Below, one piece after another: positions 1 to 39,556 of a stretch of 39,556 nucleotides of DNA (within the stretch, counting starts at the first letter, position 1; every line of letters begins with the position of its first letter). Location of the stretch: contig JAIROL010000288.1 in assembly GCA_031257565.1 (NCBI GenBank), positions 1 through 39,556 on the forward strand, in the 5' to 3' direction. Below the pieces are notes generated by a model that searched no databases, was not told where the DNA came from, and saw only the letters and a program-made list of their open reading frames with translations. The stretch comes from Tannerella sp. Lineage in GTDB: Bacteria > Bacteroidota > Bacteroidia > Bacteroidales > Tannerellaceae. A program made the translations under genes and the position numbers.

Positions 1-14
1 AATTATTTTTTGCA

Positions 15-602
15 TCAATCATTTGGCCCAGGTAGACCACAAACTAAAACATCATGAGGTTCTTTCATTAATAAAATAAATGGTTCTTCTCCATTATTAT
101 CATTAATCCAAGTAATTACACCGTTGACAGAAATAGATTTACAAACAATAGAGTCTTTTATCATCCTTATTTCGCATCTTATCGTATCATATGTATAAAC
201 ATCAGGACGTAGATCATTAGGACCGCATGCTATTTTTAATTGCCATAACTCAAGAACAGATTCGATATAACCATTTTTTGTATTACACTCATTTTGAACA
301 ACTATACGAAACTCTGTGCCATAATCTTCTATAGAATATATTTGTTGAGTGACATTTTCGGGTGATATATTAAATATGTCGATCTTGCTTTTATCCTGAT
401 CCTTTGTAGAATACCTTGCGGTAGCGCCATCGCTACTCAATAAATCTCCATGAAAACCGTCTTCACCTCTAATACTAATTGAATATCGAAAAGGTAATAT
501 TTCATCATCATATTCATTCTCATTATCCAAATTATTATTTGCACTACATGAACATAATACAGATGTTATACTTACTATCGTTATGGCAATGTTCTTTTTC
601 AT
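15..602 (-). CDS. Small lipoprotein of unknown function, downstream of C10 protease
   Basis: A 195-residue protein with a short hydrophobic N-terminus and a cysteine-rich lipobox-like stretch (SVLCSCS, Cys17/Cys19), so probably an exported lipoprotein. After an acidic linker rich in Asn, Asp and Glu (residues about 22-36) the sequence looks beta-strand rich and has no motif I recognise. It starts 6 bp after the stop of the upstream C10 protease gene on the same strand, so the two are almost surely co-transcribed. C10 proteases of Bacteroides are known to be encoded beside small Spi-like inhibitor proteins; by position this could be such an inhibitor, but no sequence similarity supports that here. 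The function is unknown. Confidence 0.75.
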   Translation of the reverse strand: MKKNIAITIVSITSVLCSCSANNNLDNENEYDDEILPFRYSISIRGEDGFHGDLLSSDGATARYSTKDQDKSKIDIFNISPENVTQQIYSIEDYGTEFRIVVQNECNTKNGYIESVLELWQLKIACGPNDLRPDVYTYDTIRCEIRMIKDSIVCKSISVNGVITWINDNNGEEPFILLMKEPHDVLVCGLPGPND

Positions 603-608
603 ATCATT

Positions 609-1808
609 TTAATTTAATGGATATATATTGTATGCCATTTGTAATGAAGAAATCTCAAAGTCATAACGATTATTTAAAAATTCATCCCCAATATAATACC
701 ATCCATCACAATCTCCATACCATCCCCAACTCATGCTAAAATAATGATAATAGGTAATTATAGCGCTTGCATTAGGAACTAATCGCACTCCTATATTATA
801 ACCATATCCATTACAAACCCAAAAGTGACAACCTTCATTTGCACAACCGTATAGTAAAAATGGCTTATTATCTATAAGATTTTCAGCAGCAATGTCGACA
901 TTAAAAGGATAAAAAAGAGAACAATTATAACCATAACTCCGTAAAGCATTCGTTAAGCCTGACATTGTTGTTTCCGTTAAACTACAATCCAAATAGGTAT
1001 AGGCATTGGTTGTAGTATAAAGTTCTGCCAAAAATGATGTCAGAGTAGGCGTTGTATAATCATATGGAATAGAATTCCAATTAAATTTACTTGGATATTT
1101 CCAATATCTCATAATCTGTCCAACTGCTATCGGTCCACAACCAACCGGAACACGTTCTGTCGGACAACATGAACACGTTGGGAGTGAAGCATTATATCCA
1201 TTCTTCTGTCCCCATTTTGTATACGTATATGCACCTGAATAAAGTGTTAGATCAGTAGGTTTCCATATGGGGTCACCATATGTACTTGCGTTCTTATTTT
1301 CAAAAACATTTACATTTTTCGTTCTTAGTATAGATATGGCTTTTTTCATATCATCAGACCAATATCTTAAACCTATAGGCATGTCTTTATTTGATGACAA
1401 TTCTTTATCAGAAAGAAAAGTTCCGTCATCTGAAAATGCTAAGACTTCGGGAACTCTTTTATCTCCTGAAAGAATAATATAGCCATCTTCTTTGAAATTC
1501 ACAATATAATATGCAGTCAGGTCGTTATTTTCGTCATTCACTGCGTAAACATCATCTATAGATCTACTTATATCATATAGTGGATCAGCATAAGTTTTTG
1601 CATCAGAAGATAAGTTTAATTTATTAAATTCCGAAAATATACCAATAGCATTATCTAAAATATATTCCTTGGATATAAAATTTTCTTTATTGATTTTTTC
1701 AATATTGTTATCTATTGATAATTCACCGCCATCTTGGCGACTCTGACATGCCGAAAAAATAAAGATAAAGGCTTTAAACAGTTTGATTTTAAATGATATC
1801 GTTTCCAT
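609..1808 (-). CDS. Peptidase C10 (streptopain/SpeB-like) lipoprotein
   Basis: A cysteine protease of the C10 family, expected to act at or outside the outer membrane. The N-terminus has a hydrophobic segment ending in a lipobox (FSAC, Cys21). Residues about 45-165 resemble the Spi_C10 propeptide (YYIVNFKEDGYIILSGD, then VLAFSDDG). The catalytic domain follows, with the nucleophile in PVGCGPIAVGQIMRYWKYP (Cys224), the histidine in GCHFWVCNGY (His328) and the family's SMSWGWYGDCDGWY block (residues 358-371). The length of 399 residues is normal for a full prepro-enzyme. The first gene of a two-gene unit with the small lipoprotein that follows. Autoprocessing of the propeptide is typical of the family; the substrate is unknown. 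Confidence 0.9.
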   Translation of the reverse strand: METISFKIKLFKAFIFIFSACQSRQDGGELSIDNNIEKINKENFISKEYILDNAIGIFSEFNKLNLSSDAKTYADPLYDISRSIDDVYAVNDENNDLTAYYIVNFKEDGYIILSGDKRVPEVLAFSDDGTFLSDKELSSNKDMPIGLRYWSDDMKKAISILRTKNVNVFENKNASTYGDPIWKPTDLTLYSGAYTYTKWGQKNGYNASLPTCSCCPTERVPVGCGPIAVGQIMRYWKYPSKFNWNSIPYDYTTPTLTSFLAELYTTTNAYTYLDCSLTETTMSGLTNALRSYGYNCSLFYPFNVDIAAENLIDNKPFLLYGCANEGCHFWVCNGYGYNIGVRLVPNASAIITYYHYFSMSWGWYGDCDGWYYIGDEFLNNRYDFEISSLQMAYNIYPLN

Positions 1809-1960
1809 CGCTCAATCTTGTTGTTAAAAATTACTAATCAATATATACTAGATTACAAAGAAATAAAAAATAACAATAACTTCGTCAAATATTAACCTAT
1901 ATTACGTTTTTTTTTATTTGCAAGTAAATTTAAAGATATCTGAAAACACTTACCTTAATA

Positions 1961-1968
1961 TAAAAATG
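1961..1968. repeat. Probable 8-bp target-site duplication of the ISL3 remnant
   Basis: The 8 bp left of the element (TAAAAATG) and the 8 bp right of it at 2592-2599 (TAAAAATT) match at 7 of 8 positions. ISL3-family elements generate 8-bp duplications, so the pair marks the insertion target, with one later mutation. Confidence 0.6.
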
Positions 1969-2591
1969 GGTTCTATAACGAATCGTATGGGTAAAAAGAG
2001 TAAAAAACAATTTGCAAAATGAACAGTAAAGAGATATTTTCAATAGCATTGGGACATTCGAGTCCGTGGCAGATAAGCGATATTCGCTTCGAGTGTATTT
2101 TGGAAATCGAACGCGAGCTGCATATATATTTGGATTTTGAGCGAGACTTCAAGTTTCTCCACGCATAGTGGCAGTTACACAACAGCATATGACACAGAGC
2201 ACAAGCGGTGGCAACACTTGAATTTTTTCCAACATCGCTGCTACCTCCACGCCCGCGTTCCGCGTTTGCAGGATGCCGAAGGTGTTCGACATCAGCGAGC
2301 CGGAAGAAGCAAAAGTCTATTTATGGTTTTGGCTCGAACAGGCATTAGCATCCGGTATTCAGCCATTTATGAAGTTTGTTAATATGGTAAAAGCGCATTG
2401 GCGGGGTATTGTCGCCTACTTCGACAAACGCGTTACCAATGGCATTTTAGAAGGTATAAACTCCAAAATACAGTTGGCTAAACGACGGGCCAGAGGCTAC
2501 CGAAACACGCAAAACTTCATCAATATGGCGTATTTCCTCTGCGGCAAACTGAAGTTCGATTATCATTACCCATACAAAACGTTATAGAGCC
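1969..2591 (+). mobile_element. Decayed ISL3-family insertion sequence, 623 bp
   Basis: The terminal inverted repeats are visible: the left end reads GGTTCTATAACG, four variable bases, then GTATGGGTAA (1969-1994), and the right end, read on the minus strand from 2591, is GGCTCTATAACG, four variable bases, then GTATGGGTAA. Both flank a broken ISL3-type transposase gene. Intact ISL3 elements are usually around 1.3-1.6 kb, so this copy lost more than half of its interior. The flanking 8-bp near-identical direct repeats show that it transposed here as a complete element and decayed in place. It lies between the C10 protease and NhaC genes and interrupts nothing recognisable. Confidence 0.8.
2019..2587 (+). 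pseudogene. ISL3-family transposase, frameshifted and internally deleted
   Basis: The fragments join in three reading frames. The N-terminal part starts at 2019 (MNSKEIFSIALGHSSPW, then SDIRFECILEIERELHIYLDF) and hits a stop near 2165. A second-frame piece carries the zinc-ribbon/HTH-side sequence DTEHKRWQHLNFFQHRCYLHARVPR (about 2190-2265). A third-frame piece from 2273 to 2587 is the C-terminal part of the DDE domain (WRGIVAYFDKRVTNGILEGI, then the KIQLAKRRARGYRNTQNF block). The middle of the catalytic domain is missing, so the product cannot be an active transposase. About 190 of an expected 400 or so residues remain. Confidence 0.85.
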
Positions 2592-2623
2592 TAAAAATTG
2601 CAAACCAACGGGAACAATTTTCC

Positions 2624-2665
2624 TTTGGCAAAGCCAAAACAAAGTGGTTTTCATGCAATGAAAAC
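2624..2665. terminator. Two adjacent hairpins between the IS remnant and nhaC end
   Basis: TTTGGC-AAA-GCCAAA (2624-2638) and GTTTTCAT-GCA-ATGAAAAC (2647-2665, eight base pairs, three-base loop) lie just past the nhaC-like gene stop on the minus strand. No clean U-run follows either, so they may stabilise the transcript end rather than act as strong intrinsic terminators. Confidence 0.4.
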
Positions 2666-2690
2666 ATAACCTTGCTTCGCTAAAAATTTT

Positions 2691-4001
2691 TTACGTTGCA
2701 TGTTTGGTTTGTTTTCTGAATAGAATGGAAATAATAACGGTTATTCCGAGAAGGAAAGGATAGTACAGGTAAGGTATTACTTCTACCGGGCTAACAGGCG
2801 CCAGTCCCGCAGCAATTAACAACTGGGCTCCGTAGGGTAAAATACTTTGGATGGAACAGGAAGCCGTATCTATCAGGCTTGCGATTCGTTTTGGATTCAG
2901 ACTGAATTTATCTCCGATTTGTTTGGCCAGGGGACCGGTGATGATCAGTGCAATCGTATTGTTTGCCGTGCAGAGATCCGTGAAAGCGACCAGGCCGGCA
3001 ATAGCGCTTTCTGCTTGTTTAGAGGAGTGAATGTTTTTTGTCAGATTGAGGATCAGCCAGCTTATTCCGCCGTTGAAACGTATGATTTCAAACATGCCGC
3101 CGGCCATTAATGAAACAATGATCAGTTCGCCCATATCAACTACAATACCGTTGCTGATCGCAGAACACCAGTCCCAAATAGAGAAACCGCCGGTTATCAG
3201 CCCGATAATGCCGGATAAAATAATGCCTGCGCTTAGAACCGTTATAACATTCACTCCGCATAGCGCTGTAATTAAAACGACGAGATAAGGCGTCACCTTG
3301 AGCCATTCGATATTATTTGTCTCTGTCGTCATCTGATACGAATCCATAAATCCCAGAATGACATAAATTATCAGAACAAGGATGGCAACCGGCATGACAA
3401 GCCTGAAGTTTGCTCTGAATTTATCTTTCATTTCGACTTGCTGGGTACGTGTAGCGACAATGGTCGTATCGGAGATGAACGATAAATTATCTCCAAACAT
3501 GGAGCCGCCTGCGACAATGCCGACCAGCATCGGCAGGCTAAGACCTGTTTGTGTGGAGATCCCGACGGCAATAGGCGTAAGCGCTGCAATCGTACCACAG
3601 GATGTTCCCATTGAAAGAGAAATAAAACATGCGGCTAAGAATATACTTGCCATGATTATATTTTCCGGCAGAAGGTAAAGGATCATATTCGCTGTGGCGT
3701 CTACGGCTCCCATTGCACGCGCCGTGCCGGAGAAAGCCCCGGAAAGTATAAATATTACAACCATAAGAGTTATCATACTGTTGGCAGAACCGCGACAGAA
3801 GAGGTCTATACGCTGCATGATACTTCTTCCTTTAGATAGTACGATAGCAGTCGCTGAAGCAGTTAGAAAAGCTACGGAAACGGGCATGTCGCTTAAATCA
3901 CGGGTAAAGACAAACGTGATTATGTAAAGTAAAAAGAAAACGCCCAAAGGGAGTAATGCTTTGCCCGAAGGGCGTGGATTTGTGTCATTATAATAACTCA
4001 T
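2691..4001 (-). CDS. NhaC-family Na+/H+ antiporter-like permease
   Basis: A 436-residue, very hydrophobic inner-membrane protein with about 11 predicted spans. It carries the conserved NhaC-superfamily core GGSMFGDNLSFISDTTIVATRTQQ (around residues 166-190) and a second pore-like stretch, FTDLCTANNTIALIITGPLAKQI, near residue 340. Members exchange Na+ (or an amino-acid metabolite with malate/lactate) for protons; the substrate cannot be told from sequence. The start at 4001 fits a TAnnTTTG promoter box 45 bp upstream. Transcribed divergently from the corA-like gene and apparently monocistronic. Confidence 0.85.
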   Translation of the reverse strand: MSYYNDTNPRPSGKALLPLGVFFLLYIITFVFTRDLSDMPVSVAFLTASATAIVLSKGRSIMQRIDLFCRGSANSMITLMVVIFILSGAFSGTARAMGAVDATANMILYLLPENIIMASIFLAACFISLSMGTSCGTIAALTPIAVGISTQTGLSLPMLVGIVAGGSMFGDNLSFISDTTIVATRTQQVEMKDKFRANFRLVMPVAILVLIIYVILGFMDSYQMTTETNNIEWLKVTPYLVVLITALCGVNVITVLSAGIILSGIIGLITGGFSIWDWCSAISNGIVVDMGELIIVSLMAGGMFEIIRFNGGISWLILNLTKNIHSSKQAESAIAGLVAFTDLCTANNTIALIITGPLAKQIGDKFSLNPKRIASLIDTASCSIQSILPYGAQLLIAAGLAPVSPVEVIPYLYYPFLLGITVIISILFRKQTKHAT

Positions 4002-4045
4002 AATGTTCCGGAGTCTATAATTATGTTTACTTTGATTTCGGATGA

Positions 4046-4053
4046 CAAAGATA
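4046..4053 (-). promoter_or_regulatory. Bacteroidota -7 box for the NhaC-like gene
   Basis: TATCTTTG on the minus strand matches TAnnTTTG and would start transcription about 38 nt before the ATG at 4001. No clear -33 TTTG is present at the right spacing, so this rests on the -7 match alone. Confidence 0.5.
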
Positions 4054-4218
4054 GCTTATCCGGTTTTAAATAAATAAATAAAATCGACAAAAGATATTGC
4101 GTCGTCCGGCATCGGAAGAAATGCTTTGCCTTTTGGGTGCATACAGCGGTAGTCGTACATTAGAGTTTACGTAAATTTGCTTTCCCGGAGGCGGAAAGTG
4201 ATATAGGTGGTCTGAATG

Positions 4219-4249
4219 TTTGTAATATTTGTGATAATAGTTATATTTG
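4219..4249 (+). promoter_or_regulatory. Bacteroidota-type promoter of corA
   Basis: TTTG at 4219-4222, 19 nt, then TATATTTG at 4242-4249: an exact match to the Bacteroidota -33/-7 consensus. The expected transcription start is about 4256, which is downstream of the longest open frame's ATG (4216) and 20-odd nt upstream of the ATG at 4279. This decides the corA start. Confidence 0.75.
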
Positions 4250-4278
4250 CATATACTTATTTAAAATACAGGCAGGCT

Positions 4279-5340
4279 ATGGGTAAAGGAAAGAAGCATC
4301 ATTACAACAGGTTATTTTTGGATAAACTGGCTTATACAGGCAGCTGTAATACGCCGACTACGGTCAATAGCTGGACTTTTAGTGTGAAAGAATGTCACTT
4401 TTCTCCGCAGAAAACACTTTCGGCTATGCCCGCGCTTCCGGATGATGGGCATCAATTGTGGGTACAGGTTTGCGGTTTGACTACTTTAGAGACACTTATC
4501 TCCCTCGGTCAACATTTTGATATCGATAAAGGTGATTTGCAGGATATCCTTACGGCTGACCATGTCACTAAAATTTCCGCGATGGATAAAAGTATTTTGC
4601 TGATTATGAAAGATTTCTATTATGATGAAAACGAAGTCTTGAATGTAGAGCAAGTCTGCCTTTTGTTGTATAAAAACTACGTAATATCTTTTCAGGAGAG
4701 CGACAGGCCAATCTTCGAATGGGTCGGTAAAGCGCTGGAATCCAATATAAATAAGGTAAGGGAGCGGTCGGTCGATTATCTGTTCGGCATATTGCTTGAT
4801 GCGGTTATCAATAACTGCGTGGATATAATAGGTAACATCGAGCAATCACTGGAACGCATGGAAGAATTCCTGATTGATCCTAATCTGAAAGACAGGAATG
4901 TCGGAACCCGGATACTCTCCGTAAGGAAAAATATACAACGGATGAAACGTTTCATCATACCTTTTAAGGAACAATTGCCACGTTTTATTCATCCGGATGA
5001 TACTGATTTAATCAGAAAAGAGAACCTGCCGTATCTCGTTGATATAAATGACCACCTGCAATTGGCGGTGCAACTCCTGGAAGCCTGCCGTGAAGAAGCA
5101 AATGCTGTATTTGATCTTCATATTGCCAATAATGATCTGAAAATGAATGAAATAATGAAACGTTTGACGGTAGTGTCTACAATCTTTATTCCTCTTACAT
5201 TTATAGTGGGAGTATGGGGTATGAATTTTAAATTTATGCCGGAAACAGAGTGGGACTATGGCTATCTGTTTGCATGGATAGTCCTTATTGTTACCGGATT
5301 AGTTACATGGTGGTATTTGCTTAAGCGTAAGTGGTTCTGA
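4279..5340 (+). CDS. corA: CorA-family Mg2+/Co2+ transporter
   Basis: A pentameric inner-membrane divalent-cation channel, 353 residues from the start chosen here. A long cytoplasmic N-terminal domain rich in acidic and helical sequence is followed by two C-terminal membrane spans. The family signature GMN is at residues 314-316 (IVGVWGMNFKFMPE), right after the first span (VSTIFIPLTFIVGVW), and the C-terminus ends in basic residues (LLKRKWF) as usual. The aromatic normally before GMN is Trp instead of Tyr. An in-frame ATG at 4216 would add 21 hydrophobic residues (MFVIFVIIVIFAYTYL), but a consensus promoter lies inside that extension, so 4279 is the better start. The rubredoxin gene follows with its own promoter. 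Confidence 0.9.
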   Translation: MGKGKKHHYNRLFLDKLAYTGSCNTPTTVNSWTFSVKECHFSPQKTLSAMPALPDDGHQLWVQVCGLTTLETLISLGQHFDIDKGDLQDILTADHVTKISAMDKSILLIMKDFYYDENEVLNVEQVCLLLYKNYVISFQESDRPIFEWVGKALESNINKVRERSVDYLFGILLDAVINNCVDIIGNIEQSLERMEEFLIDPNLKDRNVGTRILSVRKNIQRMKRFIIPFKEQLPRFIHPDDTDLIRKENLPYLVDINDHLQLAVQLLEACREEANAVFDLHIANNDLKMNEIMKRLTVVSTIFIPLTFIVGVWGMNFKFMPETEWDYGYLFAWIVLIVTGLVTWWYLLKRKWF

Positions 5341-5402
5341 TAGAGAAGTAAAAGGTTGTGAGCCTGATTGGACTTTCAGGATTAATGTTGTATACATTTA
5401 AA

Positions 5403-5433
5403 TTGCTGAAATAAAAATAAGTTATTATATTTG
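5403..5433 (+). promoter_or_regulatory. Promoter of the rubredoxin gene
   Basis: TTG at 5403-5405, a 20-nt spacer, then TATATTTG at 5426-5433 fits the Bacteroidota pattern. Predicted start is around 5440, about 19 nt before the ATG at 5459. Confidence 0.65.
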
Positions 5434-5458
5434 AACGTTTAATTATAAATAAAATCAT

Positions 5459-5620
5459 ATGAAAAAGTACGAATGTATAGCATGCGGATATATTTATGAT
5501 CCGACAGAAGGAGATCCTGATGGAGGTATAAAACCGGGAACGGCATTCGAAGACATTCCGGAAGACTGGGTATGTCCTCTTTGCGGAGTCGGTAAAGACA
5601 GCTTTGAGCCGGTAGCATAG
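5459..5620 (+). CDS. Rubredoxin
   Basis: A 53-residue protein, [20 protein letters not shown] at the N-terminus, with the two iron-binding knuckles CxxC at Cys6/Cys9 and Cys39/Cys42 (EDWVCPLCG). Conserved Tyr11, Tyr13 and Trp37 of the rubredoxin core are present, and length is exactly that of the family. It carries single electrons in the cytoplasm, in anaerobes usually to oxygen- or peroxide-detoxifying reductases such as rubrerythrin; no partner gene is adjacent. It has its own promoter and a likely terminator, so it is probably monocistronic. Confidence 0.95.
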
Positions 5621-5641
5621 CGGCTACAAAATCATTAAAAG

Positions 5642-5708
5642 TCAGGAATAAGATTGACTGTATCTTCTTTGATGGTAGGAATAGACATTCTTACTCCTGA
5701 TCATTTTT
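5642..5708 (+). terminator. Likely terminator after rubredoxin
   Basis: TCAGGAATAAG (5642-5652) pairs with CTTACTCCTGA (5690-5700) at 10 of 11 positions, enclosing a 37-nt loop, and is followed by TCATTTTTTC. The long loop is unusual for an intrinsic terminator, but the stem position and the T-run fit. Confidence 0.5.
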
Positions 5709-5792
5709 TCTGTAAATATACGTGGGTTTCTTTTTTGAAAGAATGCCGGGCTCGCCCGTTAATTTCAGAACTCCCGACGTGACACGGATTGG

Positions 5793-6065
5793 TTAGCCTT
5801 TGGCAAGAGCCGCTTCAATATCCGGTAATGTATTGTCTTTTAATCGGACTCCGACAGCCCATTTCGACATTTCGTAATTTTGCGCCTGCACAGCGCCCAG
5901 CCGGCGTATCTGCTCCGAAGCATCAAACCGAACTACGCTTGCGGCGTGAAATTCTGCTGTCGTGGTTTTACCGCAATAACGCGCTCCTTTCAACAAGATT
6001 CCGCCCGAAGATTTGAGCTTTTTGCTGATTTTTTCGTCTATCAATCTTAATTTATATCCATTCAT
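5793..6065 (-). pseudogene. DUF4143/AAA_14-type ATPase, internal-deletion remnant
   Basis: A 90-residue open frame. The N-terminal part (MNGYKLRLIDEKISKKLKSS, then GARYCGKTTTAE with the P-loop around residues 27-35) is typical of the large Bacteroidota family of AAA_14/DUF4143 ATPases of about 400 residues. The last 25 residues (KWAVGVRLKDNTLPDIEAAL) resemble the family's C-terminal EVKLG-type segment. Walker B and most of the DUF4143 nuclease-like domain are missing, as if one in-frame deletion joined the two ends near residue 60. Nothing suggests that the product works. A TAnnTTTG box remains upstream. Confidence 0.7.
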
Positions 6066-6162
6066 AAAATACTTATATTATTATCATTACAAACAGATAT
6101 GCGATTTTATTGTATTTTCAAATCGCATTTCGTATGATTTTCAACTTCGATTTTGCAAAAAG

Positions 6163-6170
6163 CAAAAGTA
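6163..6170 (-). promoter_or_regulatory. -7 box upstream of the ATPase remnant
   Basis: TACTTTTG on the minus strand matches TAnnTTTG, about 98 bp upstream of the ATG at 6065; no good -33 element is seen. The rest of 6066-6236 is AT-rich and holds nothing else I recognise. Confidence 0.35.
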
Positions 6171-6236
6171 TGAATTTATTTGAATATATTGCTATTTTAA
6201 AACGAAAATAATATCCCGGCAGGAAATTGATCCTGA

Positions 6237-7508
6237 CTACTGTTTTCGCCTGCGATTAGAATAATAAGAAACAGAAATCGTAGTTACAAAGAATAAAACG
6301 GAGGCGGATACAGCAGGGATAATATCAAGGAAGCCGGCGTCGCGGACAAAAATATCATTAAAACCGTTAAGTCCCCAGTTTAAGGGTGAAATATGGCTTA
6401 TAATCTGCATAAAGCGGGGCATGATAAATGTGGGTACCCATACGCCGCCGATAGCTGCCAGAATAACGACAGATACGGCTCCGAACACGCTTGCCTGCTG
6501 ATTTGTACGGGCCACGCTCCCAATTGCCAGGCCATAACCGATTGCCGCCAGGGAAGATGAAAACGACGTCGCAAGCAGGGCCGGTATACTATGACCCAGC
6601 TTCAATGCAGGTAATCCAAGCAACGGAATAATATACATGCCGGTAAGAATTATCAATGCCAGCTGCAACAGACAAACGCACAGGTATACGCAAACCTTGC
6701 TTAATACATAGATATGAAATGAACAGGGCATTGTCGTCAAACGGTCGAAACAACCGATTTCACGCTCGCGTATCATATTGCCGGCCAGCGATATAACAAT
6801 AAAAAAGATAGCAAACATACCCCATGCAGGAACATTATGTTGGGTAGAATTGGGGATAATTTTTGCTTTATCCGACTGCGCATACGACTCGTCTATTGTA
6901 ATTAATCCGTTGGTATCGATATTCAAGTCTACAGGCACAGGTACAATACGATTTACCTGCCTTGTAATTTCGCTTAAAAGAAGTTGATTTTGTACGATCA
7001 GCGCATTTTCATGCATAGCGCGTATCAGGGAAGTCCGAAAAGACTCTTTTGCCGTGGGATCTATAAGTAACTTTATTGCAAGCGGATGTTGCGGATTCCT
7101 ATCCCCTTCATCTTCCCCGTTAAATGCACGTTCCACGCCTCGTTGCACATTGTCGCGCAGACATGCCGTAGCATTGGCCGGTATAATAACTCCAATAAGG
7201 TAATCTCCATGCGAGACAGCTTCTTCTAACTCTCCGGCGGAAAGAGCCTGCCCGTTTACTTCGGTTGATACTTCAAATATATGACTGGCAAATAACTGGT
7301 TACTGACCATATTTCCCAACGAATCTTTATCATTATTAAGCAAGTATAATGGTATACGGGTTTCATTTACCGAACGGAATGTACTGTCCTGAAGATACGT
7401 CATCATCAACGCCAAGGCCCACGGCATCAAAAAGAGCAGTATGACGCCCCAGAAATCGCGTATAAGCAGCAGAAAATCTTTATGCAGCAGGTTTACAAAA
7501 TTTTTCAT
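6237..7508 (-). CDS. ABC-2 type exporter permease
   Basis: A 423-residue inner-membrane permease of the ABC2_membrane_3 type: one N-terminal span (DFWGVILLFLMPWALALMMT, residues about 18-38), a large extracytoplasmic domain (about 45-230), then five C-terminal spans ending with a basic tail. Motifs typical of the family include MIREREIGCFDRLTTMPC (after the second span) and GGVWVPTFIMPRFMQIISHISPLNWGLNGFND. It lies 16 bp downstream of its ATPase partner and is the last gene of the dar operon. Such ABC pairs accompany darA/darB in flexirubin-type clusters of Bacteroidota, so export of a pathway product or intermediate is inferred. Confidence 0.88.
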   Translation of the reverse strand: MKNFVNLLHKDFLLLIRDFWGVILLFLMPWALALMMTYLQDSTFRSVNETRIPLYLLNNDKDSLGNMVSNQLFASHIFEVSTEVNGQALSAGELEEAVSHGDYLIGVIIPANATACLRDNVQRGVERAFNGEDEGDRNPQHPLAIKLLIDPTAKESFRTSLIRAMHENALIVQNQLLLSEITRQVNRIVPVPVDLNIDTNGLITIDESYAQSDKAKIIPNSTQHNVPAWGMFAIFFIVISLAGNMIREREIGCFDRLTTMPCSFHIYVLSKVCVYLCVCLLQLALIILTGMYIIPLLGLPALKLGHSIPALLATSFSSSLAAIGYGLAIGSVARTNQQASVFGAVSVVILAAIGGVWVPTFIMPRFMQIISHISPLNWGLNGFNDIFVRDAGFLDIIPAVSASVLFFVTTISVSYYSNRRRKQ

Positions 7509-7524
7509 CTTTACGCCTCCGGAT

Positions 7525-8259
7525 TTATTGCAACGTTTTTTTGATGAATAATTCTTCGAGGAAAGAGACCGAAGCCTCGCCCATTAATTCATTGGGAATA
7601 CCTTCGCAGACAACCCGCCCGCGATTAATCAGTGCGACATGCGAACACAACTGTTCCGCCTCTTTCATATCATGCGAAGTGTAGACGATCGTCATTCCAT
7701 TACGATGCAGGTATTGCAGGTTTTCGACAATCGCCTGACGCGAATGTACATCGACGCCGACCGTTGGTTCATCCAAAAATAACAAAGCCGGCTTGTGCAA
7801 CAATGCCGCAATAAGATTAACCTGACGTTTCATTCCGCCGGAGAGGCGACCCGACTTCTTCCTGCGATGCGACGTCAACCCGAAATCATTCAGATATAGT
7901 TGGATGCGTTCATTCAGCTCATCCTTCCGAAGTCCGTACATACCGCCGAAAAAATGAAGATTTTCATCCACCGTCAATTCGGGATACAACGCTATATCCT
8001 GCGGAACGACGCCGATAAGCGGTTTAATATACTGCATCTTATGACGCGCTTCAAATCCGTGAATAATCGCCTGCCCGCTATCATACGAACGCAACCCGCA
8101 CAAAATAGAAATGATCGTAGTCTTACCTGCGCCATTCGGCCCCAGTAATCCGAAAAACATACCCTGTCCGACCTGCAGCGTCAATCCGTCTACCGAAGGA
8201 TGTGAAGCCTGGCGATAGGTCTTACTCAAGTTCTGAATATTGATAACCGGATTCTCCAT
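7525..8259 (-). CDS. ABC exporter ATP-binding protein
   Basis: A 244-residue nucleotide-binding subunit with Walker A GPNGAGKTT (residues 40-48), Q-loop VVPQD (around 87), signature LSGGMKRQ (139-146), Walker B LLFLDEPT (159-166) and the H-loop in VYTSHDMKEAE. It powers the permease encoded directly downstream. A GTG in frame at 8289 would add ten residues, but ATG 8259 gives the canonical N-terminus (MENPVINIQNLSKTY) and is preferred. The gene follows the BtrH-type gene by 39 bp; a 14-bp palindrome CTGAAAGCTTTCAG (8289-8302) spans that junction and includes the upstream stop codon. Confidence 0.92.
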   Translation of the reverse strand: MENPVINIQNLSKTYRQASHPSVDGLTLQVGQGMFFGLLGPNGAGKTTIISILCGLRSYDSGQAIIHGFEARHKMQYIKPLIGVVPQDIALYPELTVDENLHFFGGMYGLRKDELNERIQLYLNDFGLTSHRRKKSGRLSGGMKRQVNLIAALLHKPALLFLDEPTVGVDVHSRQAIVENLQYLHRNGMTIVYTSHDMKEAEQLCSHVALINRGRVVCEGIPNELMGEASVSFLEELFIKKTLQ

Positions 8260-8298
8260 TTTTGTTCTTTTAGAGTCGCCTTTATGCACTGAAAGCTT

Positions 8299-9330
8299 TC
8301 AGGTACGCTTCTTCGGATTATCTTTGATTACTTTTTCCAGCTCGGTAAAAAACGATTCCTCTTGCTTTCCGATAGCCTTCAAATGGTCTCCGATTGTCTG
8401 ATAATCGACATTTTCCGACGACCGGTTTTTATAAATGCGGCCGGCCTCTGAAGCAAAAATTCTCCACTGATCGCCAATATCCGTCAGTCGTTGCGAAAAA
8501 TTGTTCAACTCGCTAATTCCGGTAATTTCCGACGCTTCCTGCAGGAAGGCCGCGTAAAGAAAACGAAATCCGGCGCCGCCCGTTCCGATTTCCTCCATCA
8601 TACGAACGAGCTGCGCCAGATGTAAAGCCGCTTTTTTCTCTCCATAAATCTTCGTAAATTCAGGAATTTTGTTGCCAAGATATTTAAAAGCGTTCACGCC
8701 TACAAAAGGCACAGGTCCCGGCTCATGAATCATGCGATAACAGTTTTTAAGAATGGCTCTCCGCACCAGTTTATCCATATCGGGTTCCTTTTCCGGCAAG
8801 GATTTTATCCAGTATAGCTTTCCCAGCGGCGGATAAACGCCTTTCGAAAAACGGGCGCGTAATAAATCGCGTGACGAAATCGTTACTTTCTCCATCGCGA
8901 CAGGGTCGCTAAGTAAGTAATTATCGCCTTCCTTACCGATAACGCAAACATTATGAGCATTAAAATGAAACCTGTACTCTATCGGCATATAAGGCAGAAA
9001 ATACATGCCTACGACGCTTCCGGCCGGGATACCTTTTTTCAGAAGGCTATCCAGTTTTTTAACGGCATTTTTCTTATTAAAGAATATCTTTTTATGGATT
9101 TTAAATCCAATTAAACGCGTTACGCGGGAAAAAATGATACCCGGCAAGGGACGAAAAGAAGTCACAGGAAATCCGGCCAGTTTGATAAACGGCAGATGTA
9201 CAAAATATAACGAAGCAGACAATCCGAATATCAACGGTTCGGAATAACTGTATCCGTAATAACGCAGCAGATTGGCTGTTACCCCATTCTCGCAATGCGC
9301 AGCCGTTCGGTGTTCAAAAGCTATTTCCAT
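8299..9330 (-). CDS. BtrH N-terminal domain / DUF4872 protein in the dar cluster
   Basis: A 343-residue cytoplasmic protein. The N-terminal half matches the BtrH-type acyltransferase/peptidase fold, with a nucleophile in AAHCENGVTANLLRYYGY (Cys13), a histidine in FHFNAHNVCVIG (His126) and an acid in YLLSDPVA (Asp142); BtrH itself transfers an acyl group from an acyl carrier protein in butirosin synthesis. The C-terminal half (about 180-343) is helical and corresponds to DUF4872. In this setting it may transfer or release an acyl chain made by the polyene/resorcinol pathway; that is inference. The start overlaps the preceding gene's end by 10 bp, so translation is probably coupled. Confidence 0.82.
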   Translation of the reverse strand: MEIAFEHRTAAHCENGVTANLLRYYGYSYSEPLIFGLSASLYFVHLPFIKLAGFPVTSFRPLPGIIFSRVTRLIGFKIHKKIFFNKKNAVKKLDSLLKKGIPAGSVVGMYFLPYMPIEYRFHFNAHNVCVIGKEGDNYLLSDPVAMEKVTISSRDLLRARFSKGVYPPLGKLYWIKSLPEKEPDMDKLVRRAILKNCYRMIHEPGPVPFVGVNAFKYLGNKIPEFTKIYGEKKAALHLAQLVRMMEEIGTGGAGFRFLYAAFLQEASEITGISELNNFSQRLTDIGDQWRIFASEAGRIYKNRSSENVDYQTIGDHLKAIGKQEESFFTELEKVIKDNPKKRT

Positions 9331-9728
9331 TCATCCGCACGTTTTAGTTCTTCGACCGAAATGCGTAATGCGTCCGCGTATTTCCGTAGCGTTTCATCAT
9401 CTAATTTCATAAATTCGTCATATTTCAGATGTTTCCGGATTTTTCTTTTAGGAATATCCGAATAGGAAGATAACATACCTACGTCCTGTAATGATTTTTT
9501 GATATGATAGGCCAACGGACTGACTTCTTTCGCCAGAACCTGTCTGCGTATTTCTTCGCACTGTTCGCGGATATCGTCCCAAACGGCGCCCAGCGCATCA
9601 TTCTTTACGCTCCATCCGTCGCTGACGACCGGCATATAATTGCCATTTTCATCGACAGCATACATTACATCGCGGATTACCTTATCTTTAAAATACTGTA
9701 AGTCCTGTGGAACCTCTTCTTTTTTCAT
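9321..9728 (-). CDS. Conserved small protein of the dar operon, function unknown
   Basis: A 135-residue soluble protein (MKKEEVPQD at the start, then MYAVDENGNYMPVVSDGWSV). It resembles proteins I recall beside darB and BtrH-type genes in Bacteroidota, but I know no function. The last 45 residues (SDIPKRKIRKHLKYDEFMKL, then ETLRKYADALRISVEELKR) look like the end of an XRE-type helix-turn-helix, so it could be a small regulator or an adaptor; that is a reading of the pattern only. It sits between darB (85 bp upstream) and the BtrH-type gene, which it overlaps by 10 bp. Confidence 0.78.
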   Translation of the reverse strand: MKKEEVPQDLQYFKDKVIRDVMYAVDENGNYMPVVSDGWSVKNDALGAVWDDIREQCEEIRRQVLAKEVSPLAYHIKKSLQDVGMLSSYSDIPKRKIRKHLKYDEFMKLDDETLRKYADALRISVEELKRADEWK

Positions 9729-9766
9729 TTGTGCTCTTATTTAATAATTTCCGGCGACTCATGAAA

Positions 9767-9778
9767 CCTGACGTCAGG
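9767..9778. promoter_or_regulatory. Perfect 12-bp palindrome between darB and the small gene
   Basis: CCTGACGTCAGG is a perfect dyad in the 85-bp gap after darB. It has no loop, so it is more likely a protein-binding site or chance than a terminator. Confidence 0.25.
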
Positions 9779-9813
9779 CTATCGCGAGCCGCATTCAAAA
9801 ATACGAAATCGCT

Positions 9814-10956
9814 TCAACAAACCGTAAGTAACGCATACGCATAAGAAAAACGAGCGCTTTCGGGCACCATCAGAAGTATCCTGTCGCCTTTTTTCGCACG
9901 TCCCGAACGGTTCAGCGCTTCCATCATCGCAAACGGTGAAACCGCCGCTACATTCCCGATCTCAGGAAGATTTATAAACCATTTATTTTTAGGTATATCA
10001 AAACCTAAAACGGCCAGTTCATCTTCAATCTTCTTTTCAAAATACATCGATGAAAGATGCGGCATAAACCAGTCCACGATAGTCGGGTCAAAATTCCGTT
10101 TAGCGACAATATCCTGCAAAAAGCGACCGCCAAGCTTTATAATATATTCATCCAGCAGTTTTGTATCCTGCTTCAAAGAAAAAAGTGAACGACTAAGCCA
10201 TTCCTCCTCCGGGAACTGCGCCCATCCTGCAAATGCTCCTTTTTCGTTCTTATCGCCTCCGGCATACATGCAAGTTTCTATCTCGTTTGCAAAAGATGTC
10301 AACTCTATCCATTCTATCCGATAAGACAAAGCGTTTTCCGCCGGTTTATTCTGCAACAATAAAGCCACGCTTCCGTCAGACAACATCCAGCGCAGAAACT
10401 CCTTTTCAAACGCCAATATAGGCCTGTCGCTCAACTTGTTAATCAATTCCGATTCTTTTTCGAAATAACGCGCCATCATCCATGCGGAAAAACGCTCGGA
10501 CGCCACGCATACGGCATTTTCCGAATCGCCTGTCAATGTCGAAAAATAAGCATATTTCAATGCCTGCATTCCGGTACAACACGATCCCGCAAACGAAACG
10601 ACCTCTGTATGCCTGCTGCCTTTCAATTCGCCGTGTACCATCACTCCGTGCGACGGTATCACCTGTTCAGGCGAAGCTGTTCCGCATGCAAGTAAATCAA
10701 TCCGATCCAACGTCAGTTGTTCATCCATCAAACCGTTAACCGCATTTGCGGCCATCCGGACGCTGGTATGCGTTACCTCTCCCGATTTATTCAGTGCATA
10801 ATAACGGCTTTTTATTCCGTTTTTCCCAAGAATTAACCGTTTGGCCAGCAATGATTTTTCATTAACCAATCCGATATACTGTTCCATTTCATCATTTCCG
10901 ACCGGTTCGTTCGGGAAAAATGCCGAAAAACGGTTTATATAAACAGAGTTATTCAT
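9814..10956 (-). CDS. darB: DarB-type ketosynthase (KAS III-like), dialkylresorcinol synthesis
   Basis: A 380-residue thiolase-fold condensing enzyme of the FabH/KAS III class. The catalytic triad is visible: a nucleophile in SFAGSCCTGMQALKYA (Cys126 or Cys127), His300 in DWFMPHLSSMYF and Asn335 in EIGNVAAVSPFAMMEAL. Known DarB enzymes join two beta-keto acyl thioesters and cyclise them to a cyclohexanedione, which DarA oxidises to the dialkylresorcinol; the resorcinol is esterified to an aryl-polyene acid in flexirubins. It lies downstream of darA, separated by two tandem leader minigenes whose last unit ends precisely at this gene's ATG. That 5' leader is nearly the same as the one before the SusC gene at 17211. 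Confidence 0.88.
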   Translation of the reverse strand: MNNSVYINRFSAFFPNEPVGNDEMEQYIGLVNEKSLLAKRLILGKNGIKSRYYALNKSGEVTHTSVRMAANAVNGLMDEQLTLDRIDLLACGTASPEQVIPSHGVMVHGELKGSRHTEVVSFAGSCCTGMQALKYAYFSTLTGDSENAVCVASERFSAWMMARYFEKESELINKLSDRPILAFEKEFLRWMLSDGSVALLLQNKPAENALSYRIEWIELTSFANEIETCMYAGGDKNEKGAFAGWAQFPEEEWLSRSLFSLKQDTKLLDEYIIKLGGRFLQDIVAKRNFDPTIVDWFMPHLSSMYFEKKIEDELAVLGFDIPKNKWFINLPEIGNVAAVSPFAMMEALNRSGRAKKGDRILLMVPESARFSYAYALLTVC

Positions 10957-10974
10957 GTGTACATTTTTTATTTT

Positions 10975-11079
10975 TTAACATTTCGGTAACATAGAACTCA
11001 CAGCATGTTCATAACTCTTTGGCGTTAGCCGTTTTTTTAACGCTTCGCTAAAAGACCGTTGGTTGCATGTTCGTTTCAT
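10975..11079 (-). CDS. Leader mini-ORF A2, 34 residues, before darB
   Basis: Starts MKRTCNQRSFSEALKKRL, passes through PKSYEHAVSSM and ends LPKC. It is basic and helical-looking; I do not recognise it. The frame stays open over the whole repeat unit and stops 19 nt before the darB ATG. It may be a translated upstream ORF that tunes darB, or a peptide in its own right. Translation is unproven. Confidence 0.45.
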   Translation of the reverse strand: MKRTCNQRSFSEALKKRLTPKSYEHAVSSMLPKC

Positions 11080-11103
11080 GAGTACATTTTTTATTTTTTA
11101 ACA

Positions 11104-11202
11104 CTAAGGAAACATAGAACTCACAGCATGTTCATAACTCTTTGGCGTTAGCCGTTTTTTTAACGCTTCGCTAAAAGACCGTTGGTTACATGTTCGTTTC
11201 AT
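11104..11202 (-). CDS. Leader mini-ORF A1, 32 residues, just after darA
   Basis: The first unit's mini-ORF begins 10 bp after the darA stop. Its first 30 residues are identical to those of mini-ORF A2; codon 5 differs only synonymously (TGT against TGC). It ends with Phe-Pro-stop where A2 has Leu-Pro-Lys-Cys. The reading frame and its ATG are kept in both copies. Confidence 0.45.
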   Translation of the reverse strand: MKRTCNQRSFSEALKKRLTPKSYEHAVSSMFP

Positions 11203-11211
11203 GTGATATAT

Positions 11212-12135
11212 TCAATTAAGTTCATAACACATCTCCCGCTCGGATCGTCGTAACGAGGTCCGTCGAAGCGGATAAGTCAGAAAGAAAAAAATCATTCCCA
11301 CCGGAGATACCACATACAACACAAAAAACAAATATGCACAGAAAACACGCAGACAGGGTTCCCGTTTCGGGTCATTATAAACCCCTTTCTTAATGATAAA
11401 TCTCGCCCAATGCCCCCATAGCCTGTAACCGTTCTTTTCTATAAAATAAACGGTTGACAAAAAGGTTACCGCATTTTTATCCATCAGTTTTTTCTGCATT
11501 CCGGAATAATCGTTCCGTTCCAGCGCATCTTTAATAATATGACCGTAAACCGCCGCATTATCTATCTCCGAAGGCGAAACTCCCGCGGCAGGAAGAAAAC
11601 GTGTCGCTTCCTTCTTATTATAAAAAAGCCAGCGGATAATCGTTATCACACTGACTAAATTCGGCGCTTTATCCTGCAGAGAAATAAAACCGACATATTT
11701 AGCCCCGATCTCACGGAGGTATTCACGGGTCTTTTGTTGCGTCATCGCCCACATATTGCGGCATCCCATAACCACAATAATATTACGCCCTTCCAGATAC
11801 TTCTGCATATCTTCCGACTGAAAAAACGAATGCAGGGGTATAGACCATGATAAATACCAGCTTTGTCCGGCAATAAGAACAATATCCGCATCCTCTACAT
11901 CACTCAGATCAATCGGCTTCAGCTTGCATGGTATACCCAGACGCGATTCGGGAAAAGCCTGAAAAAAAGCCGTCGCCGACCACGGAAACGGGTATGGTTC
12001 CTCCGGTACGATTTCTTTACGTACAACTTCACAACCCGCCTGCACAAGTGGTTCACATACTTTTTCCGCAATGCGGAGAGCCTGCCCCGTTTGGGTGTAA
12101 TAGAATAAAACTATTTTTTTTTGTTTTCCTTTCAT
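11212..12135 (-). CDS. darA: DarA-type dialkylresorcinol enzyme, flavodoxin-like
   Basis: A 307-residue protein whose N-terminus KKIVLFYYTQTGQALRIAE is a flavodoxin-like phosphate-binding loop, followed by the DarA-typical block PYPFPWSATAFFQAFPESRL and VLIAGQSWYLSWSIPLHSFF. Two hydrophobic segments near the C-terminus suggest membrane association. DarA proteins act with DarB and oxidise the cyclohexanedione to the aromatic resorcinol. The frame is open up to 12255, but a TAnnTTTG box at 12199-12206 would place the transcript start at about 12192, so ATG 12135 (MKGKQKK) is chosen. First gene of the dar operon. Confidence 0.87.
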   Translation of the reverse strand: MKGKQKKIVLFYYTQTGQALRIAEKVCEPLVQAGCEVVRKEIVPEEPYPFPWSATAFFQAFPESRLGIPCKLKPIDLSDVEDADIVLIAGQSWYLSWSIPLHSFFQSEDMQKYLEGRNIIVVMGCRNMWAMTQQKTREYLREIGAKYVGFISLQDKAPNLVSVITIIRWLFYNKKEATRFLPAAGVSPSEIDNAAVYGHIIKDALERNDYSGMQKKLMDKNAVTFLSTVYFIEKNGYRLWGHWARFIIKKGVYNDPKREPCLRVFCAYLFFVLYVVSPVGMIFFFLTYPLRRTSLRRSEREMCYELN

Positions 12136-12198
12136 ACTGCGATAATAATCAAAACATGCGCTTTTTATCTTTATGACAAAAAGGCAAAAAATTGGTTG

Positions 12199-12206
12199 CA
12201 AAGGTA
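12199..12206 (-). promoter_or_regulatory. -7 box of the dar operon
   Basis: TACCTTTG on the minus strand matches TAnnTTTG, 63 bp upstream of the darA ATG. No convincing -33 TTTG is present at the proper distance. Confidence 0.5.
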
Positions 12207-12255
12207 AGAATTTTTTCAATTTATCTATATGTAAAACATATAAGTATTTCTGCAA

Positions 12256-12605
12256 AAATTATACCGCAAGTATAAAGTAAATACGTAACATCAGCTAAAA
12301 ATATCTCTGCAAATTCCTTTTGTCGAAGTTGAAGATGCCAGCCTTACAAATAAATTGTTATGATAACATAGAATATTAGAATTTTTGTAACTCATCTGTA
12401 ATGTAAAACCTTTGTTTTTTGGCTTTGCCGAAAAACATGAGTAATAAAAAGCAGGCGAAACAATATCCGGACTTGTAATCCGGACGAAAAACATCTCGTC
12501 GGCCGCGTAACGGCGAATGGCGCGAAAAATACTCGGCTACCCGCTTCTCATCTTCTGTGCGGTCGTGTTCTACGAACATATACGTTCGCCACAGTATCAT
12601 AAAAG
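12256..12605. other. Gene-free stretch between the dar operon and the SusD terminator
   Basis: There is no convincing gene here. The left part is AT-rich. From about 12465 to 12595 the base composition turns GC-richer, with TCCGGA repeated on both sides of CTTGTAA (12469-12487), which could fold as a short hairpin. Minus-strand open frames of 67 and 91 residues cover the area, but their composition and lack of motifs make them doubtful; they could be part of a dispersed intergenic repeat. Confidence 0.4.
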
Positions 12606-12636
12606 ATAAGGAGGGAATTATATGTTCCCTCCTTAT
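12606..12636 (-). terminator. Strong terminator of the SusC/SusD operon
   Basis: ATAAGGAGGGAA (12606-12617) and TTCCCTCCTTAT (12625-12636) form a perfect 12-bp stem with a 7-nt loop, five bases past the SusD stop. On the minus strand a short CTTTTATG follows. It marks the end of the 22.6-12.6 kb transcription unit. Confidence 0.85.
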
Positions 12637-12641
12637 TTCTT

Positions 12642-14360
12642 TTATTCCCAACCCGGATTCTGAACCAGATTCGGATTCTTCATTCTTTCCGATTGCGGAA
12701 TTGGGAAAAAATACATCTTATCCTCCCACTGACGGTTCACAGTCTGACGCGTATAGGTATATGTTTCATCGCTATTCTTGGTAATCTTCATACGGGTGAC
12801 TGAGTTGAAATACTTACCGGCTTCTTTCCAGCGTCTTACATCCCAGAAACGATGTCCCTCGAATGCCAGTTCAACCATGCGTTCGTTGGTATACTGCTTC
12901 CAGAATTCATCATTGGATAGTCCGACAGAGAGTTCAGGCATATTCACTCCTGCACGGGTACGGATCACGTTCACTGCTTCTGTCGCCGACAAATCCAGAT
13001 TACCGGACTTGGCGTCGGCAGAACCCAGGTAGCGAAACACAGCCTCCGCATAATTCAGATAAAACTCGCCCAGACGATAAGTTATCCAGGAATGACGGCT
13101 TGTAGGGGTCTTATTTCCGCTGAAGTCAAGGTTTCCATCCAGTAACTTCTTCAAATAATAGCCGGTAGTAGTTGCGCCCGAAAGCGGTTCGGCATTAGCG
13201 CCGCCAAAATAAGTCTGGACAGGAAGCGTATTGTATATCGGCCACTTCGTATCGCCGTTTTTTGCAACGGTCATAGCAAAACGCGGGTCTCGGTCTGCAT
13301 ACGGATTGCTCTCATCGTATCCGCTACCAGCCTCGTTCCAGAACTTCCCGTTTTGTTTCATCTGGTAAGCGTCTACCAGATTTTGCGTCGGACAGTTCGG
13401 CGAAGTTCCGCCTCCCTCTACTCCGGCAGGTAAATTACGGGTTTCAAGATTGTTCAAAGCGCCGATACGACGGACGAATATAGCTTCCTTACTGGTCCAG
13501 TTATCTGTTCCCCAAATAGAAGTATAAGCCGTTAGCTGGTAACCATATTTAGCGCAGGAATCCAAAACCGCCTTATTAGCTTCAGCCGCTTTTTTCCATA
13601 AATCGTTATTATTTCCCGTATTGAACAAAGGGCTGGCAGCATACAATAACGCACGGGCTTTCAGCGCCAAAACGGCCAAACGGTTAGCGCGTCCCGTATC
13701 CGGCACATCAAGCCCCATCGAGCCTAAATTGGTATAATCGGCAGGAATTTTATTGACGATCGCATCACATTCCTGTACAATAAAATCGACAATCCGGCTA
13801 TACGATACACGGGGCAACGAATTCACTTCATCTACGCTTAAAGTGGTAGTAAAGAAAGGCGCATCGCCGTACTGACGTATTAAATTAAAGTAAAAATAAG
13901 CCCTCAGGAAGCGTACTTCATTCTCATAATTGAGATAACGAAACATTTGTGGCTGATAATCATCGTTAAACTGTAATTCGGGGAAAGTTAATCCCGGATA
14001 TTCCTCCAGGAAAAAATTACATGCCTGTATACCCGAGTAACTGGTTTCCCAAATCGTTTGCTTCGCATTTGCAGGACCCCATACGCCGTTGTAAAAATCA
14101 TGTATCTGATTAGAACTCAAGGCATGTTCGGCCTCGTCGCTTGCCGAAGCCAGCATCCCTCCGCCAAAAGAGCCATGGTCATATTCCAACTTCGAGTAAA
14201 TGTCGGTAACAAGTCCGCTAACATTACTAAAGTTTAATTCCATATAATCTTTGTCGTAATTAGTATGTTCTTTATACTCCATCTGATCGTTGCACGATGA
14301 AAATATAAGCGCGCACGCCATACCGGTTACCAATATATTAGATTTGAATTTCATTTTCAT
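12642..14360 (-). CDS. SusD/RagB-family glycan-binding lipoprotein
   Basis: A 572-residue outer-membrane lipoprotein with lipobox ACALIFSSC (Cys23). The fold signatures of SusD proteins are present: the TPR-side segment FLRAYFYFNLIRQYGDAPFF (around residue 150) and the C-terminal SusD_RagB block NERMVELAFEGHRFWDVRRW, ending in the usual NLVQNPGWE. It captures an extracellular ligand and acts as the lid of the SusC channel encoded 19 bp upstream. No glycoside hydrolase or other enzyme is adjacent, so the ligand cannot be guessed. Last gene of the operon, followed at once by a strong terminator. Confidence 0.95.
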   Translation of the reverse strand: MKMKFKSNILVTGMACALIFSSCNDQMEYKEHTNYDKDYMELNFSNVSGLVTDIYSKLEYDHGSFGGGMLASASDEAEHALSSNQIHDFYNGVWGPANAKQTIWETSYSGIQACNFFLEEYPGLTFPELQFNDDYQPQMFRYLNYENEVRFLRAYFYFNLIRQYGDAPFFTTTLSVDEVNSLPRVSYSRIVDFIVQECDAIVNKIPADYTNLGSMGLDVPDTGRANRLAVLALKARALLYAASPLFNTGNNNDLWKKAAEANKAVLDSCAKYGYQLTAYTSIWGTDNWTSKEAIFVRRIGALNNLETRNLPAGVEGGGTSPNCPTQNLVDAYQMKQNGKFWNEAGSGYDESNPYADRDPRFAMTVAKNGDTKWPIYNTLPVQTYFGGANAEPLSGATTTGYYLKKLLDGNLDFSGNKTPTSRHSWITYRLGEFYLNYAEAVFRYLGSADAKSGNLDLSATEAVNVIRTRAGVNMPELSVGLSNDEFWKQYTNERMVELAFEGHRFWDVRRWKEAGKYFNSVTRMKITKNSDETYTYTRQTVNRQWEDKMYFFPIPQSERMKNPNLVQNPGWE

Positions 14361-14379
14361 TCAGATTAAATTTAAAACA

Positions 14380-17211
14380 TTAAAATCCAAGTGTTAATCC
14401 CACGACTACGCTTCGGTTCAACGGAGTTGTCGCTCCATAAGATTCCGGATCGGCAATCTCGATTTTATCGAAACACAATAAGTCAACACCTCTTACATAC
14501 AGCTTTGCATTATCTATAAATCCGGTTTTCCGCATCGCTGTTTCGGGCAGGCGGTAATACAATTCAACATGACGTAACTTCAGGAACGAACGGTCTTCCA
14601 GCCAAATCGTATTAACCTTGAAGTTGTTATTACTGCTTTGAGAACTCAATGCCGGATATTTGGCATTTTGATTATCCGGCGTCCAACGATTTTCATAATA
14701 ATGTACGGAAATATTGGCGTTATTAACCAACGGGCGATAAAGGCTCTTTGTATCCAATATAGCCGAATAATTACCTGTTCCCTGGAACATCGCCGCGAGA
14801 CCCAATCCTTTATATTCGGCGCCCAGTTTAAATGAATAATATATTTCAGGGCAAAGCGTATTATATCCGATGGCAGTTACGTCATTATCATCAACCTTGC
14901 CGTCATTGTTTACGTCCTTATATTTTATATCGCCGGGTCTTACCTGATTAAATGCATGAGGTACGCTGCCTTCAATATCAGCCTGATCTTTAAAGAAGCC
15001 TTCGGCTATCAATCCGTACAGTTGTCCCACCGGTTTATTTGTACGGATCAGGTTATCGTAGGCTCTGGTTTCCTCGTATTGTTCTTTAATCTCATTCTTA
15101 TTCAACGTAAAAGTTGCTCCGATATTAAAATTAAAGTCGCCTGCCGTTTTGTAGTAATCGGCGCCTGCTTCAAAACCATAACTGTCTACGATACCGCCGT
15201 TTTCGTAGGGGGCGTCAAATCCAAGAACAGTAGAATATTTGCCGTTCGACAGTACCCAGATATTTTTTCGTTTTTGATAATAGCCGTCAATCGTCAGGTT
15301 TAGTCCTCCGAAAATCGCAGCGTCCAACCCGATATTATACTTTATAGCTTTCTCGTGCGTCGGATTCTGTGTTGCCAAACGGCTTAGTTTCCAGGCGCCG
15401 GCCGGATTGTAACTTCCATCCATCGGATATTGCGTACCGCTTACATATCTGTCTTCCCAATAACTTTCGATCCGGTTATCGTCATCATCGACAGGAATAT
15501 TATCGCGGTTGATAATACCGAATGATGCACGCAGTTTCATGAAATCAACAGCTGAATGACCGGACATAAAATCCTCTTTCGACAATACCCACGCAGCGGA
15601 TACAGTCGGCGAATACCCCCAACGACTGCTTGGCGCCAGTTTATTGGCGGCAGATGCGACCAGTGCAATATCTGCATAATAACGTTCTTTGTATCCGTAG
15701 TGCGCATAGAGCGAAAGGTTTTGACGATACCAGGTATTGTCTATATCTCGGATATCCCTATACTCATAATCCCATTTGAATTGTGAATAAATACTGTGAT
15801 CTCCGAATGTATTCCGATAGTTCAAGCCAATATCAAAGTTAAACGCCCGTGTCCATGAATCCAATTCGGAACTTGTACCTAATGCAGAATTCGTACCTCC
15901 CGTATACTTTTGCAAGTTATCCATATTAGGAGCGCCGTTCAACCATTCGGTTACGGCATAACTGCCATACGAATAGGTACGCGAATGGTTCTCAAGGTAA
16001 GTAGCCACATTATCATAAGCCATCCTGAAACTACCGCCTAATCCGGGCAATATGATCGACAAGTCTTGCTTTAACGCCATATCTGCAAACAACGAACGTC
16101 TGTGCATCTTTGTATAACCGGCGTCCTGCGATTGAGCCACCGGGTTAAGCGTTCCGTTCCAGGTTGAATTACCCGCCCAGATACCATCCTGATTTTTAAT
16201 TGGAAAAGCGGCGGCAGGAATTGTATAAATCATATCCCACAAGTTCGCAACATCGCCCGGTCGACTCATTTCGGCCAGTGTTCCCAGTATTTTCAACTCC
16301 AGTTTTGTCGTTGGCGTCAGGTCTATATCCAGATTTGTTCTCAGGTTGGATCTGGAGAATTTATCCTGCGTAGAATAGCCGTCTTTCGCGTTTTCCGATT
16401 TAATAAAACCTGAGTTGTTATGCAAGTCTGCCATTGCATAATAGCGGAAAGCCTTACCGCCTCCACGAAAACTGACGTTATAAATGTTGGTTGCGCCGGA
16501 ATTTTTAAATGCCTCCTCTATCCAGTCTATATTCGGATATAAAGAAGGATAGGTTCCTGATTTAAATGCCTGTAATTCGGCTTCCGAATATCTGACTGCC
16601 TGTCCATCGTTGACCAGCGCTTCATTCATCGCATTCCCATACGTAAAAGCGTCTACAAATTCAGGACGGCGTACCTGCCGGTTAAACGCATGGTCGTAAG
16701 AGAATTTCACCTCTCTCGATTCGTATTTGCCTCGTCGGGTAACAATATTAATAGCTCCATTAGCGCCTTTGTATCCATAAAGAGCCGTAGCAGCCGCATC
16801 TTTCAATACCGTAACCGATTCGACCTCTTCGGGCGAAACCAATCGAATATCCCGTTCAATGCCGTCTACCAGAATAAGCGGCGCATTACCCGAGTTTTGC
16901 AATGTTTGCAATCCTCTTACATAAAATGTATTATTGTAATCAAAATAGTTGCCGTTACCCTGAAGTGCGGTAACCCCCAGTACATTCCCAAACATAGAAC
17001 TACCGATATCTCTTGAAGAACGCTTATTCAGTTCTTCGCCGGAAACCGTATAGGTAGAAGACGTCGTTTCTTCCAGATTCTGTATAATTCCGTTTCCTGT
17101 ATTTACAACTTGACCGGCACGATTGTCCGGGATGTTTCCATCTTGGGCAAATCCTTGCAATCCCACACGGGCAAGAAGCGCCAGAATTAATAATATTTTT
17201 TTATTTTTCAT
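14380..17211 (-). CDS. SusC/RagA TonB-dependent transporter lacking the N-terminal regulatory domain
   Basis: A 943-residue outer-membrane barrel with signal peptide (cleaved near FAQDG, residue 23). The plug domain starts almost at once: SSTYTVSGEELNKRSS (about 52-67), then NTFYVRGLQTLQNSGNAPLILVDGIERDI with the SusC signature VLKDAAATALYGYKGANGAINI near residue 140. The CarboxypepD_reg-like domain that normally precedes the plug is absent, as is a clear TonB-box stretch, so it is about 100 residues shorter than its neighbour. The C-terminal strand ends in Phe (SVVVGLTLGF). Its ATG is the end of leader array B, the same leader type as before darB. Confidence 0.93.
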   Translation of the reverse strand: MKNKKILLILALLARVGLQGFAQDGNIPDNRAGQVVNTGNGIIQNLEETTSSTYTVSGEELNKRSSRDIGSSMFGNVLGVTALQGNGNYFDYNNTFYVRGLQTLQNSGNAPLILVDGIERDIRLVSPEEVESVTVLKDAAATALYGYKGANGAINIVTRRGKYESREVKFSYDHAFNRQVRRPEFVDAFTYGNAMNEALVNDGQAVRYSEAELQAFKSGTYPSLYPNIDWIEEAFKNSGATNIYNVSFRGGGKAFRYYAMADLHNNSGFIKSENAKDGYSTQDKFSRSNLRTNLDIDLTPTTKLELKILGTLAEMSRPGDVANLWDMIYTIPAAAFPIKNQDGIWAGNSTWNGTLNPVAQSQDAGYTKMHRRSLFADMALKQDLSIILPGLGGSFRMAYDNVATYLENHSRTYSYGSYAVTEWLNGAPNMDNLQKYTGGTNSALGTSSELDSWTRAFNFDIGLNYRNTFGDHSIYSQFKWDYEYRDIRDIDNTWYRQNLSLYAHYGYKERYYADIALVASAANKLAPSSRWGYSPTVSAAWVLSKEDFMSGHSAVDFMKLRASFGIINRDNIPVDDDDNRIESYWEDRYVSGTQYPMDGSYNPAGAWKLSRLATQNPTHEKAIKYNIGLDAAIFGGLNLTIDGYYQKRKNIWVLSNGKYSTVLGFDAPYENGGIVDSYGFEAGADYYKTAGDFNFNIGATFTLNKNEIKEQYEETRAYDNLIRTNKPVGQLYGLIAEGFFKDQADIEGSVPHAFNQVRPGDIKYKDVNNDGKVDDNDVTAIGYNTLCPEIYYSFKLGAEYKGLGLAAMFQGTGNYSAILDTKSLYRPLVNNANISVHYYENRWTPDNQNAKYPALSSQSSNNNFKVNTIWLEDRSFLKLRHVELYYRLPETAMRKTGFIDNAKLYVRGVDLLCFDKIEIADPESYGATTPLNRSVVVGLTLGF

Positions 17212-17263
17212 GTGTACATTTTTTATTTTTTAACATTTCGGTAACATGGAACTCACAGCATGT

Positions 17264-17305
17264 TCATAACTCTTTGGCGCAAGCCGTTTTGCATGTTCGT
17301 TTCAT
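17264..17305 (-). CDS. Leader mini-ORF B2, 13 residues
   Basis: MKRTCKTACAKEL then TGA. The first five residues equal those of the array A peptides; the 29-bp deletion then shifts the frame. Translation is unproven, and the short length argues for a regulatory upstream ORF, or a decayed one, more than a functional peptide. Confidence 0.3.
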   Translation of the reverse strand: MKRTCKTACAKEL

Positions 17306-17357
17306 GTGTACATTTTTTATTTTTTAACATTTCGGTAACATGGAACTCACAGCATGT

Positions 17358-17399
17358 TCATAACTCTTTGGCGCAAGCCGTTTTGCATGTTCGTTTCAT
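17358..17399 (-). CDS. Leader mini-ORF B1, 13 residues
   Basis: Identical in sequence to mini-ORF B2 and located 44 bp after the SusD stop codon. It is the first ATG of array B. Confidence 0.3.
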   Translation of the reverse strand: MKRTCKTACAKEL

Positions 17400-17443
17400 A
17401 CGAATATTTATTTTTATATTAAAGTAGCAGGACGGGCTTCAAA

Positions 17444-19378
17444 TTACCACCCGGGATTTTGTACCAGTCCATATCCTTTGTTTATCTCTCCCAGCGGAAA
17501 TGGAGACAGATACCATTTGGGGTCAAATCCATTTGTCCACCACACGCGAGTAGGACTACTGATTCTTTTCTTTTCATACCGAAAGGCAGGCCAGGGAACG
17601 CCTGCATCCTTGTCGGCGCCGAACCATTGTCCCTCTTTATCGGTACGGGTAATCATAAGCATATACAGCGGTTGTTCAAATTTCGACTTCATCTTGTAAC
17701 GGATCATGTCGAAGAAACGGCTATCTTCCATTCCCAATTCGCAAGCGCGCTCGCGTAATATTTCTGCCAGCAAAGCATCCTTATCCGTCGTCAGGTTCTT
17801 GCCGGGATTAGATTCAACCAGGCCTTTCATTCCTACGCGTGCACGGATAATATCAACTTGCCTGACGGCTTCCGTCAACTGTCCTTTCTGACAAAGCGCT
17901 TCGGCATAATTTAAGTATACTTCCGCCAAGCGGAGATAGCACCAGTGCACGTCTTCGCGAGTTGAATTATCGCCCAGAAAATATTTCTGTAACGTATATC
18001 CCGTAGCGTAGCGTGCATGTTCAGTGGTTTGCGCTTGCTTGGAGTCGTAGCCGCCAACCCATATTTCATATACATTTCCGCTCATATTGCCTGTAGTCCA
18101 GTCTAACGATTTCGGCAAGCCGTTTACAATCGCAGTTTCATACAAACGCGGATCACGCGTTAAGACGACTCCGTCCGCAGGATTATTCACCCGCTCGATA
18201 AACATTTCATCAAGCAGCCCCTCCTGTTCGGCTTTGTTCCAATCGAAAGGGGTACCGTCTGCCCACGGAAACATTTCCACATAATCATGAGTCGGATTAT
18301 ATCCGCGACCATTGGCGTTCTGTAGCTGCCACCATGAGTATGTACCGGAAGTATGACTGTCGCTGGTCAGCACGCGTACCGAATGTAATACTTCCGTACT
18401 CGTCAATCTGTAATAGGCTTTACGAAAAGCCAAACGATAATCCTCCGGACGTGTTCCGGCGGCTTGCTCCAGCGCAAATTGCTGCCGGGCGCTCAATTCT
18501 CTGAAAAAGTCCTCGCAGGCCGTCAGGCAACGATCCCACAGTTCGGACTTGTATCCGCCATACCACACATTGTGATTGGTAGCAGCCTCTCCTTCCATGT
18601 AAGGCTGGTTATCATTAAATAGAGGAGAAGCGGCGAAAAGTAAAATAGACGTTTTTAATCCCATTGCGCCTGCTTTTGTCCAGCGACCCGCTTCATTGGC
18701 CGAATTGCCGACCTGCCAGGGGAGAACCGCCGCAGCTTCATCCAGTAGCTCCGTCATAAAATTCACTGTTTCTTCCACTGTGCCGCGAGGCATTTCATAC
18801 GTAGCATCTGTTCCTGAGAAAGAGCCTTTAAGAATAGGGATGCCGCCGTAATGACGGAACATATCCCAATAGCGAGAAGCGATCAAACATTTGGCTTCCG
18901 CTTTCAATCGTTCCTTTTCCGATGCATCCATGCCGGGTACCTCCTCTATTTTTTCAAGAAACAACCATGCATAGCGTACAGCTTCCCACACGTTAGAGCG
19001 GGTATAGTCAAATTTGTCGGCACGGATTCCATAACCGGCAGTGTGCGTTCCCGAATAATAGTTGCCATACATTGAAAAACCCGTCCATGTGGTCACCCAA
19101 AGATCGGACAAAGCTTCAAACTTCCCAATCCAGTAACTATGCGTGTAAGGAGGGTTACTACTGTTGCTATACTGCAATCCGTAGTATTGGAGCGCATAAA
19201 TACCGGTAAGAAACTGACGGGCATATTCCGCATTATTGAAAACAGTATCCATTGTTACCGATCCGCCGGGAGCTTTTTCCAGAAAATCATTTCCAAACCT
19301 GATGTCGTCGACGCACGAGCTAACTGAAAAACCAATTACCGCAACAAGGCCGATCAACCGCTTATTTATTTCTTTCAT
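17444..19378 (-). CDS. SusD/RagB-family lipoprotein
   Basis: A 644-residue lipoprotein with lipobox VIGFSVSSC (Cys22). SusD signatures include LIASRYWDMFRHYGGIPIL (around 165-185), CYLRLAEVYLNYAEALCQKG (near 480) and the C-terminal RACELGMEDSRFFDMIRYKM, ending GLVQNPGW. At 644 residues it is somewhat longer than typical SusD proteins, with inserted loops in the middle. It pairs with the SusC gene 18 bp upstream and is followed by leader array B and a second SusC/SusD pair. Confidence 0.95.
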   Translation of the reverse strand: MKEINKRLIGLVAVIGFSVSSCVDDIRFGNDFLEKAPGGSVTMDTVFNNAEYARQFLTGIYALQYYGLQYSNSSNPPYTHSYWIGKFEALSDLWVTTWTGFSMYGNYYSGTHTAGYGIRADKFDYTRSNVWEAVRYAWLFLEKIEEVPGMDASEKERLKAEAKCLIASRYWDMFRHYGGIPILKGSFSGTDATYEMPRGTVEETVNFMTELLDEAAAVLPWQVGNSANEAGRWTKAGAMGLKTSILLFAASPLFNDNQPYMEGEAATNHNVWYGGYKSELWDRCLTACEDFFRELSARQQFALEQAAGTRPEDYRLAFRKAYYRLTSTEVLHSVRVLTSDSHTSGTYSWWQLQNANGRGYNPTHDYVEMFPWADGTPFDWNKAEQEGLLDEMFIERVNNPADGVVLTRDPRLYETAIVNGLPKSLDWTTGNMSGNVYEIWVGGYDSKQAQTTEHARYATGYTLQKYFLGDNSTREDVHWCYLRLAEVYLNYAEALCQKGQLTEAVRQVDIIRARVGMKGLVESNPGKNLTTDKDALLAEILRERACELGMEDSRFFDMIRYKMKSKFEQPLYMLMITRTDKEGQWFGADKDAGVPWPAFRYEKKRISSPTRVWWTNGFDPKWYLSPFPLGEINKGYGLVQNPGW

Positions 19379-19396
19379 ACAGTTAATGTTTTATTT

Positions 19397-22300
19397 TTAG
19401 AATCCGAGTTTAAGACTCAACGAGTAAGTCTTTTGTAAAGGATAAGTGGGCGCGTTGCTCGCTCTCGATTCCGGATCGCCCCACATATAATCCGTAAAAG
19501 TCAGCAGGTTATATCCGCTTAAAGCCAATTGGCAAGCGTTCAATTTTATCTTTTTCATGAACGGGAAGTTAAAATTGTAAGCTATTTGCAGACTTTTCAA
19601 CCGCAGGTAGCTGGCGTCGGCTTCAAAAAGGGTTGAACCCCGGTAGTTATTGGTAGCATGCGTCCAGGTAGGGCGCGGATATTTGGCGGCTTGCGAAGGA
19701 TTATCTTCCGTCCATGTGTTATAAACATGGTATTTCAGTAAACCTCCCTGCGTTTGACTGTCATTGCTCACAAAAGGTCTGGCAAACACGTCGGAAATCT
19801 GTCGACTTACCTCCCAGGCTCCCGTCCATTGCAGCGACACGTCGAAATTTTTCCAGCTGAAGCCCATATTAACGCCGGCCAGATATTGCGGATCGTCCGT
19901 ATAACCATAGTCGTAACTGGCGTCTTCCGTATTAATCACGCCGTCTCCGTTAAGGTCCACAAAAACGGCGTCTCCGGGACGAAGTGCAACTCCGTGATCA
20001 GGAAGAGCAATCCCAAATGTTTTTTCATAAAGCTCGGGCGTACTTTCATCATAGAATCTCCAGAATTTATATAAGGAACGCGCGCCTATGCGATGCCCTT
20101 TCTGATACAGCCAGTCATAATTCTGGGGCGTTTCCTTTTTTTCAATAATTTCATTCTGATTGTTGGATAAATTTATACCAAAATAATAACGGAAATTTTT
20201 CCCTATCCGGTCGTCCCAGCGCAAAGAGAGTTCCCATCCCCAGCTTTTCACCTCGCCCAGGTTTGCCTGCGGAACGGAGAAGCCTATAATAGCCGGAGCC
20301 GTCGCATCGGATAATAAGATGTCCGTACGTTCTTCACGAAAATAATCAACGCTCGCCTTTAAGCGTTCATTCAAAATACTGAGATCCGCTCCATAATTTT
20401 GTTTGAGCGCTTTTTCCCAGGTTACTTCCGCATTATTCTTTCCGGCCTCTTTAGCGCCTAACAATACATTCCTGTTTGTTCCGAAATAGTAGGCAATACC
20501 ATTATTACCGGCATTATTTCCACGATTAAAAAGCTGGTCAAGATCGACTAAATACGGATCGGCGGTGTACAGAAAACGGCCGCTGTCTGGAATATCATTT
20601 CCTACCAGTCCTAATGAGGCGCGTAACTTCATGAAATTAATAACCGGTCTGATCGATTTCCAGAAACTTTCCTCGCTGACCGCCCATCCCACGGAGCCTG
20701 CCGGAAAGAATCCGAAGCGTCTGTCTTCATGGAAGTTCTCAGAACCATTATAGCCCATATTGAATTCAGCCATATAACGATTTTTCCAGTTATAGGTAAC
20801 GCGTCCTACAAGACCGACCATCCCTCTCGGAATATCCGGATAGGGGGTAGGATAATACTTCTTCTCCTGATTATAAAGGACTAATGCGCTTACCGTATGG
20901 TCTCCGAAGCTTCTGTTGTAATCGAAAGCGGCTTCCATGTACCAGTTACGATCTTTCCCTCGTCTCTCGGTATAAGTAGTCTGGTTGTTTTCGCCGGCTT
21001 TTTTATAAGCCATCGTTCCATCGTCCATAAGTACGGGAGTATACCTGGCTGTAGCCGCGCTCGCATCCTTGTAAATATAAAAGGAACTATTGTACGCCCC
21101 CTTCACCCTGAATGAAAGCCCTTTGGTGATAAAATCAAGTTTCTGGTTCAGTATAAGATCGACATTCAATTTGTTATTGCTTGTTGCCATGAATCCGTTA
21201 CCATAATAGGTTCCGATACCATTGGCGCCAACAAAAGGCATATTCTCGTCGGGATCGCTGACAACATAATTATTAGCGGCAGTTATTAATTTTCCGTCAA
21301 TTATTCCCGGACCGGAAAACGGAGTCGACCAATAAAGGGACCTTACCATACCGCTACTTCCCTGTCCGGTATAAGGTTTATTGGAATTATCTACATTTCC
21401 GCCTATATTAATAGAAATTGTAGTAGATTTGGTTACGTCAATATCCAGATTTGAGCGATAATTAAAACGATTATACTGATAAGACAAATCGTAAGGTAAA
21501 TTGAAATCTTTGAAAAGACCTCCTTGCGTATATGCGCCGGCAGAAACAAAATAGCGTACCCTGTCTGTTCCGCCCGAAATATTTATATTGTGTTGCGTTT
21601 GCAATGTGGCGTCTTTCAAAACATAGTCTATCCAGTCCGTACTGGGATAACGAATCGGGTCGGATCCGGTTCTGAATTTATCTATAACCTTTGCCGTAAA
21701 GGTCTCCGGAGTACCGTCAAGCCTGTTTATCAGATTGTGGAATTCGGCATATTCAAGCGAGCTCGCTTTTTCTACTAATTTAGTAGGCATAAGAACGCTG
21801 CCGGATGTACTGAATGAAATCTTAGCTTGTCCTTCCTTGCCGCGTTTGGTGGTAATTAAAACGACGCCGTTTGCTCCGCGAACGCCAAACACGGCGGTAG
21901 CCGACGCGTCTTTCAGCACGGTAATGCTTTCAATTTCATTGGGGTCAATGTCATTAAAACCACGTTCCACGCCATCTACTTGTATAAGAGGGTTCGCATT
22001 CTGAAAAGTCGCCTTACCACGAACAAAAATGGAGGCCGCATCAGAACCCGGTTCGCCCGAATACTGTATGGAAGTAATACCCGTCATGAGCCCTGAAAGA
22101 ACATTCGAGACGGATCCAACCGGAGATCTCAGTAGCTCGTCGCCTTTCACTCCCGAGATGGCTCCCGTCACCGTCACTTTCTTCTGTACTCCGTAAGCCA
22201 CAACCTGAACTTCGTCCAAAAGTTGCACATCTTCTTTCAGCGTCACTCGAATAACGCTTTTACCATCCACGGCTATTTCCTGAGTCACATAGCCCACGTA

Positions 22301-22564
22301 GCTAATCTTCAGTTTAGCATTTGCCGCCACATTCGTTAATGAGAAGTTACCGTCAATGTCGGTAATAACGCCATTTACAGTACCAACCACAGTCACGCTT
22401 GCGCCGATCACCGCCTCGCCCTCGCTATCAACCACCGTACCGGTCACAGACTTCGTCTGAGCGAAAGCCGTATTGACCATTACGGAAAAAAGCGCAGCAA
22501 GTAAAATTTGGGGAATTTTTTTTCTGAAGCTTATAAGCTTCTGCTTTTTTCGACCATTTTTCAT
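19397..22564 (-). CDS. SusC/RagA-family TonB-dependent transporter
   Basis: A full-length 1055-residue SusC. The signal peptide ends near NTAFAQ (residue 36). A CarboxypepD_reg-like domain follows (SVTGTVVDSEGEAVIGASVT to about residue 115), then a TonB-box-like stretch (LLDEVQVVAYGVQKK), the plug (SIFVRGKATFQNANPLIQVD, ESITVLKDASATAVFGVRGA) and a long beta-barrel ending SLSLKLGF. It moves a SusD-captured ligand into the periplasm with TonB energy. First gene of the SusC-SusD-leader-SusC-SusD operon. Confidence 0.96.
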   Translation of the reverse strand: MKNGRKKQKLISFRKKIPQILLAALFSVMVNTAFAQTKSVTGTVVDSEGEAVIGASVTVVGTVNGVITDIDGNFSLTNVAANAKLKISYVGYVTQEIAVDGKSVIRVTLKEDVQLLDEVQVVAYGVQKKVTVTGAISGVKGDELLRSPVGSVSNVLSGLMTGITSIQYSGEPGSDAASIFVRGKATFQNANPLIQVDGVERGFNDIDPNEIESITVLKDASATAVFGVRGANGVVLITTKRGKEGQAKISFSTSGSVLMPTKLVEKASSLEYAEFHNLINRLDGTPETFTAKVIDKFRTGSDPIRYPSTDWIDYVLKDATLQTQHNINISGGTDRVRYFVSAGAYTQGGLFKDFNLPYDLSYQYNRFNYRSNLDIDVTKSTTISINIGGNVDNSNKPYTGQGSSGMVRSLYWSTPFSGPGIIDGKLITAANNYVVSDPDENMPFVGANGIGTYYGNGFMATSNNKLNVDLILNQKLDFITKGLSFRVKGAYNSSFYIYKDASAATARYTPVLMDDGTMAYKKAGENNQTTYTERRGKDRNWYMEAAFDYNRSFGDHTVSALVLYNQEKKYYPTPYPDIPRGMVGLVGRVTYNWKNRYMAEFNMGYNGSENFHEDRRFGFFPAGSVGWAVSEESFWKSIRPVINFMKLRASLGLVGNDIPDSGRFLYTADPYLVDLDQLFNRGNNAGNNGIAYYFGTNRNVLLGAKEAGKNNAEVTWEKALKQNYGADLSILNERLKASVDYFREERTDILLSDATAPAIIGFSVPQANLGEVKSWGWELSLRWDDRIGKNFRYYFGINLSNNQNEIIEKKETPQNYDWLYQKGHRIGARSLYKFWRFYDESTPELYEKTFGIALPDHGVALRPGDAVFVDLNGDGVINTEDASYDYGYTDDPQYLAGVNMGFSWKNFDVSLQWTGAWEVSRQISDVFARPFVSNDSQTQGGLLKYHVYNTWTEDNPSQAAKYPRPTWTHATNNYRGSTLFEADASYLRLKSLQIAYNFNFPFMKKIKLNACQLALSGYNLLTFTDYMWGDPESRASNAPTYPLQKTYSLSLKLGF

Positions 22565-22749
22565 ATTTTTTTTTTAAAGTAACACTGCAAATGTGAAAAG
22601 AATAAAATGAAACTGCCATGTAATAATGTACTTATTCATATATTTTTAAATATATACTTAACGAATGACAAAAAATGTACGATTTTACATGTTTGTACAA
22701 TTTTATATTCCGTCTAATAAAATCAACTATCTCAATGATTTATTGAATT
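22565..22749 (-). promoter_or_regulatory. Upstream region of the tandem SusC/SusD operon
   Basis: An AT-rich 185-bp gap. CACATTTG (minus strand, at about 22589-22596) is an imperfect TAnnTTTG box, and TGTAC/GTACA form a dyad with a 14-bp centre at 22676-22699 that could bind a regulator. No clear terminator is seen for the MMPL gene that ends at 22750, so read-through from the export operon into the SusC genes is possible. Confidence 0.3.
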
Positions 22750-25700
22750 TTATGGAATAGCGGCGCCGACGTACTTTAAATTTCCCCGTACCGAAGCGCA
22801 ATTTTCGGCGAGGTCGCGGATGTCGGGGTTGGGTTCGACGACGGTTATCCGGAGGTTTTTCTTTACTAAGGATAGCAGTAAAGCGTACTCGCCATAGCCG
22901 GCGTTCCGAATAGTCAATTCGCCTTCGTCAGGCATAGCGGCGATTTCGGCGGCGTAGTTGTTGTGTCTTTTCAGATTCCGACGGACGGCGCGTTCAATGG
23001 CCGGGCCTTTGTAGATATAGTTTTTGAGAACTAAGTCGGCATAGTATTCCGGGGTTTCGAGTTCTTTACTCAGTTTTTTGTACTCGGCTTGATAGTAGTG
23101 GCGGACGTCCTTTGAACGCAAGGAGTAGTTCTTGCGGAAACGCTCGTCGCCGTAGGTTATTCCGGGCATTACCTGAATGTGGATCCGGCCTTTACGAAGC
23201 ATGAATTCATCTTTTGGCAATACATGTCCCGCACCGTGTATCATTACGGGGATGATATCCAGATTCAACTGTTCGGCCAGATAAAATGCGCCGCGATGAA
23301 AACGTTTGATTGAACAGTCGGCCGAACGTGTTCCTTCAGGAAATATAACAATCGAATAACCCCGATTAACCGCATCCTGTAACTGGTCTATCGCATTTTC
23401 TATTCCGTTGGAAACAGGGTAGAAATCGGCATATTTTATCAGTTTTCCATAAAACGGGGAATTCCACGCCCATTCGTTTGTCAGTATTATCAATTTCGGC
23501 GTCAGCATCATAATGCACATCAGGTCGAGATGCGCCTGATGATTGCAGATGATAACAGCCGGTTTATCAAACGTTTCACCGGACAAGTTTCGGAATGTTG
23601 TTTTCACTTGTGGAATATGATAAATAACAAAATTGGCTATCCGGTACAATAGTTTATGGTATTTACGCTTTTTCTTTTCCGTCGTTCGTCCGGACATAAC
23701 CGTCATCCATCCGATAACAGTTATGATTGCGCTCATTATCAGGAAGAACAAAAATGAATAGATCGTACATAACAGATTTTTAAATGTTACGGGTATCAGA
23801 CGTTTTTTATCCTTTTTCATCGTCAGCAGGCGGAATAACAGCGACGGAAAAATATACGCCATGATAACGACCGAAAACATTCCCACAATTGTTACTTCGG
23901 CAAGCGAACGGAGCGCAGGATGTTTCGCAAATATCAACATACCCATTCCGACAAACATAATCAATGCCGACAATGCAATACTCTTTTTATACGACGCCAG
24001 CATCTTACGACGGTACGCGTATTCGTACATCAAACCTTCGGTCATAAATATCGTATAATCGTCGCCCTGACCGAAAATAAACGTCGCCAGAATGATATTC
24101 ACAATATTGAAACGGATATCAAAAATATTCATCATTCCAAGTATCCATATCCAACTGAGAGCCAACGGCAAAAATGCGATAAGGCTTAATTCGATACGGC
24201 CTAATGAGAATATCAGGAAAACGAAAACGATAATCCCGCAGACATAAAGTACATAATTGAAATTGTCGGATAAAGACGAAATCATACGACGCGTAATAGA
24301 ACCGGCGTCGAAAGCGATTGACGAAGAGGCATAGTCGTTCAGTTTTTCTTCTAATTCCCGCGCTTTTGACGCGTCTGTATAAAGCATATTGACAACTGCC
24401 GCTTTATCCTCTTTCTCGATGATATAGTTCCCGGCAAGCGTTTCTCTTATCGGATTGAAATGCGACAAATCAACCGCTTCCCATTTTCGGTCAACCCTGT
24501 CTTCGAATGTTTGGAACGCATCCTCCCGAAAACCTGTCTTTTGCGACTCTTCATGAAGGAATGTCATTACGCTGTCTCGGCGCGTACTCCAGAAATTCTC
24601 CCATCGTTTTATCTGTTCCGTCTGACGGGCGCGCGACGGAAAAAATACGCCCACGCCGCCGATTCTGTAAACATCCCCATCTTCAACCAACGACTGCAAT
24701 CTATGTATCCGACTTTCATTTGCCTCGAGAGCCGCTTCCAAATCTTTACCTTCAGTTATATAATACATTGCATGTTGATTTTTATTCAGCAAGCCCATCA
24801 TCTTTTCGAAAGATTTTTTTTGCGACGCCGTCATGTAATTGATTTTCTGCATATCCGTTTCAAAACGATAATTACCGCTGAAAAAACTAAAAAATATTGT
24901 CAGCAGTATAACAGAAAATACCAACCGGCGGTTTTTCTCGAAAGGACGGGCGAAAAATCTGCCTGATAAGGATTTATCTTCTACGAATAGACTTTCCGTT
25001 TTCTCTTTTCTACGCGAAGTCAGGAAGTGCGGCAGAAAAAAGAGAACAAAGAGGATTGTTCCGATAAGAAGAAGCGATGCAAACAAACCAAGATCCTTCA
25101 TGGCGTCGGAGCCGATAAAAACAAGGCTCATAAACGCGCCTGCCGTGGTCATATTTCCGATAGTCAGCGGCTCTGTAATATCTTTGATTACAATCCGGGA
25201 GTCGGGTATGCGACTGTAATGCTCCATAAAATGGAGCGGATAGTTGATGGCAATCCCGAACATAATAGAACTTATGCCGACGGCTATAATCGACGCATCG
25301 CCGCCGATGATGTTCAGCATGGCGAGCGCAAACAACCCGCCGAAAAGAACCGATGTAAATATCGATACTATTTTGCGTACGCTACGGAATGAATAAATAA
25401 GCAATGCAAACATGACTATCATGGCAAGCGTCATGGAAAACATGGTATCTTTCCGTATCTGACGGGCATTCGTCAATCCAATCTCTGAAGCTCCGAAACT
25501 ATCAAATGTAATGTTATCAAATTCCTTTTCCGTTTCAGCGATAAAAGAATTCAGAGAGTCCAGAAATATCGCATTCGCGCCCGTTTCGCTTGCGGGAATA
25601 GCGCAATCGATAAACAGGATGGCTTGATTTTCTTCATTGAACAGATGGTCGTCGTATAGCCGGAACTGATCCCCCACCCTGAAATTTTGCAACTTGCGCA

Positions 25701-26334
25701 TCAAACCGCCCGTCATCTGCAAGGGGTCGTGCAGGAAATTATTCCGGACAATCATTCCTGCCGATGAGACAAGTACATTTTTATCGATAAGTAACTGACG
25801 GGCAATAGCTTCGCGCGTAAGTAGCGTATCCATCCGGCCGTAATCGTCTTCATCCAGGAAATACGGCATATTATCAATGACAAACGAAGATATAGCCAAC
25901 ATCTCCGTCGGATCGATACAATAAAACATACTTTTCACATACGACGCATCCATTCGTGCTTGCAAACGTTCAGCCAATGCGTCAACTGCAGCGGTTTGAA
26001 CGTCTATTGCAGAGCCGGACGGTTCAGGCGGCGCAATCGTCAAGCCGTCGGACGCAATATCCTGTTCGCCGATCGATTGCATATCGGAACCTCCTGTTTC
26101 CGGAAGTTTGAAATTACAATATACCGTTATCGTATTGGAGGATGCAACGTACTGATAGGCATTGTTGATGCGTTCGTTTTCTTTGTTTTCGGGAAGAAAG
26201 CGCGAGATATCTTCCTTAAAACGAATATGATAGGCGGACAATGCGAGCAAAACGACGAGCAGCGACAAAAGCGTAAATAGCGCCCCTCTGCGCTGTGAGA
26301 AATAATCATACGCCGAAAGAAAAAACTTTGTCAT
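22750..26334 (-). CDS. Trifunctional MMPL exporter / lysophospholipid-type acyltransferase / SAM-methyltransferase-like protein
   Basis: A 1194-residue fusion. Residues 1 to about 860 form an RND/MMPL transporter: twelve spans in two halves, each with a large periplasmic loop, and an energy-coupling region FIFGQGDDYTIF. Residues about 880-1090 are a PlsC-type acyltransferase with NHQAHLD (His932, Asp937) and FPEGTRS (998-1004). The last 60 residues are Rossmann-like (NAGYGEYALLLSL, TVVEPNPD), like the methyltransferase end of relatives, but the glycine-rich motif reads NAGYG instead of the usual GxGxG. This architecture is typical of aryl-polyene/flexirubin clusters in Bacteroidota and is thought to move and acylate the polyene lipid. 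Overlaps the glycosyltransferase gene by ATGA. Confidence 0.9.
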   Translation of the reverse strand: MTKFFLSAYDYFSQRRGALFTLLSLLVVLLALSAYHIRFKEDISRFLPENKENERINNAYQYVASSNTITVYCNFKLPETGGSDMQSIGEQDIASDGLTIAPPEPSGSAIDVQTAAVDALAERLQARMDASYVKSMFYCIDPTEMLAISSFVIDNMPYFLDEDDYGRMDTLLTREAIARQLLIDKNVLVSSAGMIVRNNFLHDPLQMTGGLMRKLQNFRVGDQFRLYDDHLFNEENQAILFIDCAIPASETGANAIFLDSLNSFIAETEKEFDNITFDSFGASEIGLTNARQIRKDTMFSMTLAMIVMFALLIYSFRSVRKIVSIFTSVLFGGLFALAMLNIIGGDASIIAVGISSIMFGIAINYPLHFMEHYSRIPDSRIVIKDITEPLTIGNMTTAGAFMSLVFIGSDAMKDLGLFASLLLIGTILFVLFFLPHFLTSRRKEKTESLFVEDKSLSGRFFARPFEKNRRLVFSVILLTIFFSFFSGNYRFETDMQKINYMTASQKKSFEKMMGLLNKNQHAMYYITEGKDLEAALEANESRIHRLQSLVEDGDVYRIGGVGVFFPSRARQTEQIKRWENFWSTRRDSVMTFLHEESQKTGFREDAFQTFEDRVDRKWEAVDLSHFNPIRETLAGNYIIEKEDKAAVVNMLYTDASKARELEEKLNDYASSSIAFDAGSITRRMISSLSDNFNYVLYVCGIIVFVFLIFSLGRIELSLIAFLPLALSWIWILGMMNIFDIRFNIVNIILATFIFGQGDDYTIFMTEGLMYEYAYRRKMLASYKKSIALSALIMFVGMGMLIFAKHPALRSLAEVTIVGMFSVVIMAYIFPSLLFRLLTMKKDKKRLIPVTFKNLLCTIYSFLFFLIMSAIITVIGWMTVMSGRTTEKKKRKYHKLLYRIANFVIYHIPQVKTTFRNLSGETFDKPAVIICNHQAHLDLMCIMMLTPKLIILTNEWAWNSPFYGKLIKYADFYPVSNGIENAIDQLQDAVNRGYSIVIFPEGTRSADCSIKRFHRGAFYLAEQLNLDIIPVMIHGAGHVLPKDEFMLRKGRIHIQVMPGITYGDERFRKNYSLRSKDVRHYYQAEYKKLSKELETPEYYADLVLKNYIYKGPAIERAVRRNLKRHNNYAAEIAAMPDEGELTIRNAGYGEYALLLSLVKKNLRITVVEPNPDIRDLAENCASVRGNLKYVGAAIP

Positions 26335-27071
26335 GATTTTTCCTTTTTGGTAAATAAACGGCGGATAAACATAGACGGATAGCCGTAAACAACAGCCAAC
26401 AGCGTGAGCAGCGTATTCAGCGCGCTGATACGGAAGAAATCTCTGCCCGGACGGAAATGCGTAACGCGTTCGGGAGGATAATAGACGCGCGTCGGAACAG
26501 GAATAATTTTAATGCCTTTCCATGCCGAACGCACAAGCATCTCAAGTTCCGCCTCGTAACGCGAAGATACGGAACGCAGGCCTTTCATCGCCGACAACGG
26601 ATAAAGTCGGAAGCCATTCTGCGTATCGTCAAACCGGTATGCCGTTTGAACGGTAAACCAGAAATTTGAAAATTTATTTGCAAAACTGTTTTTTGCAGGC
26701 ATATCGCCCTCAGTCGTTCGTTGCCCAAGAAGAAAGGCGCCGGGATACCTTTCCGCATAATCGACAAAGCGCTCTATCTCCGACGCAAAATGCTGCCCGT
26801 CGGAATCGATTGTCACAGCGCCTTTATAACCAAGTTCCTCTGCACGGTTAAAGCCGCTTTTCAAGGCATGTCCCTTTCCTTTGTTCGGCAAGTATGATAC
26901 GACCTCGACTTTGCCGGCAAAATTCGTTAGAACTTCAACTGTATTATCGGTCGAACCATCGTTTACCACAATGATGGAGGACGTATATTGAAGAATATCG
27001 TTCAATATCCCGGGAAGAGTCTTCCCGTTATTATAAGTCGGCGCCACTACGCATAAACGTAACGCTTCCAT
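26331..27071 (-). CDS. Family 2 glycosyltransferase (dolichol-phosphate-mannose-synthase-like)
   Basis: A 246-residue GT-A enzyme: VVAPTYNNGKTL (8-19), VVNDGSTDNT (35-44), the metal-binding TIDSDGQH (87-94) and LPNKGKGHALKSGF. It has one C-terminal hydrophobic segment (LNTLLTLLAVVYGYPSMFIR) that may anchor it to the membrane. It would transfer a sugar from a nucleotide donor, in this setting perhaps to the polyene lipid. A GTG at 27137 could extend it by 22 residues of unlike composition; ATG 27071 gives the family-like start MEALRLCVV. Its stop overlaps the MMPL start (ATGA), indicating coupled translation. Confidence 0.86.
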   Translation of the reverse strand: MEALRLCVVAPTYNNGKTLPGILNDILQYTSSIIVVNDGSTDNTVEVLTNFAGKVEVVSYLPNKGKGHALKSGFNRAEELGYKGAVTIDSDGQHFASEIERFVDYAERYPGAFLLGQRTTEGDMPAKNSFANKFSNFWFTVQTAYRFDDTQNGFRLYPLSAMKGLRSVSSRYEAELEMLVRSAWKGIKIIPVPTRVYYPPERVTHFRPGRDFFRISALNTLLTLLAVVYGYPSMFIRRLFTKKEKS

Positions 27072-27144
27072 CCGCAACTGCAAAATTTGCGGGCGCCCTT
27101 GTAATTGTATGTTTTGTGTAGTTCTCTCCGGTCGCACGACGTAT

Positions 27145-27519
27145 TTAATCTTTTATATTTTTCAGGATAAGACTTGATTTTGAAAATATCGTATGATCGT
27201 TCTTCAGAATAGCCGATACGAGCACATGCTCATCCTCCTGTTCCGTATAAGTCAGGAGCGCTGATATCTCGGGCGATTCCAAAGGATTAATGACATGAAG
27301 GAATTTCATGTTTTTTACTGCCTCGGTAAAAAATATTTTACCGAAATAATCCGAAGAAAGCTCTTTTATAATCTGTACTATACAAGCTCCCGGCATAACC
27401 GGATTCCCGGCAAAATGCGCCTGAAAAATAGCATGTGAAGCATTCAGGACCAAACGATATATCCGGCCGTTTTCGATATCTGCGATCTCTTTTACCGTAA
27501 AAAAACTATCCTTAAGCAT
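27145..27519 (-). CDS. FabZ-like hot-dog 3-hydroxyacyl-ACP dehydratase
   Basis: A 124-residue single hot-dog domain. The active-site helix reads HAIFQAHFAGNPVMPGACIVQIIKEL, with the catalytic histidine at His35; the glutamate that FabZ has in PGxLIxEAxAQ is Gln49 here. Such proteins dehydrate beta-hydroxyacyl-ACP during polyene chain elongation. Stop and start codons of this gene and the lipoprotein gene before it abut (27519/27520), so they are in one operon. No ketosynthase or ketoreductase partner is in the window. Confidence 0.8.
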   Translation of the reverse strand: MLKDSFFTVKEIADIENGRIYRLVLNASHAIFQAHFAGNPVMPGACIVQIIKELSSDYFGKIFFTEAVKNMKFLHVINPLESPEISALLTYTEQEDEHVLVSAILKNDHTIFSKSSLILKNIKD

Positions 27520-28110
27520 TTATTGTATCACTTTATCAGGGTCTATTTCAACCATTTTCCTTAATTCATATTGCAGATGATAGCGATTATTCATTAACAA
27601 AACAGAGCCGTCCGGTTCCGCCAACAGTTGCTTTTTTTTGTAGTTGACAACAAGATTCCCGTCCTGTTCAAAACGTTCAAGCCTCTTTTGGAAAGAAGCC
27701 TTTGGATTATCCACATTGAAAAAGAAATACAAATCGGCTGCAACCGTCTTTTTTACATACCATTTATCCATCATTGAAATAACATTGAGCAATTCGCATT
27801 TTTCGTCGGTAACGATAAAATCAAACGCTTTCGCTCCCATCTCATTGATCAGTGTTCCACGCCATTCATCACCGTTTTTCTTCAGAATACAAATACCCGT
27901 AATACGGCTATCGGGAGTTTTCAAAACTACCCGATAGCTGTTTTTCAAACTGTCGGAACGAACATCCGGCGTCCACACAATAGACGCCGTCGGTCTGGCC
28001 GCAGCCGTCCGTTTAATGGTCGGCGTCGCCGAAGAACAACCAATCATAAATACGAGCAGCGAGCAAAGCAATAAACCTTTCGCTATATGTAAAGGCAAGG
28101 ACGTTTTCAT
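27520..28110 (-). CDS. Outer-membrane lipoprotein of the polyene export operon (LolB/DUF3261-like role inferred)
   Basis: A 196-residue lipoprotein with lipobox LVFMIGCSSA (Cys25). The mature part looks beta-rich (SYRVVLKTPDSRITGICILK), and I see no firm family motif. In aryl-polyene clusters the LolA-like carrier is commonly accompanied by a LolB-like or DUF3261 lipoprotein that receives cargo at the outer membrane; the place of this gene right after lolA suggests the same job, as inference. It is 63 bp downstream of the LolA gene and directly abuts the dehydratase gene. Confidence 0.72.
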   Translation of the reverse strand: MKTSLPLHIAKGLLLCSLLVFMIGCSSATPTIKRTAAARPTASIVWTPDVRSDSLKNSYRVVLKTPDSRITGICILKKNGDEWRGTLINEMGAKAFDFIVTDEKCELLNVISMMDKWYVKKTVAADLYFFFNVDNPKASFQKRLERFEQDGNLVVNYKKKQLLAEPDGSVLLMNNRYHLQYELRKMVEIDPDKVIQ

Positions 28111-28173
28111 AAAGACTGTTTTTCAATTCAATATTTTTAATTTCAGATCCTGGACATTCAATTTACCCCGAAC

Positions 28174-28809
28174 TTATTTTGTGAATATATCATCGTTGAT
28201 TGTTGCATTTACCTGAACATTTTTCAAGGTAATGGTTGTCTTATCGCCACTTTTTTCAACCAGTTCTACCGAACGGATACGGTTATCGGATTTTCCGACA
28301 TACAATTGTACGGAAGAAAACATATCCTTTATTTCTTTTTTCCCGGGAGTAAGAATCACTTTATAATCATCGCTTCCCACCATGAATTGGGTATCAAAAT
28401 CAGGCGAATTAACGAGGCCGCTTCCGCTGACGCCGCCAACCATCACTTTGCTTATCTCGCCGAACATTTTGCTTGAGCCGACCGGAATCTTGTTTGTTTT
28501 GCCGCCTGTCGTCATACGCGCGTTTTGCCCGTCCATTGAAAATACGTATTGATAGGGCTTTATGTATTCCCAACGTATTTTGTTTGTTTTTTTATAAAAC
28601 ACCCTGCCTTCGGACGTTACTTTATCGTCCATGAAAGACAACTCCTTTACCTGGATAAAATCGCCCTGCAGGGTATTCATATTACCCGCAGCCCGTGCAA
28701 TCTTATCTACTATTTCCTTCTTTTGCGCTTCCGTCGCATTCTGATACTGTGCCGATAATGAGAACGAACACAAAAGCAAACCTATTAATAAAATCAGATT
28801 TTTTCTCAT
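28174..28809 (-). CDS. LolA-like periplasmic carrier protein
   Basis: A 211-residue protein with a signal peptide (cleavage near LSAQ, residue 21) and the LolA-type half-barrel pattern: MNTLQGDFIQVKELSFMDDK, GRVFYKKTNKIRWEYIKPYQ and YKVILTPGKKEIKDMF. LolA proteins ferry lipidated cargo through the periplasm; cluster-borne copies in aryl-polyene and flexirubin loci are thought to carry the polyene lipid from the MMPL pump to the outer membrane. First gene of the five-gene operon LolA, lipoprotein, dehydratase, glycosyltransferase, MMPL fusion. Confidence 0.88.
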   Translation of the reverse strand: MRKNLILLIGLLLCSFSLSAQYQNATEAQKKEIVDKIARAAGNMNTLQGDFIQVKELSFMDDKVTSEGRVFYKKTNKIRWEYIKPYQYVFSMDGQNARMTTGGKTNKIPVGSSKMFGEISKVMVGGVSGSGLVNSPDFDTQFMVGSDDYKVILTPGKKEIKDMFSSVQLYVGKSDNRIRSVELVEKSGDKTTITLKNVQVNATINDDIFTK

Positions 28810-28869
28810 ACTATGAATTTTTAATCAAAAAAAATATCCTATAAATTCGCAAATAATTTTTTAATATAA

Positions 28870-28900
28870 CCGTATAGTTTTGGCAATCAAAACTATACGG
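28870..28900. terminator. Perfect 13-bp hairpin upstream of the LolA operon
   Basis: CCGTATAGTTTTG, loop GCAAT, CAAAACTATACGG: a perfect stem between the LolA start (28809) and the transposase remnant. It is symmetric, so it may end a transcript entering from the minus-strand side (a gene since lost from the right), or structure the 5' leader of the LolA operon. Confidence 0.5.
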
Positions 28901-28946
28901 CGTCAATTATTTTCACTTTGTATTACAAAAAAAAAGCAGTAAAAAT

Positions 28947-29141
28947 ATGACATGCACAAAAGTAGAAAAAATTTCACAAGCCATCACTCCTTTTGGAGGA
29001 ATAAATTTTATCAATGAAGAATTTTCCCGTTGCGGGTTAGCGAAAATGATTGACAGTGAGTTAGTAATACATAGTAACTTTATAAACTCTAATGATGCAA
29101 TATTGGCTCCGTTTTCCAATTACGACAATCTTCTCCATTAT
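28947..29141 (+). pseudogene. Possible IS1380-type transposase N-terminal fragment
   Basis: The first about 60 codons (MTCTKVEKISQAITPFGGIN, then INEEFSRCGLAKMIDSEL) resemble the N-terminus of IS1380-family transposases, where ITPFGG and a nearby FID are typical. The similarity fades after about residue 45 and the rest of the frame runs antisense through the Rpn gene, so this is a stump. No terminal repeats were found. Confidence 0.45.
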
Positions 29142-29411
29142 GTTGTTAAGGAAACACTTTTAAGACCGGGGTTATATTCGGAAGAGCCAACAGGGCCTAA
29201 AGGATGTGCAACCAGATATTCCCGGTGGAAATTCAAAGATGCAAGTACGGATTATCGAGCTGATCCATTGTGGCTGATGAGTATTCCGTATTTTGACAGA
29301 GCAATCGTAACTGCCAAAACACATCTTTTCCGCGAAATGCGCTCCTGCATCCACAAACCGGTCTTTTTCACCAGTGACTTCCGACTTCCGGTTTGGGCTG
29401 TGTTCTCCGGG
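29142..29411. other. No recognisable gene; scrambled junction
   Basis: Between the transposase stump and the Rpn gene end, open frames on both strands are short or shadow others. One plus-strand frame holds GLKDVQPDIPGGNSKMQVRI followed by stops, which looks like a piece of a real protein that I cannot name. The stretch is probably rearrangement debris. Confidence 0.35.
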
Positions 29412-30479
29412 TTACTGCAACTTGCGGATTTCGTCTGCCGTCAGGCCGGTCAGTTCAGTGACGTCTTCAAGCGACATCCCCTTTTTCAGACAGGCGGCAG
29501 CCACTTTCTCTATTCCTTTCTCCATCCCCTGTTTGATTCCTTTCTCAATTCCTTGTTCCATTCCCTGTTCGATTCCTTGTTCGATTCCTTTCCTGATTCC
29601 CTGTTCTATTCCTTTCCTGATTCCATGTTCCATCCCCTGTTCGATTCCTTTCCTGATTCCTTGTTCCATCCCCTGTTCGATTCCTTGCCTGATTCCTTTC
29701 CTGATTCCTTGTTCCATCCCCTGTTCAATTCCTTGCCTGATTCCTTGTTCCATCCCTGTCCGTTCCGCGTCGGACAGGACGCTACGTTCGGTAAGAATAG
29801 CGTCCCGATACTTGTCGTACGTAAACAGCTGTTTCTTCGTATAGGCGCCCGCTTCCAGGTACTTGACGGCTTCGCGCGTTTCGTCGTTTTCCAGCAGTTC
29901 CTGCGGGACTTCTTCCGTGCTCTCGTTTATCTCTGTCAGGAAACGCATCCACAGTTCGTGAAGCTTCTTCTCCGCACGGTTTTGAGGTACGAACTTCTTC
30001 AGTTCGATAAACACGAACTCCAGGCCGTTGATCTGCTTTTGGGTATCCTTGATATTGACGATTTTGTAGTGATGATAGTACTCGAACTTCATTTCGGGAG
30101 ATTTTTCAAAGTTCTCGTTAACGAAGTTCAGCGCGTAAACAGGCTGCAGCAGTTCGTATTTTTCCGCCCTGTCCAATTGCCGTACGTAGGCTTTCGAGGC
30201 GTTGAGCAGTACGCGGCTCCTGAAACTTTCCGTCCAGTACATCTGCATCTCCACGATGAACTGCCTGCCGATGGCGTCCGTGCAGCGCACGTCCACGATC
30301 GAGTTGCGCAGTATTTCCAGTTCGGGAAGCAGTTCGCCCGTATCATACTCGATGCTGACCACACGCTGCGATTCGTCCAGAGGCAACATGCTGTTGATAA
30401 GGCTTATGCAGAGGTTTTTGTGCTCGCCGAAGACCCGCTTGAAGGTCAAATCGTTTTTCGGATCAAGATAGTATGCCAT
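29412..30479 (-). CDS. Rpn-family PD-(D/E)XK nuclease / putative transposase with tetrapeptide-repeat tail
   Basis: A 355-residue protein of the Rpn (recombination-promoting nuclease) family. The PD-(D/E)XK core is visible: IVDVRCTD (Asp63) and FIVEMQMYW (Glu77, Gln79), preceded by the family start YYLDPKNDLTFKRVFGE. Residues 242-325 are 21 copies of a tetrapeptide G-(I/M)-(E/R/K)-(Q/K/H), likely a long charged helix. A short C-terminal segment follows (KGMSLEDVTELTGLTADEI). Rpn proteins cut DNA and raise RecA-independent recombination; copies in Bacteroidota are numerous. It has its own promoter and lies beside a transposase stump. Confidence 0.9.
   Translation of the reverse strand: MAYYLDPKNDLTFKRVFGEHKNLCISLINSMLPLDESQRVVSIEYDTGELLPELEILRNSIVDVRCTDAIGRQFIVEMQMYWTESFRSRVLLNASKAYVRQLDRAEKYELLQPVYALNFVNENFEKSPEMKFEYYHHYKIVNIKDTQKQINGLEFVFIELKKFVPQNRAEKKLHELWMRFLTEINESTEEVPQELLENDETREAVKYLEAGAYTKKQLFTYDKYRDAILTERSVLSDAERTGMEQGIRQGIEQGMEQGIRKGIRQGIEQGMEQGIRKGIEQGMEHGIRKGIEQGIRKGIEQGIEQGMEQGIEKGIKQGMEKGIEKVAAACLKKGMSLEDVTELTGLTADEIRKLQ
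29505..29756 (-). repeat. 21 imperfect 12-bp repeats encoding tetrapeptides
   Basis: A 252-bp stretch within the Rpn gene built from 12-bp units such as ATTCCTTTCCTG (plus strand). Several higher-order blocks recur, for example the code for GIRKGIEQGMEQ. Because units are multiples of 3, copy-number change would alter the linker length without breaking the frame. Confidence 0.9.
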
Positions 30480-30504
30480 TGCTTTTCTTTTTTTGTTTCT
30501 GCGA

Positions 30505-30535
30505 CAAAGTTAATAAACGGATATGAATCCTGCAA
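30505..30535 (-). promoter_or_regulatory. Promoter of the Rpn gene
   Basis: On the minus strand TTG (30535-30533), 20 nt, then TAACTTTG (30512-30505), matching the Bacteroidota promoter; ATG 30479 follows 26 bp later. Confidence 0.65.
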
Positions 30536-30629
30536 TATCAGGCAGCGAAAAAGGGGCCACTCAGAGAGGACGTCGCTGAAATCCATTAACGACCGATTTG
30601 GGTTAAATAAAATCTGCAGACGGTAGTTT

Positions 30630-31181
30630 TTAGCGATATTGTTTCTTTACAAACTCGGCGATGCGTTTGTAGGCTAAGGAGATGTGTTGATTTACGGCGC
30701 TTTCACTGATGGATAAGAGAGAGGCGATCTGTTTGATTTTCAGTTTGTCGGATAAAACCAGGCGAAAAACTTCTTTACATTTGGGAGGCAGGGAGTCGAC
30801 AGCTTTTTGTATGAGTATTTCATATTCCTCATCCAGCATAATACTTTCAGGATTATGGTAATCCGGAATAAGTTCGGTTTCGTATAGCGATAATCTTTCG
30901 TCGAGGGGCGTATAATTGCGGCGAATATAATGCAGCGCCTGATTTTTAACGGATGTATATAAATAAAGCTCTATATTCTTCACATGAGCGAGGGTTTTTC
31001 TTTTTTTCCAGATATTCGTAAAAACGTCTAAAACCGCTTCTTCGGCAAGTTCTCTTATCTGCAGGTAGTGAAAGGCCCGATGAAATAATTTGTGCGAATA
31101 TGATTCGAATAACATACGCAGGGCATTTTCATCACCTTTTATGATATGATCCAACAAATGGTCAGGATGGATGTTTTTCAT
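30630..31181 (-). CDS. ECF-type RNA polymerase sigma factor (FecI-like)
   Basis: A 183-residue sigma-70 family ECF factor. Region 2 reads KLFHRAFHYLQIRELAEEAVLDVFTNIWKKR and region 4 reads LPPKCKEVFRLVLSDKLKIKQIASLLSISESAVNQHI, with the usual acidic linker. The frame is open to 31256, but a consensus promoter covers 31226-31257, so the ATG at 31181 (MKNIHPDHLL) is the start. It is divergent from the FecR gene, with 182 bp between them; together with the STN-type SusC that follows FecR it should form a trans-envelope signalling system. Confidence 0.93.
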   Translation of the reverse strand: MKNIHPDHLLDHIIKGDENALRMLFESYSHKLFHRAFHYLQIRELAEEAVLDVFTNIWKKRKTLAHVKNIELYLYTSVKNQALHYIRRNYTPLDERLSLYETELIPDYHNPESIMLDEEYEILIQKAVDSLPPKCKEVFRLVLSDKLKIKQIASLLSISESAVNQHISLAYKRIAEFVKKQYR

Positions 31182-31225
31182 TTGATATGTCAGGCATGAA
31201 GATTTGTATCGCAGAAAACAATGAG

Positions 31226-31257
31226 CAAATATAAGCGCCTCAATTTGTAATTGCAAA
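31226..31257 (-). promoter_or_regulatory. Promoter of the ECF sigma gene
   Basis: TTTG (31257-31254), a 20-nt spacer and TATATTTG (31233-31226) on the minus strand: a full match to the housekeeping Bacteroidota promoter. It predicts a transcript start at about 31219 and supports ATG 31181. Confidence 0.75.
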
Positions 31258-31363
31258 TGGTTTGCTGTAAAAATAAAAAAAATTACGCGACCTGTAGTTT
31301 TTTCTTTTGCCTGTCATCTATAAAAGCAGGAGTTGGACTTATTCATATTAAAAATGATATACT

Positions 31364-32236
31364 GTGGATGAAATAGAAAAAGATAATCTGATCAAACGAA
31401 TACGTTTCAAATCGTTGGAATATGATATCACATCGAATTATAAGCGGTTACATGACCGTTTGTCAATGGAAAGTTTGCCGGATATCAGGGGTATATCCCG
31501 AACATGGAGATGGATTGCCTGCGCAGCTTCGATTGCCTTAATTATTGTTTCCTCCTTGTATGTTATGAATCTTCAGTCTGCCGGTGAAATGGTCTGGTAT
31601 GAAACGACGGCTGTGCCGGATGCAAAAACAAAAATTGTTTTGCCTGATAGTAGCGCCGTATGGCTTAATGCGAATGCCTGTCTTCGATATCCGCGTTCAT
31701 TTGACGAAGATATCAGGAAGGTCGATATTTCCGGAGACGCATTTTTTCAGGTACGGAAAGGCGACAAACCTTTTATTGTTGACTTGGGAAAGTTACATAT
31801 AAAGGTGTTGGGGACGTCGTTTAATGTTGTTGCAAATCGAAAAGACCATGAAATCATTGTCACTTTGCTGGAAGGGAAAATAGCATTGTATGATAACGAT
31901 AAGCCCGGGGAGCCGGAAACGATCCTTAATCCGAACAATCAAGCCGTTTATTCGATGGCAGATGGAGGAATTACGATATCGTCCATATACCCCGAAACTG
32001 TTACATCATGGGTAACGGGAATATTCCGCTTTAATAACCGTTCACTGACTCAAATAGCTACAGAACTGGAAAGGGCGTTTCATGTGAAAATACATATTGA
32101 AGGCGAAGATATGCGGCAGAAGACATTTAATGCGGTATTCGAGGATGAAGAAACTCTGGACGAAATACTTGCAATACTTCAGATATCGGCAAAATATAAC
32201 ATAGAAAGAAAACGAGGAGAAATTTATCTCAGATGA
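31364..32236 (+). CDS. FecR-family anti-sigma factor
   Basis: A 290-residue inner-membrane anti-sigma protein: a short cytoplasmic N-terminus (1-46), one span (WRWIACAASIALIIVSSLYV), then the periplasmic FecR domain (TKIVLPDSSAVWLNANACLRYP, VDISGDAFFQVRKGDKPFIV, VLGTSFNVVANRKDHEIIVT) and the C-terminal DUF4974 domain (IFRFNNRSLTQIATELERAF). It should hold the divergently encoded sigma factor until the SusC plug/STN domain signals ligand. The start is a GTG (MDEIEKD), since the in-frame codon at 31355 is a stop and no in-frame ATG precedes residue 35. Confidence 0.93.
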   Translation: MDEIEKDNLIKRIRFKSLEYDITSNYKRLHDRLSMESLPDIRGISRTWRWIACAASIALIIVSSLYVMNLQSAGEMVWYETTAVPDAKTKIVLPDSSAVWLNANACLRYPRSFDEDIRKVDISGDAFFQVRKGDKPFIVDLGKLHIKVLGTSFNVVANRKDHEIIVTLLEGKIALYDNDKPGEPETILNPNNQAVYSMADGGITISSIYPETVTSWVTGIFRFNNRSLTQIATELERAFHVKIHIEGEDMRQKTFNAVFEDEETLDEILAILQISAKYNIERKRGEIYLR

Positions 32237-32302
32237 TAGTTGTCAAACCTTTAAATATAATACCATATATGAATGATACATCCTGACATTGTATAAACGG
32301 AA

Positions 32303-32327
32303 TTTGGGAATGCAAAGCATTCCCAAA
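32303..32327 (+). promoter_or_regulatory. Perfect 11-bp hairpin between fecR and susC
   Basis: TTTGGGAATGC, loop AAA, GCATTCCCAAA, ending 58 bp before the SusC ATG. There is no T-run after it, so it is probably an RNA stability or attenuation element that lets SusC/SusD be made at a different level from FecR. Confidence 0.6.
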
Positions 32328-32385
32328 CAGAGGCGTTAACCGGTAGCTACAACTACCAATTATCCACAAATTAACACACAAATGT

Positions 32386-35300
32386 ATGAATAATATATTG
32401 TTTATTGGACACAGAAAGAAAAAAAGTGTCCAAGAGGGAATGAATTATGCCGTTTCCGGTATTAAAAAAAAATTATTGCCGCTTATTTTTATCAGTATTT
32501 CCCTGTTTTCAATCGATCTTTTACATGCTCAATCTCTGTCCCTGAATGTGACGAACGGCACGTATGAACAGATATTCAATGAGATTGAAAAGAAAACCGG
32601 ATACAAAATTGTTTATAATACGCAGGAAATTGATCAGAACAAATTAAATACCCTATCGATAGATAATAAAGATATTAACTTTACATTGAAAGAATTATTC
32701 CGTGATACGGGTATCACTTTCCTGATCACGAATAAGCATATCTCTTTATTTAAAAAAGAAATCAGAACGATTGTCGGCGTTGTTCTTGAAAATACCGGCG
32801 AACCTGTTATTGGTGCGAGCGTGGTTGTGAAAGGAACTACTAAGGGAACATCTACGGATGTGGACGGTAGATTTTCACTGGAAGTATCGGAAGGAGATGT
32901 ATTACAGATAACGTATATCGGTTATATGCCTCAGGAAATTACGATAGGTTCTCAGAAGAGCTTGCGCATCGTTTTGTCTGAGGACCAGATGATACTGGAA
33001 GAAGTAGTCGTAATTGGTTACGGCTCGGTGAAGAAAAAGGATTTGACAGGAGCTGTCGCACAAGTAAAAACAGAACAATATTCGACCCAGCAAAGTACGA
33101 ATATCCTGGACCTTTTGAATGGTACGGTCGCCGGCTTTAGTTCCAATATCGGAACATCTGCTTCCGGTTCCGGTTCGATGGAAATCAGGGGACCGGCGTC
33201 GCTGACCGCCAATAATAGTCCGTTGATTGTCCTTGATGGAGTGATATTTAACGGCTCGATGAATGATATTAATCCCCGTGATGTTGAAACAATCGATATA
33301 TTGAAAGACGCCAGTTCCGCAGCCGTTTACGGTTCCAGATCGGCCGCAGGCGTCGTTATTATTAATACCAAACAGGGAAAAGGAGATAAAATGTCTATTC
33401 ATTTTTCGACGCAGTTGGGTTTAGTCGATTACACAAAGAAGATAAGGCCTAATGGCGTGGAGGGATACATGCAACGGAAACAGGACTATCAGGAAAGAGC
33501 CAATCCCTCGAAGCCGAAAGGTTATTACCGGAATCCGAACAATCTGCCGGAAGGAATCAGCCTGGAAACATGGCAGAACTATGACGCATCCTACTCCTCC
33601 AACCCTGTAGAAACCTGGATGAATCGATTGTCTCTACGGGATATTGAACAGGAAAATTACCTGAACGGCTACTCTTACGACTGGTTTGATGCGGCAACAA
33701 GTCCGGGACTTCGCCAGAATTACGATGTGAATATTTCGGGCGGTATAGGGAAAACCAAATATTACTGGTCGTTAGGGTATACCGATAATGAAGGGTATCT
33801 GCTTGGAGATGAATATAAGACAATAAGAACCCGTATGAATGCGGATACGAAGGTCACGGACTTCCTGACCGTCGGGATAAATGCACAGTTTACGAATAAA
33901 GATTTAAGTAATGTACCGGTTAATATGAGTAATGTGATTGCCCAAAGTCCTTTGGCAGGTCCTTATGATGAAGACGGAAAAATGAAATGGTATCCGCATG
34001 ATGATTCGGGCGTAGAGGCGAATCCTTTCCTGGGTCATGAATACAGGGATAAATATAATATGATCCAGAACCTGTTTGCTCATATTTATGCCGAAGTGAA
34101 ATTACCATTCGGACTGAGTTACAAATTCTCTTATATCAATCGTTTTGACTGGGAAAAGAATTATTATTTCGATTCCACCATTTTGCCTGCAGGCGATAAA
34201 GTGGGAGGGTATGGCCAAAGGTATAACCGTTCCTTATATGAATGGCAGATCGACAATATTGTTTCCTGGAAAAAGACGTTCGATATTCATGACTTTTATG
34301 CCACATTCCTATATAATGCGGAAAAGAAACAGACATGGGAAGATACGTCTACAAATCAAGGATTTTTAATAAGCGAGGCGCTCGGTTTTCATCAATTAGG
34401 CGCCGGTAACTCGCCAACGATTACAAATCAGGATACCTATTCAACCGGAACTGCGGTTATGGGGCGTTTAAATTACGCTTTACTGAGTCGTTATCTGTTG
34501 ACATTATCCATCCGGCGAGACGGATATTCGGCTTTCGGAATAAACGATCCGTATGCCGTATTTCCATCGGGAGCGCTGGCCTGGAATGTGTCGGAGGAGT
34601 CTTTTTTCAATATAAATCAGATCAATAACTTAAAGATCAGAGTGTCATACGGTCTGAATGGAAACAGAGATATCGGGATATACGAGGCTCTTTCAAAATT
34701 AGGTACGACAAAATATCTGAGTAGCGGCTCTTATGTTTCGGGAATATACAGTTCTACATTGGCGAATAGCAATTTGAAATGGGAAAAGACGAAAACCCTG
34801 AATTTAGGAATGGACCTCTCCCTTTTCAACGGCCGTCTTTCAGGAACGTTCGATTATTACAATATGACAACCGGCGATTTGCTGCTGACCCGCAGTCTGC
34901 CGACGATTATAGGCTATAGCAGCGTGATGTCCAATATGGGTGAACTTGAGAATAAGGGATTTGAGACGACTCTGAACAGCCGGAATATCGATAATGAAAC
35001 AATCAGCTGGAATTCAACCTTTACATTGTCTCTTAACAGGAATAAAATCAAACATTTATATGGGGATGTGGAAAATATTCCGGATGAAAACGGTCGCATT
35101 GTCGGCACAAAAGAAGCTGATGACATAACGAATGGCTGGTTTATCGGCCAGGCTATCGACCGTATCTGGGATTATAAATTTCTTGGAATATATCAGCCTG
35201 GAGAAGAAGAACCGGCGGCCTCTTTCGGAAAGGCTCCGGGTGATACGAAGCTTCTGGATGTAGACGGAAACGGCGCTTCAACACAAGAAGATAAAGTATT

Positions 35301-35757
35301 TCAGGGGTATACGAAACCACGTATTCGGCTGGGACTGAGAAACGATATCATATTTCTCAAGAGTTTTCACCTCTCATTCTTTTTTCGTGCCGATCTGGGT
35401 CACCATGACAAGAATAATCTGTTGATGCATACCAGTTCGATAGAGGACCGCAAGAATTATTACGCACTCCCGTATTGGACGCCGGAAAATCCGACAAATA
35501 ATACCACTCGTTTGAATACGGCTAATACGCCCTCTTTTACAATTTATGAATCGCGAAGTTTTTTACGCTTGCAGGATTTATCGTTATCATACAATTTGCC
35601 GAACAGAATCACGGAAAAATTTAAGGCAGGCAATTGCAGGGTTTATTTAAGTTCCCGAAATTTAGCGACTTTTACCAAATGGTCAGGTTGGGATCCGGAG
35701 TCGGGAAACACGCCGATGCCGAGAACTTTTACTTTTGGAATTGATGTATCATTATAA
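32386..35757 (+). CDS. SusC-family TonB-dependent transducer with STN domain
   Basis: A 1123-residue outer-membrane protein. The signal peptide ends near LLHAQS (residue 49). An STN (secretin/TonB N-terminal) domain at about 51-125 (LNVTNGTYEQIFNEIEKKTG) is the signalling part; a CarboxypepD_reg-like domain (IVGVVLENTGEPVIGASVVV) and TonB-box stretch LEEVVVIGYG follow, then plug (LIVLDGVIFNGSMNDINPRD, ILKDASSAAVYGSRSAAGVV) and barrel ending TFGIDVSL. The STN domain distinguishes it from the two other SusC proteins here and matches the adjacent FecR/ECF pair. It should import a glycan breakdown product and report its presence. Confidence 0.96.
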   Translation: MNNILFIGHRKKKSVQEGMNYAVSGIKKKLLPLIFISISLFSIDLLHAQSLSLNVTNGTYEQIFNEIEKKTGYKIVYNTQEIDQNKLNTLSIDNKDINFTLKELFRDTGITFLITNKHISLFKKEIRTIVGVVLENTGEPVIGASVVVKGTTKGTSTDVDGRFSLEVSEGDVLQITYIGYMPQEITIGSQKSLRIVLSEDQMILEEVVVIGYGSVKKKDLTGAVAQVKTEQYSTQQSTNILDLLNGTVAGFSSNIGTSASGSGSMEIRGPASLTANNSPLIVLDGVIFNGSMNDINPRDVETIDILKDASSAAVYGSRSAAGVVIINTKQGKGDKMSIHFSTQLGLVDYTKKIRPNGVEGYMQRKQDYQERANPSKPKGYYRNPNNLPEGISLETWQNYDASYSSNPVETWMNRLSLRDIEQENYLNGYSYDWFDAATSPGLRQNYDVNISGGIGKTKYYWSLGYTDNEGYLLGDEYKTIRTRMNADTKVTDFLTVGINAQFTNKDLSNVPVNMSNVIAQSPLAGPYDEDGKMKWYPHDDSGVEANPFLGHEYRDKYNMIQNLFAHIYAEVKLPFGLSYKFSYINRFDWEKNYYFDSTILPAGDKVGGYGQRYNRSLYEWQIDNIVSWKKTFDIHDFYATFLYNAEKKQTWEDTSTNQGFLISEALGFHQLGAGNSPTITNQDTYSTGTAVMGRLNYALLSRYLLTLSIRRDGYSAFGINDPYAVFPSGALAWNVSEESFFNINQINNLKIRVSYGLNGNRDIGIYEALSKLGTTKYLSSGSYVSGIYSSTLANSNLKWEKTKTLNLGMDLSLFNGRLSGTFDYYNMTTGDLLLTRSLPTIIGYSSVMSNMGELENKGFETTLNSRNIDNETISWNSTFTLSLNRNKIKHLYGDVENIPDENGRIVGTKEADDITNGWFIGQAIDRIWDYKFLGIYQPGEEEPAASFGKAPGDTKLLDVDGNGASTQEDKVFQGYTKPRIRLGLRNDIIFLKSFHLSFFFRADLGHHDKNNLLMHTSSIEDRKNYYALPYWTPENPTNNTTRLNTANTPSFTIYESRSFLRLQDLSLSYNLPNRITEKFKAGNCRVYLSSRNLATFTKWSGWDPESGNTPMPRTFTFGIDVSL

Positions 35758-35769
35758 ATACAAACAACT

Positions 35770-37542
35770 ATGAGAAAAATTACAAGATATATGGCATGTA
35801 TCTCCATTTGTATGCTGGCGTCATGCGGAGACGACTTTTTAAGGATAAAGCCGTTGTCAATTTACACGCCGGAATCGATCTATGTCGACGAGTCCGGTTT
35901 TGAAGGCGTACTGGTCACTTTGCGGAAGAATCTTCGGGTTGATTTTTACGGCGAAGCCGGAGGAATGGCGTCCGAATTAATATCATCGGACCTGGCTGTA
36001 TCTGCCAATAAGGCACAGGATGCGATTCATAATTTTGATACGCAGGTTTTGCCGACAGGGACAGGAGGCAACTATGATTTTCATGAAATATGGACGCGGG
36101 GTTATAACCAGATCCGGAATGCGAATGTTATTTTATCCCGTATCGACAATGGAGATTTTACTTCGGAAGAGGCGAAAAATGCGATTATTGCCGAAGCTTA
36201 TTTTCATCGTTCTTTCTGGTACTACAGATTAGTTCATTTATTTGGAGATATTCCATTTCTGAATATTGAACATACTGCGCCTAAAATTGATTTTTATACC
36301 CATTCACGGAGAACGATTCTTGCCAAAATTATTGAAGATATGAGCTTTGCCGTCGAATGGTTGCCGGAAGCGGCGGTTCCCGGCGCTGTTTCCCGGGGAG
36401 CCGGTTATCATTTATTTGCAAAAATCCTGCTGGCGGACGGACAGTTTGAAAGAGCCGTACAGGCGGCTTCGGCTGTGATTGAAGGAGGTTGGTATTCGCT
36501 GATGTCCATCCGTTTTGGAGTGGTCGCTTCGAATTCCAAATACAATGTTATCTGGGATTTGCACCGGAAAGAAAACAAGAGTATCTCTGAAAATAAGGAA
36601 GGTATCCTGGTCGTGCAGGAGCAATATGGTTTTCCGGAAGCTGAAATATCGGGCGGAACACAAAGTATGCGACGCTATGTGCCTGCGTGGTGGAACAATT
36701 ATATAAAAGATCCGGACGGCGTCCGCGGTACAATAGATACCAATGGAAACGAATTCCTTGTTTTTGTCGGTCGGGGCGTCGGATATGTTCGTCCCTGTAC
36801 CTATCACAATTACGATATATGGACGGATGATACGGATCTGCGTCACGATCCGGAAACGAACTGGTTTCCGACAGATAAATTCATCTATAACAATCCGGCG
36901 TCCGCCTATTACGGACAACCGGTAGATATCCGGTATACGAATGCAATGGATACAATCCACTGCTGGTATCCGTTTCCCTATTATAAAATATATGTTGAAG
37001 ACGAAGAACGCCCACAGTCGCCTTATGGCGGTCATTCGGACTGGTATCTTTTCCGTCTGGCCGAAACTTATCTGTTGCGCGCGGAAGCGTATGTGTGGCT
37101 CAACCAGCCGGAGAAAGCCGTTGAAGACGTAAATAAAATACGTAGCCGTGCACATGCAGCTTTGGCGTCGCCGTCCGAGATGTCGATTGAGTATATATTG
37201 GATGAAAGGGCAAGAGAACTTTTTGCGGAAGAATTCCGTAAAACGGAGCTGACCCGTATCGCTTTCATTATGGCGGATAAAGGTCTGAACGGATATTCTG
37301 CGGATAATTTTTCCGGGAAAAACTTCTGGTATGACCGAATCATAGAGAAGAATGAATTTTACAGGGCAGGGAATATTATGTGGGGACCCAATATGTTTAA
37401 GCTGAGCCCGTTTCATGTTTTATGGCCGGTTCCCGCCACTGCTATCGATAGTAATTCGGGCGGAGTGATCAATCAGAATGAGGGTTATATCGGCGTTGAG
37501 AAAAATCAGGCTCCTTTGACGACGATTGACGATCAACAATAA
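35770..37542 (+). CDS. SusD/RagB-family lipoprotein
   Basis: A 590-residue lipoprotein with lipobox ISICMLASC (Cys19). SusD features are AEAYFHRSFWYYRLVHLFGDIPFLN (around 140-165), a Tyr/Trp-rich middle and the C-terminal ERARELFAEEFRKTELTRIAFI segment. It starts 12 bp after the SusC stop and completes the SusC/SusD pair; the sulfatase downstream suggests that the captured glycan is sulfated. Confidence 0.95.
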   Translation: MRKITRYMACISICMLASCGDDFLRIKPLSIYTPESIYVDESGFEGVLVTLRKNLRVDFYGEAGGMASELISSDLAVSANKAQDAIHNFDTQVLPTGTGGNYDFHEIWTRGYNQIRNANVILSRIDNGDFTSEEAKNAIIAEAYFHRSFWYYRLVHLFGDIPFLNIEHTAPKIDFYTHSRRTILAKIIEDMSFAVEWLPEAAVPGAVSRGAGYHLFAKILLADGQFERAVQAASAVIEGGWYSLMSIRFGVVASNSKYNVIWDLHRKENKSISENKEGILVVQEQYGFPEAEISGGTQSMRRYVPAWWNNYIKDPDGVRGTIDTNGNEFLVFVGRGVGYVRPCTYHNYDIWTDDTDLRHDPETNWFPTDKFIYNNPASAYYGQPVDIRYTNAMDTIHCWYPFPYYKIYVEDEERPQSPYGGHSDWYLFRLAETYLLRAEAYVWLNQPEKAVEDVNKIRSRAHAALASPSEMSIEYILDERARELFAEEFRKTELTRIAFIMADKGLNGYSADNFSGKNFWYDRIIEKNEFYRAGNIMWGPNMFKLSPFHVLWPVPATAIDSNSGGVINQNEGYIGVEKNQAPLTTIDDQQ

Positions 37543-37580
37543 TTAAGTTATACTTTGCTCGGGATAAACTTGCGAGATAA

Positions 37581-37675
37581 AAAGCAGAAAGCAGAACGCA
37601 AATAAGAACCACATGGCGGTTTGTAACGCCATCTTCCGACGGCTTCCTGCTTTCCCGCCTTCTGCTTTCTGCTTT
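37581..37675. repeat. Nested palindromic (REP-like) element before the sulfatase gene
   Basis: Perfect 16-bp outer arms, AAAGCAGAAAGCAGAA at 37581-37596 and TTCTGCTTTCTGCTTT at 37660-37675, enclose an inner hairpin ATGGCG (37613-37618) / CGCCAT (37627-37632). The AAGCAG/CTGCTT units are repeated within the arms. No protein sense was found. It looks like a dispersed intergenic palindrome of the REP type; genome copies are to be expected. Confidence 0.7.
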
Positions 37676-37743
37676 CTGCCGACATATCACAAAACCATGC
37701 CGCGTGAAGTATATTATTATAAAGGATTAAAGAATTATGTGAA

Positions 37744-37770
37744 ACCGGTAATTTTTTCCGGTAATTTTTT
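37744..37770 (+). terminator. Short hairpin with T-run before the sulfatase gene
   Basis: ACCGG (37744-37748) and CCGGT (37758-37762) bracket a loop and are followed by AATTTTTT. CCGGTAATTTTTT occurs twice in tandem here. It could terminate or attenuate the SusC/SusD transcript ahead of the sulfatase. Confidence 0.45.
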
Positions 37771-37814
37771 GTATAGTTTTTTATTTCTGTATATTTTTAA
37801 AGACTGATAAACGA

Positions 37815-39323
37815 ATGAAATACAATAGTACGACTATGAGAAAAAGCTATCCGGCATTGACATCTGCCTGTCTACTGTTATTGCCGTCATGCAGGGATAA
37901 ACCAAATGCCGATGTACAGACAAAACCGAATGTGTTGTTTATCTGTGTGGATGATCTTCGTCGCGAATTGGGATGTTACGGTTCAGCCGTAAAAACGCCG
38001 AATATAGATAAGCTGGCGGCTGACGGAAGTCTTTTCTTTCATCATTATGTGCAGGTTCCAACCAGCGGAGCTTCGCGTGCCAGTATGCTGACGGGTATGT
38101 ATCCGCGCGATTTGGCGGATATTTCCAATGAAGCCTGTCGCACCCGCCTCTCCGGAAAGCCGGAAGGAGAACGGCCTGAAACAATGTTTCACCACCTGAA
38201 ACGAAACGGATACTATACGGTTGGCGTCGGAAAAATCAGCCATTACGTCGACGGTTTATTGTATGGTTATACGGACCCTGTCGGAACATCCTTCGAATTG
38301 CCGCATAGCTGGGATGAGATGCTTTTTGATGCGGGTAAATGGGAAACCGGATGGAACGCTTTTTTCGGCTATGCCGACGGGACAAATCGTCAGAGTCGTA
38401 ACAAACAGGTAAAACCCTATGAGTGTGCGGACGTCGCCGACGAAGGTTATCCGGACGGGCTGACGGCAAACTTAGCCGTAAAAAAAATAAAGGAACTTGC
38501 CATCCGGTCGGCCGGAGGCGAGCCGTTTTGCCTGGCAGTCGGATTTTTCAAACCGCATCTGCCGTTCACTGCTCCAAAGAAATATTGGGATCTGTACAAT
38601 GAAGATTCGATTCCTTTGTCGTCAATCCCTTTCATCCCTGAGAATTGTCATAAAATCACATTGCATGAAAGCGTGGAGTTCAACGGATACCTGTTGGGCG
38701 AAGAAAAAGCGTCTCTGGAAAAGCCGGCGTCGGACAGTTACGCCCGTAAACTTCGCCACGCTTATTTTGCCTGTATCAGTTACGTAGACGCCCAAATCGG
38801 AAAAGTACTGGATGCGCTGGAAGCGTCCGGACAGGCAGACCATACAATTGTTATTTTATGGGGCGATCATGGTTGGCATCTGGGCGATCATCTGGTTTGG
38901 GGAAAGCATACGCTGCATGATACGTCGCTCGGTAGCGCTTTTATTATTTCCGCTCCGGGAAAAAAGAAAAGCGTGAAAAATTATCGTATTGTCGGTTCTG
39001 TAGATATTTATCCTACCTTAATGGATTTATGCGATGTGGCGGCTCCGACCGGACTGGATGGAGAAAGCCTGGTTCCATTACTGGATTCGCCGGATGATAA
39101 AAACCGGAAAGATATCGCATATAGTTATTACAAAATCGGAATGAGCGTACGTACTCCCCGACACAGATTGTCGAAGTATTATACTGAAGATGGGAATGTA
39201 ACGGAATTATACGAATATCAACAGAGCATCTGGGAGCATAAAAATATAGCCGGTGAAAAACCTGATCTGATAAAAACGCTAACCCCGTTATTGGAAAAGG
39301 GATATACTGTCCGGTACGAATAA
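37815..39323 (+). CDS. Sulfatase lipoprotein, iduronate-2-sulfatase-like, serine type
   Basis: A 502-residue sulfatase of the alkaline-phosphatase superfamily, with lipobox LLLLPSC (Cys26). The metal-binding start is NVLFICVDDLRRELGCYG (Asp46, Asp47), the active-site segment is TSGASRASMLTG (Ser84 to be converted to formylglycine, Arg88), and the late metal/substrate motif is WGDHGWHLGDHLVWGKHTLHD. LAVGFFKPHLPFTAPKKYWD is typical of iduronate-sulfatase relatives (S1_7-like). The residue two after Ser84 is Ala instead of the Pro of CxPxR. It removes sulfate from glycans in the periplasm or on the surface. A second in-frame ATG lies at 37836. It follows the SusD gene, after 272 bp. Confidence 0.93.
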   Translation: MKYNSTTMRKSYPALTSACLLLLPSCRDKPNADVQTKPNVLFICVDDLRRELGCYGSAVKTPNIDKLAADGSLFFHHYVQVPTSGASRASMLTGMYPRDLADISNEACRTRLSGKPEGERPETMFHHLKRNGYYTVGVGKISHYVDGLLYGYTDPVGTSFELPHSWDEMLFDAGKWETGWNAFFGYADGTNRQSRNKQVKPYECADVADEGYPDGLTANLAVKKIKELAIRSAGGEPFCLAVGFFKPHLPFTAPKKYWDLYNEDSIPLSSIPFIPENCHKITLHESVEFNGYLLGEEKASLEKPASDSYARKLRHAYFACISYVDAQIGKVLDALEASGQADHTIVILWGDHGWHLGDHLVWGKHTLHDTSLGSAFIISAPGKKKSVKNYRIVGSVDIYPTLMDLCDVAAPTGLDGESLVPLLDSPDDKNRKDIAYSYYKIGMSVRTPRHRLSKYYTEDGNVTELYEYQQSIWEHKNIAGEKPDLIKTLTPLLEKGYTVRYE

Positions 39324-39464
39324 GAGATTTTTCTATTAGTGAATCTGTTTTTCTTCGTTAGCCTGTTTTCTTCGGTATTAACAATTGTTTTTACCTAAGA
39401 TTATTTTTTATGTTTTCCCGATGTAGAGATAAGCAACAGGATATCAAATTTTTACCGTTACAAG

Positions 39465-39495
39465 TTGGTAAATATCATCCATTTTATTAATTTTG
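39465..39495 (+). promoter_or_regulatory. Promoter for a gene beyond the right edge
   Basis: TTG (39465-39467), a 20-nt spacer and TAATTTTG (39488-39495) fit the Bacteroidota promoter. No start codon with a long frame follows inside the window, so the gene must begin past 39556. The rest of 39324-39464 is AT-rich and without recognisable features. Confidence 0.5.
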
Positions 39496-39556
39496 TCTTG
39501 TCAATGGTTATAAATCGGATTAATTCAATTTATAGTCCCATGCAGAAGTAACGGTT

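Follow-up and report, generated by a model that had tools for sequence, protein, structure and literature searches.

The region directly ahead of darB in a Tannerella sp. contig raises the question of what a tandemly repeated sequence is doing between two genes, with its last unit ending at a start codon. It could be a leader that belongs to this one gene or a copy of something that occurs elsewhere. The analysis started from the whole stretch of 39,556 nucleotides, here called the window. The features of the locus are as follows.

9814..10956, minus strand: darB, encoding an StlD/DarB family beta-ketosynthase (NCBIfam), with the array at its start codon
10957..11079, minus strand: second 123-bp unit, abutting the darB ATG; ATGAAACGAACATG...GTACAC, mini-ORF of 34 residues
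11080..11202, minus strand: upstream (first) 123-bp unit; ATGAAACGAACATG...GTACTC, mini-ORF of 32 residues
11212..12255, minus strand: upstream ORF, called darA in the earlier note, with a sub-threshold flavodoxin match

Tandem Repeats Finder reported 2.0 copies of the 123-bp unit at 10952-11203, with 95% matches and no indels. Both units carry ATGAAACGAACATG at the start and an A-rich stretch followed by GTACNC at the end, after which comes the next ATG; for the second unit this is the darB start codon (10956-10954, minus strand). The coordinates and the repeat search therefore confirm what the earlier note had described, namely two units running from ATG to ATG and ending exactly at the darB start, and its two mini-ORFs of 32 and 34 residues are present in the sequence. 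Each unit also brings its own A-rich pre-start region, and the real gene follows directly. The darB label is supported by the StlD/DarB model NF005293 (515.7 bits, cut-off 450); the DarB model NF053539 scored 529.4 bits, below its cut-off of 550. The label darA did not find such support: the ORF at 11212..12255 gave no NCBIfam match at E ≤ 1e-10, and its flavodoxin match lies below the cut-off (E 0.0032). The stop of this ORF is located about 10 bases ahead of the darB array, and the true start of the upstream gene probably lies inside the ORF. A 29-base core of the repeat has four matches in the window and none in 100 shuffles, which excludes chance. Core matches and Tandem Repeats Finder (100% matches) revealed a second array of the same repeat family, in a shorter form.

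14380..17211, minus strand: SusC/RagA family outer membrane protein gene (profile match), with the second array at its start
17212..17305, minus strand: second 94-bp unit of the second array, abutting the ATG of the SusC-like gene
17306..17399, minus strand: first 94-bp unit of the second array (short form)

A search of window positions 9000-18500 against Rfam 15 gave nothing at the gathering score; BSnc120 reached 24.5 bits of the 114 needed over the second array (E 0.05). The window also contains a minisatellite at 29504-29766, built on a 12-base basis with periods of 12 to 84 and up to 20 copies. It lies inside the ORF 28947-30626, the product of which has no Pfam match at E ≤ 0.01.

The repeat is not a local duplication: about 190 copies of the family are scattered over the genome to which the window belongs. 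Patterns for the two ends gave 189 right-end and 193 left-end matches in this genome, while the same patterns written backward gave 0 and 1 as controls. The core matched 123 times at up to three mismatches (67 forward, 56 reverse) and a variant core 37 times. For a closer view, 124 stretches chosen around matches were read, covering 337,524 of the 4,465,361 bases. They hold 126 clusters, 119 of which have a right end, a count that takes in truncated copies and four spurious ones; at least nine bases beyond the right end are available for 118. One right end was found in 72 of the 119 clusters, two in 43, three in three and six in one. From these clusters 177 units were cut out. The full length is present in 143, of which 96 have the short and 47 the long form, with 130 distinct sequences among them; unit lengths are mostly 93-94 and 122-123 bp. 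The short (94 bp) and the long (123 bp) form differ by one 29-bp module. This module can itself be tandem, occurring three times in L153 (G000:C17:8520, minus) and twice in L089 (G000:C284:27837). Two further units, L049 (G000:C150:118) and L070 (G000:C228:30624), carry an extra insert in the middle, ACTAACGAGTGATAATTATTAAAGG..., and represent a third form of the element.

Variation among the units is concentrated in 18 polymorphic columns; elsewhere, over 76 columns, a unit carries 0.36 private substitutions on average. In the short form (96 units), 27 of 36 pairs of variable sites show all four combinations. The bodies of units from one array differ almost as much as those from different arrays (5.18 differences within, 5.90 between; 5.91 after permutation, sd 0.34). 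The last variable bases, in contrast, are common to the units of one array (0.20 differences within, 0.70 between, 0.69 permuted), so that independent copies inserted one after the other do not explain everything. The pattern reads like local doubling or serial insertion, two routes that these data do not separate, followed by exchange between copies.

The three bases after the right end are ATG in 104 of the 118 arrays, ATA in eight and others in six; four of the six (C167, C17:2867, C215:31289 and C85:2365) are weak pattern matches, judged spurious and kept in the count. In 82 of the 118 arrays that very ATG or GTG opens a sense ORF of at least 60 codons, and in 80 one of at least 100 codons; five arrays are cut by a contig end. 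The earlier note had named random intergenic places, both orientations and no reference to start codons as the marks of an ordinary dispersed repeat, and this is not the distribution found, as these 82 arrays stand at ORF starts in sense orientation. Genes that bear an array include priA (read in part), panC, dut, cmk, dusB and a ribulokinase gene. In the relative G034, which is the nearest by PriA (83% identical over the 487 residues compared), a similar test classified 1232 of 22,938 ATGs as start-like. Roughly one array in four does not stand at the start of an ORF of at least 60 codons. Most of these have no clear gene start at their border, although in several an ORF begins within 150 bases; in some, long frames run across the empty site, and whether these are genes is uncertain. 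At C106:26808 the copy clearly interrupts a gene, entering its frame at CAC^ATGAAA; the piece behind it corresponds to positions 165-220 of the 221 of PF01555 (DNA methylase). Therefore, the site is read as a sequence and not as a start codon.

This sequence can be narrowed down. ATGAAA follows the right end in 96 of the 118 arrays, and it is also the commonest start context measured here. The base before it is C in 26 of the 35 single arrays with a native-looking left flank, while the figure for start-like ATGs of G034 is 91 of 479. The border between units also reads C^ATGAAA, the preferred target, so that each copy can renew the site, which would explain the tandem arrays. In G034, CATGAAA occurs 18 times at starts, 19 times in noncoding and 139 times in coding sequence. 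Selection alone was considered as the cause of the position and set aside: if insertions into coding sequence were simply lost, about half of the arrays would remain at starts, and 82 of 109 were seen there (118 minus the five cut by contig ends and the four judged spurious). This points to some extra preference or to missed small genes.

A comparison with G034 gives a view of the sites before insertion. The genome of this relative has no core match, and the 0.63 Mb of it that was read contains no right end and one left-end-like 14-mer. Both flanks were found in G034 for six loci. At three of them (priA, panC and C106:10596) the element has gone in cleanly, immediately ahead of the ATG. The two priA flanks can be aligned without a base gained or lost: in the relative the native leader is followed by ATGAAA, and the unit has been added exactly between the two. 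C106:10596 agrees with this, and so does panC, where a few leader bases beside the border have diverged. Neither a duplication nor a deletion of target bases was seen at the three clean sites. The copies at the other three loci are older, degenerate or truncated at the 5' end. C99 has an old copy ahead of a fresh one, C81 has an old tail in its left flank, and at C228:43042 only the last ~25 bases remain, in place of ~73 bases of leader. Target duplication was also looked for by comparing left flanks with right tails in 49 single arrays, and was rejected, as the agreement exceeded that of shuffles only at position -2 (28/49, p 0.008); the agreement there may be due to old tails, which form the end of about a dozen left flanks. 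Four copies at gene starts consist of the right end only (C205, C228, C50, C98). Truncation at the 5' end was considered as a sign of reverse transcription and discarded, because the comparison with G034 at C228 fits plain deletion.

The units are rich in start codons, with up to seven ATGs each. In all 143 full-length units, for which an ATG at the start was a condition of selection, the first ATG closes in frame. The resulting 33 different peptides fall into eight length classes (13 residues in 89 units, 4 in 27, 32 in nine, 34 in six, other lengths in 12), the commonest being MKRTCKTACAKEL in 61 units. Frame shifts between them come from the 29-bp module and from one-base indels, and a conserved peptide was looked for across the 143 units and not found. 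The last mini-ORF is more regular. It consists of three codons, ATG TAC NCA TGA, and overlaps the next ATG by four bases in 95 of the 118 arrays (128 of the 143 units, taking ATGAAA as the next bases). At gene starts, 72 of 82 arrays have an ATG at -8 with its stop overlapping the ATG of the gene. This ATG stands directly behind the A-rich stretch, and base -3 of the gene is C in 128 of 143 units. The abstract of PMC6847099 describes Bacteroidetes mRNAs as having no Shine-Dalgarno sites, favouring A at -3 and avoiding AUG near the start. The up to seven ATGs before housekeeping genes found here bear on this picture of translation. From the sequence, ribosome entry at -8 with hand-over to the gene appears plausible. 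A relay of stops and starts through the whole unit was considered as a general rule and is not borne out. In the typed consensus of the 122-bp form all six ATG frames are coupled (matched by 1 of 3000 shuffles by number and by 80 by fraction), and in that of the 93-bp form four of five (3%); the 94- and 123-bp forms do not exceed their shuffles in stop-start relays. Among the real units, 21 of 143 show a strict and 77 of 143 a loose relay.

Relatives of the repeat were searched for in other genomes. At up to three mismatches the 29-base core is absent from 36 genomes of the same genus and 24 of the same order. In a collection of named genomes, exact core matches were confined to two MAGs from a single sample, Cd354_bin6 and bin9, which hold seven and one copies, respectively, at up to three mismatches; these few copies could be stray contigs from a population of the window's organism. 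An order-wide search gave matches at E ≤ 0.01 in 37 of 393 genomes, the window's own included. Two of these genomes, G312 and G390, were followed; most of the other matches are short pieces of the A-rich tail. G312, from another family, has a copy of 78% identity, with the left body as in the unit of the window's genome and the tail as in both. The ATGAAA at which it ends opens only 15 codons; a frame of 472 codons starts 83 bases further on, where by eye a second, degenerate unit may precede it. G390, from a third family, has six copies in the 338 kb read of its 3.8-Mb genome (loci L276-L294), five of them complete (89-95 bp) and one split between two stretches, and in addition one weak partial copy. 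Each of the six has, at its end, the ATGAAA that opens an ORF of at least 194 codons; the weak partial copy has no such ORF. The G390 copies start with ATGAAA and have TTCCATGTGACC and the A-rich tail in common with the unit of the window's genome, from which their opening is otherwise different. They have a long two-level hairpin near one border (DNA fold z -3.56), with one compensatory change from C-G to A-T seen by eye among the six copies. In these six copies there is no C before the ATG at the target and no ATG at -8, where ATT is found, so that the four-base overlap is missing.

A candidate for the moving enzyme was also looked for. In the window's genome G000 (94% complete), the Y1 transposase domain PF01797 has no match at E ≤ 0.001; a control search found it in five of 14 known genomes. 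No element end was found in the loci of the 30 tyrosine-recombinase matches of this genome, and a weak motif match among them (L259) was judged not to be an element. Nine tyrosine-recombinase domain matches are located within ~8 kb at G000:C217:41104-49250 (L240, L241, L243, L245, L246, L249, L256, L257, L261) and form a dense run of integrase genes. The unit itself is no more stable than shuffles, as DNA or as RNA (DNA fold z of the two strands: +0.94 and +1.21 in the short form, -0.45 and -0.97 in the long one). A search for carriage by phages or plasmids gave no match to four patterns in the viral contig collection, nor in plasmids or phages.

Taken together, we favour the reading of the repeat as a non-autonomous mobile element that targets start codons and brings its own A-rich translation start region, with a probability of about 0.62; its mobility is deduced from one genome and one relative. 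The element would enter at C^ATGAAA in one orientation, with target bases neither duplicated nor deleted, as at the three loci compared with the relative. As its left end is ATGAAA and its right end comes to lie directly before the old ATG, both borders would again be landing sites, and arrays may grow head to tail through them. Insertions at start codons would survive because the coding sequence stays untouched and the end of the element takes over the translation start. The last ~25 bases, A-rich and unstructured, would become the new translation start region, and the last mini-ORF could hand the ribosome on through its four-base overlap with the ATG of the gene. Copies may then be mixed by gene conversion, as the pattern of variants suggests. 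A site-specific recombinase or an HUH-type single-strand enzyme is the candidate for the movement, and either fits the lack of target duplication.

Among the other explanations, an unlikely one is that the repeat is a domesticated common leader, spread because it puts many genes under one translational control, with the mini-ORFs as an upstream relay open to modulation by a regulator or by starvation. The almost invariant leader at 82 gene starts, the ATG at -8 in 72 of these and the six coupled frames of the 122-bp consensus would suit it, and the earlier idea of an amplifiable translational leader is possible as such. However, ten products examined, nine from array-bearing genes, have no evident common pathway, the core is absent from the 36 genomes of the same genus, the peptides are not conserved, coupling in the commonest 94-bp form is at chance, and some copies have no ORF start nearby. 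Also improbable is a spread mainly via ectopic recombination at the short homology CATGAAA together with gene conversion, without a dedicated enzyme. It draws on the 27 of 36 site pairs, which show that copies have recombined, on the locus-specific tails with mixed bodies and on borders that offer six to seven bases of homology. About 190 precise events would be a great deal to ask of so little homology, and conversion needs a resident copy, while the clean sites show insertions where G034 has none.

A portable promoter, kept for starting transcription of the next gene, appears very improbable. The -7 promoter motif of Bacteroidota is TAnnTTTG, and it occurs in 0 of the 143 units; moreover, the native leader is kept upstream at the clean sites. 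The position of the repeat directly before genes would agree with a promoter, and in mycobacteria, according to an excerpt of PMC4213456, regX3 can be expressed from the MIRUs that lie between senX3 and regX3. We give hardly any credit to a family of small-peptide genes with members duplicated before host genes, the second idea of the earlier note. The closed frames of all 143 units and the frequency of MKRTCKTACAKEL speak for it; yet a length of 32 or 34 residues occurs in only 15 units, the module and the one-base indels shift the frame across 33 peptides, and the G390 relatives open differently. The earlier picture of a small gene duplicated only locally, as a tandem leader of darB, has next to nothing left beyond the 95% identity of the two units, as these carry different variant sets, bodies within arrays differ almost as between arrays, and the dispersed copies refute it.

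The reading as a mobile element aimed at start codons finally has to be compared with known systems; few mobile elements aim at start codons, to our knowledge. REP/RAYT and IS200/IS605-derived repeats depend on Y1 HUH transposases, which insert directionally beside a short fixed target without target duplication. The repeat resembles them in its direction, its short fixed target and its lack of target duplication, and the relative in G390 in its strong hairpin. It differs by the lack of a subterminal hairpin in the unit of the window's genome and of a Y1 transposase there, and the absence of PF01797 led us to reject identity with REP/RAYT. Ordinary MITEs and Correia-type repeats are short, non-autonomous, dispersed and often located upstream of genes, all of which applies here as well. 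Unlike these, the repeat has clean sites without target duplication and inserts exactly at the start codon in one orientation. A literature search, covering titles and the openings of abstracts with small reach into subscription papers, gave no start-codon repeat outside mycobacteria.

The closest system is that of the mycobacterial MIRUs. The earlier note knew of no described element of this kind, and here it has to be corrected: an excerpt of PMC12548453, citing Supply et al. (1997), describes MIRUs as short repeats, single or in tandem, which are apparently mobile and insert at start codons. According to the same excerpt, an internal ORF of the MIRU overlaps the gene start at a spacing of -4 and expression is little disturbed (PMC12548453). 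The present repeat is likewise short and interspersed, single or in direct tandem, at start codons and in sense orientation. The coupled ORF is a less clear point of comparison: the last mini-ORF overlaps the next ATG in 95 of 118 arrays, but it is tiny, with three codons, and not general. The repeat differs in its target C^ATGAAA and in the G390 relative, which has a long hairpin and no overlap. By this analogy the repeat would work like MIRUs and share their way of life; it is set beside them by description and is not filed as a member. A wider picture, which we regard as rather unlikely, is that of a start-codon-specific mobile superfamily in this order (probably Bacteroidales), unrelated to MIRUs, with ATGAAA as landing site and safe harbour, the target rebuilt at both borders, and a common relay leader of more than 80 genes that could give new translational control. 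A second case outside mycobacteria, with ~190 copies and relatives in two other families, would show the start codon to be a recurrent safe harbour, in a system where target rule, empty sites and translational cost are measurable.
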